From: Blepharisma japonicum
Lineage: Eukaryota > Ciliophora > Heterotrichea > Heterotrichida > Blepharismidae
Direction: 5' to 3'
NCBI GenBank assembly: GCA_949751835.1
Contig: CATKHK010000079.1
Coordinates: forward strand, 124,001 to 188,000
DNA: 64,000 nt
The position numbers were made by a program, and so were the translations under genes. Shown here one piece after another: positions 1 to 64,000 of the stretch (position 1 is its first letter; each line of letters opens with the position of its first letter). The notes under the pieces are model-generated. The model saw nothing but the letters and a program-made list of their open reading frames with translations, made no database searches and had not been told where the DNA came from.

Positions 1-184
1 ACTAGGACCTTTCTTGTGCGAGGAAAGCGGTGTCAGCAAAGAGACTTCACAGATTTTGAGGAAAATCTGCATAAAAGATGCCCATAATAAAGAAGTCCTT
101 AAGAAATTTATTAATGACTATGGAGATGAAGGGATTAAGAGGAATATGGTGAAGTATCCAAACTTAATGAATATAATTTCATAA
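1..184 (+). CDS. 3' end of an unrecognised protein (partial)
   Basis: An open frame enters from the left edge (codons start at base 2) and ends at TAA 182-184. About 60 residues are visible, ending YPNLMNIIS. The tail is mixed charged and hydrophobic with no motif I recognise. It is probably the C-terminus of a gene whose body lies outside the window; eL18 follows on the same strand about 115 bp downstream. Codon use resembles the neighbouring genes. Function cannot be stated. Confidence 0.6.
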   Translation, partial: LGPFLCEESGVSKETSQILRKICIKDAHNKEVLKKFINDYGDEGIKRNMVKYPNLMNIIS

Positions 185-300
185 CGAGTTTCTTTAATTT
201 ATCATAAATTTTGAGAAGATTACACTTATTTATGTGTTATTTTGTTCAGTTGGTAGTAACTTTGTATGCTTCTTGAATTCCCTTTTGTAATCTTTAAGAA

Positions 301-861
301 ATGGTATGGCCTATATAGGGTGTTGACTTAGTAGCAGGTGGTAAGAAACCAAATCTTAACAGACGCAAGGTCACAACTACAAATCTGTATCTCCGCCTCC
401 TCCTTAAGCTTTATAAGTTCTTAGCTCGCAGAACAGACTCTGGCTTCAATAAAGTGATTGCTAAAAGATTGGCCATGTCTAGACACAACAGACCTCCACT
501 TTCTCTTAAACATATTGCAAAATACATGACAGGGAAAACCAGCAAAACTTGTGTGATTGTAGGATCCGTTCTCGATGACCCTAGATTGATTCAAGTCCCT
601 GAAGGTCTTCAAATTGTCACTTTAAGAATCAGCGAGACTGCAAGAGCAAGAGTGGAAGCTGCTGGAGGAAAAGTCCTCACTTTTGACCAATTTGCAACTC
701 AAAATCCAACTGGAAAGGACACTGTGCTTTTAAGAGGCAAAAAGACTGCAAGAGAAGCTTATAAACACTTTGGACCTGCACCTGGGACAAAGAGATCCAA
801 GGCCAGACCATATGTTCGTAGCGAAGGAAGAAAGTTCGAAAGAGCAAGAGGTAGAAGATAA
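301..861 (+). CDS. RPL18: 60S ribosomal protein eL18
   Basis: Cytosolic large-subunit ribosomal protein eL18 (L18e/L15p superfamily). The start codon ATG at 301 is followed directly by a 15-nt intron (304-318, GTA...TAG). Splicing gives [18 protein letters not shown], continuing in frame into [32 protein letters not shown], a central LTFDQFA segment and the basic C-terminal tail [21 protein letters not shown], all typical of eL18. The length of 181 residues is close to the family norm. TAA at 859-861 is 5 bp from the stop of the convergent AP-3 delta gene. Codons are relatively GC-rich, as expected for a highly expressed gene. Without the intron the N-terminus would be lost, so the intron decides the start. 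Confidence 0.95.
304..318 (+). other. 15-nt intron in eL18, directly after the start codon
   Basis: Begins GTATGG and ends TATAG. Removing it joins ATG to GGT GTT GAC and restores the conserved MGVDL N-terminus of eL18; retaining it puts an in-frame TAG after six codons. Confidence 0.92.
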
Positions 862-866
862 ATCTA

Positions 867-3053
867 TTAATTATTTCCTAGAACTGGATCTTTCATCACT
901 GTATATTTTTTATCTGTGCTTGGCTTGGGTACCGAAACTTCTTGCTTTGTTTCTTCTTTTTCTTCTTCTTCTTTGTTTTCTTCTTTATTCTCTTCAGTTT
1001 TTTTCTTAAGCTTTTTCTTTCCTTTTCCTTTTCCTTTCTTTTTAGCAGGCTCGCTATTTTTGTCTGACTGTAAATAATACGGGTGGTCTTTCTGCTTTAA
1101 TTTAAGTTCATTTCTCCTTTTTTTCCTTTCTTCTTCACTTAAAATATCAGGAGGATTGAAATCTTCGTCCCTGAAATAATGATAAGTGACAGACCCGTCC
1201 TCATTTCTCGTCTGGATTTCGTTTTCATCTATTTCTATAGGTACCAAAAGTGACTCAGGGGCAAATACCATAGCTTGAGCATATGAAGGAACTGGGTTTA
1301 AACAGGTAATTAAGCTGCCGAGCTTAGCTTTCTCTTCATCTGTAAGGTTTGCTAATATATTTATATAGAGTAGTGACCGTTCTTGACTCTCCATAAAGTC
1401 CACTTGTTTGCTTCTTTCTTCAAGTTTTGTTTGGATTTCTTCTTTAAGATTAGGATTTATTTCTCTTATTTTGACTAAAAGTTTAAAAGTGGCAGCAGTA
1501 AGGGCGTTGTGTACAGACTCAGGGAAATTTAAAATTTTCCAGCGGTCTCTTAAGATTAATTCTAAAGCATTTTCTTGGTTTTCTGGGCTTAAAGTGTCCC
1601 CAAATTCGCCTATAATGAAAAGCAAGGCATTTAAGGCTTCACATTTTTCGGATTTTAAAGATTCGAAATCTTGTAAGGTCTCTATAGCGAGTTCTGCAGC
1701 TTCTGGTCTAAGCTGTTCAACCCTTATAACGACGTCAAGCATAATACTACTTAGCTGTCCTTCGTATTTAGAAGTCTTGAGCTTCAAAAATGTTCCTAAA
1801 ATCATAAACATTCATTTGAAATCTTCAACTAAATCATAATTTTCTTTACTTAAGAGATATAATCCAGTACTGAATAATTCTTCTTTAATATCAGAGTTTT
1901 CAGATTTTTGGATTTCCTTTACAATCTCTACGATAATGTCACAAAGATTCTGTTTTGAGGTCTAATTATAAAATACAGTCAATCTTAACAGAGAAAGCGC
2001 TCGAAGCCTAATAGTTAAATCTTTGCTTTGAAGAGCTTCAACTATGAAATGGTTATATTCATATGCTATATTAGGATGCTTTTTAATCATTTCTTGTAGC
2101 CCAGAAAGGCCAAGATATTTTACTGTATAAATTTTACAATTTGGATCGTTGCTATCTAGAAATCCCTGAAGTTTTGACATGGCTAAAATCACAAGTTCTT
2201 CAGTCTCATAAAAAGATGATATAATTGTCCTAATTATTTCATATTCCACAGACTTTGCTGGGGTGCTCTGCAGAAGCGTTTTTAATGGATCTATTAGCCT
2301 TTTTACCAATCTTGGCTCTACTTTGGCTAACTCAACCATTGTTTTCAGCAGCTTAATGATCATCCAGTTATTTTTTGTCGTCGTCAAAAGATCAAACAGT
2401 GCTTTTGCTGTAAAAAGTACACATTTAGGATTAATTCTTGATATTTCTAATATTGTATTCACAGTTGCTACTTTTACACCTATATTTTCATCCTGTAACT
2501 TCTCTGCAACCCTTTCACACATCTGTGGCACTGCTTCTGGATTATTAAAAAAAATTTTGAAAAACAATAAGCAGACCTTTTTCCTTAAATCTGGCTTGGA
2601 AGCATTTAATAAAGTAACACAGTCATTCAATAGTTCTGTAGACATAAAAGAATTAATGATGTTACATAAGCAGTTCACAGCTATGCAGGTATCTAAATGG
2701 TTTGCAGCTACGAACTCTCTCCGAAATACATTAGTAGCGAGCGTCAAAATGTCACTGGTAGATTTAAAGCAATTGGAAGCTGCCAAAAATCCCATTCGTT
2801 TTTGGGAAAATTTAGTGGAACTCATGACTTCTAATACGTGAAAAGCAGCTCATTCCATGTCATAGCCTTCTAGTGAAAGGACAAATAGCTTTTTGATGGC
2901 ATTTGTTTTGACTACAAGGTCGGTGCTTTTTACTTCTTCTTTGATTTCTGAAAACACAGTTGTGAGGAATGCGGTTCTGTCTACTTTTCCTTTTCTTAAG
3001 CCTTTGATCACGTCAACTGAGTTCCGAGAAAACATTTTATTCGTTTTATTCAT
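867..3053 (-). CDS. AP3D1: AP-3 complex subunit delta
   Basis: Large subunit of the AP-3 adaptor, which sorts cargo to lysosome-related compartments. The reverse strand from ATG at 3053 gives 723 residues after removing one 15-nt intron. The N-terminal adaptin trunk is clear: DVIKGLRKGK near the start, then LSLEGYDMEWAAFHVLEVMS (Trp encoded by TGA), KFSQKRMGFLAASNCF, LRKKVCLLFFKIF and TTTKNNWMIIKLLKTMVELA. These match delta-adaptin rather than beta or gamma adaptins. The C-terminus has a Lys-rich, then Glu/Lys-rich stretch and lacks a recognisable ear domain, so the protein is shorter than the roughly 1150-residue animal form. The stop at 867 is 5 bp from the eL18 stop. Confidence 0.88.
1962..1976 (-). 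other. 15-nt intron in AP-3 delta
   Basis: On the minus strand GTATTT...AATTAG. Removal joins LLRLT to TSKQNLCDIIVEIV in frame; retention gives an in-frame TAG in mid adaptin trunk. Confidence 0.88.
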
Positions 3054-3559
3054 TTAAGAAATTGGAGGATTAAACTTCAAAAATTCCAATAAATATAAGA
3101 AGTGTTTATATTAAAGTCAATAAAGGCGAATTAGACTTTTGATAAGGTTCAAAAAAAACTTTAATTAATTTGCTTAAAATCCTTTTTGCTTGTTAGATTC
3201 TTATTTTTTAAAGCATTTTATAAAAGTATCTGAGCAGATTTATAAATCTGGCTGATATATGATTTTCTTTAGCATTATGGCATCATTTAAAATATTTATT
3301 TTCTTATTCCAAAAATTTTGTTTATTTTTTATTTTTAAATAAATATTTAATATAAAAATAATTAAAACCAAACAGAAAGTCATAATAAATACCAGAAGAG
3401 CCAATTATATATTTGCTCTAATGCATATTTTCTAACAAAAATATGGCTTTAAATAGAAGTTAATAAAAACCTATTGATCGTTATTTTGCCTCTATTTTAT
3501 CAGTCTTTCTATTCTACTTTGTTAAAATCATTTCTCATCATTAAAAAAGAAATTAAGCA
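3054..3559. other. AT-rich spacer
   Basis: Very AT-rich spacer between the divergent AP-3 delta and 3560 genes. It must hold both promoters, but I see no distinct motif, RNA gene or repeat. Confidence 0.6.
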
Positions 3560-4288
3560 ATGTCAGAGCAATTAGGCTCTTTAGAAACATTTTTTGGCAC
3601 TCCTACATTCGAGCTAAGCCAATACTTGCAAACTAATAAAAATTTTTTCACACCCAGAAGCACTTTTTGCAACGATTATTCTTTTTCTAAAGAAACTACA
3701 AGGCCATCTACACACAAACGTAGCAGCATGCTGGGAAGAATAGACCTATCTTCACGAGAGTATGACAGCTCTCCTCGGGGAAATATTTATAAAAACTCTA
3801 TAAAAGATATTGAGCCATTTCTCAAAGCAAGTTCAAGGGCGACTACAACTTCAAGGCCTCGTCATAGACGAAGCTCAAAGTCAGAAGACTATGCGCATAT
3901 TAAAAGTAAAATAAATTCATTGAAAAATCCCTATGAAATCAGAACAGTAAGTCCAACTCAAATACAACTCAAAGATAAAGTAAGAAATGAGCTCCAAATG
4001 GGCAATTATCATCATTTAATAAGGTCTATGCGAAAAGCGTTACGAGAAGACGAACAAAAAATCAACCAACGAGGAGGTATTAATATTTCTGCTTTTGAAA
4101 GACTAGCAAAAAATTTTGGAAGCAAAAAAGTGAATATTTTGCCACCGAAGGTAAAACATCAAAAAGACGAAGACGGAGTTATTAAGAATCAAGAAGAAGC
4201 AAGATATATGACGATAAATATAGCCATGATAAAATGATTAAAAAAGCGTGGATCAAGTGATGGGCGCAGCTTGGCGTACACAAAGTAG
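3560..4288 (+). CDS. Unrecognised basic Ser/Arg-rich protein
   Basis: Starts ATG TCA GAG CAA; reading TGA at 4235-4237 as Trp extends the frame to TAG at 4286-4288, giving 242 residues. The N-terminal half is rich in Ser, Thr and Arg (for example RPRHRRSSKSEDY) and looks disordered and phosphorylatable. The second half is more helical and charged (LIRSMRKALREDEQKINQ). No catalytic motif, membrane segment or known domain is seen. Codon use fits the neighbours, so I take it as a real but lineage-restricted gene. A cytoskeletal or kinase-substrate role would be a guess. Confidence 0.65.
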
Positions 4289-4388
4289 CAGAGATGGAAA
4301 TTATAAAATTTACTTGAATTTTTTCATTAAAGAAATTTTAATTAGTATTTAGCTCTGAACTTTGTGTTTATTTAGAAAGTAATAAAGT

Positions 4389-4661
4389 TTAAGGCTTTTC
4401 ATCTTCAGCATTTGGCATAATAAGCCCACAGTGTTTAGCTATGTTTATTCTTGTCTTTTTATCATCTCTTTTCGTTCCAATATTATAATCTTCTAGCAAT
4501 TTTTTGTACTCTAAAGTCGCTTTCTGTAATGTGATAAATTCATCGACAGCATGATCACTTAATTTTTCAGAATTTTTTGAGGAAAATGCTTGCCACATAG
4601 GATTCACGACGGACTTGAAAAGATGCTTCTCAACATAGCTCATTAACTTTTGAGAAGCCAT
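4389..4661 (-). CDS. Small protein, possibly FMC1-like ATP synthase assembly factor
   Basis: A 90-residue helical protein. The C-terminal pattern, a helix (TLEYKKLLEDYNIG), a charged segment, then IAKHCGLIMP, resembles the end of FMC1 (C7orf55), which in other eukaryotes helps assemble the mitochondrial F1 ATPase and ends in a VGLxLP-type motif. The length also fits that family. The N-terminus (MASQKLMSYVEKHLFKSVV) could be an amphipathic mitochondrial presequence. Similarity is short and read by eye, so the assignment is tentative; a LYR-like small mitochondrial protein is the main alternative. Confidence 0.45.
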   Translation of the reverse strand: MASQKLMSYVEKHLFKSVVNPMWQAFSSKNSEKLSDHAVDEFITLQKATLEYKKLLEDYNIGTKRDDKKTRINIAKHCGLIMPNAEDEKP

Positions 4662-5153
4662 TTCTAAGATAAATTTATATAGTCAATATTTTATTTGGAA
4701 AAAGAAAGCAGCAATTTTACGAATTATAAGTCTTTATAGTAATTTCGAGGCAGAACAATTTGCTTATTATTTATTTTTATAATTTTAAAAGCTAAGGCTT
4801 TTTATAAATTTTCAATAAAAATGATCATGAAAAAGCAAGTAAATATAAGCTGAAATACCATTAAGTAAATATAAACCTAGACATAGCCATCTGCATTATT
4901 AAATGAAAATTATCTTACTAAGTAAACAAAATAAAATTTTTCAATAATTTTTCCAAAATAGATATAATTATTCTACCCAATTATCCAAATAATTTCACCA
5001 ATTATAAGTTAAGCAGCATTTATTTCTTTTCATTGCTCTATGCGATTATTAATATTATATAAAAAAATCGCAATATCTCATAGCCATCAATCTTCATACT
5101 GATTTTCATAAATAATTTTTTTAAATCAAATTAGCCGGTAATAAATTTTTAAT
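4662..5153. other. AT-rich spacer
   Basis: About 490 bp of strongly AT-rich sequence between the divergent FMC1-like and WEE1 genes. No ORF, RNA gene or repeat is evident. Confidence 0.6.
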
Positions 5154-6455
5154 ATGGCAAACCAAAACGAAAACCAATGTTTACAACTTAACACAAAATT
5201 TGACACTCCTCTGCCGAAGCCGTTTATCCCATTCCCACCTGAAGCTTCAACTGAAATTAATCCAAAATCAATAAAAATCCCAAAAAATTCTTACTATCAA
5301 AAATGAAGGTTGTCAGATAAAGTTTTTGATGGACGTTTCTCCTCAGGCTGTTCAACACCTATGACTCCTCGAACACCAGCTACCAATCTTGACCGACTCC
5401 TAAGGGAAGTTCAAATGTCGTCTATAAAATCTGAGCATAAAAACTTCGGAGACCGCCACTTTATGAATAAAGAAAACTCTTGGTTCGATATGCCAGAAAC
5501 ACCAATTTCTCAGCAAAATTCTGTAGAAGAACTAGAGGTATGTAGATATAATCACGATTTTATTCAAGAATCCTTATTAGGAAGTGGTAATTTTGGCTCT
5601 GTATATAAATGCTTAAATAAACTTGATGGACTGCACTACGCAGTTAAACAAATAAAGACCAATTATCGGCACCAAAATATGCGAGATATTGCTTTACAAG
5701 AAGCTTATGCTTTGGCTACAAGTTCTACCTATGAAGATAACACTAACATCATACGCTATCACTCAGTTTGGATTGAGCACGATTTTCTCTACATTTCTAT
5801 GGAGCTTTGTGAATGCTCTTTAACTCAGTATATTCAGAAAAATCCACCTTCAGAAAATACCATAAGGAAAATAATGAGAGATATATGTAAAGGACTCAAA
5901 AAAATTCATGCTCATAATATTGTACATATGGATATTAAGGCTGATAATATTTTTTTTAGCTTTTCTGGAAAGTTTAAACTCGGAGATTTAGGCTTGGCAA
6001 GAATAACTACAAATCTAACAGGAGAAATCCCAGAAGGAGATGCTAGGTATTTGGCATCGGAAGTCCTTATGCACCATGAAGAAGATAGCGAGCATATCCC
6101 AGATTTAACGAAATCTGATATTTTTTCGCTTGGAGCGACTATTTATGAAATTATGAGAGGAAAACAGTTGCCGATGAATGGAAAAGAATGGCATGATATA
6201 AGAAATGGGGAATTAAAATTTGTTAATGATTTTTCTTGGGAATTAAAAGAATGTATTAGAAAAATGATGAATAAAAGTGCTGAAATTCGGCCTAGCGCTG
6301 AAGAACTTTTAGCGACATTTCTTGTGTCAGATAAAGATAGAGAAATTAAAAGATTGAAAAATTATACAAAAGTATTAAAAAGACAAATAGAAGAACTTAA
6401 ACATTGTGAAGGAAATAAAAAGAGAAAGCTTTCTCTTTGAGAAGCCAGCAATTAA
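5154..6455 (+). CDS. WEE1: WEE1-family protein kinase
   Basis: A cell-cycle inhibitory kinase of the WEE1/MYT1 group, which phosphorylates the Tyr (and Thr) in the CDK ATP loop. ATG at 5154 leads into a Pro/Ser/Thr-rich N-terminus with several TP sites. TGA is read as Trp at the position giving SYYQKWRLSD, and again near the end, so the stop is TAA 6453-6455 (433 aa). The kinase domain has GSGNFGSVY, YAVKQIK (Lys165), IVHMDIKADNIF (Asp260), GDLGLAR (Asp278) and EGDARYLASEVL. DLG in place of DFG and the EGDxRYLA motif are WEE1 hallmarks. A basic coiled tail closes the protein. No intron is seen. Confidence 0.88.
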
Positions 6456-6668
6456 ATTATTATAATTAATTTTTAAATTAGATATTTTCACATAAATTAA
6501 TAATTGTATTTATTTTAAATAGGAAAGTGAAATTAGAATTCTATTTAAATAAAAATACCACTAGTAAATTTGTTTAATTTAATAGAGTTCTTATGATTAG
6601 TGACTCAAAAAAGTCGTTTTAAGTGAAAACACTCAAGGCTTTTATATAAGAGAGATTCATTGGATTTT
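6456..6668. other. AT-rich spacer
   Basis: Short AT-rich gap between WEE1 and the 6.7-8.8 kb orphan region. No motif recognised. Confidence 0.5.
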
Positions 6669-6899
6669 ATGCCTTATAGAGGACAATTTTCAATTTTTGT
6701 GGAAAATAATGAGCTTTTAATTCCATCATACCAAGAAAAAATACCACTTAGCTTCGTTGCAAAGCTTAGAGGGCATAATTACGGCATGGGAATAGAAGTA
6801 AGCAGCATGAGCAACATCCAGACAGGTAAAGAGTATTTTATGATGATTATAGGGTCACTCTCCTATATTTTAAATGGAGAATCCCTCTTTTACAGCTAA
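6669..6899 (+). CDS. Small ORF overlapping the start of the 654-aa orphan
   Basis: ATG at 6669 opens a 76-residue frame ending TAA 6897-6899, overlapping the next ORF by 26 nt in a different frame (+1). It has reasonable amino-acid composition (VENNELLIPSYQEKIPLSFV) but no known domain. The downstream ORF begins at an ATG directly preceded by TAA in its own frame, so the two cannot be one simple reading frame. It may be the 5' part of one gene with an unrecognised splice, a separate overlapping ORF, or chance. Confidence 0.3.
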   Translation: MPYRGQFSIFVENNELLIPSYQEKIPLSFVAKLRGHNYGMGIEVSSMSNIQTGKEYFMMIIGSLSYILNGESLFYS

Positions 6900-8838
6900 A
6901 GACAAATCTACTTCTGAAAACTCTCTAAACACTTCTTTGGGGCGGTCTGGAAATTACTCTCCTCCACAGATAACTCACAATCAACCAGCTGGAGCACAAG
7001 CCTCTGAAAGCATTTCAATGGCCCCCTTAGCACCTCAAATTTCCAATCCCGCCTTAATCGGTATACCTGATCTTGATTCAAATAGTTTCAATTTGGAGAT
7101 GTTACCGACCTGCAAGTTAATGGGAGAGGGTTTGAGACAGGAACTTGTATATTTGCTTCATCCTGATTTCTTCAACGTCTCTCAAGACCAATTGATGCTG
7201 TCATTGATGGACACTATCCTCCAACTGTACATAAGGAATAGATGCGTTCTCAAAAAGTTTTTAACCTACGGTAAAGATCGAGCCGACATGACGATGATCT
7301 TGGGTTATCTTCATCAGGTTGCTCCTTTCCCGTGAATCCAATTACATCATCGTGTTGACACCATCTACAGTGCGTTCAAGAAATTCGCCCCTGGTTTTCA
7401 AGACTCAGAGTGGTTTTCACTGATGAAAATGGGTAATCAGGAACTTTTGCACTGAATGGAACATCGCCTTACCCAAACAGACGAAGCAAGACTTTGATGG
7501 AAGAATATGATAAATATGTACAACGTCACACCTGATGCTTGGAAGTGGGAAGAAGATAAATTTGAGTTAATTATGACACTTCAAAATCCCAGTTGGGCAG
7601 GCTATATCACTCTCACTAAATTACAAATCACCTCAAGGATCGCTCAGAATACCTCAAAGGAACTGGATGAAATCAAAGAGAAGTTACAAGTGCAAGCACA
7701 AAATAATAAAAAACTCACTCAAATAATCGAGGAACTTACTTCTAAGCTTGCCATCCTCCAACAAAAACTTGAAGTTCTCCAGAAACAGCAAGATGATAAA
7801 TTCAAAGTCGATTACACTTTGGCTTCCTCCTCTTGTAACAACTCTAGGAGAAACTCGGTATCCCTTGAGGAAACTTCTCGAGGACAATCTACACCGACTT
7901 TGTCCTTAAAAATGCCTCAATCCGAACCTACACTTCAAAAGAGCTCTCAATTCATTTTTGGATCCGATCTGAAGGCTTTGGCTAAGCCCGATTCACAGAA
8001 CAAGGGATTTGTCAAACCAACGGCTAGACCTTTATCTGAATGTGGTGGTCTTAAAATTAGCGCTGGCTCAGGCTTTATATCGATGAAGAAAAGTATTGTT
8101 CCCAGAGAGACAATTATCTCGAATCTCTCCTATGATACACTTAAGAGATTTGCTGGCCAAGTTCTGTACTTGGATCATAGATTTTTTGCGCTCACCTTCA
8201 AACATTTCTTAGATCCCTCTTCGCTTGAAAGTCTTTCGAGAATTCGCCCTTGAACCAAACCTTGGGTTAATAAACCGAATAGAGGAAGAGGTTATGAGGA
8301 TGACTACCCTCAAGGTCTTAGATGAAGCTTTCCTGTAAAAGAAGAACTGACTCAATGATGTGTAAAGTATTTTAGAGCCTGCATGTTTCATCCTTTTGAT
8401 GCAGAGATTCTGTTTGAAGTCATTTGAAAATTCTGCGGTTGTCCAATGTCTGCTGAAAATGACCCTGGATTGAGCTTGGTGTACTCCTATCGATACCCGA
8501 AAGTGCTTTCAATGATTACCTTGACGGGCGGCATGGAACCTGAAAAGTTTAAGGAGATTTTTAGACAATTTGGTTATGATAATGCTGTGGAGACAGATTT
8601 TGGCTGAAGAATTTGTATCAATCGTGAAAATATCAATGATTTCAGAACTGATAGAATACTCTATGTGTGGAAATCGGAACGCCTGGACATTGAGAATTTA
8701 GTTAGAACATGGAAAGATATGGGTGCTGATGACTGTGAAGTCAATTTTAAACTTCCTGTAATTAGACGTCGAGATTTGGAGCCTTGTGGTGAAACTCCAA
8801 CAATTAGAAAATCAATAAACACCTCTGGTGAAATTTAA
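6874..8838 (+). CDS. Unrecognised Trp-rich 654-aa protein (orphan)
   Basis: With TGA=Trp, one uninterrupted frame runs from ATG 6874 to TAA 8836-8838. At least eight in-frame TGA codons fall in it, beside normal TGG. Layout: a Ser/Pro-rich N-terminal 75 residues; a compact hydrophobic and helical region (about 75-215) with LLHPDFFNVSQDQLMLSL; a coiled coil (about 260-312, KLAILQQKLEVLQKQQ); a Ser-rich linker; and a Trp- and Arg-rich C-terminal globular region (about 430-654). I recognise no family. The sequence is less AT-rich than its neighbours, with many C- and G-ending third positions, which suggests high expression or foreign origin. A viral-like or transposon-derived structural protein is possible but unsupported by any motif. 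Confidence 0.75.
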
Positions 8839-8849
8839 ATTTATTTATC

Positions 8850-8899
8850 AACGACAACATATAATATCAACAACATATAATATCAACATATAATATCAT
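8850..8899 (+). repeat. Short tandem repeat after the orphan ORF
   Basis: Three imperfect copies of a unit close to ACAACATATAATATCA follow each other (two about 17 bp apart, the third shortened), starting about 12 bp after the orphan stop codon. The remaining spacer to 9299 is AT-rich with no other structure seen. Confidence 0.75.
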
Positions 8900-9299
8900 A
8901 AATGTAACTAATAACTGTTATAAATAAAAATAGGGTCTCTCTCAAACAATATAAGAGAATTTTGAATGATTTCATATATTGAAAGATCAAATTTATTGAA
9001 ATATATTTAAAAACTATAGAGTAAGATTTATTCCTAAGTAGTTTATACATAAGTATCAGTTATCTCTTGCCATTTTGTGAGAGAAGAAATATCAAGTTTA
9101 TAAAGTTTCCATAATACTTCCTTGTTTAATTAGATATACCTCTACTTCTATTAAAAATTGATTTATAGTCTATAACTAATATTTCTTTATTTATTCTCCC
9201 AAAACTTTATTATTTTTAAAAATCCAATATCTTCGCCTTATCTGTTCTTTCAAATTCCAATTTTAGTCGATTTAAACCTATCTATAATAGTGGTTAATA
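8900..9299. other. AT-rich spacer
   Basis: About 400 bp with no gene, RNA or repeat that I can recognise; it lies upstream of the P5B ATPase. Confidence 0.55.
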
Positions 9300-12200
9300 A
9301 TGAATAAAGTTGCTTATGAAAGCCCAAACTTAACTCCCACTACCGACTCTGCCTCCAAATACAACATCCCTTGCATGCCTCACCTAGACGCTATTGAAGA
9401 GTCCACAATAAAATCTATTGAGCCTTACAAGCTCCGTATCTGAGGAGAAGTTTTGTTTTGAGTCCTCGTCATATGTACAGGAGGACTTTATTACTTAATT
9501 GATCATTGGTTTCTCTGTCTGCATCTCCTTCTCCGTTATAAAAGAGTCCCAGGTTCTCAAGCCAAGATGTTAGTGATAAAAACTATGTATTTCACTGATA
9601 TTATCCATACAAGATACTTAAGTTCAAAAATCCTTGGAACTGTGCTGACATTTACTCACCATCACTTGCACTATTATTTTGATGGAAATTATTTCCAGCC
9701 TCTTTATTTCAACTCAGCTATAAATTATGATGAAATTATTGACAAGCTAAGCAGCGGGTATAATGAGGAAGAAGATGTTAATGAAAAAAGAAGCTTGTAT
9801 GGGGAGTGTCAAATTTTAATACATTTGCAGTCGTTTTTGGCACTACTTTTTGAAGAAATCAAGCACCCTTTCTACATTTTTCAGCTTTTCAGCGTTATTT
9901 TATGGTATTTTGAAGACTATTATGCCTACGCAATCTGTGTAATTGTAATTACGCTTGTTTCGTTATTTTCCTCAGTCTACCAGTCCTGAAAAAGTATGCA
10001 CGATCTCCATGATCTTGCTTTACGACACGTTGAAGTCAAAGTGAAGCGCTCTGGACAATGGATTACTATAAACAGTAAAGAACTTGTCCCTGGCGATTTA
10101 ATAGAAATCCCAAGAGGCACCGAAATGCCTTGTGATGTGATTTTAATCTCAGGTGGGGCTGTTGTTGAAGAATCTTCTTTGACAGGTGAATCAGTGCCTG
10201 TTATAAAAGACTCTTTACCTTATTTAAATGATAAAATTTACAATGTAGAAGCTGATAGGCATTTTAGCCTATATGAAGGGACAAAGGTGCTGCAGACCAG
10301 AAGCCAGGGAGGCAAGCCAGTTGTCGGAATTGTGGTGAGAACTGGGTTTTCTACTATGAAAGGGAAAATGGTGAGGTCTATTTTATTCCCAAAACCAAAC
10401 CAGTTTAAATTCACCAGAGATTCATTGAGATTTATTGGGTGTTTAGCACTTGTGGCTCTATGTGGGTTTATCGTAAGCATTTATTTATTTGTTGCCTCAG
10501 ATACTCCTTTCGATGAAGCAATTGTGCATTCTTTGGATTTAATAACTATAGCTGTACCCCCAGCCCTTCCAGCTTGTATGAATATTGGCACTGGAATAGC
10601 TCTGCACAGGCTAAAAAAGCAAGGGATTTTTTGTATATCATATCCCAGAATAAATGTGGCTGGAAGAATTGATATTTATTGCTTCGACAAAACTGGGACT
10701 TTAACTGAAGATGGAATGAATTTGTTAGGGGTAAGAGTTGCTAGTAAAGGAGCTATTAGCAGCTTATATGAATCTGCTGACCAAATTACCAAGAATAAAA
10801 GAAAATTTTTGACGTGCTTAGCGACTTGTCATTCATTAACTAATGTAGATGAAAAACTGGTAGGAGATACTCAAGACCTAGAAATTTATAAATTTTCTGA
10901 ATTTTCTTATAGAGAGCCTAAAGAAGAAGAATCTGGTGTGAAAGCGATTGTTTCATCGAATTCGAATTCTGACAACAAGCAAGAAGAGAATATAAACGTG
11001 GCCATTCTCCATATATTTTATTTTACCTCAAAAAGGAAAAGGATGGGTGTTATCGTAAAAAATCCAGAAAATAACCAATTTGAGTTTTACATGAAAGGAG
11101 CTCCTGAAATAGTCTTAGAAAGATGCAGAAAATCCTCGATACCTGAAGACATAGACTATATTCTAGATAACTATACAAGATCCGGATACAGAGTACTCGC
11201 ATGTGCTATGAATCCTCTTAATCCTATCCTTGAGGACGAAATGAAGTCCCAGAAGCTTGAAAATTTGGAACAAAACATGAAATTCCTCGGCCTCATTGTC
11301 CTACAGAATAAGCTTAAATCTCAGACGATCCCAACTATCCAACTGCTACATAAAGCTGCCATTGATACAGTAATGGCAACTGGAGACGCAGTCTTGACTG
11401 CTATTTCTGTAGCAAAAGAATGCCATATCATAAATCCAGAAATTCCTGTATATCTAGCTGAAATGGTTGATGAAGAAATTAGATGGGAAAGATTTGTTAA
11501 TAGTGCTGATGATGTGTCGAAGCAGAATATTTTGAACGAGCCACCATGGATTAATAATGAACTTGGAGGAGATTATACATTGGCGGTTACTGGGGTGGTT
11601 TTAAATGCTTATGATGTATTTGCCAAAAATGGGGATGCTAATGCTGAATATTCGATAAAAATTCTGCTAAATAAATGCAGGATTTTTGCAAGAATGTCTC
11701 CAGAGCACAAAACACTGCTGGTAAGCAGATTCCAAAGCATAGGTCTATTAGTTGGTATGTGTGGAGATGGAGCAAATGACTGTGGAGCTTTAAAAACAGC
11801 TGATATAGGAATATCACTGACAGAAGCTGAAACTTCTATTGCAGCTCCTTTCACGTCAAGTATCCCTGATATTTCATGTGTTCCTATAGTTTTAAAAAAT
11901 GGCAGATGTGCTCTGACCACATCTGTACAGTGCTTTAAATTTATGGCTGTTTATTCTATGATTCAATTCACAAATGTCCAAATTTTATACGTCCTTGGAA
12001 GTGGATTGACCAATAATGAATTTTTATCTCAAGATTTATTAACAGTCCTGCCACTAGCTATGTCAATGGGCAGCACAGGGCCTTATCCTAAATTAAGCAA
12101 AAAACAGCCAATTTCATCATTAATGTCTGTTGCTGTCATAGGCTCAGTTCTAGGACAGTCTATATTGCAAGCTATAGGAATGGTTATTGTTTATGAAGTA

Positions 12201-12677
12201 GCCGCAGCTTTGCCATTCTATAAGTCTGTAGACGACGCAGGTGACGACTATTTAAATGACGCCAATACAATTGTGTATCTTATGGCCCTGCTTGAACTTT
12301 TATCAGTCTGTGTTGCCTTTAACGAAGGAAAGCCTTGGAAAATTCCGGCTTATAAAAATGTTTACCTTATGGTTTATATTTGTTGCATATTTTCGTTGCA
12401 TATTTATTTGGTTCTTTGGCCTCCACAATGGTTGATGGATCTTTATAATGTAAGAGTTACGTAGATTACATGGTTTCCAATGTACATGAGACTTGCACTA
12501 TTAGGAATTTGGGGTGGATATAGCATAGTCGCTTATTTCTATGAGCGGTATGTGATAAAATGGATTTATAGAGGCTGCGAAAAATTGAAGAAAAGAGGAA
12601 ATAAGAGGAAAGTGGAAAATTTGACATTGGAAAAGACAGCGATCGACACCACCAAATTCATTACTACCGAAGTTTAG
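9300..12677 (+). CDS. P5B-type cation ATPase (ATP13A family)
   Basis: P-type ATPase of the P5B group; ATP13A2 and ATP13A3 of animals export polyamines from late endosomes and lysosomes. ATG at 9300, one 15-nt intron at 12450-12464, and TAG at 12675-12677 give 1120 residues. Visible in order: two N-terminal hydrophobic segments; the actuator loop with SSLTGESVPV; membrane helix 4 with VPPALPACM, the P5B signature (P5A has PPELP); the phosphorylation motif CFDKTGTLTEDGM (Asp463); YMKGAPE in the nucleotide domain; MATGDAVLTA; and GMCGDGANDCGALKTADIGI in the hinge. C-terminal membrane helices follow. TGA is Trp at YQSWKSMHDL and elsewhere. Confidence 0.93.
12450..12464 (+). other. 15-nt intron in the P5B ATPase
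   Basis: GTAAGAGTTACGTAG. Splicing joins LMDLYN to ITWFPMYMRLALL in frame and adds the last membrane segment and basic tail; otherwise translation stops at the TAG of the intron. Confidence 0.9.
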
Positions 12678-12774
12678 GGTTTTAATTTCGTATAATTTTT
12701 ACAAATTATATGAATAATTTTGTGTCTATTAATTTCATAGTAAATCTAGAATTTTATATGAAAATTCATAAATT

Positions 12775-14169
12775 ATGGAGATAGGTGTTTTTGGAGCTAC
12801 TATTGATCGGCATTATGAATCTCCTGATCATGTAATATTTTACGTTATTAAAGTATGACATACTCTGTCAAAAATATCATGAACTGTAGATAAACGATAT
12901 AGCCAATTTGATGCTTTACATAAAGAATTGATAAAAAAATTTCCTGGGATTCCACTGCTTCCAAAGAAAACTTTGTGAAAAAAATACAGTAATAGCTTCC
13001 TTAATAATAGACAGCAAGGGATAAACGAATTTTTGCAAGGAATTTTATCAAGGCAAGAAATAGCTGGGTCTGAAGAAATTAAAAAATTTTTACAATTAGA
13101 CCAATTTATTCCAAAGCCAAGATTCAATGCCCCTGAACTTATATCTAAACTAGATACAGAAGGGAAGCCTATTTCAATAACAATCTTTAAAAGCCTGCTA
13201 TTTGTCTGCTCAAAGCTAAAAGGAAATTTTCAACAGAAATCAGAAGAAGAATCAAGCTTAGAAGAAGATGAAGAAAATGCTATAAATGGGGCAGTTACTC
13301 TTATGAATAGCCGCCAAGGCTATATTTATAATGAATCATGAAAAATTCCTTTTGCAATTGAAATCACCTGTATGAGCTGAAATGAGCACTTAGATATCCT
13401 TTCAATAGGAACTGAAGAAGGAATTATTTTTTGCTATAGGGCAAGGACTGATTTAGGGTGTACTCAATATGACGATTATTGTACTCTGACAAACCACAAT
13501 AAAAATATTATTGGGATTGTGATAAACCATACAAATTCGACACTTTATTCATGTTCAGAAGATAATAAATTAATTTCAGTCTTATTAAATGAAGAACTTA
13601 ATGAAATTGCAGAAGCAGAATTCACAGGAATCCCAGTGTCTATGGTGTCTGATTTTAGTACTTCTAAAATTCTAATTGCTACCAAATCCAATGGGATTTT
13701 AATATTCAACATAGCAGCCCTTACACCTATATTTATGCAAAATATTAATCCAAATACTGAAATTATTTCTATGAATATTTGCTTAAACGGAAACTTCTTT
13801 ATAGGAACCGGAAACTCTGAGCTGAATATTTATCAAAAAGCAGAGGGAAATAATTATGAGCTTCAGCAATCAATTAAGGCAAGAACTCTTCTGAGTGTAA
13901 TGATTTATGCAAATAGCCGAGATGAAATTTTTGGAGGAAATAATGAAGGAGTTGTACATATATGGAATTTTACAACAGGAGTTTTATCATTTACATGAAA
14001 AGCTCATGAATCAGCCATTTTGTGTGTAAATTATATAGAAAATGAAGATATTCTGCTTAGCAGTGCTGAAAATGGAGAAATTAAAATTTGGAGGCTGCCA
14101 AAAATTACGAAGGATCCAAGCTTTTATGACCGAGGAAAATTCAAAGCTGAGGTGGTATTTCAAACATAA
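12775..14169 (+). CDS. PX-domain plus WD40-repeat protein
   Basis: 464 residues, ATG 12775 to TAA 14167-14169, reading TGA as Trp throughout. The N-terminal ~110 residues form a phosphoinositide-binding PX domain: VIFYVIKVW, then WTVDKRYSQFDALHKELIKK, then FPGIPLLPKKTLW, which is the conserved R(Y/R)Y-F-L and PPK loop region. After an acidic linker (EEESSLEEDEENA) come about six WD40-like blades, including LYSCSEDNKLISV, VVHIWNFTTG and AILCVNYIENEDILLSSAENGEIKIW. The combination suggests an endosomal scaffold recruited by phosphoinositides. Fusion of PX and WD40 in one short protein recalls WDFY1-type proteins, which use FYVE instead. Confidence 0.82.
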
Positions 14170-14433
14170 ATTGGGATTATAAAAATATTGAGGAAATTTG
14201 TGGAGGATTTAAATAATGATTAATTAGAGCAATTTTTAATATGGGATCAAAAAAACCTGATGTCGAAATATCGAAAAAGTTATAAATTTTCTTGATAATT
14301 ATCAAGAAATAGTAAGAAATAGTACCCTAATGGATGATTTTGATAAAGCTTATATATTATAGCTAAATATTTATTTAATCATAATTTTTTATCTCCATGA
14401 TAAAATTCTTAAAATTTCCTCTAATTTTTAATT

Positions 14434-15198
14434 ATGGACCAAGATAAAACCTTTTCTGAAGACTCCCATCCAAGTTTTTTTAATTTGATTTACGTCAGAA
14501 AAGTACTTATAGGCCTTTTAGTTCAAGTTTTAATATCAGGCTGCATTGCTTTATCATTCTCCTTCGTCCACCCTCTCTATGAATTTGTGGAAAAACGATT
14601 CTGGCTAGCTATAGCTGTAAAAGTTGCCCTGGTGCTAACAGCAGTAGTATTATTCAGGGTAAAAGAAATAGCAAAAAGCTTAATTTTACTATCAATTTTT
14701 GCATGTCTTTTTACAATTTTTTTTGGGTCAATGTTTGGGGTGGTTTTGTCACTTTTGGATCAGAAATTTGTTGTCATGATTTTATACTTTTTTGTGTCGA
14801 TTCATGTAGTCGCTGTTTTGTATTCTATTTCAGAGAAGGAAGCTTTTAATGTACGGAATGGGATGCTTTATATGTTTTATATATCCTTGGTAAATGTAAG
14901 TGTATTTATAGTAGTGGCATCTTATGAGAAATTATTTTTGTTTTTTGTTCCTGTAGCGATTGGGCTATATGGATTTTTTTTAATTTTTCATTTCAACAAT
15001 GTAATCGAAGGAAAATCAAGAAAAACAAAAAATGACAGATATATTTTAGTCGTTTTAAGCGTTTACATAGAATTGTTTTTACTAAAATTTTATATTTTAG
15101 CATGGCTTAAAAACAAACACAAAAAGAGACTTACAAAAGAAAACTTAATCAAAGGCCCAACGAGTGAAATGAAGACTTTTAAGCCTTCACCGGTATAA
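14434..15198 (+). CDS. TMBIM/Lifeguard-like seven-helix membrane protein, copy 1
   Basis: 254 residues with about seven hydrophobic segments. The first transmembrane entry (FNLIYVRKVLIGLLVQVLIS) matches the FIRKVYxxLxxQLxxT pattern of the TMBIM/Lifeguard (BI-1) family, whose members influence ER and Golgi calcium leak and cell survival. The remaining helices are compatible in number and spacing, but the conserved Asp pair of the calcium-leak pore is not obvious to me. The basic Lys-rich C-terminus would face the cytosol. A paralogue follows 38 bp downstream. Confidence 0.62.
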   Translation: MDQDKTFSEDSHPSFFNLIYVRKVLIGLLVQVLISGCIALSFSFVHPLYEFVEKRFWLAIAVKVALVLTAVVLFRVKEIAKSLILLSIFACLFTIFFGSMFGVVLSLLDQKFVVMILYFFVSIHVVAVLYSISEKEAFNVRNGMLYMFYISLVNVSVFIVVASYEKLFLFFVPVAIGLYGFFLIFHFNNVIEGKSRKTKNDRYILVVLSVYIELFLLKFYILAWLKNKHKKRLTKENLIKGPTSEMKTFKPSPV

Positions 15199-15236
15199 TT
15201 AAATTTCCCTTTCTGAAATTTTAACGATAAATAAAA

Positions 15237-15977
15237 ATGATAAATAAAGATTTTTCTTTACCAGAAAGCCGTTCGGAGCTGGAGGAGCTTATTTATATAA
15301 GAAAAATCCTATTTGTGCTGTGGCTACAGGTATTAGGATCTTGTGCTTTCGCTGCCCTATTTTGCATAATTCCTTCTCTATCTGACTATCTGGGGTCCAA
15401 AATTTTATTGGTGTTTATTGTGAAAATAGGGCTTATTATAACTATAACAATTTTATTCAAAGTAGAATGAATTTCCAACAATTTTTTCTTGTCTGTGCTA
15501 TGCTTGATTTTAATTATACTAGAGATTGGGTCAATATTGGGGATTATTTTTTCATATTTAGGCCTAAAAAATATATTATTGATTTTATGATTTTATTTGT
15601 CAATTCATACAGTAGCATTCCTGCATGCTGCTATAGAAAGGGAAAACTATAGTAAAGAGATTGGATTTGCTGGGATTATAGGGATTTCTGTAGTAAATAT
15701 TTCAATGATTTTCTATATTGTTCCTGCATTTGTGGACTCAGAGTTGATTTGGGAAGGCTTTATTCCTGTATTTTTCGGGATTTATGGAGGGTTTCTGATA
15801 TACCATACAAGTAAGATATCGCATGGGAAACATAAAGAACTAAATAGAGAAAGATTAATATTAGGTGCGATAAGTGTTTATGCAGATTTAGCTTTAATAT
15901 TGCCTAATATGGTGAAAAAGCAATGGCAAAATAGAAATGCTGAAAATAAAAGATCAAGCCTGAATAATTATCATTAA
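15237..15977 (+). CDS. TMBIM/Lifeguard-like membrane protein, copy 2
   Basis: 246 residues, ATG 15237 to TAA 15975-15977, with TGA=Trp at two places (KVEWISNNFF and LILWFYLSIHTV). It is a tandem paralogue of the preceding gene: the same N-terminal pattern ELIYIRKILFVLWLQVLGS, the same spacing of about seven helices, and a matching segment YLSIHTVAFLHAAIEREN versus FVSIHVVAVLYSISEKEA. The C-terminus is basic. Identity between the copies is moderate, so the duplication is not recent. Confidence 0.65.
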
Positions 15978-16054
15978 GTTTCTATAATTAATAACTTCAA
16001 TAATAAAAATAAATACTATTTTAGCTAAAATTCTTATCTATTATTATCTTCACA

Positions 16055-17191
16055 TTATGAAGATCGATACTCATCCTTACTAATTGGCTTTATTTTCAAT
16101 TGCTCAATATCTATATCAGCAACATCAGGAAACTGCTGCTTGACTTCCATCTTAAGACCTCTATTGAACTCATCAGTTTTCACAAGCACTAATTCAGTAG
16201 CTTTCGTTATCAACTGCTTTAATTCTTCTTCTGACCTTCCCTTTGAAGCTTGCTCAATATCACTTTTCAGCTCTTCTACTACGCTTGAGCTGATTTTTTT
16301 GGGATCATAAGCAATATCAATTGATATAGAATATTCTGTGGAATTTAAATATTTCGACTTTAATTTCCATACTTTTAACACCCCATTCCTACTACTAATA
16401 AATTCCCTGACTCTTTTCACATATTCTTCATTCACACTTTTATCAATCAAAATTTTTGAATTATCTTCTATAATTAAATACCCTAAATACATCTGAATAA
16501 CTCCATTAATAGCTTGACCCATAGGGTCAAGCCACCACAAATTTGTAGCATAGTATAGTGCAGAAGTCACTATTGGAGTACAAACCCCCATAACAGCCAG
16601 CACATTTTCTGTTGCTATAGCATTTTGTATGGGATCGATATCAATTTTCTGGGTTATAACCTCATAAGAAAGCTTAAGTCTGCCTTTCAGTGACTCCATA
16701 AAGGTCAGTGAGGCTGGAAACTCCTTGATATTCCCTAAATTCTTATAAAATAGCCAAAATTCCACAAAACTCGACAAAAAAATAAGCTAAATAAGTATCA
16801 CAGAAAAGGAAGCTGGGGTGATGGTAAGCATTTCTGCTACTTCTTTATAGTAAAATATCTGCGCCAGCGGAGTAAAAAAGTTATAAACCCCAGACAAGAA
16901 AAAGCAGAGTCCAGGAGCAATAACAGCAAGGTTTTTTATTCGTCCATAGCCATAGTTATAATTGATATCTGGCAGCCTTTCTGAGGATTTGTTAGCTCCT
17001 AACATAACTAGGTGGTTTACAAAGTCAAAAAAAGCTCTCATGTTTTCAGCCTTCATTGCTTGAGAGCCTGAGGCACAATAGGCACAAAATTTCAGGCAGT
17101 TTTGGAAAACGTCAGCATAGAGCTCTCTCCAGATCATGGCCCGGTTACTGTCTTTTGGCTTGGTAAACCATGTGACTAGTTTTTTGATCAT
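16055..17191 (-). CDS. Cation diffusion facilitator zinc transporter, SLC30A9/ZnT9-like
   Basis: The reverse strand gives 373 residues after removing one 15-nt intron (16787-16801). The ZnT9 flavour is seen in FCAYCASGSQAMKAENMRAFFDFVNHLV, broken here as the SGSQAMKAE motif plus a helix with a D-x-x-N pair, then NYNYGYGRIKNLAVIAPG, and in the fifth helix region ENVLAVMGVCTPIV, followed by LDPMGQAINGVIQMYLG. The C-terminal cytosolic domain has the usual alpha-beta pattern with ISIDIAYDP. SLC30A9 in animals exports zinc from mitochondria; that role is inferred. The start is only 29 bp from the divergent IP3-receptor start. Confidence 0.82.
16787..16801 (-). other. 15-nt intron in the ZnT9-like gene
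   Basis: Minus strand GTGATACTTATTTAG. Note GTG rather than GTA at the donor. Splicing joins ITPASFS to LIFLSSFVEFWLF in frame through a membrane helix; retention stops at its TAG. Confidence 0.82.
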
Positions 17192-17220
17192 TTTTATTTA
17201 AAAACGTAACATAGATAAAT
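17192..17220. promoter_or_regulatory. 29-bp divergent intergenic segment
   Basis: Only 29 AT-rich bases separate the start codons of the ZnT9-like gene (minus) and the IP3 receptor (plus). Both 5' leaders and any shared promoter must be inside this stretch or reach into the coding regions. Confidence 0.55.
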
Positions 17221-20200
17221 ATGATAAAACAAGTCGCTATAGCCAAACTAGAGTCAGCTATTACTAGAGCGTCAAGAAGAACTTTAATTGAAGTATTAAG
17301 CTATAAGCATGAGCCACCGCGGTCAAGTACTGAAATTTCACACGCGAGAACAAATCCGAGAGAAATTTCAATTATTAAAGTAATTGATAGCAGCGTAAAA
17401 GAGCAGCCACTTTCTGCATCTTTCAATGTGACTGCTAAAAATACCCTTACTTTGCCACCTATAGTTTCAAAAAAAGACCTACAAAACTCGCTTCAGACCA
17501 TTTTCGAAACTAATGATAACACCAAAGATGCCCCACTCCCAAAAGAAAAAAGATCAGATAAGGCTGGATTTTTGCTGATTGGGGATGCTATAACTTTATT
17601 ATCAAAAGATGCCAATGAGGATTTTGAATTTACAGGGGTTATCAGTGGGGATGGGATTTCTCATGTCCATCTTGAATGTATCCCAAAAGAATTTTTTACA
17701 GAATTCTCCAATCAGGTGCTTTTCAGACAAAGTTTGTTTAGAATAGAACCATCAAGACAGTATGGGTTTACAACTATGCTACAGAATTATAAAAAATTGA
17801 AAAAGCAGGACCAAAAAGTACTGAAAAGGTTAAAAGAACAAGCTGATGAAGAACAAAAAGGAAATGAAGCGGAGTTGGATTTAAGCTATGGGAGAAAAGT
17901 TACCTATGGGGAAAGAATCCAACTTAGGCATCTACATAGCGATTGCTTTTTAACAGCAAGCTTAGAGGTTGCTAGAGAAAGAGGCTGCTTACAAGTGATT
18001 TTAGATCATAAAGGCTCTGAAGGGTCTTGGTTCGAAATCATGCCAAAAGATAAGCTCAGACAAGAAGGTGAACCTGTAAAATACTCAGATTTCTTTAAGC
18101 TAGTCACCACAATGGAAAACTCCACCTACCATCTCCACATGGCAATTTCCCAGATTTTTCGACAGAATATGGAATGCGAGCTAAATGCTTCCAGCAACTT
18201 ATCAATATGAAGGGCAAGAAAATTTATAAGCCAATCGCAAATGAAAATCAACCCAAATTTTGTAGCAACTGGAGACTCCTTTCGAATTTTCCACAAGCAA
18301 TGTGAAGGATACCTTTCAGTTACCCCAAGAAGAATTGAAGAAATTTTGCCAAATGAGACTGCAGAGGCTCAACAAGAAGGAAATGAAGAAGTTTATGCTG
18401 TAAATTACAAAATAAGGTCAGAAGCTACAAAAGAGCCAAAAATGAAAGTTTATATAGAAAATAATAAGTCAAGTCTGTCTGTATGAGAATTGGAAAGGAA
18501 AAATCCATTTATTGGAGGACTGGCAGACCCAGTCGGAGAGTATAGAATAAAGCATGTAGCGACTGGCATGTTTTTGTATGTAGCAAAGTCAGGCCAACTG
18601 TCATTAACTACTGATGGGAGTAATGACCATACTTTATTTAAAATTCTTCCAGAGAACTATGATAGTCCATATTTGACTTTTAAAACCTTAGTAAAATTTG
18701 AGAATATTAAACTTCAAAAAGTACTAAAAGCAGGCGGCCAAGAAACCTTAAAAAACTTTTTCCAGACCATGAAAACTGTTGAAGAAATGCTAGTGAAATT
18801 GACATTTAACAGAAAACTTGCTACAAAAACAACTTTTATATTAGAAGATGAGCCTGAAGAGTCAACTATTCATATATACCAAATCAGCCGAGTTATACCC
18901 AAACTTGTCAGTTTTTACTATTTTTTAAGCACTTGGGGAATGGTCAAAAGAAATGTGGCTTATATCTTGAATTATGAATTGGCAAGAAGCACTGAAGCTG
19001 AGCTAGAAAGACAATCAGATATGCTTATAGAAATTATGAATAATTTGAGGAAAAGAATACTAAAAGATGACCCTTCAATGATGTCAAATTTAGTGGACAG
19101 ACAAGATGCTATTAGGCAGTCAGGACTTCTAGACCTCATCATAAAAATAGTGCAGCTGATTGAAAGCAGACTGACACTCCCGCTGAAATTTCCTAAAGAG
19201 AGCATGCCAAAAGCGATAAGAAGATCTAATGTGAAAATGCTTAACGAAATAGTCAAGCTGCAAATTCAAGAATATTTGAATACTCCACAAGTTGTTGGAG
19301 TTAAGCATCTATATAAACTTGCAGTAAAACTCTATGAAACCATTTTTCTCTGCATAAAAAATAACGCGCAATCCTGCCAAAGCTTAAAAGTCTATGATGA
19401 GTTTTTAAGCTCCCAGCTAAGCTCATACAAGCTACAAGTCGGGGTTATACTAAAAGAAAGCTTCAAATATTCAGTCGACATTTTCTCTAAAGCAACCCCA
19501 GAGCAGTTCCGCAACTGAATTGAGCAAATTAAGCCTATAAATGAGCTGGAAGACAATATAGAAGAACAAGTCATCACATTTAAAATTCTCGCATCTTTAT
19601 GTGTTCACAATGATCGTGGTGTCCCTAAATATCAGACTATTATAGAAAAAGAGCTATTCAGCAGAGAGTCTAAGCTTGTCCAATTTTTATTATCAGATGG
19701 CAGACCATGTATAAAAATTTTCCAGGACTCAAATGCGTCAGTACGTGAATTTATGCTGAATAACCCTACGCTGCAAAAAGTTTCAGTCCCACAAGATCCT
19801 GAAGCACCAATGCCAAATTTATTTTTTATTTCTTCATTTACACCTCATGCCTTTTTAGTAGGCTATATATCGTCAATATTGGAGCTTTTAGCTTCAATGT
19901 GTATGTCTCGTAATGAATCAAGCGCCCAGAAAGTAATAAAAGAGATGAATTTGACTTTTGAGCATATTTTTTCATGTATGTCTAATCCTAATGTGCATAG
20001 TAAACTGAGGAAAAATTATACAGCGCTTTGTAGGATTATTTATATTGATAGGGATCCTTTAGTTTCGCTTACTGACTGCACGAATAGGACTTTTTTTTGG
20101 AATTCCACAGAAAGTAGAATAGAAGATGAAAGGGATACGCCAAGCACTGAAGTAATAAGCTCAATAAAAAGGCTTGATAACTCTAGTGTGCCAATTGCAG

Positions 20201-23200
20201 CTTTAGCACAATGGTTAGAAGAGCTGTGAAAAGGGCCTGCAAGTCCTTTTACTGATGATGGAGAAGAAACAAGGAATCAAAAAATAAGCTTTGTGATTGA
20301 GATAATTGAGCTGTCTAAATGAATCGTAAGTCTGCAGTATGTCAGCTATTTTTTTGTTAATGAAATTACAGGTCCATTAATCAAATTGATTGACCATAAT
20401 AAATACGATAGTAGAGAACTTGAAAATATCAATCTGCATTGGTGCTCAGAATTAAAAAACTCACTGAAGCCGTTTGGAAAGGAAGAAAGCCGCCAAGACA
20501 ACCTTGCGATAGCCGTTTTAAGCTTCTTTCAAGTTGCATATGCTATGAGGACTAACAAGCAAGTCTACGAAGTCCTAAAAATGCTAGAAGACGTCGATCG
20601 GACAAATAATGCAGAAATGATGACCACTATAAAACAGTCCATCTCAAAATTCAACCACACAAATTATCAAAAAGCTTTAAAAAAGCACCGGCGGAACAGA
20701 AGTATTGATATCATGGTAAACTCGAAAACTCCTTTATTATTCATGAAAAACAGGATTGCGCCTGACTCTGCGAACCATACCTCTGACTCTATCGTAAACG
20801 AATTAAATGACTCTTTAAATTTTGATGCAATGCTCTTAAACTTATTATTCAATAACTTCAATAAAACCATTAAGCAGAAAAGCTTAGAACTGATTTTATT
20901 TAATTTCAACCAAAACTCAATCCTCCATGATGCTTTAAGCGAAACTTGTTTATTGCCAACAGGACCATTAAGAGACATTTACCAAAGAATGAAATTTATT
21001 ATTTTAAAAATAAATTATTATGCAAAAAAAATAAAACTTTTGACTGACACTTTTGATGTAAAAACAGGGATTAAAGAAGACCAAGAAATAAGAAAAATTA
21101 AAACCAATACAAAAAATAACGTTGACGAACTTGAACATATTATTTTTAAAAAAGGAGATGCCAATCAGATGTCGTTTCTTCAAAAAATGGCAAAAAGCTT
21201 AGGAGCTCATAATGCGTTGTTAAAATTTTTAAAAGATGATTGGGTATGGATCTCAATATCGCCAGAAGGAAATGCTAAGCTTGACCCAGCTTATCAAGAT
21301 TTATATCGGAGCATTTTTGCGGCTTTGACTGCATTTTGTTATAAAAATTACAAAAATCAAATGCTGCTTTATGATAGTGTAAAATTAATAGTGAATTTTT
21401 TAGGAAATTTGGTAGGCGCTACAAGGGTGCTATCAGAAGTGATATCATGCAAAAGAAATAGCCAAACTGGAGGATTAATCATTCAGCATATGTTTAAAAG
21501 TATGGAAAGCCGCGAAAATCCTCTAGAACGCCCACAAGATATAAGAGTGATAAAAGCGCTTTTATATGACGAAAATCATCATTTTTATGCAATTTCTCAA
21601 ACTCATGTAATCAAAGCTTTATTAAATACAAAAAAATTATATAGCATTTTTTCATGTGAAACTGGCTGGGATTTATCAAAATATACAGCAGAAAACTTGA
21701 AATTTTATGCGAATATGATTTTACTACTAGCTTCTTCAGCAGTCCATAATCCATTTACCACTCAGCAGTGCAGGAGACTTATTCCTTATCAGATTTTATT
21801 CAAGGAATTAAGGTCTTCAGCTCTTCATCTGAAAATAAAAAGAGCTTATCTTCATTATTTTTTTTACGTGTACTGTATGACTTCTGATGGAATAATCCGT
21901 GAAATCCCAGGCCCAGTCTTAGAAGAGCTTCTTTATCGTGTAGTTCTCCCTGATTTCGAGATGTATACCAATTATTTTGTCCATTTACCAGTCCTCTGTA
22001 GAAAAAGTCTCTATAAAATAATCATGCCCCAAGGCATAAAAATAGACAGCCAAAAATCGCTCCCAAAAGGCAAGCAATTAATGATAAATCTGATTGCCAA
22101 TTTTACCCCAAACTCAAAAAAATTCCAAAAACAGTTTGATGATTTAACTAAAGAACAAGTCGAAGCTCTAGACTACTGGAAATACATATCGTCAAGAATG
22201 CCTTATACACCAAATATAGGAACAGGTCTACTATGTTTTATTAAAGATTTATCAATAGAGCTAAAATCAAGTGGCGACGTCCCATCACCTGAAACTGTAG
22301 AAATTTTAGAAGAAATAAGAAGCGAGCTCCAAGCCCTCCATGACTCTCTTTTTGACTTAAAATTCGAGCATGAAGACTTAAATGTGGATTTTTTTATAAA
22401 AGAAGTCAGAGAAGCCAGCTTAGAAATACCTTATTATATCATTGAAACTGGTGACGGTGTGCCTGTACACAAAGGTGAAGAAGAAAGTTTTAGATATATG
22501 CTGGACAAGCTGCAAGGCTATGTGATGAACAATAATCTCCCTTTAGAAGAATTTTTCGCAAAAGAGCTAGAAATCACTGATGACGCGAATCTAGACAGGA
22601 ATGAATTTATTTCCAAAGTAAAATGGTTCATACGAAAAGATATAAGAACCAGCCAAATTGATGGAGCAATTAATTTCATGGATCCAGACGGAGGCGAAAT
22701 AATTAATGTTTATTTATTAGTCCAAGAAATGAAACTATTTTTTATTGGAAACCAATATGTGGTTAAGAAAAAAAGAAATCCAGAAAAAGAGGTATACAAA
22801 GAAGAAATAGAAGATATCAATAAAGTATTAGAAGGAGTTTTAGTAGAAATGCATAAAGATAACCAGCAGTCTACTACAGAGCTAAAAGGGCTTATCCGAA
22901 AAGTAAAGAAAAGCTTGTTTGATAAAGCACTGGTTAAGAAAGATTATACAGCTTTATTGAAATTTATGAATAATCTGGAGTCAGCTTTCCAGAAAAAAGA
23001 GCATAAGATTTATTTATTGGAAATGTTTAAATACATGCTGATTTTCCAAGAAGAGGCAGAGGTGGATGGCGCAGATAAAACGCATAAAATAAAAACTATA
23101 CAGAACTTGTTTGCTGATGGAGGGATTATTCAGATGGCTGTTTCGCTAATTAATAGAGAAAATGATACCCAGCTGATTAGACAAGCGTTTGAGCTATTAA

Positions 23201-25824
23201 ATAAATTATTGGAGCATAATAATTTATATATAAAGCAAAAGCTTCTAGAGTATTTAAAGACATCAGGAGCCACCTTTGAGCTATTTACCTTTATTAAAGT
23301 CCAGCTCCGCATAACAAGGGACTATTTTATGGATTACCAGAAGAAAAAAGAAATGAACGAAGAATTAAAAAGAAAATTAAGCTCAATGAAAACATTTCTG
23401 CCTGATTATATCCCACAAGCAGTTCAAGATTTCCCTAAAAGGACAAAAGATACTGATTTAACCATCATTATTCTATTATTTTTGCAATTATGCTGCGATA
23501 ACTGTTATCTTCCATTCCAAGATTATTTGAGAGAACAGAATGATTTGAATATAAAAGTCAGCATTGATTTGGTGACTGAACTAGGGCAGTTTATTATAAA
23601 TATGGTAGGCCTAAAAGAGCTGAAATCACTAGATGATGATATGACTCCTGCTTGCAAAGCTGTTCAGCAGTGCTTGTGGACACTTGCTGATGTCTGCTCT
23701 GGGCCATGTGCATCAAATCAGCTATTACTTGGACAAAGGCGTAGGCTATATAAATTTATGAACTGAATTATTGGATTCCCTGAAGTTGTTGTTAAAAAAC
23801 CTAGCGCTTGGCTTCAAATATTCAGCGCATCAGTAAAATTTTTAAATTCTCTTATAGAAGGAAATTTAAATAAAAAAGTGTCAAAAATATTTTTCGAAGA
23901 AATTAGCACTGAGAATTTAGTTCAGCATGCCACACTTATATGGAAAGATTTAGTAGCTGGAAGAGAAAATATTATTTATCAGGATGATAAAGGGAAATCT
24001 TACTGGTGACTGAGACTGCTGGAATTATCAGGTAAAAAGTTAGAAAGTTTTGAAAAAAACGTTATTGAGACTGGATTTGATATTTATATATTAATTTTAT
24101 CACTTAGAAAAGCCCATAAAGACCAGCTAAAGAAAAACTCTGAATATAAATCTTCAAAAATAAATATGGACCCTATGGATTTTTTTAAATATGATCATAA
24201 ACAAGAAATTACTATCAACCACAACGAAGATGCAGAAGTGCAAAACTTTAAAAGCTTATTCGGACAGTTCTTTAAGCGCTTTTCTGGAATTTTCCAAAGG
24301 AGGCGAATAATTAATGCTACAGTAGTTGACATGCAAAATGCTTATCGTTTTTATTCCTCGAACATTGCAAGTGTAGAAATAAATAATAAAGGAACATTGG
24401 CAAAAATTTATTTTAGGGTTCCAAATCAATGCAGATTTTTAACCGTGAAATCTCGTAATGAGCTATTGCATAAAGTAAGCAGAAACTCCTATCAGGAGAA
24501 AATTGATGATTTTATCAATAGAAGCAGGCTATATGAAGTAGAAATGTACCATCAGCAAAAATTAGCTCGGTATCCATTTTTAGACGATTTGTGCTGCAAT
24601 TGAAGATTATATGGCAAAATTTCATATGGGGCTGTTATTCTTTTAAATATCATTATTTTCTTCACAGCTGCGCATGAAGGAAACAGCCAAACTGGCAGGT
24701 GGGTTTATAATACAAGTGATAGTGTAGCTGATTTTATTACAGCCTTATCAGTACTACAAATAATTTTGGCATTTATGATATTTGTGTGCTATATAATTGA
24801 ATATTTCCCAGTTATTGTATATCAGCAAAAATCAGAAACCAAAAGTAAGCAAATGGTGGAGTATATTTATAACTCGAGATTTGAAAAAATACATGGGACT
24901 GTCCTGATGAAAGAAATTATATCGAGAACACAAGACAAGCTTAAAATTTCGATTTATCCACTAGTAGATGATTTATTAACTGTTGTGACCAATGAGGAAT
25001 GTATTTATAATTTCGTATATCTAGTTATATCAATTTTGTCAATGGTATTTCATATTTGTTATGCATTATTGCTACTAGATATAGTTAAAAGAAATCCTGA
25101 CCTATCAAATGTCCTTAAATCAATAACTCTGAATTATAAACAGTTACTGAAAACGGTTGCATTAGGGGTTATAGTGATTTATTTGTTTAGTATCATTGCT
25201 TTTCTAAATTTTTCTTCAAATTATGGAGAAGATGTCAATAATTCAAATGCAAATACTTATTGTGATAATTTGTGGGAGTGTTTTGAGTCAACTTTAATTT
25301 CTGGGATTCGAGCTGGAGGAGGTATCGGTGACGATTTAGCAGAAACGCCGAGAGGGGATAAAAACTATTGGTGACTGATGATTTTTAACCTGATGTATTT
25401 TATATTTGTGATAATTATTTTGCTGAATATTATTTTTGGAATTATTATTGACACCTTTGGAGAGCTTAGAGATGAAAAACAAGAAATGCAGAGGGATATT
25501 GAAAATAATTGTTTTATTTGTGGGAATGGGAAATTTCAGTTCGAAATTAAAAGAATTGGCTGGCTTTATCATATACAAATTGAGCACAATATTCATGCTT
25601 ACTTAGCCTTCTTAGTGTATATTCATCATAAAAATCTTGAAGAATGCACAGGAGCTGAAAAATATGTAAAAGAGCTGATGGAAAAAAATGATATTAATTT
25701 CTTCCCAAGGAGTTCTATAAGTTTAGAGGAAAAGGATGAAAGCGAAGATGAACAAGTATCGAAGTATAAAATTATAGAGAAAAAACTAAAGAAGATAAAT
25801 GAATCAGTTAAAAAAATTAAGTAA
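17221..25824 (+). CDS. ITPR: Inositol 1,4,5-trisphosphate receptor-type calcium release channel
   Basis: One frame of 2868 codons (2867 aa) without introns, once TGA is read as Trp. The N-terminal part carries MIR-type beta-trefoil segments (VTYGERIQLRHLHSDCFL, SWFEIMP, FRIFHKQCEGYLSV, GEYRIKHVATGMFLYV), followed by a long helical RIH/solenoid region. The C-terminus has several membrane helices and the pore: selectivity filter RAGGGIGD (about residue 2697), pore-lining helix YFIFVIIILLNIIFGIIIDTFG, then NCFICG...HIQIEHN, the conserved Cys2-His2 zinc fold of IP3 receptors. EECTGAEKYV matches the coupling region after it. It would release calcium from the ER or cortical stores. No EF hand or ryanodine-receptor SPRY domain is seen, so IP3R rather than RyR. 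Confidence 0.93.
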
Positions 25825-26146
25825 TTTCATGATATTAATAACTATTTTGCCTATTGATAAATTAAAATTCATAGATCATAAAAAGCACTTGTTTAATATA
25901 ATTCTAATTTATAACCAAAATAGGAAGCTTTCCTGTAATATTCCATAATCAAAGCACAATTACAAAATTTGATTAGTATTTTGATATGACTAATGATAGA
26001 CTGTAATCTTTTTGTTTCTATAAATTATAAAGTGAAGCATTTCTTTCCATAATCCTTTAGCTCGCAATTCTAGTATTCACATATTCTATTAGGCAACTAA
26101 AAGCCAAATTCCAGTCACAAAGTATATATCAGTCTCCATTTATAAA
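25825..26146. other. AT-rich spacer
   Basis: About 320 bp between the IP3 receptor and the next gene. No RNA gene seen. The last ~50 bp are part of a segment that is also present in decayed form near 29.6 kb. Confidence 0.55.
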
Positions 26147-27170
26147 ATGATTAGAAATAATTCTCACAAGATTTCCTCAAAAAAGCAAAAAACCCGAAAT
26201 TTATTAAAGAAAAAACCAAAAATCCAAAAAAACTTAACATCAACTGAAGGCGATTTTCATAGTTTTCACAGCAATTTGAACTCCTCAAAACCCTCACTTT
26301 CTACTGGAAAATTAAGAAAACTTTTAACAGTAAAAGACTTATCAGAAAAGCTTCCAGGAAGATATTACACCCCTAAAGAGCTTTTAAAGGTTTCCAAGCA
26401 AATTAAAGAAGAAAACAAGCCAAATGTAATTAGCGTCGATGAATATTTTTATAACAGCATTACAAAAAATATTGATGTTTCTAGCGATGTAGAGCATATT
26501 AAATTTTCCCCTTTAATTAAAGACCTTGGTGACCTTAACAAAAATGATAAAAGAATGCTCGATACCTTAAAAATCAAAAAAGGTCCAAAACATCTCAATA
26601 ATTCTCAGCCAAAAACCAATATTTTTGCTAAATTAACAAATGCTCTTGATAGGCTGGAAACAGAAGAGTCTGAAAAACTGCGAAAACAAGGGAATGTTTT
26701 TATGTCAAAAATGAACACAAAATCATATAAAGAGCTGTTAAAATCTGTAAATTTGCCTTCTGCAGATTATAAAAGGGTGCCACCTCCTCAAAGTAAGAAA
26801 ATATTTAGGACTAAAATTTAGAGCACCTGCGCTGAAAAAAACCTGAAGCTGTGAGCTTAGTGACGATGATGAAGATACTGAATATTCAATGGAAAATAAA
26901 GGGAAAACTAAGAAAGATAAGGTAAATAAAGAAATTGAAATCATTATGGATGATCTTCAAGACGAAATCAAAAAAATCGAAGATTACATATACAGAAAGA
27001 AAACTGGAGATAATTTTAAGAGGGAAATTGAAGTAGGAAATCTAGCAAAATCTGTTTGAAAGATGAGGGATGAAAGACCTGCCATTTCTGTTGACGTTGC
27101 AAAGCTTTTTGATCGCTTGTCAAAGAGAAGAACTGTATGGATGAATTCAAGAAAAGAATAATTATATAAA
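26147..27170 (+). CDS. Unrecognised basic protein, two exons
   Basis: 335 residues from ATG 26147 to TAA 27168-27170, with a 16-nt intron at 26793-26808. The N-terminus is very basic (KKQKTRNLLKKKPKIQKN). A middle motif LPGRYYTPKELLKVSKQIKEE and VEHIKFSPLIKDLGD look conserved, since a decayed copy of exactly this part is found at 29.6-29.9 kb. Exon 2 opens with FRAPALKKTWSCELSDDD (Trp from TGA), then an acidic patch and a coiled region (MDDLQDEIKKIEDYIYRKK). No known domain is recognised. Composition suggests a cytoskeletal or nucleic-acid-associated protein. Without the intron the protein would end at 26821. Confidence 0.75.
26793..26808 (+). other. 16-nt intron in the 26.1-kb gene
   Basis: GTAAGAAAATATTTAG. 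Splicing shifts the frame so that the TAG at 26819 is avoided and a 120-residue open exon follows, with two TGA codons as Trp. Confidence 0.85.
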
Positions 27171-27209
27171 ATAACATTTGAGTAATTGTATATTGAAATC
27201 CTTGTTAGC

Positions 27210-27791
27210 TTAATCGTCGTCAAAATAATTATCAAGCTCTTCACTGCGTTTTAAACAGTTATACCCGAGCTCTTGGCATTTTTTACATATTTTGCTATTG
27301 TGAGCTTTTCTTCTGAGCTCTTCAATGTATCTTAAGCAGCTGTATCCAAGCTCTTTGCATTTTTCACATAAATCACTTTTGTGAGCTTTATCAGGCCCTT
27401 CACCTTGCAATGTTTTTTCTCCTAATAATCTGGTCTGGCGGTAAGGATATACATTTATTTTGCAAGAAAGGCATTGTTGTCCACAATTCGCTCAACTATT
27501 GCCGCTTGACCATGTCCTGCCGCATTCACCACAACGAAAATACCCATATGTCCTTCTCGGTCCTTGATACGGAGTCAAGCGGCCATCGTTAAACCTCGAA
27601 GGTCCGTTTCTATATCTTGAAGTATATCTCCTTGGTCTCCTGCCATTTTCACCTCTTTCTAAATTATTAGAACCTCTCTTCTCACCTGATGAACCTGAAT
27701 TTCGAAATCGATAATATCTTGTGGAAGGGTTTTCTGATCTCGAAGCTCTACTTGAGCGGGAAAATCTGTACCTACCCCTTGAAGAGCGCAT
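27210..27791 (-). CDS. ZAR1-type (3CxxC) zinc-finger protein
   Basis: 193 residues on the minus strand, TGA read as Trp once. The N-terminal ~70 residues are rich in Arg and Ser (RS/RGG-like), suggesting RNA contact. Then comes a 3CxxC zinc finger, RTYGYFRCGECGRTWSSGNS continuing to WANCGQQCLSCK and VYPYR, followed by KSDLCEKCKELGYSCLRY. This order, FGYFxCxxCxRxW, QxCxxC, NPYR, DLCxxCKxxxxSC, is that of ZAR1 and ZAR1L, which bind maternal mRNA 3' UTRs in animals. The last block is present twice (SKICKKCQELGYNCLKR). The animal binding site specificity cannot be assumed. Confidence 0.75.
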
Positions 27792-28325
27792 TTAAAATAA
27801 TAAAATTTATATTATATATTGGAAGCTACAATTAAACTAGGCTTTAAAAATTATAGAAAATTTCCATTTTGAACTAGATTATTTATATTAAATAATTATT
27901 TATCTTGATAAAATCTTTAGACTAATCATAATGGTGTTTTATTATGTATAAAGATACGTTTGTAAATTATGAATATAATCGCATCCTATCTATGAGCAAT
28001 GAAGGTGTTCACCTAATATGATTATCGATTGAAATTGAATAGAATCTGTTACAAAATACTTATTATAGTTATATGCGCCATTTGTATATTGAATTAATCA
28101 TAAGTAAATGATTCATTTTAAAACTTAGATTGCCTGGGGTTCCAATTATAGATATGTATGCTTGCAATAAATATTTAATATATTATAGCTATGCAGTAAT
28201 ATATGCTCAAGGATGACTATAATATTAAGCGTGATGAATTTATTACAAGATGCACATGAATATATCTAAATTATTTAAAATATTAATTAGACTTTCTATC
28301 TTTTAGAATATATTTTTAATAGTCC
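27792..28325. other. AT-rich spacer
   Basis: About 530 bp between the ZAR1-type gene start and the ubiquitin-like protein stop. No open frame of note, RNA gene or repeat is recognised. Confidence 0.55.
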
Positions 28326-29141
28326 TTAGCATCCTCTCCGCATTGCAATAAGATGAATTTTACTCCCATTCTGAACCCCATAGCTTTCTAGACTTCTATC
28401 TATTTCTCTCAATTCTTGGCCATTCAAAATCAGCCTTTGATCTATTGGCAAAATTCCATTAGCATCCATAATTTTTATTTTCAAACTTTTAACAGATTCG
28501 GCTAAATCAACATAAAGCTCACTCGTCTGCCTTTCAGTTGTTTCAAGATGAATTAAACAGTTTTCAGATTGGTTGCCTCTTAAATTTCTAGGCATTTGTG
28601 GAGCTTGGCGATTACTATTGGATATTAAATAAAAATTTAGCATAGAACCTCTATGAGCATGAATTTTAGACATAGTTTCATTATCAATTAATTGTCTCCC
28701 TGAAAATTTAAGGCTTTGTCTATCTGTTGGAATCAGCTCTCTCTTCCAAATTTCATTTTTAATATACGTAACTGTAGAAGCTGCATTAACTTTCAGTTGT
28801 AAAACGTTGCCTGTTTCAAAGAAAATAATTATTGGGTAATTTATTGGAGTTCCTGCTTCATTATCAGGATTATTTGGTGGAAATTCAGGCTCGGGTAAGC
28901 TTGTTGCCAAAGAAAATGATTGTTTTAATAATTCTGCAGGAGCCTCTATTTGCTTAGTCTCTTCAATTTCTTTTTTATTCATTTCCGTTCGTAATCTGTT
29001 TACAGGTAATAAATTCCCAATTTTGCGAGCTTTCTCAGTATTTAATTTCATAGCTTTTTGGCTATTTCTTTTATTTGAATTTAGTTGGTTCTCTCTTTGA
29101 GAATGTGGTCGATCAGGAAGTGCCAGATTTTTATTAGACAT
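28326..29141 (-). CDS. Protein with two ubiquitin-like domains
   Basis: 271 residues. After a ~90-residue polar, Asn/Lys-rich N-terminus come two ubiquitin-like folds. Domain 1 (about 110-180) reads IIIFFETGNVLQLKV...IKNEIWKRELIPTDRQSLKFSGRQLIDNE...GSMLNFYLI. Domain 2 (about 195-268) reads CLIHLETTERQTSELYVD...SLKIKIMDANGILPIDQRLILNGQELRE...GSKIHLI. Both show the ubiquitin order: beta hairpin, helix, (P)xxQxLxxxGxxL, then a final strand. The C-terminus is RRGC, so it lacks the GlyGly needed for conjugation; it is likely a Ubl adaptor rather than a modifier. Confidence 0.8.
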   Translation of the reverse strand: MSNKNLALPDRPHSQRENQLNSNKRNSQKAMKLNTEKARKIGNLLPVNRLRTEMNKKEIEETKQIEAPAELLKQSFSLATSLPEPEFPPNNPDNEAGTPINYPIIIFFETGNVLQLKVNAASTVTYIKNEIWKRELIPTDRQSLKFSGRQLIDNETMSKIHAHRGSMLNFYLISNSNRQAPQMPRNLRGNQSENCLIHLETTERQTSELYVDLAESVKSLKIKIMDANGILPIDQRLILNGQELREIDRSLESYGVQNGSKIHLIAMRRGC

Positions 29142-29606
29142 TTTATATATATAAAGAATTTATTTATAAGCATGTTTAACAAAGCATTAATTTTCTTTAA
29201 CTTTTAATATAAGAATGGATTAAAAGCTATCTATCTAAAATAATTAACGTAGAAGTTTCTGAAATAAATATTGTAATTCGTATTTATGAGCATCCTTCAA
29301 ATTAATATAAAATTATTTATTCAAATTTACCAAATATAACCTTTTTAGAAAGACTATTAAATAAATTACTTGTTTCAGAAAATTTCAGATGATAGCAATC
29401 TATAAAAATATAAAGAGAGGTTTTGCTAAGTCAATATCTGGGAAAAGATGAGGACTTATAAATTCTGAAACATTTTTATTATAAATTTTATGATATTCCA
29501 CTGCTTTTATAATTAATAATTATTTTATTCTTTAAAATTGTAAGTAGAGATAAATAATGCTTGGCATTGGTATGAGTTTTGCTATCTTTCATGCAATAAT
29601 TGTCTC
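29142..29606. other. AT-rich spacer
   Basis: No gene or repeat recognised before the pseudogene that follows. Confidence 0.5.
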
Positions 29607-29890
29607 TCTAGCCAATTCTTAATTACAAAATATATTGGACTCATTTATCAAAATAATTACAAAGGCAAAAAATCCAAAATTCATTACGAAAATCTAAAAA
29701 CTCATCAGATAAGATATTACGCCCAAGAGAGATTAAAAGGTTTTCGAAAAATTAAAGAAGAAAGTAAGCTAAACGCAATTAGTGTTAATAAATAATTTTA
29801 TAACTGTAGTGCAAAAAATTATTGATGTCTCCAGTGATACAGAGCATATAAAATTTTCTCCTTGAATTGTGATAATTTAGATTAAGAGTA
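29607..29890 (+). pseudogene. Decayed copy of the 5' part of the 26.1-kb gene
   Basis: The plus strand matches the 26147 gene and its leader with many substitutions, indels and stops. Clear blocks: ATTAAAGAAGAAAGTAAGCT against ATTAAAGAAGAAAACAAGCC of the intact gene, AGATATTACGCCC against AGATATTACACCC, and TTGATGTCTCCAGTGATAC against TTGATGTTTCTAGCGATGT. The similarity starts in the 5' leader and covers about the first 125 codons. No frame is open, so it cannot make a related protein. Confidence 0.8.
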
Positions 29891-30047
29891 AGACGATTTT
29901 GGCTCAATAGAAGCAATCTTTAGAAAAGCTAAAATAATAAAATAAGATTGATGAATATATTCTTCAATTTTTTGATTCGTTTTTAAATACTTTTGTGAAA
30001 ATTATTGTCCTCCTAAATTATCAAATAAGATTAATCTTTGCAAAATT

Positions 30048-30521
30048 TTAATTATTTAAAACAGCTAAAAATTGGTCTTCAACCTCATTCAGCTGCTCTT
30101 CATCTGGCCAATCCTGAGTGATTATCCTTAGTTCTTCTGCATGCATATCAGCTACTTGGATATCTTGCTTTAATTTCAAATTTTTATATTTTTCATTATA
30201 AAGCTGCATATGCAGCATACGAGCTTCATCAATTAAATTTTTATCAATAGAGGAAGGCTTGCTTTTCTCTTCTTCAGCTGAAGAATATTCAGAAAAAACT
30301 TCTTTCATTAAAAGTTCTGTGAAAATCCTGCTGCTGGACTCAGTGTTAATTTCGATTTTGCTTTTAAGAGCTGCAAGAACTTCATCAATTTTGTTTGTTG
30401 GGACTTTTAAAGCTTCCATTGTTTTGGCAAGGCCTATTTGGACTGAGTTAAGCCCACAGTCAAAGCCATCTAGGAGGTATTGGATGATTTGGATCGGGTT
30501 GAGATTTTCAGGTGATGACAT
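30048..30521 (-). CDS. Unrecognised helical acidic protein
   Basis: 157 residues, mostly predicted helical from its heptad-like hydrophobic spacing (LLDGFDCGLNSVQIGLAKTM, LIDEARMLHMQLYNEKYKNL). Rich in Glu, Leu and Lys with a single Trp. No signal peptide or membrane segment. It could be a coiled-coil subunit of a larger complex. The stop is TAA; no intron is needed. No family is recognised. Confidence 0.6.
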   Translation of the reverse strand: MSSPENLNPIQIIQYLLDGFDCGLNSVQIGLAKTMEALKVPTNKIDEVLAALKSKIEINTESSSRIFTELLMKEVFSEYSSAEEEKSKPSSIDKNLIDEARMLHMQLYNEKYKNLKLKQDIQVADMHAEELRIITQDWPDEEQLNEVEDQFLAVLNN

Positions 30522-30877
30522 TGGTATCCCGCTTATTTTTATATTTAATTTTTTGGTAAATATGAATTAAAATTTATTATGCTTAATTCATAATAAACTA
30601 ATAATAATAAATTCAAAGGGTTCTAGAGCCTACACCAATTTAAAAATAACTCTATAAATTATCTTTCATTAAAGATTTTCTCCAAAAGGACTACTTAAAA
30701 TGCAAAATAAACTTCAAGAAATATCTTTTAAGCTTTTTTTTATCTTTAAATTGTGCTTTGTATATTTATTCTTTATGCAAACTTAAATAAATAAACGAAT
30801 TTATTCTTTACTAATCTACTCTTAAAAATGAAGATGAAATTCCCTAGTTTATATAATAAAACACTTTTCTCTAAAAC
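30522..30877. other. AT-rich divergent spacer
   Basis: Lies between the divergent 30.0- and 30.9-kb genes; no motif or RNA gene is recognised. Confidence 0.5.
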
Positions 30878-31612
30878 ATGAAAGGATTTTTCAGCAAAAA
30901 GAAAAAAAATCGGGCTGATTCTCCAGAGCCTTTACCTGCTTCTCCCAAAGTAAGTCAACCCCGATGCTCAATGATGCCATCATCACTAGCACCTATAAAT
31001 ACAGATGATTTAGACACATCACTGCCTCCCAATCCATCCCCAACAGCAACTAATCCTCGATTATCTTTAATTCCAAATTCTCTGCCAACATTCGAAGTTG
31101 ATAACAGTATCAAATCTTTGAAAGAAAAAATTTCTGACTGTGACAAAGAAATCACCAAATTATCCACAGATATAGAAAGATCCAAAGGATCCTTAAAATC
31201 CTCATACCAAAAGCGGCTCAAAGAAAAGAAATCTCAACGCCTGGTATACGAAAAACAAATGGACACTCTAATTACTAAACAATTTTCTTTGGAGCAAAAA
31301 ACATTTGAATTAGGAATCAAAGGACTTGTAAAACAAGCACTAGGCGTAAGAATTATTTTGGATAGGAATAAAAAAGAAGAAGAGCAAAAAGCTGCTGAAA
31401 TTTTAGAAGAAACTAAAAATGTGATAGAAGAAGTGGAAGAAATTAAGGATGAGCTGGCAAGCTATAAAGTAGATGTAGAAGAAGATCAGCTAGATATGGA
31501 ACTTGAAGATATGTATGAAGAAGTAAATAAAGAACCTGAGAAAAAGACGGAGCCACCTTGGTATTTAAAGCAAACTGAAATTAAAAATGTAAAAGTTGTT
31601 ACGGAATTATAA
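30878..31612 (+). CDS. Coiled-coil protein with basic N-terminus
   Basis: 244 residues. N-terminus MKGFFSKKKKNRADSPEPLP is a basic patch with prolines and SP sites. Residues about 70-150 form a coiled coil (SLKEKISDCDKEITKLSTDI), and a second Glu-rich coiled coil occupies about 165-225. It ends with PPWYLKQTEIKNVKVVTEL. No known domain is recognised. The 3' end is duplicated in decayed form at 31922-32060, showing that this gene was part of a tandemly duplicated convergent pair. Confidence 0.68.
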   Translation: MKGFFSKKKKNRADSPEPLPASPKVSQPRCSMMPSSLAPINTDDLDTSLPPNPSPTATNPRLSLIPNSLPTFEVDNSIKSLKEKISDCDKEITKLSTDIERSKGSLKSSYQKRLKEKKSQRLVYEKQMDTLITKQFSLEQKTFELGIKGLVKQALGVRIILDRNKKEEEQKAAEILEETKNVIEEVEEIKDELASYKVDVEEDQLDMELEDMYEEVNKEPEKKTEPPWYLKQTEIKNVKVVTEL

Positions 31613-31645
31613 GTAATTTGTGCAATTAATAAGTTATAAAAATGA

Positions 31646-31880
31646 TTATAATCGATGGAATAAATATTTCTTGATATCTTCCAAATCCTTCTTCATTAGA
31701 CAATCAACCACAGTGCGTTCAAATTGTTGGCCAATCTTTGGCATCAGACTTATCAGCATGTTGTTTACCACAGTTGAAGGGTTGCATGCTTCTGTTACAA
31801 TCTCACTAAGTCTCTTTTCACAGGTTCAATTGGTAAAATCCTCGATGATTTATCTTTTACTTAGGACCATTTCTAATTAT
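31646..31880 (-). pseudogene. Collapsed copy of the 32.1-32.8 kb minus-strand gene
   Basis: The segment 31646-31704 matches the C-terminal coding end of the downstream gene (its 32094-32153), including the bases CCAAATCCTTCTTCATTAGA. It is joined directly to a segment (about 31705-31880) matching the N-terminal part (about 32630-32790), for example CCAATCTTTGGCATCAGAC versus CTAATCTTTGGCATCAGGC. The middle of the gene is missing and the frame is broken, so this is an internally deleted pseudogene. Confidence 0.8.
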
Positions 31881-31921
31881 ACTTTTAAAGATATTTAAAA
31901 AACACTGTTTTGATAACCTGG

Positions 31922-32060
31922 TATAAGTAGATGTAGAAGAAGATCAACTTGATATCGAACTTGAAGATATATATGAAGGAGGATTAAGGAGCCTGAGAAA
32001 AGGAGCATCTTGGTATTTATGTAAATTGAACTTAAAAATTTAAAGTTCTGACGGAATTAT
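31922..32060 (+). pseudogene. 3' remnant of a second copy of the 30.9-kb coiled-coil gene
   Basis: Matches 31463-31612 with small indels: TAAGTAGATGTAGAAGAAGA against AAAGTAGATGTAGAAGAAGA, then CTTGAAGATATATATGAAGG against CTTGAAGATATGTATGAAGA, and TCTGACGGAATTATAAGTAA at the end. Only the last ~50 codons remain and they are out of frame. Confidence 0.82.
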
Positions 32061-32093
32061 AAGTAAATTTTTAATTAATAAATATAAAAATGA

Positions 32094-32810
32094 TTATAAT
32101 CTCTGGAATAAAATTTCTTGATATTTTCCAAATCCTTCTTCATTAGAAAATATTATCTTTTTAAAGAAATCTTGCTTCCGCTTGCTCTGGGTAATGGGGA
32201 TTATACTGCAAATTTTTTCTAGTCATAGTGCAGAGTTTTGATCACCTTCTTTCACCAGATTAATTAGTTCATCAGCTAAGTCATAATAGGTATTTTCGCT
32301 TAAGTTCTTGCTCATTACTTCTTCTATATTTAATTCTTTAAGCTTCCTTTTTATTAATTCTTTATCTTTGCCTTTGAGTATTCTGTTTATGACAACTTCA
32401 TAGTCTTTTATAAGCACAGCTTCTTTTTCTTGCGATTTCTTGGCTGCTTTTTCAATATTTTTTATTTTTCCTTCCTCATCGAATTTGTCAAATCCAATAG
32501 AAAGACCAATAGAAAGTAAGTCGTTCCCAATTTTTTCTAATAAAAGTTCGTGTTTTTCTTGGTTTTCGTTTATGTCACTCAAATTTCGTTCTTTAATTTG
32601 TTCAAATTTGTTCATTTCTGAGTTTAAGCACTCAGTTACTGTACACTTGAATTTCTCGCTAATCTTTGGCATCAGGCTATTCAACATGTTGCTAATCAGC
32701 GCTGAAGTATCAATTACCGAGTTTACAATTTCATTGATGGTTTTTTCAGAGGTTCTTCTGGATAAATCATCAATGAAATTGTAAGCTCGACACATTTCAA
32801 CTTGGTCCAT
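32094..32810 (-). CDS. Unrecognised helical protein, intact member of a duplicated pair
   Basis: 238 residues on the minus strand. TGA at 32223-32225 is read as Trp, which adds 43 residues (ALWLEKICSIIPITQ ... YQEILFQRL) before TAA at 32094-32096. That the added part is conserved in the decayed copy at 31646-31704 supports it as coding. The protein is helical with heptad-like stretches (EQIKERNLSDINENQEKHEL) and is Lys/Glu-rich. No domain is recognised. Its 3' end faces the remnant of the coiled-coil gene. Confidence 0.7.
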
Positions 32811-33423
32811 ATGAGATATTCAATATTAGCAAAATGGATGAATTAGAATTGGAATTATAGCTTTTGTTATACTGAATTGCCTTTAATGTCCTATTAAGAA
32901 TCAGTTTTAGGGTAAAACAGACAACCTTTAACATTATGGCACATAGCAAAGGTTATCAAGCAATTCAAAAAATTTATAAGATAAGAAATTTTTTGATTAA
33001 TAGCATTAATAACTTCTTATTTGAGCACTTTGGTCAAAATATCTTTAACGAGTCAAATCTGGCCAGGCACATGTAAAAACATTTTCAAATACCTGATCAT
33101 AAAGAGAATTCTGGAATAAATGGATCTTATCATAATTTGTCAAAAACAAATAAAGCAGCTGAATAGTTTATAATAAAAATAAAAATCGGGAATTTAACTT
33201 AGATGCTAAAATAAATGCATTTCTAAACTTTCTAGCAAAAAGAGGGAAAAAATAGCAATCATCATTTTTTACTCTTTTCCACATTCAAATTCCAAACTAT
33301 TTGTAAGAATTTAGGTCTTATTTCTCCTCTCCTTTAGAATTATTTTACTATTTCTAAGATATCTTCAAAATTTGAAATACTTTTAAAAATTTTTATTATC
33401 GAATATATTTCGAAAGATTAACT
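32811..33423. other. AT-rich spacer
   Basis: About 600 bp without a supported gene. No RNA gene or clear repeat is recognised. Confidence 0.5.
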
Positions 33424-34831
33424 TTTAGATTTAAATGCTATTTTCTTCCAGAGTGGGAATTTCTCTTCAATTTGTCTCATAACATTTAAGCACAATTCTT
33501 CTTTATAAGGTAGAGCAATCACCTGCATATTAATCGGCAAGCCTTCACTCTCATTCAATTCCTATTCATATCTTTAGCCAGTTTTCTGGAGTCTTATCAT
33601 AAAATTGTTTAGCTTCAAAAACTGAGGTCACTGGGACACTTCCACAGGGGCAATCTAATAAATTAAAAAATTAGCATATACAAATCCTGGGTACACAAAA
33701 TCAGAAGACTCATGCAGCACAGCAGGAACTGAGAATGGAGCAATTATTACATCAATCTCTGCCTCGCTCCATGCCCTCATAAATTCGTTTTTAATTTTCG
33801 TGAATTCAATGAGATTTTTGACATAATCATAAGCAGTATTCAATCTGGTTCATCTAGCGTAAAATAAGTCTTTATTCTTTGAAAATTTCTTTTTCAGCTG
33901 AGACCACCATGATTTCCTTGAATTATTTTTTGTCGTAATAGAGGTGGCTCTCCTATAACAATTTCTTCTTCATTTTCTTTTATGCTTATAAGCAATTCAT
34001 TAATTTTTTCTGAATTAGGAAGAACGATTTTTTGAACTCATGGCATTCTAAATATGCTTTAATCAATTCTAACGCATTTTGGGAGAGGCCAATAATCATT
34101 GCTTTCGATATAGTTAATTTTAAGTTTTCTTTTATCGGTATAAAGTCGATGATTTCATATAAGTGGCACAACTGAAGGATCTTTATGAAAAACAAAATCA
34201 CTACACACAGCCTGAATAAATAAAGCACAGTCATCAGTAGATCTCCCAATAGGTCCTATTTCTTCTGACATAACTCGAAAAACTTGGATTATTATCTTGT
34301 ACACTAAATGCATTTTTTATCAATCCAATTGCAATAGCATATCTTTAATTGCAATTGTGTCAGAGATGCCTATAGGAATTCTATGAAACGCCCCATATTT
34401 TCTACCTGATTTAAATTCTTCATTAAGGATTCTAGTCTGATGAGTGCTTCATCAACAGAAACTTCATTAAAAAGTTTTGATGTTCTTCCTTCTGATTTCA
34501 GTCGATGGAGATAAGCCAATAGAATTTATTCACAAGTAAACTCATCATTATCATGACCTTCTTGTAAAGATTGAATAGAAGCAAAATTTATGAGCTTAAA
34601 TAGATCTCTTGGAAGTGGTCCAAGTTTAGTAATCGATGATAACGAAGCAGCTGTTGTATTGAGCTTGCGCTGGGCTTTTTCAATTTATTTGGCATTGCAA
34701 TCTAAGAGAGCACGCCTGTCTATGGCTTTGCAAATATAGCAATTAATAATAATTTCCGATGCTACAACAGAGGCTGTAATGCTAGCTAAGAGTATAGAGT
34801 GGAGTGTTTTTCAATAAAGTCTATCATATTT
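33424..34831 (-). pseudogene. Amidase (FAAH-like) pseudogene
   Basis: A broken paralogue of the intact amidase that lies just upstream on the same strand. Readable stretches on the minus strand include AYDYVKNLIEFTKIKNEFM (intact copy GYDYVKNLIKIEKIKQEFF) and EIDVIIAPFSVPAVL (intact copy GIDVIIAPYPAPATI). The 3' end near 33424-33540 matches the intact C-terminus at nucleotide level. Many frameshifts, TAA/TAG codons and deletions separate the pieces, and the catalytic Ser region is not readable. It cannot make a working enzyme. Confidence 0.85.
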
Positions 34832-35183
34832 ATTAATATTAAACGGCTTTGATGAAAAATGTGGAATTGTAATTAATTGATAATTTTTATGCAGATTGAA
34901 AATGATTATTTTTTCACTTTATTAAATATTGCTGAAATATTCTGATAAATTACAGTTTCATATTATGAAGCTTGCTTTTGAATGTTTACAATTTATAATA
35001 ATCATATAAATCAAGAATTAATAAATATTTATTAATTATAATATTTAATTGTTTTATTAATTTACACAAGGATTATTGATAAGATTGAAATTAAAATTTA
35101 GGGAATTTTCAATAATTAATATTTATATAACTTAAGTATTATTGAAATTAGAATTTATGTTCATATTATAGAAAGAATTAATA
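34832..35183. other. AT-rich spacer
   Basis: Spacer between the amidase pseudogene and the intact gene; extremely AT-rich, nothing recognised. Confidence 0.55.
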
Positions 35184-36836
35184 TTAGTTAATATTAACTT
35201 TCTTCCAGAACAAAGTTTTCTCTTCAATTTGCTTCATCACATTTAAGCACAATTCTTCTTTATAAGGTGGCGCTATAACCTGAACTCCAAGCGGCATTCC
35301 AATGCTATTTCTCATATTATCTTTCATAATTTTGGTCCATTTTTCATTCGTTTCCTCATATATTTGCTCATTCTGTCTTACACAGTCGACAGGAACATTT
35401 CCAGCAGGACAGTCTAGCAAATTAAAAAATGTGACGTATGCAAACGAAGGGAATAAATCTTCACAAGAGTCAAGAATTGTTGCAGGCGCTGGATATGGCG
35501 CAATGATAACATCAATTCCTTCTTGAGCCCATTTTTTGAAGAATTCTTGTTTTATTTTTTCAATTTTTATTAAATTCTTTACATAATCGTAACCACTATG
35601 TAAATTGGCTGATTTTGAGAAAAATGAGTCTTTTTCAGTATGGTAGATTAATGATTTTGCTTTTTTTTGGTAAATATTAGTATCATTTGAACTCATAAAA
35701 ATGCTCGAGAACAGCTCGTTGATTGTTTCCATATCAGGTAGCTCTATTTTAACAAATTCATGGTCTTCTAAAGCTATTTTTGCAATATAGACAGCTGCTT
35801 CCATGCAGCTTGGTAAAGGCCAATATTTATTACTTTCAATGTACCCAATTTTTAGTTTTCTTGGGTCTTTATACATTTTTTCATCCCAAGGAATTCTTGG
35901 TATGCTTATATCTCTTTGATAAACATAATCATTACAAACTGCTTTCATAAATGATGCACAATCATCAGCTGATTTTCCCATCGGTCCAATCCCAACTGAT
36001 AATCCAGGAAAAGATTGAAACAACCCATCCTGCCCAAGTTGAGAAATTCTTTTAGATGTCGCTCTCAGCCCAAAAAGCCCACAATATGAAGCAGAAACTC
36101 TAATACTGCCATATAAATCTGAGCTTATAGTTAAAGGTGAGCATCCTAAAACAATCAAAGCAGCATCACTTGAATCACCAGTGGTGCGATAATGAGAAAA
36201 AGGATTAGTAGCTTTTCCGGTAAAGGAATTATCAGTTTCATAAAGCCTTATGCCTTCTGGCATAGATCCTGAAACATAAAAAATAGCACCTTGCTGGCGC
36301 AAAGCTTCTACTACTAAGGAATCTTGGGGGTATACATGATTTTTATTGCAATTTGATGATTTCATTCCTCTAACTGAAATATTTTCTTTTATGCTGATGG
36401 GAATTCCATGGAATATTCCCCTCTTAGTTTCATATTTGAGCTCTTTATCAAGAATTTTAGCTTGAAGTAAAGCTTCTTCTAAGCTTAAATCACTAATGCA
36501 ATTATGCTTTAGTGCCTTTTTTAGCCTATGAAAATAAGTGATAAGAAGTTCCTCACTTGAAATTTCATACTTATCTAAGGCAGCTCGCAACTCAATAAGA
36601 GAATCAAAAAGAATTTCTTTTTCTAATTTTGAGGAGATATGAGGGAGTTTTGATAGATTTTCAATTATGGTTTTAAATTGAACTTTGCTTTGGTTAGGTT
36701 TCTTGATTTTTTTTAAATTAAATTTTGATGTTACATGGGTTCTGGTTAGATAGCTAGCAAATGCCAAAGCTCCAAATCCAACAACTAAAAGAATCCCTTT
36801 CACCTTTATTGTCAAATGAATCTTGAAAAAAGCCAT
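35184..36836 (-). CDS. Amidase-signature hydrolase, FAAH-like
   Basis: 550 residues from the first ATG at 36836. A short N-terminal hydrophobic segment (GILLVVGFGALAFASYL) should anchor it in a membrane, as in fatty-acid amide hydrolase. The amidase signature shows the catalytic Lys in HGIPISIKENISVRG, the bridging Ser in TGDSSDAAL, and the nucleophile Ser in DLYGSIRVSASYCGLFGLRA. The glycine-rich GGSSGG of the family is replaced by TGDSSD, an unusual change around the oxyanion region. C-terminal LDCPAGNVPVD and GMPLGVQVIAPPY are typical. Likely substrate class is lipid or other small amides. A pseudogene copy lies downstream. Confidence 0.85.
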   Translation of the reverse strand: MAFFKIHLTIKVKGILLVVGFGALAFASYLTRTHVTSKFNLKKIKKPNQSKVQFKTIIENLSKLPHISSKLEKEILFDSLIELRAALDKYEISSEELLITYFHRLKKALKHNCISDLSLEEALLQAKILDKELKYETKRGIFHGIPISIKENISVRGMKSSNCNKNHVYPQDSLVVEALRQQGAIFYVSGSMPEGIRLYETDNSFTGKATNPFSHYRTTGDSSDAALIVLGCSPLTISSDLYGSIRVSASYCGLFGLRATSKRISQLGQDGLFQSFPGLSVGIGPMGKSADDCASFMKAVCNDYVYQRDISIPRIPWDEKMYKDPRKLKIGYIESNKYWPLPSCMEAAVYIAKIALEDHEFVKIELPDMETINELFSSIFMSSNDTNIYQKKAKSLIYHTEKDSFFSKSANLHSGYDYVKNLIKIEKIKQEFFKKWAQEGIDVIIAPYPAPATILDSCEDLFPSFAYVTFFNLLDCPAGNVPVDCVRQNEQIYEETNEKWTKIMKDNMRNSIGMPLGVQVIAPPYKEELCLNVMKQIEEKTLFWKKVNIN

Positions 36837-37213
36837 TCTCAAGTAAGTATATAATAAGATTTATTGTTATTGGATATGAATAATGGAGATATTTTAAAAA
36901 ATCAGAAAGTGGGTATATTTATATTTTTAGATTAATAAAATATTGCTTCATTTTTTTGTATAAATAAAATACATAAATGCTGTTTTAAATAATTCATTAC
37001 ATAAAATCAATACCTTCGATGCCTCTGCTAAAAATAATTATTATTAGACTCGCATAATTATTAAATATTCAATTTTATTAATAATAATGGTAATTGCAAT
37101 CCTTATTTATTATGAATCTTGAAATTTAATTATTGAAGATTCAATAAAATATATATAAGAACTATTAAAACCGATATATGAATACTAATCAAATATTGAT
37201 AAAATAAAACAAT
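36837..37213. other. AT-rich spacer
   Basis: Spacer before the zinc-finger cluster; nothing recognised. Confidence 0.5.
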
Positions 37214-37759
37214 ATGGTGAAATCTCATCCGCAAAGAAAAAAACTGCCATCACCTATAACCATTAAGCCATTGAGCTTATGTGCTCAAAAAATCTCGCTC
37301 AGGGTGCTCGTGCCTTCTTGGGGACTAAAATTCAGACGCTCTTCTGACCTGATGCTTCATGAATTTTTATCACCTACAGAACATGCAAATTATCAAAAAA
37401 ATTTGTCTCTTATTGATAAAGCCTCCGAAAGAACTGATGCTTCAAATGACCCTCAAAATATTAATTTAAGCCAATCTCAATCAATCCTAGCAGAAGAAAA
37501 CCCAAAGAAAATGTGTCCAGTTTGCAGTCAATGTTTTGCATCACTCAAAGGCTTGAGCCAGCATTATGGGAAAAAGCATCGAGGAGGTCGAAGAATAGCC
37601 AAATGTGATGATTGGTTAATAAAGTTTAAAAATAAGTATGCGCTTAAAATGCATCGAATGTAGGTTCACGAGCAATCGACCAGGATAATATGCAAATTTG
37701 GTGGGAAATTTATTTATAATAAGCATCACTTAAAAATCTACCAAGAAAAAGAGCACTAA
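37214..37759 (+). pseudogene. C2H2 zinc-finger gene, broken copy
   Basis: The frame opens at ATG 37214 and gives 149 residues with one intact C2H2 finger (CPVCSQCFASLKGLSQHYGKKH), then hits TAG at 37661-37663. Beyond it the same frame continues to TAA 37757-37759 in clear alignment with the paralogue at 42.7 kb (VHEQSTRIIC against VHEKSNRVIC), the TAG standing where the paralogue has CAA (Gln). Zinc ligands of fingers 2 and 3 are lost (KCDDWLIKF, CKFGGKF). The stop plus lost cysteines indicate decay, although a one-finger protein could still be made. Confidence 0.72.
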
Positions 37760-38713
37760 TTTTTCTATCAGAAAAATTACTTTTGCAGGAAAGGTTGATT
37801 ATTTGAGTAAATAATACGAATACATCAAAGAACGAATGATTTATTTTATATTATTTACTTGAGGGAGAAAGATAATATACATTTTGCATATAATTAGGTC
37901 ATTAATAGAAATTCATATTATTAAATTTAATCAAATTTATGTTTTTTATTATAGACAAAAATATTGATATTAATTATGACTGTGTCTTCAAAATAATATA
38001 GAGAACTCTAATTTGCTTAAAACTAAAATTATCATCAATAATCTACTATATTTCATATTGAAGCCTTCTTTATTGGAGTGATACTCAAAAAAGGCCATAT
38101 TGCACCATACATTTCTAAAATATAAAAGACACACAAATTTCCAATTCTGGCTTCTCAACCTAAAATAATGAATTTATTTTATCAATTTAATATTCCAATC
38201 ATTGTCCTTTATCTGTTTTTTGTACTTAAGATGTTTTAAAAAATAGAAAAAATTTTAATTCTAATTCTTAAAATTAATTTCAGTGGCCAAATATTTTTTC
38301 TTTTAATAATAAGCGCCCAGATTTGCTCAGAAAATTTAGAGAAAATAAAGCTAGATATCTCAGCTTCAAAAATAAAAAATTTTCGCTAAAATATAAGTGT
38401 AATATGAAAAAGCTCTAATAAAAGATACCAGTGCTTGTTATTAATTCATAAAACTTATAAGAATTATTTTAAAATATTTTACGAAAGTCCGTAATATGGC
38501 ATTCTCTATTTACCATAATTTATATTTGAGTTTACAACAATTAAATGACTGAATTTTTTGAATTTTTGAATTATTTACAAAATTAAATATATAATAAGCA
38601 GTTTCAAAACATATAAATAATGCAATTCTTCAACTCTGATCAATTTTGAGTTCGAAGTCACCTAAATTCATTACATTCCAAAATTAAAATTCCCATCACC
38701 AGAATTAGTAAAT
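37760..38713. other. AT-rich spacer
   Basis: Nearly 1 kb without a supported gene. At 38620 an ATGCAATTCTTCAACTCTGA resembles the start of the phosphatase gene (ATGCAATTTCACCATTCCGA) but is in another frame. Confidence 0.5.
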
Positions 38714-39214
38714 ATGCAATTTCACCATTCCGATCCCATGAAATCAGCAACAGGGTCTCCAAGCATGCATGAAATAGATGAGCATATCTACATTGGAGAT
38801 TTCACAAGCGCTGAGGACTATCAGAATCTAAAGCGCAACGGGATCACTCATATAGTAGAACTCTTTACAGTCCCTACCCCTACGGAATTTCGAGCGGCAT
38901 TCAATTACTGCACGGTTCCAGTTCCTAGAGGAAAAAACTATACAATAATCCCAGCTATCCAAGAGTCTTTGAAATTCATCCACAAAGTTGTGTGCAGTGG
39001 AGAGAAAGTGCTGGTCCATTGTAAGTTCGGACGAAATCGAAGTGTCTCAGTAGTCATTGCCTACTATATGGCTGCGAAAGGCTGGTCTTATCGAGAAGCC
39101 TTAGATGTAATATTAAAGAAAAGAGAGTGTGCTAAGCCAAAAATCATTTTAAAGCAGCAAATTGAATCAGTCCATGAAGAATTGGCAGGGTACATTGAGC
39201 TTGATAAAGAATAA
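38714..39214 (+). CDS. Dual-specificity protein phosphatase-like
   Basis: 166 residues, intronless. The fold opens with HIYIGDFTSAEDYQNLKRNG, typical for atypical DUSPs, and holds the P-loop VHCKFGRNRSVSVVIAYYM (CX5R, catalytic Cys103 and Arg109). The preceding loop (VPVPRGKNYTII) lacks the Asp that usually acts as general acid in this family, so activity may be low. YREALDVILKKRECAKP is the usual helix after the P-loop. It would dephosphorylate Ser/Thr/Tyr residues, substrate unknown. Codon composition is richer in GC than the surrounding spacer. Confidence 0.82.
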   Translation: MQFHHSDPMKSATGSPSMHEIDEHIYIGDFTSAEDYQNLKRNGITHIVELFTVPTPTEFRAAFNYCTVPVPRGKNYTIIPAIQESLKFIHKVVCSGEKVLVHCKFGRNRSVSVVIAYYMAAKGWSYREALDVILKKRECAKPKIILKQQIESVHEELAGYIELDKE

Positions 39215-40378
39215 TATTTTTGAGTCTATTAGCATAAATGTAAAGCGTTTTATACTAAAGCATTGATTTTATAAATTTTTATAAGAAATATTTCTCCATT
39301 TATTGATTGAATAAAATTCAAATCCAGATAAAATTATGAAATTTTTAATTTTAATAAATAATCTAATAGGAATTGGTTTTATTATTTTTTGAAAGGTTGC
39401 TTTAAAAAACATTTTAAAAATTTTTGCTATTGATAAATATAATTTCAATTTTGTCATTGAAGATAAGGCCATATGCGTTTTATCAAAAAATTCGAGAACT
39501 TTATTATTTCGATTAAAATGATAAAAAATGGGCTATAAAAGAATTTAAACTGAATCTATAACTAGCTATATAACTTCATCAATTAAATATAGTGAGATAG
39601 GCAAAGATGACTTTCAGATTAGTGCTTGATATATATAATTAGACTTTACCATGAATGCATAGATATAAATATTGCGCGAAAACATATTTCTGTGAAGAGG
39701 TTGGGCAATCTTATTTTTGTCTTCTCTTTTAAATATTGTATGGCTCTCAAAAATTTTAGACCTCACAAACTGTATATAAAACTGCATTAAAGTTAAAAAT
39801 GCAGCTTGGAACTAATGTGTATAATATTTTTGAGTTGTCATGTCGAGAAAATTATATTGAAGTTATAATTTTTTTGTGTAATAAAAATATTATGAGAATT
39901 CAAAAATTATAAGAAGAATTTTTATAGCTTTTACATGATTTTTAATTTATATTTTATGCTTTCAGACATAAGCAGTACTGCAGCTAAACTTGAATAAATT
40001 AGTAGCTGATTACCTCTGCATTTATAACAATTTAGAGGAACAGTTAGACTCTATTTTTAATTACTTTTCTGCAGTAGTATTTGCATATATTAGTTTATTT
40101 CACATACTAAATCAAAATTCTATAAAAATCAAGCTTAAATCTAACGAAATTGCTCTTACAAAAATAAAAATACTGATAACAAAAGACGCTGTGTCCATTT
40201 TTTTCTTAAAAATTTTTAGCCTTATTCAGTTTTAACATTCGGACCTAGAATTGTGTTGACAAATTTCAAATATTCATATCTGCCTTGATAGAAAATAATA
40301 ATATGATAGGCTAAAATCGCACAAATTGTTTATTCGCAATAATAATTGACATATTTAATGAATAATTATAAAAAATAA
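39215..40378. other. AT-rich spacer
   Basis: Over 1.1 kb without a convincing gene. An 81-codon frame at 39990-40235 has a low-complexity AT-driven composition and no initiator ATG, and I do not call it. Confidence 0.5.
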
Positions 40379-40918
40379 ATGTTTGCGCTTTTCCATGCCA
40401 AAAAAAGCCTCCCTTCTCCAGTGTTTCTTAATTGCTCTACTGATTTGGGCTTCGAAACCTGTCCGCCAAATGGATGTGTTTATTGTGGCTTAAGCTTTAA
40501 TAGCTCTTATGAAAAAGGGCTACATTTAAATCCTTCCACAGAAACTCAAGCCTGCCATACAAACTCCAGCCAAGACCTAACATCCGAAAACTCCTTCACT
40601 AAAACACTATCTAACTCAACAGAAACGATCCCTTCAGAAAACAATTCGAATTCAGCAACAAGCCAATACTTCTGTAAAGTCTGCAATAGAGCCTTTGAAA
40701 CCTTTAAAGGCTACAAACAGCACCAAGGGAAGATGCATAGAACAAAAAGAAGAAATTTTAAATGCATGAAATGCAGCCGAAAATTTGTCAGTAAGTACGC
40801 ATTGAAGTTTCATAAGATTCAAGTCCACGAGAAAGCCTTCAAAGTGGAATGCGAACACTGCAGTAAAGTTTTATACAACAAATATCATTATCAAGTGCAC
40901 CTTAAGTCTTGCTTTTAA
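40379..40918 (+). CDS. C2H2 zinc-finger protein
   Basis: 179 residues, intronless. A Ser/Asn/Thr-rich linker (residues about 60-95) is followed by three fingers in tandem: FCKVCNRAFETFKGYKQHQG..H, FKCMKCSRKFVSKYALKFHK..H and VECEHCSKVLYNKYHYQVHL, the last ending in Cys (C2HC). A partial CxxC (CVYCGLSF) lies nearer the N-terminus. Likely a DNA-binding regulator; targets unknown. It is a paralogue of the 37.2- and 42.7-kb genes, sharing the (N/S)KYALKxHKxQVHEK block. Confidence 0.82.
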   Translation: MFALFHAKKSLPSPVFLNCSTDLGFETCPPNGCVYCGLSFNSSYEKGLHLNPSTETQACHTNSSQDLTSENSFTKTLSNSTETIPSENNSNSATSQYFCKVCNRAFETFKGYKQHQGKMHRTKRRNFKCMKCSRKFVSKYALKFHKIQVHEKAFKVECEHCSKVLYNKYHYQVHLKSCF

Positions 40919-42739
40919 CTAACTAAAAATTTAACTTATAAAAACAAGCAGGACGAAGCCAATAAAATTAAAAATTTTTTTTTTGAGTTATCGGAGACAA
41001 TCATGAAAAAATAATCCAGGCGCTGTAATTTTGGATGGGGTCGGGTATAGGAGGAAAATCGTGATCTCAAAGTTTTTTTTTATCAACCATGAGACCATTT
41101 ACAAGCAAGATTTTCCATAGTTATAATGATTTGCACATCTATAAAGAGAAGGAAATAAGTTGGCTATATTGATATGTAAGGTTTATAAGCTAAAATTGAA
41201 GCATAGATCAATTTAAGAAAGTCTAATTTTTTAAGTTGGCCTAAAAATTTAGATATAAGATTTAGAATATTCTATAGCGTTATATCTCAATATGGAAAAT
41301 AAGGATGATTTAGATTTATGAAAGGAATGCTAAAAATGTATAGCAAGAAAATTAGAAAGGACAACAAAAATTATTGAAAAAAATCAAAAGTGCTTGCTTA
41401 GTGTTGACTTTTTAAAAAAAGAATATTCTAGAATTCTGAAAAATATCAGTATAGATAAAGAGAACATCTTATAAATTTCATTGCAAAAGTGAAAAGAAAA
41501 ATACAGCACAGTTGTTTCCTATTTTTGAGTAATTATTGAGACTCTATAGTCTTGATAGTTAAGTCCATTTGTCAATTTCCAAAGACTAAAATTTCATATT
41601 TAATTTGCTTAAGTTATAAAGTATTAAACTGAAATTATCTAAGTCAAAGTGTCGAAGAAAACATTTTTCTTAAAAGTCGTTTTATATCATGATCTCAGAA
41701 GTTTTCTTAAAATTTATAAGAAATTATCATACTTTTTATTAAATTATATATGCATATAAGGCATAATATATAAATTTTCATATAATTATATCATAATAAA
41801 CGAGATTCAGATATATCTCAGCATTTTATACTTAATGCTATTTTTTGATTTTGGAATTAATTTTAGTCTTTTATTGAGCTCTATTTTTGGACTAAACTGC
41901 AAATAATACTGAATTTTGGCACATGATTATATATAAACTGTTCGTTACATATAGGCAGAGGTAAATTATTCCTTTTAATATTTTGAATTTCTAATAGAAA
42001 AATGGAAGCATTTTCATTTTTGAGTTGGCTTTTATTTCTCAAAATCACATCAAAATTAAAGAATTATTCAAAACTTAAAATTAATTAAATCTGATCTATT
42101 ATATCTAGACTTTTTTTTAGAAATAAACAAATTATTAAAAATTTTTTCTTTATACATCTTAAAATATGATTTTAGCTGACATCAAAGATTGCAACCAAAC
42201 TATGTGTGATAGGTGAGAAATTTAGTTGACATAAAAAACTGTTCTGGCAATTTCTAAAAAATTTTAAGTGAAATAAAAAAAAAAACTTGCATAAATTATC
42301 TTCAAGAACTTATTCAATAGATGTTAGCTGAAACTTCATGCTGTTAGTAAATGCTAATAGAATGCCAATAATCATATGACTTTGGCATTATAGTAATTAA
42401 TTATTTATTTCTAATATAACTTATAAGTAGCAAAATTAGAGATTTAGCTTTATTGTAGTTAGAGAAATATTAAATTCATATACTTATAGGCAAAGCCTTT
42501 GCTTATAACTGGTAGCATTGATAAATAGCTAAGAGTATAATGCTAAAAATAGCATGCTCAAAAACTTTTAAAATATTCACCGATTGTAACTCTATCCTCT
42601 ATATCTTAGCCTAAAATTGTTATAATCATCTTTATCGCATTACAGATTTCTATCTTTCAATACCTTTCTATGCCAACCAGATCGGTTAGATGTGGATTTT
42701 ACATCTTTCAATACTATTTTGTATGGTATCTTTATAAAA
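40919..42739. other. Long AT-rich spacer
   Basis: About 1.8 kb of very AT-rich DNA. The only coding-like piece is a short frame at 41292-41474, listed separately. No RNA gene or ordered repeat is seen. Confidence 0.5.
41292..41474 (+). pseudogene. Short coding-like frame broken by one TAA
   Basis: ATG at 41292 gives MENKDDLDLWKEC (Trp from TGA), then TAA at 41331-41333, and the same frame continues open for 46 more codons (KCIARKLERTTKIIEKNQ ... IDKENIL) to TAA 41472-41474. Composition is protein-like and unlike the AT-driven surroundings. It may be a recently broken small gene or a fragment. No family recognised. Confidence 0.35.
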
Positions 42740-43318
42740 ATGGAAAATATGACTATTCTAGAAAAACCTTTACCAAAAACAATATCTCTTCAAATTATTT
42801 GCAGCGATGGTTTCCAAAATGTTTTTACTTATACCTGCCCCAGATGCAGTTTAGAGTTTGCAACAATGTTCGACCTTGGTCTACATTCATTTGGCTCTTA
42901 TGAATACACATGCTTGAGATGCTTTAACCAATCTCCAGAAAATTTAGGAACCGTCAAGGATAATGAATGTTTAGAAGAAGCTGACGACCAATCACTGCAT
43001 GATTTAAATGATAATGGCCAAGTTTTACCTGACCAGCTGACAAATTATTGCGACTTATGCCAAAAAACATTTAAATCAGACAAAGGATTTCAACAGCATA
43101 TGGGGAAAATCCATAGCTCTGGATATAAGAACTCAAAATGCAACAAGTGTAAATGCAGATTTAAAAATAAGTATGCGTTAAAAATGCACAAAAAACAAGT
43201 TCATGAGAAATCAAATAGGGTAATATGCGAAATTTGTAAAAAAATTTTATACGATAAATATCATTTGAAGGTTCATAATGAAAAAGAGCATGCAGTCGAA
43301 TTACTGCCTGTTGATTAA
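42740..43318 (+). CDS. C2H2 zinc-finger protein
   Basis: 192 residues from the first in-frame ATG (42740); the frame stays open further upstream, so a longer N-terminus made by an unseen intron is possible. Fingers: YTCPRCSLEFATMFDLGLHS (degenerate), YTCLRCF, YCDLCQKTFKSDKGFQQHMG..H, SKCNKCKCRFKNKYALKMHK..H and VICEICKKILYDKYHLKVHN..H. An acidic linker separates the first and second groups. It aligns over the last three fingers with the 37.2- and 40.4-kb copies and is the best-preserved member. A nuclear DNA-binding role is inferred. Confidence 0.8.
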   Translation: MENMTILEKPLPKTISLQIICSDGFQNVFTYTCPRCSLEFATMFDLGLHSFGSYEYTCLRCFNQSPENLGTVKDNECLEEADDQSLHDLNDNGQVLPDQLTNYCDLCQKTFKSDKGFQQHMGKIHSSGYKNSKCNKCKCRFKNKYALKMHKKQVHEKSNRVICEICKKILYDKYHLKVHNEKEHAVELLPVD

Positions 43319-43843
43319 GCATTAGTATTTATTTAATAAATCGTACAATAATTTCAATATAGGGTTAATAAATCCTTATAACAATTTCGACATAGGATTT
43401 ATTGGGAATGGATTAAATTATGTTAATTAGCTTAGTTTCGAGTGCTAATAGCTGGCTTAACTTTGTGGCACATTATAAGGCAGAATTAATGATATTATCT
43501 TGAAGGATGATTTTTTTCAAAAGATTTGAAATAGGACTTTTCAATATATGAGGATTAGTAAATTTTTAATTTCTTTAATATTAAAGTCTCAATTTCAATA
43601 GATATTTCTTTTAATTTTATGCTTTTAGCATCTGTTATTATTTTATTCTCATTCAGCTTCATACGATTATAAATATATTATAATAGTTTCTAAAATTTAC
43701 ACGTGCAAATCTAAAATTCATAGAAAAATCTCTTTATTAAAGCCTTTAGAATTGAATAAAATTCTTTAAATAAGTAGTCCTATAATTATTTAATAAATAT
43801 TATCGTAAAACTAGAAAGTAAATTATACTCTCTTTTATTTAAT
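43319..43843. other. AT-rich spacer
   Basis: No gene, RNA gene or repeat recognised. Confidence 0.5.
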
Positions 43844-44449
43844 TTAAGCTAAGCCTGCTTCTTGACTTCTTTTTTCAAGATCTGCAATTTTCTCCTCCTT
43901 GATCTCGCATATTTCTTCTAGCTGCTTAATCTTAAGCTCCATAACTTCAATAGTTTCTCTGAGCTGTTGGATCGTTTCTTCTTTTTCTATGAGCTCACTT
44001 GGTAGCACTTCATCATCCCTTGGCTTTTCTCCATTAATTTTCAGCTTAGGCGATGTCGAGTTTCTTGGCTTGTTTTTAGCTAAATAAATTTCAATCTAAA
44101 TATTTCCTACTTTTTCTTTGAAGATTTTCAAGGCTTTTTCAATGGCTTCTGGAACGCAGTTTACTATATCATTTATAGCTCTTTCGTTCATTTGAAAATC
44201 CAATCTACTAAGCACTTTCTTATTCAAAGTTTCCCAATTCGCTATTTTTTGCCTGGCAGCATTTGCAGGTGGATAATTGTGGAGATCTATAATTGATGGG
44301 ATAAAATGTTTAAAAATTTCAGCTACGAGGACACCATCAGAAAAATCTCTAGCGATGTTTCGTTTTGGTCTTGATAATGGTATTGAATCTACCCATTCGT
44401 ATATTTTGGTAAGCTCTTCCTCCTCCAAAACCTCTGCAGGTTTTGACAT
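43844..44449 (-). CDS. SPEF1: SPEF1/CLAMP-like calponin-homology protein
   Basis: 196 residues after removing a 15-nt intron at 44096-44110. The N-terminal CH-like domain shows LTKIYEWVDSIPLSRPKRNI, DFSDGVLVAEIFKHFIPSII, LHNYPPANAARQKIANWETL and NKKVLSRLDFQMN, the sequence order of SPEF1 (CLAMP). The second exon adds a linker and a coiled coil (IEKEETIQQLRETIEVMELK) that is also SPEF1-like. SPEF1 is a microtubule-bundling protein of the ciliary central apparatus and of cortical microtubules, fitting a ciliate. Stop is TAA at 43844-43846. Confidence 0.9.
44096..44110 (-). other. 15-nt intron in SPEF1
   Basis: Minus strand GTAGGAAATATTTAG. Splicing joins KIFKEK to IEIYLAKNKPRN and exposes the coiled-coil exon; otherwise the protein stops at its TAG. 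Confidence 0.9.
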
Positions 44450-44932
44450 TTTATTCTTTATAACTTACTAGATATTTTTTGAGACTTTAAGAATGGATTT
44501 CGCTTCAGTTAGATAGCGCTTAGCATTATAAAAATGATTTATTCATAAAATTGAAACTTTTGATTAGTGTTGTTGATATGGGAGCAAAATACTCTGTTTT
44601 ATTCACAAAAAATTTTAAATTTTTGAGATGGAAATAAATTAAAATACATAAAGCTTTGAATTTACGAATAATTTTACTATTATAAATTCGAAGATCATCC
44701 GTTTCCAGCTGATATATTTGATAAGGAGTCTATGCCTACCCAAATAAAAGATATTTTGAAGCTGATACAATAGCGCTTTTTATATTGATTTTCATTTAAA
44801 AACTATCTATTTTAGTAAAATAGTTATATATTTTGAGCTCAAACAAAAAATGATATTAATAAGCCAAAGGAGTGCAATTATTAAAGTTTAATATTCTCGC
44901 CAAATTATTCCATCTTTAACAGTAAATATTCA
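44450..44932. other. AT-rich divergent spacer
   Basis: Separates the divergent SPEF1 and SANBR-like genes; no motif recognised. Confidence 0.5.
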
Positions 44933-46468
44933 ATGTTCCTTTCAAGCTATCGCCGTCCTCCCTCAAATTATACTCGTTCCCAGCCCAATCGTCAAACCCC
45001 TACAACAGTCTCAGGAACTTCTATTTCAAAGCCTCGTGGGACTAAGCAATCCAATGACCCAAAACCATCAAATCCTGTCCCACAACGCCAACATCTTCCA
45101 ACATTTAACCCTCTTCCACCTACAAGTGTCCCTGAAGCCTCTCGATCTCCCGCAATAAAGCCTCCATCTCAACCTTTTGAAGAAGAAATCACGATCCATG
45201 TCCGTGATGAAGCAAAGCGAGTAGACCGAGATTTCAAATGCCCCAAATCAATCCTTATCTCAAAGATGAAATACTTTGAATCCCATCTCTTAAGCTGCCA
45301 GTCAGTCGAAGACTTAGAAATAAGCGTTCACTGTGACGTAGATATTTTCGAATGGCTCATGCAATATATGATCCAACGAGAAAAGCCGAATCTGGAAATC
45401 AGCAAGGTGATTTCCATTTTGATTTCTTCAGAATTCTTACAGATGCAGTCATTGGTTAATGAATGCTTGGAATTTATTACAAGGAACCTTGAAGAAGTAG
45501 TTAAGCTGCCCATTGACATGAGCTGTCTAAACCCAAGTTTACTGAAACAGTTGGCAAAAATGGTAACTCCTGAGCTTCTTGATGACGTAAAGGATAGAAA
45601 AGATAAACTGACCAGCAAGCTTTTTATGAAGAAATTAGAAGAACTGCTAGAAGACGACAATAATATTTTGAATAGGTGTGTCTATTGCAATAAATTATAT
45701 ACAAATGAGCAACACGAATGAATGATATGTGAAAAAGCAAGAATTTTTATTGATTTTCATGGAAATGTCATTGCAGAACATGTCGCTGATAGAAATTGGG
45801 AAATTAATAAATTTTTTTTATTTTTAAAAGACCAAGGACTTACATGGAGAGAAATTTATTGGAAAATATGGGCAAGGCTTCAAGCTTTTTACTGTAATGT
45901 GTGTGGACTTAAATTTGTAGCAGCTGAGCTAGGACATTGCAGCTACCACCCAGAGGAGCCAAAATTCAGTCATGGCAGCAATATTGGGTTCTACCAGTGC
46001 TGCCAACAGAAAGCTATCAGATTTGATACTTCAATTAAAAAGAAAGGCTGCTGTGGGAGAAATCATGTCCCACGTGACAAACTTCACTCAAAAGAATATG
46101 AATTTCTAATGAAAAATTTTACTATTATTGAAGAACCTTTTGAAATGAAAAATGACAGAACTGTCTCTATTACAAAAATGGTACAAATGTTTGCGACCAA
46201 AGCAGACGCTGTAGAATCTGAAGATGAAGATGAATTAGATGAGGATGAAAGAACTGACGAAAACTCAGTGTCTTTGAAAGAGGAGGAAGAGAAAAAAATG
46301 AAGAAAAAAATAAAAGGGAAAAATGGAGACTTGAATCCTAGAAAACAAAGGGTTTGAAAGCTTGATAATTTAAGACTTGGAGATTTTACAAATATGAAAG
46401 AAATGTGTGACAATCTCGGCAAGATGCGAAAGAAAAGAGATGTAAAACCTAATCCTAAAAAAAAATAA
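44933..46468 (+). CDS. SANBR/KIAA1841-like BTB protein
   Basis: 511 residues, reading TGA as Trp at 45719-45721 and 46355-46357. A Pro/Ser/Thr-rich N-terminus (1-80) precedes a BTB-type segment EITIHVRDEAKRVDRDFKCP, ILISKMKYFESHL and VHCDVDIFEWLMQYM, which is the arrangement of the KIAA1841/SANBR (DUF3342) family. A Cys-rich part follows: NRCVYCNKLYTNEQHEW, FYCNVCGLKF, GHCSYHPEEP, GFYQCCQQ, GCCGRNH, suggesting zinc sites. The C-terminus is acidic and then Lys-rich. The animal protein regulates class-switch recombination, so here a more basic chromatin or ciliary role must apply. The SANT domain of the animal protein is not evident. Confidence 0.78.
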
Positions 46469-46569
46469 GATTTTGTATAAATTTATTATTGAATTTAAAA
46501 CACTCAATAAATCTTGCTTTTATATTTTTCTAAAAAAATTATTATTTTAAGCCCCCAATAATTAATCTC

Positions 46570-47754
46570 ATGGAGGAGCCTAAAGACTTTAAAGAGCCTA
46601 AAAAGCTACCTTATGGTATGATCATAAAATTTGATGACTTATGAACTCCTGAATCTCAGCTAAAAACTTCATGATACGGCGCAATTCGGAAAAACGAGCA
46701 AAAAGATAAATGCTTTATTTTAAAACTCAACGGCCGATTTGCCTATGCTAACGAAAAACTTGAATTTACTCCAAATATTAACGAGGATGCTTTAGCTTTG
46801 TCTAAAAAATTAACAAATGACTCATATCGCCAGTTAAAATGGGCAAACAGAATTTCCCTGCTAGCTTCATACTGAACCAACATGACAAACTCAATTAACA
46901 GCTTAACACCCCAAGAATTAGAAGAAGAAAAAGAAAAGCTCAGAAAATACATCCCAGACGCCATCATAAGCAACCAACACTTTTTTTCTGAATTGCTGAA
47001 AAATATAAACACCATGGACTACCCCAATTACAGCTGGTTCAAGCCTATCAAGCCAAGGCCAGCAATTTTATTTTATTTAGCTGATAAAGATAAATTAAGC
47101 ATACAGACTGTATATGCCCAATATAAAAATTCTCCTTATCCTAATAGAGGAGACTATGACGATTTGCCTGAGGAAGTTAAAGCGGAATATGAGGAAATTT
47201 ATAGCCTTGACAAAATTAGGTATCATGCAGAATTAATGAAATGCTCAAATGCACAGTATTTGAATTATTTAACAGAAGTCATTTCTTTGGGAGATGTGTT
47301 TAAATGTCCGTTAGCAAGAGGCTTAGGAGAAAACACAAGAATGAGAAAAAAAGTATCGGTTTTTATGCAGATTAAAATAGAAAATTGGATCAGCACACTT
47401 ATGAGAAAAATGGAAGAATTGTTTAGGAAGGCGCGATGAGGAAACAGAAAAAACTCAGTTTTAAAGCTGGCAGTTAATGACTGCCTTACTAATTTCCCAA
47501 AAGATGCAACCAGTCCTATTATACATTATACGATGTGTGGAGAAAATTTGAATGAAAATAAGCCTGTGCTTTATATAATTGAGCAATCAATTTTCCATCA
47601 AGAATCTTGGCTGGAAGCGAATGAAAATACTGAGGAGCCTGCGAATTTTTTGAGTGATCCGCTGTTTTTGCCGTATATGTGTGTGAATTTAGGACATGGA
47701 ATTAAAGCGAAATTGTATGAAATAGAAGATGCTTTATTTGACATTGGACGGTAA
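46570..47754 (+). CDS. HMG-box-like protein, tandem copy 1
   Basis: 394 residues with several TGA=Trp codons (FDDLWTPESQLKTSWYGAIR). The N-terminal domain (about 10-60: LPYGMIIKFDDLW, CFILKLNGRFAYANEKLEF) is shared with the next two genes. The centre resembles an HMG box: FKPIKPRPAILFYLADKDKL, then DYDDLPEEVKAEYEEIYSLD, then KIRYHAELMKCS. A C-terminal region (VENW/IENWISTLMRKMEEL, IHYTMCGENLNENKP, LYIIEQSIFHQESW) is also shared. HMG boxes bind or bend DNA; sequence-specific function is unknown. Stop TAA 47752-47754. Confidence 0.72.
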
Positions 47755-48160
47755 GCAATTAAAATAATAAATTGCTGAATTTATGATAAATTAAAAAATT
47801 ATTAATAAATACTTGATTTTTAAAATAAATCATTTAAAAAGATTTAATAATAGCCCTTAAAATAAAAAATTATGATTCAATAAGAAATAATTAAGACATG
47901 CACAATTATCAAAATTTAACTTGCATCAAGAAGCCGATTAGAAAATATCGGCTTATGAAAATTATGTCTACAACTGTTACATTACTCAACTAATTCCAAT
48001 GGAGAAATTTTGCCTTTTATATTTTTCTCAATTATTATCAAGATTTATGCAAAATATGATTTTGACATTCTAAAACAATTGCTACAAGCTTGACAACAAA
48101 AATAGCTATTCACTTAAACAGAGCCAAATTTTATTTTATATTGAAGGCCCCTTATAATTA
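47755..48160. other. AT-rich spacer with conserved leader
   Basis: AT-rich; its last 13 bases (48148-48160) carry the CCCCTTATAATTA block that is repeated before copy 3. Confidence 0.55.
48148..48160 (+). promoter_or_regulatory. Conserved block directly upstream of HMG-like copy 2
   Basis: CCCCTTATAATTA abuts the ATG. An identical 13-mer abuts the ATG of copy 3, and copy 1 has the related CCCCCAATAATTAA a few bases before its ATG. Possibly a core promoter or leader element kept after duplication. Confidence 0.5.
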
Positions 48161-49411
48161 ATGACTATCAATTTACCTTACGGTATGAGTATTGATATTG
48201 ACAAATTATGATCCTCAGACTCCAAGCTGAAATACCTATGAAGTCACTCTATCCGTAAAAATGCAGCCGATACCAAGTGTTTCGTTTTCAGAGTAAATGG
48301 CAGATTTTGCTATGCTAATACCAAGCTTGAGATCACTTCAAATATTAATAACCAGGCTTTATCACTTTTCCGAGAATGAGAAAACGGAGGAGACATCGTT
48401 ACAAAATGGCAAAAAAAAGCTGAAAAAACCATTGAATATTTAAAATCCAATCTTAAGCCTTGAGTTTCAAAAGAAGATAGGAACAAACTTAATTCGTTTG
48501 TCCCAGAGGCGATTCTCAAAGATAATAATTTTGTGAGAAAACTGCTTAAGACTATCATAGGACGAGATAACAGAGTGTACAGTTTATTCGAGCCAATTAG
48601 ACCTAGAGTACCTCTTATGTTTTATATTGCTGACAAATCCAAGTCAACTCTATGTGATTTTTATTTCCAAGTCCTCAGTGGTTATCATTCTATTAAAGCA
48701 GAATACGACGCTTTGCCAGTCCACGTTATTGAAGCCTACAAAAAAGCCTACAAATTAGACAAGCTCCGCTATGAAATAGAAATCTTGAAATGCTCAAACG
48801 TAAGGTACCTCAACTTCTTATCTGATGGCCTCTGCCTTGCCGAAGTCTATAAGAGCTATGCAGGCCCTCCCAGCACCCAAAGCGATAACTGCATAGTCTG
48901 AAAAATTTCTTTATTTATTTCTATAAAAATCGAAAACCTTATTCGTGCTTTAATTGGAAACCTCAAAGAATTCAATTGATGCGCCCATCAAAATATGAAA
49001 AAAGAGCAAGTCCTGCAGTACACCATTAATAAATTCATAAAAAATTGCCCTAAAGATGAAAATGAGCAGATAATGCATTATACAATATGCTTAGAATTAG
49101 TGTTAGAAAATTATCCTGAGCTGTGTATAATAGAACAGTCAATTTGGCATATGGAATCATGATGTGAAACTGAGGACGAATCTATGGAAATAATAGACTT
49201 GACAAATGTACCACTTTCTTCTCCTTATATGTGTACAAAGCTAGGGCGAGGAATTAAAGCAAAATTGTATGAAATTGAAGATATGCTTCTTGAAGGGAGT
49301 TGCATGAAAACCTCGCTTTGGGTTGATGATTATAAGTTCATTTTTTCGAATTTTATGAATATCACTGAACTGCCAGAGCCAGATAATAATCATCCTATTA
49401 TAATATTATAA
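48161..49411 (+). CDS. HMG-box-like protein, tandem copy 2
   Basis: 416 residues, ATG 48161 to TAA 49409-49411, with many TGA=Trp codons. It follows the domain order of copy 1: LPYGMSIDIDKLW, CFVFRVNGRFCYANTKLEIT, FEPIRPRVPLMFYIADKSKS, EYDALPVHVIEAYKKAYKLD, KLRYEIEILKCSNVRYLNFL, LCIIEQSIWHMESW and LGRGIKAKLYEIEDMLLEG. It has an extra ~35 residue C-terminal tail (VDDYKFIFSNFMNI). It lies 407 bp downstream of copy 1 on the same strand. Function as for copy 1. Confidence 0.72.
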
Positions 49412-49575
49412 TATTATATCCATAGGCCAATTTTTTTTTAAATCATTTTTAACCCTTAAACATCCTAAAAATTTTCTATTATTTTTGCTGATTAAGAAAA
49501 TAATAATACCCTTAATACCCTGAAATTAAAATTCCTTATTTATAGCAACTCAGCATAAATAAAAATAAATTAGAT

Positions 49576-49588
49576 CCCCTTATAATTA
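49576..49588 (+). promoter_or_regulatory. Conserved block directly upstream of HMG-like copy 3
   Basis: CCCCTTATAATTA, identical to 48148-48160 and likewise abutting the start codon. Confidence 0.5.
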
Positions 49589-50776
49589 ATGACCTTAAGA
49601 CTACCATACGGCCTCACGGTCAACTTCGAAGAAATGTGAACAACTGAATCTCAGCTCAAGCATTTATGACACAAGGCAATCCGCAAAAATATGGGCATGA
49701 GAAAATGCTTCGTTTTTCGCCTCAATGGAAAATACGCCTATGCCAACGCAAAAGTAAAGCTTACCCCCGACATTAACACCCAATGCTTATCTTTGTGTAA
49801 AAAATGGGAAAATAGCTCAGACCGCCAAACAAAGTGAACAAATAAAGCCCACTCAGTTGCAAATCATTTTATTAAGCTGAGGGAAAGGACGTGGAATGAA
49901 CAATCTATCAAGTCTAATGAAGAGAAAAAGCGGCTTAGAACGTATATCCCAGAAATAATTCTTGACAACCCAAACACTTTAGGTACACTCTTGAAATCGA
50001 CCATGTGCAAGCCGGGAGAAAATTACAGTTTTTTTAAACCAACCCCAGCCAGAGCACCACTTATATATTATATAGCCGATAAATTCGGCTTATGCCTCTA
50101 CAATACTTTTTTTCCGTACCGAGACTATTACCATAATGCCAAAAAAGAATACGAAACTCTCCCCAAAGAATTCAAAGCACTTTATATCAAAGCTAACGAA
50201 CTCGACGCTTTAAGACACCAAGCAGAAACCATGAAATGTGCCAGCGCCAGCTTCTTGAATTTTCTGAACCACTCTATCTCCTGACGAGAAATCTACAGAA
50301 GGCCTTTTTCCACTATTTTTGGTGAAAATTTGCGGTCGATGAGCAAAATCAACGTTTTTATGCCAATCAAGGTGGAAAATTGGATCAGTGCCGTAATTAA
50401 AAAAATTGATAATTTATGCAAAGATGGAGCCTGGAGAAACAAAAAAAATAAAGTCCTGAAAGATGTTGTCAATGATCTAGTAAAAAGGTACCCAAAAGAT
50501 GAAGACGCACCATTAACACATTACACTCTTTGTGGAGAAAATCTGAATAATTATACCCCGACACTTTTTGTGATCGAGCAGTCTATTTGGCACCAAGAGT
50601 CATGGATGGAATCGTCAGAGCTTATAGGAGACGTCGTGGACATGCAGGATTTCCCACTTACAAGACCTTATAGCAATGTAAACTTAGGCTATGGGATCGA
50701 GGCAAAACTGTATAAAATTGAAGACGTGCTGTTTGATAGCGGATATATGAAAAAGATTAGGGAAGTAGACGATTAA
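49589..50776 (+). CDS. HMG-box-like protein, tandem copy 3
   Basis: 395 residues, ATG 49589 to TAA 50774-50776. Same order as copies 1 and 2: LPYGLTVNFEEMWTTESQLK, CFVFRLNGKYAYANAKVKLT, FKPTPARAPLIYYIADKFGL, EYETLPKEFKALYIKANELD, ALRHQAETMKCASASFLNFL, INVFMPIKVENWISAVIKKI, THYTLCGENLNNYTP and FVIEQSIWHQESW. Only about 175 bp separates it from copy 2. The domain shared by all three besides the HMG-like part is not one I recognise, so the family seems lineage-specific. Confidence 0.72.
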
Positions 50777-50812
50777 TGATAATATATGAGCTAATATGCA
50801 TTAATTATTACA

Positions 50813-52096
50813 TTAAAAAAGGTTGTAGAATACCCTTAAGGTATCTTTTGCCCCAATGGTGATTATTATATGTCTCAGGTCTCTTTTATCATTTGATAAT
50901 TGATGGCATTCTCTCAGCTTCAGCAGTACCACTGTAGGTGCAAAAATTGAATACTCAGGGACTTTTCTTTTTCTCGCCCGGAAGCACTCATAGCTTTGGT
51001 TTTTTACTCCACGCTTGATCCCAAGGCAGCCAAAAGTGTTTCATATAATTACTCGTCCTCTTTCAGTACTCGCAATTACATGTCCAATATCCTGCGAAAA
51101 AGAAGCTTTAATAGGGAATTTCGTAAAATGGCCACCTTTGTATTTTTGCATCATCAGATTTTCTGTAAATTTATACAGCCTTATCCTAGAGTCATTAGTA
51201 GTAACTAGCACATGCTCACAGTCCATAAATTCTACAGCCGTCACCTTTCTCCCTTTACTTCTCAGCCCGCTTCTATTCCTACACAATATGGTATAGCTGT
51301 GCCTCAGCCTCAAATCTGTGCTTCTTGACTCATAAATCATTACCTGTCCTTTAGCTAACCCAGCAGCCAAAAACTGCCCCTCTGCAGAATAAGCCAGCGA
51401 AAAAATATGATCAATAGTCTGGTAAAACCCTTCAATTTTCCTATCAGGTAATTTATAAAGCCTGATAACTCTATCTTGGCAAGCCGTGACAAAATAGTTC
51501 TCGTTCATAGGATGAAAGCAGCAGGCATTTACTCCACAAGGGTGCTGGAATGTGTCAATTGACTGCTCAGATCCGATCAATCATAACTTAACTGTTCCAT
51601 CCAATGAGGAAGATAATAGCCTAGAGCTGGTACAGTCTCAAGAAATGCTAGTAACTGCACGTGTATGCTCACTAAACATAATAAACGGAAAAGGGTGCAA
51701 AAGCTGGGTGTCTCCATTCCTGAACGCTGAAATCTCATATATTGAAGTTACGCAGCATCCTCCAGAAATAGCTAAAAATCTTCCATTGGGGCTGAACTTC
51801 ATGATCCAGAACTCGCTTTGGCTTTTTTGGGTCAGGCCCAGCTCTTGGTTCAGCTGGAAATTTTGGAACTCACAAAATTCTTTGTCCCTTTTTTTGTATT
51901 TTGGGAGTCATGGAGAATGGGTCAAGAAATCTTCAGTTTGTGTCACAGCTGATGCAGAATTATTAGAAGTCATGCTCTGGGTGTCAGAAATATCATTATT
52001 AAAGTTAACGATTCTAGCTGAGTTGTCATTGACCATGTCTGCGGATTTCTCAACAGCATCGTAGAACTCTTCATCGCTGTCTTGTATAGTTTCCAT
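50813..52096 (-). CDS. WDR44: WDR44-like WD40 protein
   Basis: 427 residues on the minus strand with TGA=Trp in several WD repeats. A short acidic N-terminus (ETIQDSDEEFYDAVEKSADM) precedes about six blades: FWIMKFSPNGRFLAISGGC, FSEHTRAVTSISWDCTSSRL, LSSSLDGTVKLWLIG, FQHPCGVNACCFHPMNENYF, VTACQDRVIRLYKLPDRKIE, and RKVTAVEFMDCEHVLVTTND, SRIRLYKFTENLMMQKYKGG, then KASFSQDIGHVIASTERGRV. The last three match WDR44 closely. Animal WDR44 (Rabphilin-11) is a Rab11 effector in recycling-endosome transport and suppresses ciliogenesis. The Rab-binding N-terminus of the animal protein is missing or unrecognisable. The start is 33 bp from the divergent PP2C. Confidence 0.87.
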
Positions 52097-52129
52097 TTAT
52101 ATTATTTCTCTTTATAAATTACGCAAAAA

Positions 52130-53396
52130 ATGTCAAAAATATCCAAACCTAAGTCAAAAAGTAGCTTGAGGATGGAAGCTTATACCCCGACCCCTAGCAA
52201 TATCCACAAGGTCAGAAGTCTTCAGAATTTTTCCACCCCAACAGCTCAGAAGAAAAATGTACAGATAGGAGATTTTAGAAACAAAACTTACTTGTCGTAT
52301 CAGCCGGACTCGCTTATCCATACTCCTGAGCTGGGACAGAGTGCTTTTAAGCCTCGAAAGCTGCCAAAACTGTCTATTAACAACCCAGTTTTTAAAAACC
52401 AAACAGCAAACTCAGCTCTTGACAAAGAAAAAACCTCCCAGAGCTCAAGCAGACTGAAACCATATTTAAGGCAAAAAACAAACATTTCAGTAAAATCTGC
52501 TATAAAAAACCATGTAATTTCCTGCACTTATAAATCAAGGACTGGAGAATCTTTAGGGAAGCCAAAAGTTTTTAACCAAGATTCCTTTATAGTGAAATCA
52601 GCTCTAAAAGGGGTCAAAGGACAGTATTTGTTTGGGATCTGTGACGGGCATGGACCTGCTGGCCATGAGGTGTCACGGTTTATAAAAGAAAAATTCCCGA
52701 TTATTTTTGATGGAAAATTTACTGTAAAAAACCCTGATCATGGGCAGATAAAAGAAATACTCGGGAGCTCAATAAGGGAGCTTGCTAAAAATATTGATAA
52801 TAGTAAAATTGATGTGGAAAGCAGCGGAAGCACCTTGAACTCTGTTTTTATTAGTGGGGATAAGGTAGTCTGTGGGAATATCGGGGATTCTAGAGCTGTA
52901 ATTGGGACTTTTAAAGAGAGATGGCTCTGAAAAGAACTGTCCAGGGACCACAAACCCAGCGAAGAAGACGAAAAAGAAAGAATCATCAGTGCTAACGGTA
53001 GGGTAGAGCCAAGAAACATTGAAGGTCACGACGTAGGACCTGAAAGAGTTTGGCTTGAAAATCTCGGAATGCCAGGTCTTGCCGTATCCAGGTCAATCGG
53101 TGACCGAATTGCCCACAGAATTGGTGTTAGCTCAGTCCCAGAGTTTACTGACCACTGAATCGTCCCAGAAGACAAGTTCATCATTATCGCCAGCGACGGG
53201 ATTTGGGAGTTCATTTCTAGCGAAGAAGCTGTAAATATCGTAGGAAACACCTGATACGCCGGCAAAAGTGATAAATGCTGCGAAGTTCTTGTAAATGAAG
53301 CTGTAGAAAGATGGAGCGAGCATGGAAATAATGTAGACGATATCACCATTCTTATTATTTTCCTTAGTTTCTCTAATAAGAGGTGAGGAACCATAA
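52130..53396 (+). CDS. PP2C-family Ser/Thr phosphatase
   Basis: About 415 residues. A ~130-residue basic, Ser/Pro-rich N-terminus precedes the PPM domain with FNQDSFIVKS, LFGICDGHGPAGHEVS (metal-binding Asp), SSGSTLNSVFI, VCGNIGDSRAV, LSRDHKPSEEDEKERI, LAVSRSIGD and FIIIASDGIWEFISSEEAV, ending NNVDDITILIIFL. TGA is Trp at RWLWKELSRDH, TDHWIVPED and GNTWYAGKS. Right after the last strand the frame meets TGA at 53384-53386, and if this too is Trp it runs on for over 250 bases. A 16-nt intron at 53367-53382 would instead give LSEEP and stop TAA 53394-53396; I use that end, but TGA-as-stop at 53386 is not excluded. Confidence 0.87.
53367..53382 (+). other. Possible 16-nt intron at the end of PP2C
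   Basis: GTTTCTCTAATAAGAG. It fits the length class and yields a prompt TAA, but lacks the GTA start and TAG end of most other introns here. Confidence 0.35.
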
Positions 53397-53418
53397 TTAA
53401 CAAAGTTAAAACATACCC

Positions 53419-54507
53419 TTATATAGCTTTTTTTCTGCGAATTACTTCAGATTTCAGCTCTTTGGGAAGCTGCGCAAATATTTTTCTAATGTCGTCTTGA
53501 TGTTTTAAGCAGAATTCGACACATTTTTCTTTGAGCTCGATGGCTTCGTTTTCGGAGGCGGCGTCCCAGATGGCTTCGAGGTTGTCTTCGTCGATACATT
53601 TTTCAAGCTCGATTTGGATGATTAGCTTGAGACCGTTAACTCGGTAGAGGCCAGCAAGGTAAAGAAGCTCCATGATGTGTTGGTTGTCTGTTTTTAGTTT
53701 TCCTGTATAGAGATATAATAGCATACTTTTTACTGCTTCATATGAGTATCCATTGATTTGGACTTCATTTAAAGAAGCTTCAAGCATTGAGCTAGTTAAC
53801 ATTGCACTAAATATAGGAGATCTTGCACCTAATATTGATTTGTGGACCTTAATTCTTTCTCCACTGTCAACTACTACGTTTAAATCGCTCAGGTTTTCAG
53901 TATCAAATAGCCTTTCTAAATAAATCTCAGTTGCATTTCTCTTATAATTGATAGGCTCTTCATTAGTCCTATAGTCCAATCACTGGGTCATCAGCTCTCT
54001 TTTCCTTTCTTCTTCAGGGCTAATTATTCTTTGTTTCGGCTCCTCAGGCAAAGATTCAGATTTTGTCTCTTCCAATGCAAATTTGCTCATGACGAGGCCG
54101 AGCTCTCGTTTTTCAGCTAAATGCTGCCTTCTTATGATTTCTTCAGGAGAAAGTTCTTGCTTTTTAGGAGGAATTACAGGTTTTTCAATGATTTTGACAG
54201 GTGCTTGGTTACCTGATTGAAATCTTGCTAGCATTTTTTGGCGTCTTTCTTCGTCTCTTCTGGCTTTGTCAGCTTCTAAATTAGGGTTTGGGAGATCTTG
54301 GAAATTGGCTTGGGGAATTTCTTCATCTAAACGGCCACTTCCTCCTTCAAAATGAGGTTGCATGTAGCCATTTGCTTTTAATCAGGCTTGAGAAGGCCCA
54401 TCAAAGCCAAATCCACCATATAGTCCTGGCTCGTTGCCTGTTCTTGCGTGAGGAAATTTAGGCTTTTGAGGAGAGTCTTGGGGCTCAGTGTCAGAATCTG
54501 AATCCAT
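53419..54507 (-). CDS. BTB/POZ-domain protein
   Basis: 362 residues from ATG 54507, TGA read as Trp twice (PSQAWLKANGYM and LMTQWLDYRTNE). Residues 1-175 are low-complexity and charged with Gln/Glu/Arg-rich helices (ARRDEERRQKMLARFQSG). The BTB fold occupies about 195-300: DTENLSDLNVVVDSGERIKV, HKSILGARSPIFSAMLTSSM, VKSMLLYLYTGKL and IMELLYLAGLYRVNGLK. A BACK-like helical tail follows (CVEFCLKHQDDIRKIFAQLP). No kelch or MATH domain. Possibly a cullin-3 adaptor, by family analogy. Its stop lies 22 bp from the PP2C stop (convergent). Confidence 0.82.
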
Positions 54508-55383
54508 TTAATAGAATTTATAATGAAATTTATTGTTATAATGCAGCAATTCTTTCTTCAGCATTCTTATTTTTGGATTCATAGCATGCTTTTTATCAGA
54601 AAACATACAAAATTAAAATAAGCCGGCATTTAATTAGTATCTCTTCCATAAGCCTCAAATTATTATATTTTTATTTCCAAACAGCCATAAAGTTCTTTTA
54701 TCATATACTTAAAAAGTATGATATTACAAAGAAATTGAAAACTTATTTATTGATATCTTTCATCCTTTAGTTATATATAAACTGCTAATCCATTATTTTA
54801 CACTTCGATATGACAAAGCAGAATATCCTTTTCTCTAATCTTAGCATAATCTTGTGAAAGATGCTTTTTAGAGTATTTCAAAGTATAAAACTTTGGATAG
54901 TAGGCGGAAGAATCTTCCATGGAAAAAATACTATATTAGTAATGAATAGTATCAAACAGAGAGACAACAAAATAATGTTAAATACAAATGTTTCTCATTG
55001 TTTTAAAGTTAAATCCAAAACCCCAACAATTCACAAGTTAGCAAGAGGACCTCACAACGCGTAGCCTCGCACTTACTCTATATAGTAAGCCTCGATGATA
55101 ATAATAATAAATTACGGTTATCACCCCTTATGGAGTCAACATTAGTAAGCCTCGATGATAATCTTTTGCAAACTTCTTCATTTTATTGATCCGAAAGAAA
55201 TTAGGGATTATTTAAGTTCTAATAAACTTTTAGGATAGTAAATCATGTCCTATGGTGGCACTCCAAAACGTTCAAAGCACTAATTTTTGACTGTCTTCAA
55301 ATATATATTATATAATCTCTAAATATTTGATACAATCTACCAATATAAGTCTAATAATTCCATATTTGGTAAAATATTCTGAT
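54508..55383. other. AT-rich spacer with direct repeat
   Basis: About 875 bp without a supported gene. It holds the 20-bp direct repeat listed separately, in a locally more GC-rich stretch (about 55040-55165). Confidence 0.55.
55083..55162. repeat. 20-bp direct repeat, period 60
   Basis: TAGTAAGCCTCGATGATAAT occurs at 55083-55102 and, identically, at 55143-55162, exactly 60 bases apart. A related GTAGCCTCG lies just before at about 55062. Confidence 0.85.
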
Positions 55384-58050
55384 ATGCAGCTCACAATTCG
55401 CAATATCTCAGAACTAATTTATGATAGGCTCATTCCTGAAGCTTCTAATATTGACAACCCACTTCTCCAAAAAATTGTCTCTATTAATTGCAGCCAAGAC
55501 TTGCCAGATCTCTTGCAACTAGAAAACGAAGTATTTTCTTATGATTTTCAGGACAACTCAACTGCTAATCTTACTATTTTAATATATGAATCTTGCTGTT
55601 TTCAAGTATCTTTATATTCTAATCCTTTCAATTCAAAAATACTAGAATTTTCTATTGATAAGCTTTGAAACATCAGCAAAAGGTGCTCTTATTTTATTAG
55701 AGAAGATTCAATTCGTGAAATTCTTCATCGAATAGTTTATATTATTACCTCAAATGATGTCAATGAAAACCCAGAAAATTGGTTAGAACAAATAAATCGG
55801 CTGAAAAGAATGATGTTTTATTTGTTTGACGATGAATTAGCTGAGTTGGCAAGCAAAAATTTCAAGGATAAATATAAAAATATAAAATGGAGCCTCAAAA
55901 TAGTTTCAGCTTTAGAATGAGCTGGACTGGCAATTCCGTTGACAAAAAGATCAAAACTTAAAGAAGCATTTGCATTTTTGTCAACAAAATCAAAAGAAAA
56001 TGAAATAATTAAAAAATCAAGCTGATATAAAAAAGAGAAATTTTTAAGCTGAATTAACAATATGGATGAGTCACCTACGAATCTAATGGTAGCTAAGATA
56101 GCTTTTGAAATGTATTTGCCTATGAGTGAATACTTAAATAATGAAGATTTATATGATAAGGATTGATTTAAAATAGAAAGTGAAATATTTTTAAATTTTT
56201 TAGGAAACTTTCCAGAGGAAATAAGAATATCATTAATTGATGCAATGAAAAAATATAAATTATCAAGCCAAAAATATAAAAAAGATAAAATTCTCAATAT
56301 TTTGTCAAAAATTATAATTGACGACCCTGATTTATATTTAAATTTTCAATTACTTGGATTTACACTATTCAAGCCACTTGAATTGCACCCAAAATTAGTT
56401 TCTTCAAAAAGAGAAGTTAAATATCATAAAAAAATATTGCATTCAAATAAGTTTTCAGCACCAGAAGTAAAGGTCCAAAAAGCACATATCATTTTAAACG
56501 GAAAAAAAGTATATGTAGCTGTAAAAACTTATTCTTGCAAAAATCCTGATTTATTATATAAATTCCAAAAAGAGCGCGATATTTTGTATATGCTATCAGG
56601 GAAACATAAAGTTTTTTTAAAATTTTATGGGTCATTTTGGTCTAAAAAGAAATTAAATAATGAAACAATTTATTCGTTCTCAATAGTAATGAAACTATGT
56701 GAGAAATCTTTAAATGATGATATAGAAAATAGCGCGAAATACTCAGAAATAAAATGCTACAATATCATTGGTATGCTACTTGAAGGGTTTACTATTTTAG
56801 AGAGAATGGAAATTTATCATCATGATATCAAGCCTCATAATATATTGCTTACTAAAAAAGGAATCCCGAAAATTGCAGATTTTGGAATATCAATACTTGG
56901 GTTAAGATGAAATTCTGCATACGGCCAGTCAAAATCTGACTTATTAAAAGGTACAATGCATTATATATCTCCAGAACTTGCAGAGGCCCGTGATAGTTTC
57001 AAACAAAATCCAAATTTAAAATTTATTATTAGTCCAAGATATACTGATATTTATTCTTTAGGATTAGTTTTGTCTGAAATTTGAAAATTAAAGCCTTTTC
57101 ATCCGGATAATGACAAAAAGTTTAATGAAATAATTTCAAAAATGCTCAATAAAAACTATTGGGAAAGATTTGGAATGTTTTCAATATATTACCAATTTAT
57201 TAATTTTCTTGGTAAAGACAGGCCTGATAACGCTCTGAGTTTATCTAGTTTTGAAGCTTCAGAATTTTGTGATGAAAATAATTTTGCGAGAAGTTCTAAT
57301 TATATGGATAGATTTTTTAAAAATTGTATTTATAAGAATCCTCCTGAAAAATGAGGAAACTTTAAAAAAGAAATTATCATTAGTGGGACACATATCCCTG
57401 ATAATAAAGATGTTGGAGCAATAATATTGTCTAATCCTAACCAAATGGAGCTTATCCCTTATAAAAATGAAGCTCAAACTTGATTAGAAATTTCCCAAAA
57501 AAATAATGAAGCAATTCTACTAGTTTTTAAATTTTTCCATATAAATGATGACCAAGAAAAATTGAGTAAACTTGTAATAATAACAGAAAAAATGATAAAT
57601 AATTCATTATATGAAGAAATATCTAATAGATTTTTAATTGAAGAAAAATACTCTGAAAATGATATTTTAAAATTTTTATGTAAGCCATTCATGAAAAGCT
57701 TTTTAAAAATAGTGGAAAATTCAGATATTTATTTAAATAATGACTTCACGAAATCGTTTATGGAGACTGAAAATGGATTTAAATTGGTGCCTTTTATAAG
57801 AAATGAAAACGAAGTTATACGTGGTTTATCTGAAAATAGAGAGTTTTTAAGCTTTAATTCTTTAGGTAATATGATTTATAGTATGGCAACTTTAAAATTT
57901 GATTACAATGATTTCATTACAGAAATAGAAATTTTTGCAGAGGAATTAACCAATTCTTATATGAGAAGAGAATTTTTATTAAAATTTGAAGAAATTCTCA
58001 TAAAATTCTTAGGAGAGATTTCTTTAAATGATATTTTATCATTATTCTAA
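55384..58050 (+). CDS. Large protein with a central kinase domain
   Basis: 888 residues from the first in-frame ATG of a frame that stays open somewhat further upstream. TGA is Trp at many places. The N-terminal ~330 residues are helical with no recognised domain. The kinase has VYVAVKTYSC (Lys381), IYHHDIKPHNILL (Asp481), KIADFGISIL (Asp499), LLKGTMHYISPELAEARD and DIYSLGLVLSEIW. HHD replaces HRD, so a non-RD type of control is likely. The glycine loop is not obvious. A ~280-residue helical C-terminus follows. The sequence is much more AT- and Lys/Asn/Ile-rich than WEE1. It could be a ciliate-specific expanded kinase. Confidence 0.82.
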
Positions 58051-59278
58051 TGGAATTTTTATATTCAGCTAAAGCAACATTATTTTATATAATTATTAAA
58101 TCGTTAAACAATGCCATTAATATTTTTTTAATTAAAAATTCATTAGTATTAATCCTCTCTTCAAAACTGAACTCAAAAAGATTAAAAATCCCTGAGATCA
58201 AGACATAAGAAGTTTTCAGGGCGAGCTTTTCGCTAGATTTTTCTGATAATTCAGTTGTATCTTGTCCGCAAAGAGAAGACCTTGAATGTGAGCATCTCTG
58301 CAACCTTAAAACAAGCTATCCTCCCTTTGAGGGATTTTTCACATGAGTATAGACAGAAGAATGCTTCGACTTGGTCTCTTGAGCAACGTTTAAAAATCTT
58401 CCCTTGACTTAAATCTAGGGTTAGCAGAGATAATTATCCTGACCTGATGCTAGCAAATTAGTTTTTTAACGATTCTCTTTTTTTTATTGCACAAGCTAGA
58501 TTTTTCTTGACTTTTATTTAATTTAGGGAAGGTTAATTCATGAATTTTTAAAGCCACTTAATATTTAGAATAGGGGCTCCTCCATCTTTTCTAAAGATTG
58601 ACTATCTATTCAATTACTTTTTTTCCTTGAAAAATCTGTCAAATTTATTCTATTTTTTAAGCTGCTTTAGAGTTAAATTCATTTATTATTTGCAATAAGA
58701 TTTATCATTAATTCAACGGACCATCAGGATAATAAACCTTTAGATCTGTTAGTGCTCTTTTTCTTCTTCTTTGAAATTAATACATTTAAAATTTCTTCTT
58801 TCATCATCTTTTTAGCTTATCCTGCATCATAAAAGATATTTCATACTCTTCATACGCTGAAAAAGGCCTGTCTCACACACTTTTACTGATTTAATAAGCG
58901 CACGAAATTTATTTCTCTTTAATTTCTCCATTTTATTTGCAATTAAGTAGGCGTTTTAGAAAGACTATTTTTTTCTAGGTAGAAGGGTCATGAGTTTGAA
59001 TTCCAATATTAGCAAGTTCTCCTAATCTTGTGTCCTTATCCTCAATTAGACTCTATAGTAAATCTTTAGATGATATTTTATTATAAATATCACACAATGT
59101 AGGTTTTGGTATAAGCTCAAAATATTCTTCTAATACAGCAGTAAACATCTTCTTCTTATTTATTAAAAAATTATTTCAAAGCCATTTCTATAATTACTAC
59201 ATACAAAAGGTCTAGCTAATAGCCTCAATTATATTTCCTATAAAATAAATCATAAGAGATTAATAGAATTTACATAAT
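58051..59278. other. Spacer with decayed coding-like fragments
   Basis: About 1.2 kb. On the minus strand, 58320-58450 (RCSRDQVEAFFCLYSCEKSL-like), 58085-58303 (RCSHSRSSLCGQDTTELSEK) and about 59030-59155 (FTAVLEEYFELIPKPTLCDI) read as protein-like pieces in different frames, interrupted by stops. No recognised family. The stretch 58200-58450 is less AT-rich than its flanks. Confidence 0.4.
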
Positions 59279-61054
59279 TTATTTAAAAGGCCTTTTTCTT
59301 TCTGCTGATTTTGAATTCCTCGGTACCAATGGAGACTTTTCCAAACTTGTCCTGATTTTACTCTGCGAAGAAATAGTTGGCTTGAAAAATCTAGATAATG
59401 GCGAAATTTTTACATGAGATTTCTGGTCATTTTCTTTATTTTGTTTTAAAGAATCACTAGTAGAAACTGATGTTTTTCTGTCATATATAGCCCTTGGGGT
59501 GTTTACATCTGAACTAGGAGGCGAAAAGAACGTCATTAAATGATGGGAATTGAAGGAGTCTTCATTATCAAACGCAATAGGACAGTCAACTGGGTTTGAT
59601 AATTGTAAAAAGTCTTCAAGAGCTACAAGATTTACTCCAATTTTTACCACGACCTGATTATTATGAGCTTGTAGGTAAAAATCTTTGCCATTTATAGAAT
59701 ACAAGTTATTTTGGATTTTTGTCAGAGTGCCACGGAATCTGTGCCTACGAAGGGTATCTTGGACTAAGCTATGAAGAAAAGAGCTTTGAAGATTCTGCAG
59801 CTCATTCTGGGAATCTAAAAGTCCATTTGCTAAAGCTTGCTTTTCTCCATCTGCAGCTACCAATTTCATAGTTAAATATTTTACGTGCTCTTCTAATTTC
59901 TCTTTTCCAGCCTTCAAGTCTTCAATTTCCTTGCTTTTTTCTTCTCCATTTTTCTCAAAATTTCTCAATTTTTCATCTTTTTCTTTACTTATTTTTTCTA
60001 AATTTTCTATTTTTGCTTCCAATTCTTTATATTTCACCTGCAATTCTTTATGGCTTTCATTTTCTTTGTCGCAGTTTTTGTTTCATTCATTTCCTATACT
60101 TTCCAACATATTTTGGAGCTCTTTTCTTCGTCTTTCTGACTCAAATAAATTCTCTTTAGTCATTGAAAGCTCTTTTTTAAGCTCGCTAAGCTTTGCTGTT
60201 GTGATTTCTGCTTGGATTCTTGTAGAGAAGTCGCTTAATTGCTTTTTTTCTCCTTCGAGCGACCTAGTTGCACCTTGAAGCCTCGTGATTTCGTTCATAG
60301 CTTCTGTAATTTCTATATCTTTTTGCTCCAATAGTTTTAACAAAGAATTTTCTCTGGTTTGAGACGTCTCCATGGCTTCTTCAAATTCTTGAGAAATTTT
60401 AATAATTCGTGAATCCTGTGACTCCCTTCTGTCTTGCTCAAACTTAAGCTGAGTTTGACACAAATTCAGCTGATGTGTCAGTTCCTGGGTCAACGCAATT
60501 TGTTTTTTATATAAAACCCGCAGCTTATCTGAATTTTCTGTTACAGAAGTCTCAGGGTCTATAGAAAAAGTATCATGGATTGGGCTTTCCGGAGACTTTG
60601 AGCTAGAAGTAATTGATGCGTCTAAATCCTCATTGTACTCGTCATAAGACGCATTTTTATCACAGAGAGGAATTCTTGGCATCGTCGAGTCTAAATTTTC
60701 TTTAATGACGCTGTCTACTGATATAAGTAATCTTGGGCTTTTTGTTGATTCCGGGACTTCGCTTAAAAAGTCTTCAGCTTTATTAGCAAATATTGGAAGC
60801 CAAATTGTGGTATTATAAGGCAACTTTTCCACTGAAAAACTGACGCTGCCGTAGCAGCCGTCATCGTTACTCATTTCTTTGATTGTTAATCTTGCAGTCC
60901 CAGTGACAGGTAAATCCACAATATTTTCGTTTCCGAGATTTATAGGTGTGATGACGTCTAAAAGTCTGTTTTCTACTGAAATATAGCACCCCAGCGTCTC
61001 TGTGCTCCATGGTCCTTCTGCTTTAAGTAATTGAAACTCAAGGACATTTGACAT
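59279..61054 (-). CDS. Coiled-coil protein with N-terminal C2-like and C-terminal GAR-like domains
   Basis: 591 residues, TGA=Trp at SIGNEWNKNCD. Residues about 1-115 form a beta-rich region (VLEFQLLKAEGPWSTETLGC, GTARLTIKEMSNDDGCYGSV) compatible with a C2-like domain. A long coiled coil covers about 180-420 (DKLRVLYKKQIALTQELTHQ, LEKISKEKDEKLRNFEKNGE). Near 430-475, RFRGTLTKIQNNLYSINGKD, FYLQAHNNQVVVKIGVNLVA and LEDFL recall a GAS2-related (GAR) microtubule-binding module, an assignment read by eye. A basic Ser-rich tail ends KRPFK. A cytoskeletal scaffold seems likely. It lies upstream on the same strand from nothing obvious; the sugar transporter precedes it by 51 bp. Confidence 0.68.
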
Positions 61055-61105
61055 TATTCAAATTTTAACGTAAAGGAAATTATGTTAAAATGGCTGATAT
61101 TAATA

Positions 61106-62582
61106 TTATGAAGTCGTGTCTTTTTCGTTGGCTTTTTCGTTTAGCTCCGTCCTCTCAACTACATATGCTCTTGAAAAGAAAAATAACTAAATAGATCTTA
61201 CCACTCCACAGAAAAATAAGAAAAATGCATACAAAAACTCCCACCATCAGTTTGAGGCTTCAAAAAAACTGTCAAAACCTACCAAAGCTACCACAAATGT
61301 AGTAAGTGTCCAGGTAACTGCACTAGTAATTGCAATCCCTTTATCGCAAAGTATGTCAGCATTATAAAGCCACATAATCGGACCTATTGAAATTTCAAAG
61401 AAAAATACATAAATAGCAATTATTGCTATTTTTGTCCCAATTAAAACTTGATTATCTTCATAAATGCTGAATGGCTCTAAAATTAGTAAAAGAATATAGC
61501 ACGAGCCCATTCCTACTGCTCCAATCTCTAGCATCTGTTTTTTGCCTTTATGATAAAGGAAATATACTATTAAAAAGGCTGAACTTCAGTTAATAATCCC
61601 AAAAAGAATAGTAAAATAGTCTTGTGAACTTTTGCTTGAGTTTGATTCTTTCATCAAAGCTGTCGAGTGGTATATAATCATATTAATCCCTGTAAACTGC
61701 TGCAAAATCGCTACTGTGCAGCCAAGTTTCAGCCCACGTTTATGGATTTCCATTGTAAATAAGTCTTTATAGCTAACTACTTTATTTTCTTGGTCAGGGT
61801 TCGGATCAATAATATTCCCAAAAGAGTCTTTTAAGTCTTGATTATAATAAAGCCAGCTCATCAATGCTATAGCGTCATTGCGACGGTTGGACATTCACAG
61901 ATAAGTCGGGGTTTCGTTATCAAATTTTCAATACATTAAGAATAGATGTAGGATAGATATAGCAATTGGGAATGCAAAAGCTAGGGCATTTGTAATGGAT
62001 GAATGGGTTTGGCACGCAAGAGTTCCTAAACAGTAAGAAATTAAAATTCCAAGGGTAATCATCACTTGGTTCATGGCTGCTAGGCTGTTATAGGTTTCTA
62101 TAGGGGTTAATTCTCGGACTGTATAGAGAATACTGTAAAGTGGAACTAAAAAACTGGAAATTCCTGAGTTGAGGCCGCATATGAAGTGGCCAATATCGAA
62201 GACAGGGGTGAAGTGATTGCTTGCGTCTCCGTGGCTGGGAAATCCACCATCACCTATTCCGAAAATGATACTAACGGTGCACTATTTATATCATACAATT
62301 GCTGAACCAATAATATTAAGGATATCGCTACATAGAAAAGCCTTTAATCTTCCAAAAGAGCTGCTTATTCAAGCTCCCAAAAAGCAGCCAAAAATCGCTC
62401 CAAATGGCATTCATATTTGGAAGAGAAATTTGTTTGGACTGCCCTCATGAAGTCTTGATAAAAAAGGATTGAGAATTCCTGCATGGTAGCCTTAATAAAA
62501 TCTACCAAATAAAAACGAAGATAAAGAGGCTGTGACTGCTAAACAATAGAAATATGAGCTGAGTTAAAATTTACATCTTCAT
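61106..62582 (-). CDS. MFS sugar-transporter-family protein with four tiny introns
   Basis: 471 residues after removing introns of 16, 15, 15 and 15 nt; the spliced length is an exact multiple of three. The N-terminus MKISYFYCLAVTASLSSFLF reads straight into FGYHAGILNP, the family's GY motif in helix 1. Next come FQIWMPFGAIFGCFLGAWIS and SSFGRLKAFL (the GRK/R loop), VPLYSILYTVRELTPIETYN (E...P loop), KFDNETPTYLWMSNRRNDAI (PESPRYL-like), LQQFTGINMIIYHSTALM (QQxxGxNxxxYY) and EISIGPIMWLYNADILCDKG (GPxxWxxxxEI). Substrate is likely a hexose or polyol, by family. Loss of some canonical Arg/Glu residues is noted. With the standard code and no introns this gene dissolves into fragments. Confidence 0.85.
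61187..61201 (-). other. 15-nt intron 4 of the sugar transporter
   Basis: Minus strand GTAAGATCTATTTAG; joins FLFFCGV to LFFFSRAYVVE. Confidence 0.88.
62282..62296 (-). other. 15-nt intron 3 of the sugar transporter
   Basis: Minus strand GTATGATATAAATAG; joins IIGSAI to CTVSIIFGIGD. Confidence 0.88.
62490..62504 (-). other. 15-nt intron 2 of the sugar transporter
   Basis: Minus strand GTAGATTTTATTAAG (ends AAG, not TAG). It splits the Gly codon of the FGYHAG motif, which is restored only by splicing. Confidence 0.85.
62559..62574 (-). other. 16-nt intron 1 of the sugar transporter
   Basis: Minus strand GTAAATTTTAACTCAG; joins ATG AAG AT to C TCA TAT, six bases after the start codon's last base. 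Confidence 0.82.
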
Positions 62583-62796
62583 GGTTGCTTATTTATAATT
62601 TTATTACAGAAAAAAGTTGTGAAAAAACCAATCAAGATCACAATTATTAGTCAATAAAGAATTTTTAAGCCAAAATATAAATAAATAAAGAAATTTAAGG
62701 AGTTTGTGGAAAGAATTGAATAAAATATATTTTTATAGATATTTAAGGGTAAAGACCATCTCCGCATATAGCTGGTTATTTTAAAATACTTTTAAA

Positions 62797-64000
62797 TTAT
62801 TTCTTCTTCAGCTGCTGGGTAATATCTTTCAAAAGATTTTCCCTATCCTTTTTGCTGAGCTCGTTTTTTTCTGTAAACTCTTTCACAACATCTTCTGCAG
62901 TATCAGTGCTATTGAAATGGATAATTTTAGTAACACCTTTTACTGTAGCTTTAACATTTAATTTTTTTCCAGCTGCTGCCTTATTTGGGGTTTTTGATTT
63001 ATTTTCTTCAATTTTTTTAGTTGATTTTTGTTTGACTAGTTTGGTTTCTTCTTCAATAGTTTCCCCATTGCCTTCTTCTACATGCTGGCTCCAAGGAGTT
63101 GTTTTTTCTTCTTCGACTTTATTGATTTCGTGGCTTTCTTGCTGAGTTTCAGTTTTTTTCTCTTCTGAGACAGGCTGCCCAGAGCTTTTTCCTTTTTTGT
63201 GCTTAATTTTTTTCTCTTCTTTTGGAAGAGCTTTTGTCTCGTCTTTATTTTTCAATGAAGAGGCCTCTTTTTGTTCTTCTTCTTTGGTAGGCTCTTGTTC
63301 AGAAGCTTTTGGGATTGTTTTTTGTTTAAGTTTTAGAGTCTTTTTAGATTTTTGCTCTTCTTTGGGTGGCTCTTCGATTTTTGAAGAAGAATTGGCTTTC
63401 CGCTTCTTTTTAGGAGGAACTGGGGATGCTGGCTTGTCTTGTTTTTCTTCTTCAGGATTGATTGGAGTGGCTTCAATTTTGACCTCTTCTTTTATAAGAG
63501 CTGGTTCTTGCTTTACAATAGTTATTACTTCTTCTTTTTTCAACTCCTCAACTTTCTGCTCAACTTTCTGTTCTACTTCAACATTTATTTCTTTTTTAAC
63601 AGTAATTTTCTCATTAGATTTTGATTTTTTAATTGTTTTTGTAGTTTTTTCAATGCCTACCAAGGAGCTATGCTTTGCTTCGCCTCGAATTTTTTTCTTT
63701 TCTTCTGAAGCTGTATTTAGCGCCTTTTTTAAAGCAGATTCCTTTTCTTGTTTAATTTCTACGCCTTCTGATTGAGCTCTGATAAGATCCAAATTTTTAA
63801 CTGTAATTAGCTCGTCTGTATTTATATGAAGTTCTTCCTTCTTTTTCACAATTTCATTATTAGGTTCAGCTTGTTTTTCAGGGATAGAAGTTCTATCAGT
63901 TGTAAGATCAGATATATTGCTAAGACTTTGGGATTTTCCCAACTTTTCAGCTTCTCCAATATTTTCTATTTTTATTCCAACTTTTTTGCCGATTTTGGAT
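62797..64000 (-). CDS. Lys/Glu-rich low-complexity protein, 5' end outside window
   Basis: The minus-strand frame is open from TAA at 62797-62799 to the right edge (about 400 residues visible), so the start is not in the window. Most of it is Lys, Glu, Ser, Thr and Pro in repeats such as VEQKVEQKVEELKKEE and EEQKSKKTLKLKQK. The last ~60 residues are better ordered: KKLNVKATVKGVTKIIHFNS, TDTAEDVVKEFTEKN and ELSKKDRENLLKDITQQLKK, a ubiquitin- or UBX-like pattern at best. Could be a nucleolar or cytoskeletal filler protein; no firm family. Confidence 0.65.
   Translation of the reverse strand, partial: SKIGKKVGIKIENIGEAEKLGKSQSLSNISDLTTDRTSIPEKQAEPNNEIVKKKEELHINTDELITVKNLDLIRAQSEGVEIKQEKESALKKALNTASEEKKKIRGEAKHSSLVGIEKTTKTIKKSKSNEKITVKKEINVEVEQKVEQKVEELKKEEVITIVKQEPALIKEEVKIEATPINPEEEKQDKPASPVPPKKKRKANSSSKIEEPPKEEQKSKKTLKLKQKTIPKASEQEPTKEEEQKEASSLKNKDETKALPKEEKKIKHKKGKSSGQPVSEEKKTETQQESHEINKVEEEKTTPWSQHVEEGNGETIEEETKLVKQKSTKKIEENKSKTPNKAAAGKKLNVKATVKGVTKIIHFNSTDTAEDVVKEFTEKNELSKKDRENLLKDITQQLKKK

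Follow-up and report, generated by a model that had tools for sequence, protein, structure and literature searches.

A single-copy 654-residue coiled-coil protein of Blepharisma japonicum without a match in the family libraries searched

An intact open reading frame of 654 codons in the Blepharisma japonicum genome (6874..8838, + strand) encodes a protein of about 75.4 kDa, with a pI of about 8.1, that matches no family in any library we tried. We give an even chance to the explanation that it is a real, single-copy, lineage-specific gene of the host ciliate, whose soluble product is most likely an oligomeric scaffold or adaptor. The frame lies in a window of 64,000 nucleotides, the whole stretch of DNA analysed here, which corresponds to positions 124001-188000 of contig 79 in an assembly of 45,185,585 bases and 224 contigs; all feature positions are those of the window. 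By Pfam, the gene at 5154-6455 encodes a protein kinase and the one at 9300-12464 a P5-type ATPase, which confirms that the frame lies between genes of these two kinds, where the initial annotation had placed it. The short tandem repeat said to follow it is also present, as an AT-rich array of CAACATATAATATCA units at 8846..8898 (+), just 3' of the TAA stop codon.

The reading frame itself is not in doubt. Translation is open from ATG to TAA when TGA is read as Trp, and eight in-frame TGA codons join eight TGG codons in specifying the tryptophans. The sequence places a TAA (6871-6873) as the in-frame codon directly 5' of the ATG, and an earlier start in this frame is therefore impossible without splicing or a frame shift. 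When 6860-8838 was shuffled (500 mononucleotide shuffles), the longest run without a stop had a mean length of 108 codons and reached 200 at most; 654 codons are far beyond this expectation, and the long, intact, host-code frame described earlier is real and spans exactly 6874-8838. Codon preference weakly favours this frame. Across sixteen 120-nt windows (6936 to 8855), the frame scores above zero in 14, and in 13 neither of the other two forward frames outscores it; its score is negative in the windows starting at 7296 and 8136, and another forward frame scores higher in those starting at 7176, 7416 and 8136. The score averages 0.065 per codon, a level that 19 of 94 other genes in the sample do not exceed. 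GC content in 300-nt windows, some of which overlap adjoining genes, is 0.36-0.43 inside the frame and 0.22-0.24 past its end.

Compositional bias of the frame is real but mild. For comparison we used 112 non-overlapping ORFs of 150 or more codons, the 654-codon frame counted in, from the window and 18 sampled genome stretches (20 drawn, less two from contigs of insufficient length; two of those used are below 10 kb); these ORFs were called mechanically, and some may not be genes. The frame ranks 14th for GC (0.401), 12th for GC3 (0.375), 15th for Trp content (2.4%) and 9th for excess codon deviation, and its codon-usage fit is the 7th lowest. Among the 62 ORFs of 300 or more codons, the corresponding ranks are 9 for GC, 5 for GC3, 6 for Trp and 3 for excess deviation, with the 2nd lowest codon fit. 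These ranks put the frame in the tail of the host range, not outside it. The distinct base composition reported in the initial annotation thus survives as a deviant tail, most evident in codon fit, but not as a departure from the sampled host range. High expression can be rejected as the cause of the codon usage, because the bias is unlike that of 12 tubulin/EF genes (correlation 0.14), which serve as a rough high-expression proxy with GC3 values from 0.24 to 0.49 and include two that look mitochondrial by their N-termini.

The protein divides into five regions, all read on the + strand. By composition, residues 1-63 (6874..7062) are rich in Ser, Thr, Asn, Gln and Pro (51%) and probably disordered. 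Residues 64-250 (7063..7623) are predicted to be helical from their composition and a single-sequence AlphaFold2 model, and are followed by a coiled coil at residues 255-325 (7636..7848), a polar linker at residues 326-422 (7849..8139), assigned by composition, and a mixed alpha/beta C-terminal region at residues 423-639 (8140..8790), assigned by composition and a second single-sequence model. The helical and C-terminal regions contain 8 Trp each, those of the latter falling within residues 423-632; this even split does not bear out the Trp-rich C-terminus that had been proposed. The coiled coil, by contrast, stands as first described: a simple custom score finds the heptad pattern strongest at residues 263-300, and coiled-coil Pfam profiles match the piece spanning residues 255-325, all below their cut-offs. 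RRNSV at residues 325-329 presumably fits a kinase A-type site, a motif that also arises in 69 of 1000 shuffles. Hydropathy over 19 residues peaks at 0.96, so that no segment is strongly hydrophobic, and the protein lacks a C-x(2-4)-C motif. Structure prediction, put forward in the initial annotation as a check, could be run on both regions, with low confidence: the model of residues 64-265 contains only helices and loops (mean pLDDT 40), and that of the C-terminal region is mixed alpha/beta (mean pLDDT 38). Neither model has a Foldseek match in the PDB at E <=0.001. As both models are poor and were made without relatives, Foldseek matches and misses alike mean little.

Searches with the sequence give a consistent picture. 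Pfam finds nothing above its curated cut-off in the whole protein, the matches below cut-off lying only in the coiled coil; residues 64-265 and 180-250 give no Pfam match, and C-terminal pieces give one weak match to CFAP68 (E 0.07-0.1, below cut-off). NCBIfam likewise has no match above cut-off, and those below it are all in the coiled coil, with none for the C-terminal region. PADLOC returns no match, and the best PHROG match has an E value of 0.11. A search of PDB chains up to E 10 yields none for the whole protein or for its N-terminal part; for the C-terminal part it yields a single chain, at chance level (E 1.3). A prokaryote genome scan finds no relative. The lack of a link to any family, asserted from the start, thus holds in every library tried, where orphan means without a match in these libraries and the eukaryotic genome covered is the ciliate's own assembly.

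Such a protein is not exceptional in its surroundings. We scanned 28 window proteins with Pfam, from 42 listed ORFs of which some overlap, and 12 of the 28, the 654-residue protein among them, have no match above the curated cut-off in this one window, which is not a genome sample. Three of the 12 have a match at E <=0.001 that misses its cut-off, and nine of the 28 have none at that level. In ciliates at large, PMC10810533 gives 5,525 lineage-specific families, 30% of which occur in two or more of four ciliate categories. Because unmatched proteins are common in the window and lineage-specific families are many in ciliates, an unmatched gene here is unsurprising; and because its composition is not separable from that of host ORFs, calling it the best single candidate for something undescribed was an overstatement.

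Other features of the genome and window can be noted. The CCCTAACA telomere repeat, searched as a three-unit pattern, has 77 forward and 91 reverse matches in the assembly, and the pattern read backwards has 0. Among the matches listed, the repeat falls within the first 430 bases of contigs C11, C36, C47, C69, C78, C80 and C89, and on C5 it stops one base short of the contig end. The repeat agrees, as do the code and the AT-richness, with what PMC9942806 describes for Blepharisma stoltei: CCCTAACA telomeres, UGA as a Trp codon and a compact, AT-rich macronuclear genome of 41 Mbp and 66% AT. Within our window, three tandem Trp-rich paralogues of ~400 aa (46570-47754, 48161-49411 and 49589-50776) are 41-44% identical to the first and have no Pfam match above cut-off. 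Their family has six genome places in all; outside this contig, two members share 58% identity with the third gene and one shares 46%. Codon bias of the 654-codon frame correlates at 0.47 with that of this third gene (49589-50776), and a relation of the 654-residue protein to the tandem family is rejected by hhalign (probability 0.1%). The window also contains three C2H2 zinc-finger-like ORFs in 37214-43318 (starting at 37214, 40379 and 42740; the second covered by the Pfam scan and the others judged by eye), two adjoining Bax inhibitor-1-like membrane proteins at 14434-15977 (Pfam Bax1-I, the first below and the second above cut-off), and an 81-bp tandem repeat of 1.9 copies (27235-27389) within the gene for a zinc-ribbon protein.

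Three other explanations deserve consideration. A 76-aa ORF in a different frame (6669..6899, +; from translation) shares the first 26 nt of the 654-codon ORF, and may be a small gene, a chance run or the misread 5' part of the same gene. That the start is wrong, with both ORFs belonging to one gene through an unrecognized intron, a frame shift or an assembly error, strikes us as unlikely, even though GC, at 0.20-0.27 further out, already climbs to 0.36 around position 6650, before the ATG of the 654-codon ORF, and the upstream frame stays open for ~116 codons in the host code with a weakly positive coding score of 0.091 per codon. The 76-aa ORF is single copy in the genome, but its GC content (0.35) is reached by 25 of the 58 isolated small ORFs, a set that counts it in, and its coding score by 40 of 439 runs without a stop in spacers and 25 of 592 in the wrong frames of genes. 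A join through a tiny intron is rejected: none of the four 15- or 16-nt GT-AG stretches in 6440-6900, inspected by hand, connects the two frames in a way that clears the TAA. It is quite possible, though we hold the idea tentatively, that the protein instead belongs to a known eukaryotic family but has diverged from it, and is missed because ciliate sequences evolve fast. Very diverged members escape HMMER profiles, and residues ~544-626, read by hand, suggest elements arranged as in an RRM; in the model this stretch is strand-helix-strand-strand-helix, at a pLDDT of 33-56 for the block and with the fourth strand missing. Nevertheless, Pfam and NCBIfam give nothing above cut-off and the PDB nothing better than E 1.3, whether for the whole protein or for pieces; Pfam assigns no RRM family to residues 536-635. 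The Nup35-type RRM profile (PF05172) finds seven places in the genome at E up to 10, none of them at this locus, and identity as an RRM of this type is accordingly unsupported.

The remaining explanation, that a mobile-element or virus gene (gag-like, retrotransposon ORF1-like or endogenous viral) was domesticated as a single host copy, we consider improbable. It would accommodate the deviant codon usage, the overlapping ORF upstream and a succession of helical region, coiled coil and possible beta-alpha-beta-beta-alpha region (from the model with mean pLDDT 38) that faintly resembles gag or LINE ORF1 proteins. However, an own-genome protein search (six frames, no introns, only the best candidates scored) retrieves the protein itself as the sole convincing match in the 45.2-Mb assembly; of the two other places listed, one (E 0.18) falls in the coiled coil of a 708-aa ORF and the second has an E value of 2.0. 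Copy number, also named initially as a check, is thus one full match and no second copy. ORF-spanning repeat pairs in 6440-9310 are short or AT-rich (12-27 nt at 70-92%) and unconvincing as element termini, although a decayed insertion could lack repeats. The Retrotrans_gag profile (PF03732) has two weak places in the genome, neither at this locus, and Pfam matches of pieces of the protein are all below cut-off and either of coiled-coil type or to CFAP68. A CCHC zinc knuckle is a feature of gag, though absent from some gag proteins, and CCHC-type spacing is not present here. Scans of IMG/VR with the complete protein and its C-terminal part, which use peptide patterns and reach close relatives only, yield no relative, nor does a tblastn search of phages; the N-terminal model, a poor one, has no Foldseek match at E <=0.001 in a library of viral models. 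Among the literature titles listed for Blepharisma and viruses or for ciliates and endogenous viral elements, a topic-level search, none concerns such a gene. Known Blepharisma non-LTR elements are multi-copy (>30) and carry endonuclease and reverse-transcriptase genes, according to PMC9942806. The suggestion of a captured element gene therefore finds no support in the own-genome search, gag profile, repeats, viral contigs or phages within the reach of these scans, and an ancient single-copy capture is similarly unsupported. That a captured virus or retroelement gene now encodes a new oligomeric protein that binds nucleic acid or forms a shell, its folds absent from present libraries, is very improbable indeed.

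Returning to a lineage-specific host gene, the closest parallels are heterotrich lineage-specific gene families, which likewise comprise unmatched, intact, single-copy host genes; PMC10810533 describes lineage-specific ciliate families as mostly confined to shallow taxonomic ranks. Generic coiled-coil scaffolds, represented by golgin-like and Sec3-like profiles, share the heptad pattern at residues 255-325, but these Pfam matches are below cut-off and confined to the coiled coil, and homology is therefore not demonstrated. LINE ORF1 and gag proteins are at most loosely similar in the order of regions, and differ in that the 654-codon gene is single copy, with no gag-profile match, CCHC-type motif or visible element structure. 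Several observations do run against our preferred explanation, namely codon usage in the deviant tail, a modest coding score, the rise in GC 5' of the ATG and structure models of low confidence. Taken as a whole, the initial annotation was right about an intact ORF with a coiled coil and no family in the libraries tried, and went too far on a distinct composition and a Trp-rich C-terminus, while its suggestion of element capture is unsupported.

Expression, oligomerization, domain boundaries, partners and function of the protein we infer from its sequence, and it is the coiled coil that suggests a role as scaffold or adaptor. In such a role, the coiled coil (residues 255-325) could self-associate and thereby hold together the N-terminal helical and C-terminal alpha/beta regions, each of which could bind partners. 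A new ciliate-specific structural protein, the other proposal made at the outset, is possible on the same evidence of the coiled coil. For annotators of this genome, the question of where the N-terminus lies is a useful one. As matters stand, the gene is one more among the unmatched host genes of heterotrichs. It would gain in importance if a structure tied the protein to an element or virus, or if its orthologues proved to be deeply conserved, in which case it would be a heterotrich-wide protein of unknown fold.
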